The position numbers and the translations under genes are program-made. 10,765 nt of DNA, from contig DAOVUK010000055.1 in assembly GCA_030632625.1 (NCBI GenBank), positions 1-10,765 of the forward strand. The letters are read 5' to 3'. This document shows positions 1 through 10,765 of this stretch, piece by piece (positions within the stretch are counted from its first letter, which is position 1; the number at the start of each line of letters is the position of its first letter). The stretch is from Gammaproteobacteria bacterium (GTDB lineage: Bacteria > Pseudomonadota > Gammaproteobacteria > GRL18). The notes under the pieces are model-generated. The model made no database searches and had not been told where the DNA came from. It saw only the letters and a program-made list of their open reading frames with translations.

Positions 1-24
1 CATCAGGACATCGAAGAACACTAA
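1..24 (+). CDS. atpB: ATP synthase Fo subunit a, C-terminal tail (partial)
   Basis: The first 24 bases read HQDIEEH and then TAA. The acidic ending Glu-Glu-His matches the usual C-terminus of gammaproteobacterial subunit a (E. coli AtpB also ends EEH), and it lies directly upstream of atpE, where atpB belongs. Subunit a is the membrane stator that forms the proton half-channels against the c ring. Only seven codons are visible, so the identification rests mainly on gene order. Confidence 0.8.
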   Translation, partial: HQDIEEH

Positions 25-147
25 TTTTGCTTCTGTCTTTTTTATAGCTTATAACGAGTTTTTAAGAGATTCGGGCAAAAATTTTAATTTAAAAAAATAA
101 GATTTAAACTTTTAACTTTCCAAAAAATGAAATATTAGGAGAAACTA
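25..147 (+). promoter_or_regulatory. A/T-rich leader and ribosome binding site of atpE
   Basis: This 123-base gap between atpB and atpE is very A/T-rich and ends in a strong Shine-Dalgarno AGGAGA at 137-142, five bases before the atpE ATG. A TTTTAAC element followed by an A-rich stretch precedes the Shine-Dalgarno (about 112-130). In E. coli a U-rich leader containing UUUUAAC upstream of atpE is a known translational enhancer that raises subunit c output to ring stoichiometry. The same role here is inference. I see no convincing promoter or terminator in this gap. Confidence 0.5.
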
Positions 148-426
148 ATGGAAGCAATGGCTTTAGTTTATGGTTACACAGCAATTTCTGTCGGTATTAT
201 TCTGGCGGCAGCAGGTCTGGGTTCAGCACTGGGATGGGGACTTATTTGTTCCAAGTTTCTGGAAGGTATTGCTCGTCAGCCTGAAATGCGTCCGCAATTA
301 ATGGGTCAAATGCTGTTTACCGGTGGTTTGATGGAAGCTTTCCCAATGATTGTTTTAGGTATGGCGATGTGGTTTGTTTTTGCCAACCCATTCGCTGCTG
401 CAGTTCAAGCCTCTGTTGGCGGTTAA
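148..426 (+). CDS. atpE: ATP synthase Fo subunit c (proton-binding ring subunit)
   Basis: Subunit c is a two-helix hairpin that assembles into the membrane rotor ring, each copy carrying one proton. The 92-residue protein has a first helix (about 8-38) with a small-residue stripe (GLG at 23-25, GWG at 29-31), the polar loop ARQP at 42-45, and a second helix (about 52-83) with the essential carboxylate Glu63 in LMEAFP. E. coli has Asp61 there in a DAIP context. The residues beside the site (Trp30, Ala64) do not match the Gln/Ser signature of sodium-binding c subunits, so I infer proton coupling. Trp30 sits where E. coli has Ile28, which is unusual. The start at 148 is supported by AGGAGA five bases upstream; an in-frame ATG at 157 is less well spaced. 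It is the third Fo gene in operon order and is flanked by unusually long gaps. Confidence 0.97.
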   Translation: MEAMALVYGYTAISVGIILAAAGLGSALGWGLICSKFLEGIARQPEMRPQLMGQMLFTGGLMEAFPMIVLGMAMWFVFANPFAAAVQASVGG

Positions 427-473
427 TTTTTTATGACAACTTGAGCCATTATTGTCTCAGAGCTGTTTACAGA

Positions 474-498
474 CTTAAGACTGATTATCAGTTTTAAG
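474..498 (+). repeat. Intercistronic hairpin between atpE and atpF
   Basis: Arms at 474-484 (CTTAAGACTGA) and 488-498 (TCAGTTTTAAG) pair over 11 positions with one G-T wobble around a 3-base loop. The hairpin is followed by an A-run, not a T-run, so it is not an intrinsic terminator on the plus strand. A stable structure just after atpE could protect the atpE message from 3' exonucleases or separate its expression from atpF; that role is inferred. The rest of the 121-base gap holds nothing else I recognise. Confidence 0.6.
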
Positions 499-547
499 CA
501 AAAAAATTAACTTCTTTTAACACAAAGATGAACATAGGAATTAGGCG

Positions 548-1018
548 ATGAGCATTACCGCAACTCTTATAGGCCAGATAATAACGTTCGCGATATTAGT
601 CTGGTTCATAGGCAAATATCTCTGGGAGCCAATGACCCAGATGATGGATGATCGTAAGAAGCGTATTGCCGATGGTCTTGCAGCCGCTGAGCGTGGTATA
701 CACGAGCAGCAGCTGGGCGAACACAAAGCGATTCAACATATTAAAGAAGCAAAAGAGCAGGCGGCTGAAATCCTTGCTCAGGCGCAGAAGCGTGGTGCAG
801 ATATAATAGAAGACGCTAAAGGTGACGCAAAGGCTGAAGGTGAACGTTTAATTACAGCAGCAAATGCTGAGATTGAACAAGAAGTCAATCGTGCAAAAGA
901 AACACTGCGAGAACATGTGGTTGATATCACTATTGCAGCGGCAGGCAAGATCGTCAAGAAAGAGATCGATGCCAAAGCACATGGCGAATTGTTAAAAGAT
1001 GTCGTAGGTCAGATATGA
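548..1018 (+). CDS. atpF: ATP synthase Fo subunit b (peripheral stalk)
   Basis: Subunit b dimerises to form the stator stalk that links the membrane a subunit to delta and alpha in F1. The protein is 156 residues, the same length as E. coli AtpF. It has one N-terminal membrane helix (about 5-26), the conserved tether Arg36 in MDDRKKRIADGL, and a long charged, Ala-rich coiled coil (about 40-135) ending in the delta-binding C-terminus. A Shine-Dalgarno AGGA at 536-539 lies eight bases before the ATG. The stop is 22 bases before atpH, consistent with co-transcription. No unusual residues were noted. Confidence 0.97.
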   Translation: MSITATLIGQIITFAILVWFIGKYLWEPMTQMMDDRKKRIADGLAAAERGIHEQQLGEHKAIQHIKEAKEQAAEILAQAQKRGADIIEDAKGDAKAEGERLITAANAEIEQEVNRAKETLREHVVDITIAAAGKIVKKEIDAKAHGELLKDVVGQI

Positions 1019-1040
1019 TCGACAAGATGAGGACACAATA

Positions 1041-1577
1041 ATGGCTGAAACAAGCACATTAGCAAGACCTTATGCTCAGGCAATCTTCAATCTGGCACAT
1101 GCCAATAACACTCTTAAAACATGGTCTGATACACTGGCTCTTCTTGCAGAAGTGGTAGCCGATGAAGCCATGATCGAGATAATCAATAATCCTGATGTCA
1201 GCAGTGAGCAGACAGTTTCACTGATTGTTGATATCTGTAAGGATAACCTGGATGAGCAGGGAATTAACTTTGTCAGACTGGCGGCTGAAAATGACCGTCT
1301 GCAAGTGATTCCGCATATTGCACAAAGCTTTGAAGCCATGTGTGCTGAAGAAGGCGGCAGTATCGAAGCTCAGGTTATTTCAGCTTATGCTGTTAATGCG
1401 ACACAAAAGAAAAGCATTACAGAGGCACTGAAAAAGAAACTCGGTCGTGAAGTGACTATTACCAGCAAAACAGACAAATCATTGTTAGGTGGTGTCATTA
1501 TTCGGGCAGGCGATATTGTAATTGATGGTTCAGTGAAAACACAACTGGAAAAAATTACCCATTCCCTGCTTAGCTAG
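1041..1577 (+). CDS. atpH: ATP synthase F1 subunit delta
   Basis: Delta caps the alpha3beta3 hexamer and joins it to the C-terminus of subunit b (OSCP in mitochondria). The 178-residue protein is close to E. coli (177). Its N-terminal helical domain opens with STLARPYAQAIF, the family signature, and spans roughly residues 1-105. A C-terminal alpha/beta domain follows, containing the conserved segment LGGVIIRAGDIVIDGSVKTQL near residues 149-169. A Shine-Dalgarno GAGGA at 1029-1033 is seven bases from the start. It is followed after 66 bases by atpA. Nothing odd was seen. Confidence 0.97.
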   Translation: MAETSTLARPYAQAIFNLAHANNTLKTWSDTLALLAEVVADEAMIEIINNPDVSSEQTVSLIVDICKDNLDEQGINFVRLAAENDRLQVIPHIAQSFEAMCAEEGGSIEAQVISAYAVNATQKKSITEALKKKLGREVTITSKTDKSLLGGVIIRAGDIVIDGSVKTQLEKITHSLLS

Positions 1578-1643
1578 CCCTGAACATTTTATATAAAAGA
1601 TAAGAAAGAATGCTAAGTGATTCAGATCACAGAGGATTAAAAA

Positions 1644-3185
1644 ATGCAGTTAAATCCATCAGAAATCAGTGACTTAATAAAAAGTCGTATTGAAAGTTTT
1701 GATGCTAAAACCGAAGCAACTACCGAAGGGACTGTGGTCAGTCTAAAAGATGGTATTGCCTTGATTCACGGTTTAAGTGATGTTATGTCAGGGGAAATGA
1801 TTGAATTTCCCGGAAATACTTTTGGTATGACTCTTAACCTGGAGCGCGATTCAGTAGGTGCCGTTATCCTTGGGGACTACAAGCATATCACTGAGGGTGA
1901 TAAGGTTAAATGTACCGGTCGAATTTTAGAAGTACCGGTTGGTGATGCTCTGCTGGGTCGTGTGGTTGACTCACTGGGCAACCCTATTGACGGCAAAGGC
2001 CCGATTGAGACGAAAGAAACTTCGCCCATTGAAAAAATTGCACCGGGCGTTATCGCGCGTCAATCCGTTGATCAGCCAGTCCAGACCGGTTTGAAGTCAA
2101 TTGATGCCATGGTGCCGATTGGTCGCGGCCAGCGTGAATTAATTATCGGTGACCGCCAGACTGGTAAAACAGCGGTTGCAATTGATGCCATTATCAACCA
2201 GAAAGACTCCGGTATTAAATGTATCTATGTTGCTGTGGGTCAAAAAGCATCCAGCATTGCTGCCGTTGTTCGTAAACTGGAAGAATTCGGCGCAATGGAA
2301 AATACTATTGTTGTCGCAGCGACCGCATCCGATGCCGCAGCCATGCAATATATTGCACCTTATTCAGGTTGTGCCATGGGTGAAGTTTTCCGTGATCGTG
2401 GTGAAGATGCGTTGATTGTTTATGATGATTTGACCAAACAGGCATGGGCTTATCGTCAGGTATCATTACTTTTACGCCGTCCACCAGGCCGTGAAGCTTA
2501 TCCGGGTGATGTATTCTATCTGCACTCACGTTTACTTGAGCGTGCATCACGTGTCAATGCTGACTTTGTTGAACAGGCAACTGGCGGCAAAGTCACCGGT
2601 AAAACCGGTTCTTTAACGGCTTTACCCATTATTGAAACACAGGCTGGCGATGTCTCTGCATTCGTACCAACCAACGTAATTTCAATTACTGATGGTCAGA
2701 TTTTCCTGGAAACTGATTTGTTTAATGCCGGTATTCGTCCGGCGATTAATGCCGGTTTATCCGTTTCCCGAGTCGGTGGTGCAGCACAAACCAAGATCAT
2801 TAAGAAACTCGGTGGTGGTATACGTCTTGATTTGGCTCAGTATCGTGAACTGGCCGCCTTTGCGCAGTTTGCATCAGACTTAGATGAAATCACCAGAAAT
2901 CAGATTGAACGCGGTAAGCGTGTCACCGAATTAATGAAACAGGTCCAATACTCACCCTATAGTGTTGCTCAGATGGCGATTTCGTTATTTGCGGCGAACA
3001 AAGGCTATCTGGATGATATTGATGTCTCTAAGATTGTTGATTTTGAAAATGCATTGCAGGATTACATGAAGTCCAATGAAGCGGAATTTATGAAGCAGAT
3101 CAATGATACCGGTGATTATAATGATGATATCGATAACAAAATACATGAAGCCATTAAAAACTTCAAATCAAATAGTAGCTGGTAA
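1644..3185 (+). CDS. atpA: ATP synthase F1 subunit alpha
   Basis: Alpha forms the non-catalytic nucleotide-binding half of the hexamer and contributes an arginine finger to the catalytic sites on beta. At 513 residues it equals the E. coli protein. Order of elements: N-terminal delta-binding helix (1-20), beta-barrel (about 25-95), nucleotide-binding domain with Walker A GDRQTGKT at 169-176, the Walker B region ALIVYDD at 256-262, the arginine finger Arg376 in [11 protein letters not shown], and the C-terminal helical domain. The start is fixed by AGAGGA at 1631-1636 and the conserved MQLNPSEIS opening. It ends 15 bases before atpG. All expected residues are present. Confidence 0.99.
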
Positions 3186-3200
3186 TAGGAGGCTCTGAGT

Positions 3201-4118
3201 ATGGCAAGCGGAAAAGAGATTCGTAGTCAGATCAGCAGTATTAAAAATACACAGAAAATCACCAGAGCAATGGAGATGGTGGCTGCCAGTAAAATGCGTA
3301 AAGCACAGGATCGCATGTCTGCATCCCGTCCTTATGCGCAAAAGATGATTGAAGTTGTCCGTCATCTTGCACTGGCGCATACTGAATACAGGCATACTTA
3401 TCTGATTGATCGTGAAGCAAAACGTGTTGGTTATATTGTAATATCTTCAGATAAGGGCTTATGTGGCGGATTGAACACAAATGTGTTTAAAGAAACTGTC
3501 GCAAGCATGAAAGCCTGGCATGAGCAGGAAGTTGAAATAGATGTCTGTGTCATTGGTACAAAAGCCAGTGGGTTTTTTAAGCGTATTGGCGGCAACGTCG
3601 TTTCACATGCAGAACATCTGGGTGATGAACCCAGTGTTGAGAGTTTAATCGGCAGTGTCAAAGTCATGCTCGATGCCTACCATGAAGGTCGCATCGATCG
3701 CCTGTTTGTCGTATTTAATAAATTTGTCAACACCATGACTCAACAGCCCATCGTTGCACAAATGCTGCCGATAGGTGCCAGTCAGACTGAGGCAAATCAA
3801 AGCAGAGAAGCAAGATACCACGAAGTTTCAGAAGAGGATTCCGGTGCGCATATGACGCATCATTGGGATTACTTATATGAGCCGGATGCTGAAGAAGTCA
3901 TTGATGCACTCCTAATGCGTTATATCGAATCACTGGTTTATCAGGGTGTGGTTGAAAATATGGCCTGTGAAATGGCTGCCAGGATGGTTGCAATGAAGAG
4001 TGCTACCGATAATGCTGGTGACATGATTGATGATTTGCAGTTGGTCTATAACAAGAGCAGACAAGCAGCTATTACACAAGAACTTTCAGAAATTGTTGCA
4101 GGTGCGGCGGCGGTATAA
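3201..4118 (+). CDS. atpG: ATP synthase F1 subunit gamma (rotor shaft), with insertion
   Basis: Gamma is the central shaft whose rotation drives conformational change in the beta subunits. The N-terminal helix ([19 protein letters not shown], 16-34) and C-terminal helix ([20 protein letters not shown], 279-298) form the coiled coil. The Rossmann-like middle domain includes the conserved [11 protein letters not shown] at 82-92. The protein has 305 residues against 287 in E. coli. The 18 extra residues all fall in one place: between LP (189-190) and WDYLYEPD (222-229) there are 31 residues where E. coli has 13. The insert is polar and acidic, ending in HMTHH. A strong TAGGAGG at 3186-3192 precedes the start. 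A 151-base gap separates it from atpD. Confidence 0.98.
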
Positions 4119-4124
4119 AGTCTG

Positions 4125-4171
4125 CTGCTTTATAGAAAGTTTAAGCAAACAAATTATGGTCTTTAAAGCAG
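4125..4171 (+). repeat. Hairpin in the atpG-atpD gap
   Basis: Arms at 4125-4136 (CTGCTTTATAGA) and 4160-4171 (TCTTTAAAGCAG) are complementary over 12 bases with one mismatch, enclosing a 23-base loop. There is no following T-run, so it is not a typical terminator. It lies just after the atpG stop in the longest internal gap of the operon (4119-4269). The gap is otherwise A/T-rich and ends in the atpD Shine-Dalgarno AAGGA at 4258-4262. An mRNA-processing or stability role before the highly expressed beta gene is a guess. Confidence 0.5.
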
Positions 4172-4257
4172 AGATAAAAGCCTGCTGAATATTTATGCTA
4201 ATTTAGTTAAGCTCTTATATATATGCTCTTGGTTAGCTCTGTATAAGTAGAGAATAA

Positions 4258-5646
<1,389 letters not shown>

Positions 5647-5675
5647 GCTGCTATTTGCTTAAAATATGCAGGATA

Positions 5676-5709
5676 AGTGCCTTTGTGAATTAAAACGCCA
5701 GAGGCAACT
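5676..5709 (+). repeat. Hairpin in the atpD-atpC gap
   Basis: AGTGCCTTTG at 5676-5685 pairs with CAGAGGCAACT at 5699-5709, with one wobble and one bulged A around a 13-base loop. It is flanked by two near-identical direct copies of CTGYTATTTGCT (5648-5659 and 5708-5719). No T-run follows. The gap ends in the atpC Shine-Dalgarno AGGAG at 5740-5744. The function is unknown; attenuation of the less-needed epsilon subunit is one possibility. Confidence 0.45.
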
Positions 5710-5751
5710 GTTATTTGCTAATTATTTGTTTAAAGATCTAGGAGATATATC

Positions 5752-6180
5752 ATGGCAATGACCATGAAGCTGAATATCGTCAGTGCTGAAAAAGAGATTT
5801 TCTCTAATTTAGCGGAGATGGTTATTTGTCCGGGTGAAATGGGTGATTTGGGAATTTTACCCCAGCATTCCCAGTTGCTTTCTACTTTGAAAGCAGGTGA
5901 AGTGATTATTACAGAACAGGGCGGTAAACAAGAATCTGTTTATATTTCTGGCGGCCTACTTGAAGTCCAGCCGCATGTTGTCACAATTCTTTCAGATACA
6001 GCACTTAGAGCAACTGATCTGGATGAACATGCTGCTCAAGCAGCAAAACAGCGGGCAGAAGAAGCCTTGAAAGATCAGGACTCAGAAATTAATTTTGCCA
6101 AAGCGGAAGCTCAACTGGCTGAAGCAATTGCTCAATTAAAATTGATAGAAAAATTACGTAAGAAAAAAGGTGGTCATTAA
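5752..6180 (+). CDS. atpC: ATP synthase F1 subunit epsilon
   Basis: Epsilon sits at the foot of gamma on the c ring and can inhibit ATP hydrolysis by extending its C-terminal helices. The 142-residue protein (E. coli 139) has the N-terminal beta-sandwich (about 5-90) with the conserved CPGEMGDLGILPQHSQLL segment at 26-43 and the YISGGLLEVQPHVVTILSD strand pair at 64-82. A charged two-helix C-terminal domain follows (about 93-140), ending in a Lys-rich tail. AGGAG at 5740-5744 lies seven bases before the ATG at 5752. An in-frame ATG at 5758 is also possible but less well spaced. It is the last gene of the operon, followed by the palindromic terminator. Confidence 0.97.
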   Translation: MAMTMKLNIVSAEKEIFSNLAEMVICPGEMGDLGILPQHSQLLSTLKAGEVIITEQGGKQESVYISGGLLEVQPHVVTILSDTALRATDLDEHAAQAAKQRAEEALKDQDSEINFAKAEAQLAEAIAQLKLIEKLRKKKGGH

Positions 6181-6251
6181 TTTGCAGAGAATTGAATAAA
6201 TTCTTTATTATTTTCAGAATTAGCTGGCACAGCTGCAATTGATGTCAGTTG

Positions 6252-6291
6252 AAAACAAAAAAGGTCGTATTAATACGACCTTTTTTGTTTT
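6252..6291. terminator. Perfect 40-bp palindromic bidirectional terminator
   Basis: Bases 6252-6271 are the exact reverse complement of 6272-6291. The core GGTCGTATTAATACGACC is flanked by A-rich sequence on the left and TTTTTTGTTTT on the right. Read on plus, it is a GC-containing stem followed by a T-run after atpC. Read on minus, it has the same form after the convergent small gene ending at 6331. It can therefore end transcription from both sides. The 71 bases between atpC and this element hold nothing else I recognise. Confidence 0.92.
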
Positions 6292-6330
6292 TAATCATGC
6301 ATAAACTGCTGTCTATTATTAGCAGGAAGC

Positions 6331-6570
6331 TTATTTTAAATATTCAGAATAATAATTGGCAAGGGAATCCTGTTGCTTGTTTAAATCTAAATTGCAGTTG
6401 CAATGATCATTGATAGTGACAGGCTGACAAAACTCATCATAATAGTCATCCAAATGCTCGGCAGCAGCTTTAGTACTTGAATCTATCTCTATATCACCAG
6501 CGCTGAGCACACTCACAGAGCCCAGATAGATAATAAAAGATAAAACAAGAAGAAAACCCTTAATATACAT
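6331..6570 (-). CDS. Small exported three-cysteine protein, unknown function
   Basis: I do not recognise this 79-residue protein. Residues 1-24 look like a signal peptide: MYIK, a hydrophobic stretch from about 5 to 17, and a likely cleavage after VLSA (24), giving a mature part of about 55 residues in the periplasm or outside. The mature part is acidic, rich in Asp, Glu and Tyr, with three cysteines (Cys48, Cys57, Cys59), the last two as HCNCN. No lipobox is seen. Support for a real gene: AAGG six bases before the ATG, a plausible minus-strand promoter at 6601-6629, the signal peptide, and a shared terminator just downstream. It is convergent with the atp operon. The pairs CxC and Tyr-Tyr do not by themselves show a function. 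Confidence 0.7.
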   Translation of the reverse strand: MYIKGFLLVLSFIIYLGSVSVLSAGDIEIDSSTKAAAEHLDDYYDEFCQPVTINDHCNCNLDLNKQQDSLANYYSEYLK

Positions 6571-6600
6571 AACAAACCTTAATAATTATATTATGATTTA

Positions 6601-6629
6601 ATAATAGAAGCTAAAAGTAAAAAATGCAA
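6601..6629 (-). promoter_or_regulatory. Probable promoter of the small exported-protein gene
   Basis: On the minus strand TTGCAT (6629-6624) and TATTAT (6606-6601) are separated by 17 bases, a sigma70-like arrangement with a good -10 and a weaker -35. Transcription would start near 6594, about 24 bases before the ATG at 6570. Confidence 0.5.
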
Positions 6630-6663
6630 GGGCTAATAGCAATTAACTAAGGGTTTTCCCTAT

Positions 6664-6686
6664 TTTGTGTGATGTAATTACACAAA
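6664..6686. promoter_or_regulatory. Operator-like palindrome upstream of glmU
   Basis: TTTGTGT (6664-6670) and ACACAAA (6680-6686) are a perfect inverted repeat. A second exact palindrome, TGTAATTACA, lies at 6673-6682. The site sits between the two divergent promoters, so a dimeric regulator bound here could affect either. It resembles a CRP site (TGTGA at the left) but the right half and spacing do not fit, so I do not assign a regulator. Confidence 0.4.
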
Positions 6687-6697
6687 GTAAGAAAATC

Positions 6698-6727
6698 CTG
6701 ATAACAAAGTCCTATAAGAAATACAAT
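6698..6727 (+). promoter_or_regulatory. Possible glmU-glmS promoter
   Basis: CTGATA at 6698-6703 and TACAAT at 6722-6727, with an 18-base spacer, give a moderate sigma70-like promoter. A start near 6734 would leave a leader of about 43 bases before glmU. Because the atp operon ends in a strong terminator, glmU needs its own promoter, which supports one in this gap. Confidence 0.4.
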
Positions 6728-6776
6728 AATAGACGCACTAAAATTCTTGAAAAGCATATTAATGAACGGGGAAATA

Positions 6777-8174
6777 ATGTCTGAGAAGCAACTTCAAGTT
6801 ATTATTCTGGCTGCGGGTAAAGGCACACGCATGTATTCCAGCAAGCCCAAAGTACTGCATGACTTAGCAGGTAAATCTTTGCTGCAGCATGTTGTTGATA
6901 GTGCCAAAGTATTAAATGCACAATCCATAAGCGTGGTCTATGGACATGGTGGTGAACTGGTTAAAAATACACTGAATGATGACCAGCTTATCTGGTGTGA
7001 GCAAAAACAGCAGTTAGGCACAGGACATGCGGTGCAGCAGGCGATTAAATCCATCAGCGATACAGCCGATGTGCTGATTTTATATGGTGATGTGCCATTA
7101 CTGAGAAAAGAAACACTGGAAAAGCTTCTCCAGGCAAAAGCTCAGCAAAGCCTCGCCTTATTGACTGCAAAGTTAGAAAATCCAACGGGTTATGGTCGAA
7201 TCGTTAGAAGTTCTCAAAGCGAGAATCAGGCAATGGATGAGTGCCCCGTTGCAAGAATAGTTGAAGAAAAAGATGCCAGCGAAGCAATCAAACAAATAAA
7301 CGAAGTGAATAGCGGCGTTATGGTTGTTAATGGCGGCAAACTAAAGCAGTGGTTAGCTGCAATTGATAATGAAAATACTCAGGGTGAATATTATCTGACT
7401 GATGTCATTGAGCTGGCAGTCAAAGAAGGTGAAACCGTTAATACCTATATTATTCAGGATAATAAAGAGATCGAAGGTATCAATAACAAAATTCAGCTGG
7501 CCGAACTTGAACGTGAATACCAAAAACGCCAGGCTATGATGCTGATGACAAAAGGCGTGAGCTTAAGGGATCCTCTGCGTTTTGATTTGCGCGGTGAAAT
7601 AGAAACAGGGCAGGATGTCAGTATTGATATTAATGTGCTCATCGAAGGCCAGTGTAAAATAGGTAATAATGTAAAAATTGGTGCCAATACAGTGCTTAAA
7701 GACATGATTATCGGTGATAATGTAGAGATCCTTGAAAACTGTATACTGGAAAAGTCAATCGTAGCTGATGGCTGTCATATTGGCCCGTTTGCGCGCTTAA
7801 GACCTGAAACACAATTGTCTGAAAATGCTAAAGTAGGCAATTTTGTGGAAATTAAAAAGTCACATATTGGCAAAGGATCTAAAGTGAGTCATCTGACTTA
7901 TATCGGTGATACAGAAATGGGTGAAAATGTAAATATAGGCGCTGGCACCATTACCTGTAATTATGATGGTGCGTATAAGCATTTAACTAAAATAGGGGAT
8001 AATGCCTTTATCGGTTCCAATACCGCATTGGTTGCACCGATAGAAATTGGCAATGGCGCCACCATTGGCGCAGGTTCAACATTGAACAAGAATGCTGAAG
8101 CAAACCAGCTTACCTTCAGCAGAGCGCCGCAAAAAATGATTGATGGCTGGAAACGGCCATCTAAAACAAAATAA
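6777..8174 (+). CDS. glmU: Bifunctional UDP-GlcNAc pyrophosphorylase / glucosamine-1-phosphate acetyltransferase
   Basis: GlmU acetylates glucosamine-1-phosphate with acetyl-CoA and then couples GlcNAc-1-phosphate to UTP, giving UDP-GlcNAc in the cytoplasm. The N-terminal uridyltransferase domain (1-230) has LAAGKGTRM at 11-19, Lys25, QLGTGHA at 79-85 and the metal ligand Asp105 in YGDVPLL. The C-terminal left-handed beta-helix (about 255-450) has many hexapeptide repeats, the catalytic His372 in SHLTYIGD (E. coli His363), Arg342 and NIGAGTITCNYDG. From this start it has 465 residues, nine more than E. coli; the extra residues lie around 145-160, in the loop before IVEEKDA. I chose the ATG at 6777 because MSEKQLQVIILAAG aligns with other GlmU N-termini and GGGGA lies just upstream. 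In-frame starts at 6747 (TTG) and 6762 (ATG) would add an unusual leader. Confidence 0.98.
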   Translation: MSEKQLQVIILAAGKGTRMYSSKPKVLHDLAGKSLLQHVVDSAKVLNAQSISVVYGHGGELVKNTLNDDQLIWCEQKQQLGTGHAVQQAIKSISDTADVLILYGDVPLLRKETLEKLLQAKAQQSLALLTAKLENPTGYGRIVRSSQSENQAMDECPVARIVEEKDASEAIKQINEVNSGVMVVNGGKLKQWLAAIDNENTQGEYYLTDVIELAVKEGETVNTYIIQDNKEIEGINNKIQLAELEREYQKRQAMMLMTKGVSLRDPLRFDLRGEIETGQDVSIDINVLIEGQCKIGNNVKIGANTVLKDMIIGDNVEILENCILEKSIVADGCHIGPFARLRPETQLSENAKVGNFVEIKKSHIGKGSKVSHLTYIGDTEMGENVNIGAGTITCNYDGAYKHLTKIGDNAFIGSNTALVAPIEIGNGATIGAGSTLNKNAEANQLTFSRAPQKMIDGWKRPSKTK

Positions 8175-8222
8175 ATTTTTAAAAGCATGTCAAAGAGCAA
8201 GTAAAAGATTAAAGGATAGATT

Positions 8223-10049
8223 ATGTGTGGGATTGTCGGGGCTATTGCAGAACGTAATGTTGAAGCCATTTTAATTGAAGGTTTAAGACGGCTGGAATAT
8301 CGGGGCTATGATTCTGCAGGACTGGCCATTCAGGACTATGATAAAACCATTAATCGCCAGAGAGCACTGGGAAAAGTATCAGAACTGGCCGGTGAATTAG
8401 AAAAAACGCCTCTCAAAGGTGCTATTGGTGTGGCCCATACACGATGGGCCACACATGGCGAACCAGCCAAACATAATGCTCACCCCCATATGTGTGAAGA
8501 AAACATAGCACTTGTACATAATGGTATTATTGAAAACTATGAAACAATTAAAGCAGATCTGCAAGCTGAAGGCGTCAGTTTTTACTCGCAAACAGATAGT
8601 GAGACGATTGTTCATCTGATAGGGAAATATAAAAAGCAGGGTAAAAATTTACTGCAGGCTGTGCTGCAAACGCTTAAAGAACTGGATGGTGCTTATGCAC
8701 TGGGAGTCATCGATAATAGCGAAGAACGAATCATTGCCGCCAGAAGCGGCAGTCCCTTAGTCATCGGTATTGGCATTGGTGAAAATTTTATTGCCTCAGA
8801 TGTTTCAGCACTGCTGCCGGTGACACAGCAATTTATCTTCCTCGAAGAAGGTGATGTGGCTGACATAAGTCGTGATTCAATTGTTATTTATGATGCCGCA
8901 GGCGAAGTCGTTGAACGACCCATGCGCAAAAGTGAGATCAGTGCGGATGCCGTGGAACGTGGTGAATACCGCCACTACATGCTCAAAGAAATTTATGAAC
9001 AACCCAAAGCTGTTGCTGATACTTTAGAGGGACGCATTGATAATGAGCATGTCTTCACTAATGCATTTGGTTTTGAAGCTGAGACAATTTTTAAAGAAAT
9101 AGAGTCGGTGTATATCATTGCCTGCGGCACCAGTTTCCATGCAGGGCTGGTTGCAAAATACTGGTTTGAAGGGATTATTGGCATCCCCTGCATGATTGAA
9201 GTGGCCAGTGAGTTTAGATACAGAAAAGCAGTTTATAGTGAAAAAACACTGATAGTCACCATTTCACAATCCGGAGAAACAGCCGATACATTAGCCGCAT
9301 TAAGAGAAGCAAAAAAACAGGGAGCAAAACATTCCTTAGTGATCTGTAATGTGCCGGAAAGTTCACTGGTAAGAGAGTCAAATCTTTCCTTTATGACCCA
9401 TGCCGGTCCAGAGATTGGTGTTGCATCCACTAAAGCCTTCACTACCCAATTAACCGCACTGCTAATGCTTGTCGTCTGTGTGGCTAAGGAAAAAGGTAAT
9501 AATAAACTGGAAAAAGAAGCAGTTGAAGCACTGAGAAAGTTACCCGGACAAATAGAAAATGCACTGCAACTCGATAAAGAAATTGAAGAACTTTCAAAAG
9601 ATTTTTCAGATAAGCAGCACACCCTGTTTCTGGGTAGAGGAACACAATATCCTATAGCAATGGAGGGCGCATTAAAATTAAAGGAAATATCTTACATTCA
9701 TGCCGAAGCTTATCCGGCAGGAGAATTAAAACACGGACCACTGGCACTGGTTGATGCAGATATGCCTGTTGTTGCTGTCGCCCCCAATAATGAACTGATC
9801 GGTAAACTTAAATCAAATTTACAGGAAGTCAAAACACGAGGCGGAAAACTCTATGTTTTTGCTGATACCCATGCTGATCTTGAACAGGAAGAATCGATCA
9901 AAGTGATAAAAGTCGGTGAAATCGATTCACTGATAGCACCTATGGTCTTTACCATCCCCCTGCAATTACTTGCCTATCACGTTGCTATAATAAAAGGCAC
10001 TGATGTTGATCAACCCAGGAATCTTGCAAAAAGTGTCACTGTCGAATAG
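8223..10049 (+). CDS. glmS: Glutamine-fructose-6-phosphate aminotransferase (isomerizing)
   Basis: GlmS makes glucosamine-6-phosphate from fructose-6-phosphate and glutamine, the first committed step to UDP-GlcNAc. The 608-residue protein (E. coli 609) has an N-terminal glutaminase domain with Cys2 as the nucleophile after Met removal, HTRWATHG at 72-79, HNGIIENY at 99-106 and QTDSET at 123-128. Two sugar-isomerase (SIS) domains follow: CGTSFHAG at 301-308, SQSGETADT at 349-357, [10 protein letters not shown] with Glu488 at 481-490, and His504 in KHGP. The invariant C-terminus [13 protein letters not shown] is intact. AAAGGA at 8211-8216 precedes the ATG; the 48-base gap from glmU suggests one transcript. 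I see no glmS riboswitch. Its 3' end is the likely TnsD recognition site for the element beginning at 10074. Confidence 0.99.
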
Positions 10050-10073
10050 CGGTGATCTCACCATATTCATTGT
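10010..10073 (+). other. attTn7-type target site at the glmS 3' end
   Basis: The last codons of glmS ([17 protein letters not shown]) are the conserved sequence that TnsD of Tn7 reads, and Tn7 inserts about 25 bp after the stop. Here the element terminus begins 25 bp after the stop at 10049. By the Tn7 rule of 5-bp target duplication, ATTGT at 10069-10073 should recur beyond the far end of the element, outside the window. Confidence 0.75.
10051..10062 (+). terminator. Weak hairpin after glmS
   Basis: GGTG and CACC pair around a four-base loop directly after the glmS stop, followed by a broken T-rich stretch. It is at best a weak terminator. The original glmS terminator may have been displaced by the insertion at 10074. 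Confidence 0.25.
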
Positions 10074-10083
10074 TGTGGGCGAA

Positions 10084-10123
10084 TAATAAGGTTTCATGCT
10101 ATGTAATAAAGTATCATACTAGA
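10084..10123 (+). repeat. Two tandem TnsB-binding-like repeats
   Basis: Repeat 1 (10084-10103) and repeat 2 (10104-10123) match at 15 of 20 positions and share TAATAA, then GT or GG, then TCAT, then CTA. Repeat 2, AATAAAGT followed by ACTAGA, matches the Tn7 left-end motif I remember (AATAAAGT...AACTAGA) at about 16 of 19 positions. Repeat 1 begins two bases after the TGTGGGCG terminus, as the outermost TnsB site does in Tn7. A degenerate third copy may lie at 10133-10149, but it needs a one-base gap to align. Confidence 0.72.
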
Positions 10124-10205
10124 AAATGCCAAAATGACGGTTTTTGACTTATTGCAGTAATTTTAGCTACTTCTCTGTTTTTGAAATTAGCTCAATAGCT
10201 AACAT

Positions 10206-10293
10206 TTGTCACGCCGCAATTAACTGGCAGTTTAAAGCAAAGCGACGAAGAAGCGGCGCTTTAAACTATCCGGGTTGAATTGCATTGTTGGAT
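10206..10293 (-). other. Integron attC-like recombination site
   Basis: Read on minus: ATCCAAC (10293-10287) fits the R'' consensus RYYYAAC. GCAATTCAAC (10283-10274) pairs with GTTAATTGC (10224-10216) as L''/L' with a single extra base. The 10-bp inner stem is 10267-10258 with 10238-10229, exact, and a 19-base variable loop caps it. The unpaired base is G10277 on the plus strand, the strand opposite the gene, which is where attC sites carry the extrahelical G used by IntI. The length of 88 bases is within the attC range. The outer R' box, expected at 10212-10206, reads GTGACAA instead of GTTRRRY, so it is degenerate; GTTAGCT at 10203-10197 is a less symmetric alternative. The stop codon of the minus-strand gene abuts R'' exactly, as in gene cassettes. 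Confidence 0.75.
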
Positions 10294-10605
10294 TTATCGC
10301 CAATAGTTATTTGCAATAGCAATGGTTTTAAACTCTATTGCAACCAGCTCCGCTGCATACATTAATAATTGAGGGTTATCTTGGTATTTTTTTCTAACGG
10401 CTCGCTTGATTTCTGGATCTCGTTGAATAGTTCCTATGGTTTTTCTCACTATTTTAATAGCAAGCATACGCCCTTCAAGAGGCGTTTTGGTAATCAGGCT
10501 TGGCATGTAGTCTTCAGTGTTTTTCTCTTCTGATGCATGTGCAGCCTGGATAAGCCCAAGTGATAAGAAAGATAACAACAACACTGCTTTTAATAAATTA
10601 TTCAT
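10294..10605 (-). CDS. Small exported basic protein, probable integron cassette gene, unknown function
   Basis: I do not recognise this 103-residue protein. Residues 1-24 form a clear signal peptide: MNNLLK, the hydrophobic AVLLLSFLSLGLI, and cleavage after AHA (24). The mature part of about 79 residues has no cysteine, a basic middle (IKIVRKTIGTIQRDPEIKRA, then VRKKY, at about 52-75) and a helical, Ala-rich end finishing in NNYWR. It may act in the periplasm or outside; nothing points to an enzyme. I chose the ATG at 10605 because GGAGAA (10616-10611) lies five bases upstream and the signal peptide then starts normally; an in-frame ATG at 10668 would add 21 residues without a clear ribosome site. 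Its TAA touches the attC-like site, and it points toward glmS. Many integron cassettes encode small secreted proteins of unknown role. Confidence 0.75.
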   Translation of the reverse strand: MNNLLKAVLLLSFLSLGLIQAAHASEEKNTEDYMPSLITKTPLEGRMLAIKIVRKTIGTIQRDPEIKRAVRKKYQDNPQLLMYAAELVAIEFKTIAIANNYWR

Positions 10606-10694
10606 GATAATTCTCCAATAGCCTCTAGTGATTAAAAGCCAGATTTTGCAGAGACAAACAAAAATCATAACAGTAGTTAACTAATTTTCGGTTA

Positions 10695-10723
10695 ATTATG
10701 ACTCAATTTTAGTTATTGCTCAA
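10695..10723 (-). promoter_or_regulatory. Possible promoter of the cassette gene
   Basis: On minus, TTGAGC (10723-10718) and CATAAT (10700-10695) are 17 bases apart, a fair sigma70-like pair. The start would be near 10688, giving a leader of about 83 bases. A second option is the extended -10 TGTTATGAT (about 10673-10665), which lacks a good -35. Cassettes usually lack promoters, so a resident promoter would matter if the cassette is isolated. Confidence 0.4.
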
Positions 10724-10765
10724 GAATGAAGTTTTCAGTTTATAATTCCTTTCTGGATAACACAC

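Follow-up and report, generated by a model that had tools for sequence, protein, structure and literature searches.

Does the AT-rich intergenic DNA past glmS in a gammaproteobacterium hold a true end of a Tn7-like transposon, and does an element with its cargo still lie behind it? The window, the whole stretch of 10,765 nucleotides that was analysed, is the entire contig C266 of G000, a genome bin of 533 contigs that is 81.6% complete; the genes ahead of glmS we take, by their sequences, to be ATP synthase genes and glmU. GlmS is 84–92% identical to the GlmS of ten same-genus relatives aligned across the full 608 residues. A preliminary description of this DNA had placed a transposon end 25 bp after the glmS stop and had the element continue beyond position 10765, and the two claims fare differently. 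The features that bear on the first are these.

8223–10049, forward strand: glmS, an open reading frame of 608 amino acids
10050–10073, forward strand: spacer of 24 nt from the glmS stop to the transposon end, read from the sequence
10074–10081, forward strand: octamer TGTGGGCG at the terminus, where the right end begins, identical to the octamers of Tn7, L102/G017 and L099
10083–10100, forward strand: putative TnsB-type site 1, ATAATAAGGTTTCATGCT, with 14 of 18 consensus bases
10103–10120, forward strand: putative TnsB-type site 2, GTAATAAAGTATCATACT, matching the consensus at all 18 bases, at 20-bp spacing from site 1

In the parts of one account that deal with the attachment site (PMC2918618), the 3′ coding end of glmS is the expected TnsD-binding part of attTn7, Tn7 inserts about 20 bp past the gene with 5-bp duplications, and constructs use 90 bp of the Tn7 right end. 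The window has 24 nt between stop and end, or the 25 of the preliminary description if one counts to the octamer's first base, and ATTGT (10069–10073), the last five spacer bases, would represent one of the two target-duplication copies. By itself the octamer is poor evidence, since it turns up somewhere in 31 of 200 shuffled versions of the window. Site 2 has a single, exact match in the window at up to three mismatches, and such a match arises in 1 of 200 shuffles. Site 1 is not outstanding alone—its weight-matrix score of 9.6 lies below 11.9, the 95th percentile of best scores in shuffled 9.6-kb sequence—and counts because it stands at a set position, with the octamer before it and site 2 behind; the matrix was trained on loci retrieved with a pattern written from the same end family, so that its scores are no independent test. 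The motif as a whole (TGT with two spaced sites behind it), a pattern composed after we had viewed the window sequence and its relatives, matches once in the window and in none of the 200 shuffles. No site resembling the TnsB type occupies the expected third-site position (from 10123), an Rfam scan of the window gave no family at gathering score, and comparison of the end with plasmids gave short matches in 29 records at E values up to 1.

When GTDB species genomes were scanned for a TGT with two spaced sites of the window's end family, 26 loci emerged, two of which (L102 and L107) are apparently the same contigs as G017 and G005 and hence also figure among the relatives' genomes. In every one of the 22 glmS-linked loci the gene lies 24–25 nt upstream; the fetched stretches of the other four contain no glmS. 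Three sites stand behind the terminus in 22 of the 26 related ends, against the two 18-bp sites here. A TnsA homologue is present in the fetched stretch of 19 loci, its match starting, with the furthest-reaching query, some 113–141 bp inside the end in 17 and 1.1–1.45 kb inside in two (L089 and L101). That the end is a chance resemblance—a thought invited by the frequency of the octamer in shuffles and by a site 1 that alone does no better than chance over 9.6 kb—has next to no probability given the absence of the whole motif from the shuffles and its recurrence at the same place past glmS in 22 of 26 loci, and is refuted because two relatives, G004 and G005, carry matching duplications. Judged by its sequence, 10074–10120 is confirmed as a true right end of a Tn7-like transposon at the glmS attachment site.

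The end resembles that of Tn7 in E. coli in its octamer, its 24-nt spacing, the TnsB-type sites directly behind and a right end that lies beside glmS; in E. coli strain THO-010, Tn7 opens with this octamer 24 nt past the glmS stop, and its TnsA gene comes next. It differs in that its sites are AATAAAGTATCATACT-like whereas those of Tn7 are AATAAAGTCTTAAACT-like, in having two sites where the relevant part of one source gives Tn7 four overlapping right-end sites (PMC11406308), and in having no tns genes. The preliminary description was therefore right about the shared octamer, about two repeats resembling TnsB sites behind it, and in calling the end a relative of Tn7 rather than Tn7 itself, the repeats differing internally. 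Also close is the element at L102 (metagenome-assembled genome Gammaproteobacteria bacterium Gamma1-221), with the same octamer, near-identical sites and the same place past glmS; by contrast, a TnsA gene (PF08722) lies behind its three sites, and the contig ends inside it. Among complete E. coli genomes, 100 of 114 records matching the right end and tnsA cover at least 80%. At least three short E. coli records hold exactly 199 bp of the end with no feature, two of them named MG1655, and these three we infer to be engineered mini-Tn7.

The genus itself holds the end in several states. The 3′ flank of glmS is readable in 12 of its 16 genomes (G008 and G009 are cut short there, G006 and G011 are without a full glmS), and seven of the 12 have the right end: G000, G002, G003, G004, G005, G014 and G015. 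The remaining five (G001, G007, G010, G012 and G013) show no site at up to four mismatches in the first 120 nt past glmS. The element of G004, 20.7 kb long, has three right and three left sites with AATTA on both sides; its proteins match models of TnsA, the Mu-type transposase C-terminal domain (TnsB), TniB/AAA (TnsC), TnsD/TniQ and TnsE, and its cargo includes matches to the SspB, SspC and SspD models. It shares site class and place past glmS with the window end, from which it is set apart by its second end, its duplication, its tns matches and its cargo matches. In G005 (L072, G005:C35; the same as L107) two ends lie 2.66 kb apart between ATTCA duplications in an element that adjoins glmS and within which no tns homologue was found; like the window end it is without tns genes, and unlike it, it has a left end and matching duplications. 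Its cargo consists of three small open reading frames, one of them weakly uracil-DNA glycosylase-like, below the Pfam cut-off.

G003 keeps tnsA, tnsB and a shorter tnsC in a truncated element, with no left end within 6.8 kb. A left-end-like triple behind TGTAGACGAG on another G003 contig, C133 (L082, 5450–5595), does not qualify as partner to the end at glmS of G003, its flank being GTTAT where GCATT is needed. In G002 a single site is left, and the TnsA match covers no more than residues 1–111 of 284. G014 has one site and, across the 60 kb examined, one weak reverse match, 1.7 kb in and with four mismatches, beside which no terminus fits. The genus thus ranges from a complete element (G004) through a truncated one (G003) and a partial tnsA (G002) to bare ends (G014 and G000), states whose order of decay we infer.

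The preliminary description let the transposon end stand or fall with a second terminus, and had proposed to look past 10765 for an inverted terminus flanked by ATTGT and for tns homologues. The sequence past the window continues on contig C268 of the same bin, which overlaps the end of the window by exactly 141 bp. C268 has no left-end site at up to four mismatches, in a scan that does detect the left ends of G004 and G005; its best weight-matrix score, 1.8, falls below the shuffled mean of 3.9, and a looser look at the joined 10.2-kb flank past glmS gave no left end either. ATTGT lies beside ACA, at up to one mismatch, in two places, 153 and 2095 nt past the stop, both without sites. Nor is there a tns homologue on C268, or any match to TnsA, TnsB or TnsD in the 81.6%-complete G000 genome. 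The same queries matched elsewhere (TnsA in G003 and G004; TnsB in G003 and G036; TnsD in G036, G033 and G035), though one TnsA-family search of G000 also matched none of 14 control genomes. These absences carry limited weight because the bin is incomplete and because G015 and G017, with tnsA visible at glmS, have no TnsB match in either genome. A bin-wide search for the second end with TGTGGGCGNNNAATAA is uninformative alone, since it gave 76 places at up to two mismatches against 99 for the reversed control. An intact element is refuted by the missing second terminus; the end itself is real, and relatives carry the duplications that go with it.

One further Tn7-like end in G000, on contig C102 (L081, 82–108), has one good site behind TGTAGTCGAG and faces a stretch in which no open reading frame of 90 amino acids is listed up to position 800; C102 has no tns homologue. 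As partner of the window end it was rejected, its flank being CTGAG where ACAAT is needed.

In place of more element, C268 returns to chromosome shared with relatives, within about 2.3–4.2 kb. That the chromosome resumes there follows from five genes in the far part of C268 that are collinear with, and 65–88% identical to, genes that follow glmS in G004; of these five, three also have partners past glmS in G014 (63–76% identical) and two in G007 (49–73%). What lies between the transposon end and this chromosome begins inside the window.

10200–10292, reverse strand: imperfect long hairpin (an inverted repeat) directly 3′ of the next gene
10294–10668, reverse strand: gene for a hexameric tyrosine-coordinated heme protein (HTHP; PF11534, E = 1.4e-24)
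10668–10765, forward strand: repeat of about 100 bp dispersed in the genus, whose edge coincides with the contig end

The true start of the HTHP gene is likely near 10608; most homologues among the matches listed have 102–107 amino acids. Present in only 1 of the 16 genus genomes and yet with relatives outside the genus up to 94% identical among the matches listed (120 of 341), the gene was on that account probably acquired, and it is probable cargo; the 15 plasmid records that it matches are all below 60% identity. The adjoining hairpin is by eye attC-like on one side, where ATCCAAC precedes an arm with a single unpaired base, and unlike attC at the other boundary. Its DNA fold is not significant (z = −1.61; 16 of 200 shuffles fold equally well or better), and its sequence has a 78% match over 68 nt on contig C17 of G005. 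With this hairpin 3′ of it, the HTHP gene may have come in next to the transposon end as an integron-type cassette. On C268, between the HTHP gene and the chromosome, there follow a fragment that we take to be RhuM-like (35% identical to a G005 protein, with no Pfam match) and a frameshifted gene, AlbA_2 plus HATPase_c_4, split into two frames. A 73% identical relative of the latter likewise lies directly past glmS in G012 (L079, G012:C222), which has no transposon end; it is preceded there by a frame that by eye resembles the C-terminus of a type I restriction specificity subunit. Three more small open reading frames precede the first collinear gene, in a stretch whose DNA matches other places in relatives. 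A Pfam scan of eight open reading frames past glmS (the single one of the window, plus 7 of the 14 listed for C268) found no Cas family.

The dispersed repeat bears on a different account of the missing end, in which a complete or tns-less element is present and its interior has been lost from view where the join of C266 and C268 skips it. The repeat ends at a TTCCTTTCTGGATAACACAC-like sequence and has copies 73–87% identical in relatives (seven matches in G005, three each in G007 and G014). The contig break sits at its boundary, the bin is incomplete, and the two-ended element at glmS in G005 provides a tns-less precedent in the same genus; moreover, two contigs that stop at a common 141-mer imply what is probably a branch in the assembly, and an interior between two repeat copies would look alike. 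However, the 141-mer is limited in G000 to C266 and C268, with no further copy of the repeat at E values up to 0.001, the whole bin is without a TnsA, TnsB or TnsD match, and the gene order past the join agrees with that of G004. Because the join falls in a dispersed repeat we keep a skipped interior as an alternative, unlikely as we consider it.

We therefore favour, with good though not full confidence, the reading that the window end, the right end of a glmS-targeting Tn7-like transposon, is a remnant stub of a decayed element. An ancestral element would have been placed by TnsABC and TnsD 24 nt past glmS, with its right end nearest the gene, a step supported by the agreement of position, end architecture and two-ended relatives. 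Later deletions would then have taken the tns genes and the left end, so that TnsB sites 1 and 2 and part of the cargo remained ahead of the chromosome. The decay of the end is modest, site 2 still being perfect. Such a stub cannot move by itself, and what lies past 10765 is most likely not an element with cargo worth chasing.

Ends of this kind recur outside the genus. Vibrio sp. MEBiC08052 (G030) and Lacimicrobium (G031) match at up to two mismatches nowhere in the genome but at two right-end sites, and Paraglaciecola (G032) adds to its two right-end sites one lone, distant match; all three ends lie past glmS. G030 also has one weak reverse site (four mismatches), 8.2 kb in and not adjoined by a terminus, that may be a decayed left end; 2.1–8.2 kb past its glmS (L125) we noted genes that by eye are DNA-methylase-like, ATPase-like and Vsr-like, then others. 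A 3.68-kb element in Shewanella sp. PS-2 (L098; L124, G033:C2, about 570–4250), with no glmS within the fetched stretch, shares with the window a two-site right end without tns genes, from which it differs in having a left end and TTAAG duplications. A TnsA homologue is missing from four of four two-site ends but from only 3 of 22 three-site ends (Fisher p = 0.002, in a post hoc comparison uncorrected for kinship, on a small sample whose two-site ends were read 4.5–5.5 kb inward and some up to 16 kb). Two-site right ends might then constitute a class of their own, either parts of cargo-only, tns-less units that relatives move in trans or bare ends that shield glmS by TnsB-dependent target immunity; we hold such a class, of which the window end would be a fifth member, to be rather improbable.

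Could the end instead have been kept by selection, a solo right end at attTn7 binding incoming TnsB and so conferring target immunity? Target immunity of Tn7 has been described (PMC11406308), and the relevant part of one report has the TnsB sites of an inserted element inhibit the insertion of another Tn7 close by (PMC4321384). Four genomes (G014, G030, G031 and G032) have a right end at glmS with no clear left end, and none of the four has a TnsB match. Yet searching by right ends in part predisposes to finding bare ones, the weak reverse matches of G014 and G030 may be decayed left ends, and the window end has a drifted site 1 and no site 3. Immunity can also fail, as indicated by three tnsB matches within about 30 kb in G036 and by mini-Tn7 insertions 27 kb apart, as given in part of the same report (PMC4321384). 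Selection for immunity accordingly strikes us as very unlikely to explain the window end, which we continue to read as the stub of a decayed element. The three tnsB matches, on the glmS contig of Rheinheimera baltica (G036:C11, 3911–33879), suggest stacked Tn7-like elements. Two elements with ends in Aliidiomarina (G034) were not counted as proven insertions because their flanks differ (AGTTC/AGATC and ACACG/ACACT).

A large survey, in its portion on how elements were delimited, scanned around tnsB (PMC8649781), so bare ends and tns-less elements probably went uncounted there; bare ends are likewise not described in the portions of two other papers that bear on the subject (PMC10293859, PMC12671221). 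The window end itself is an ordinary, tidy example of known mobile DNA. Around it, a gammaproteobacterial genus documents a class of Tn7-like end at glmS from complete element to bare end, and at the same site it also holds an element with two ends and no tns genes. It is the recurrence of bare and tns-less ends that deserves a systematic look. If it were true that bare ends confer immunity, they would amount to host-side protection built from transposon scrap.
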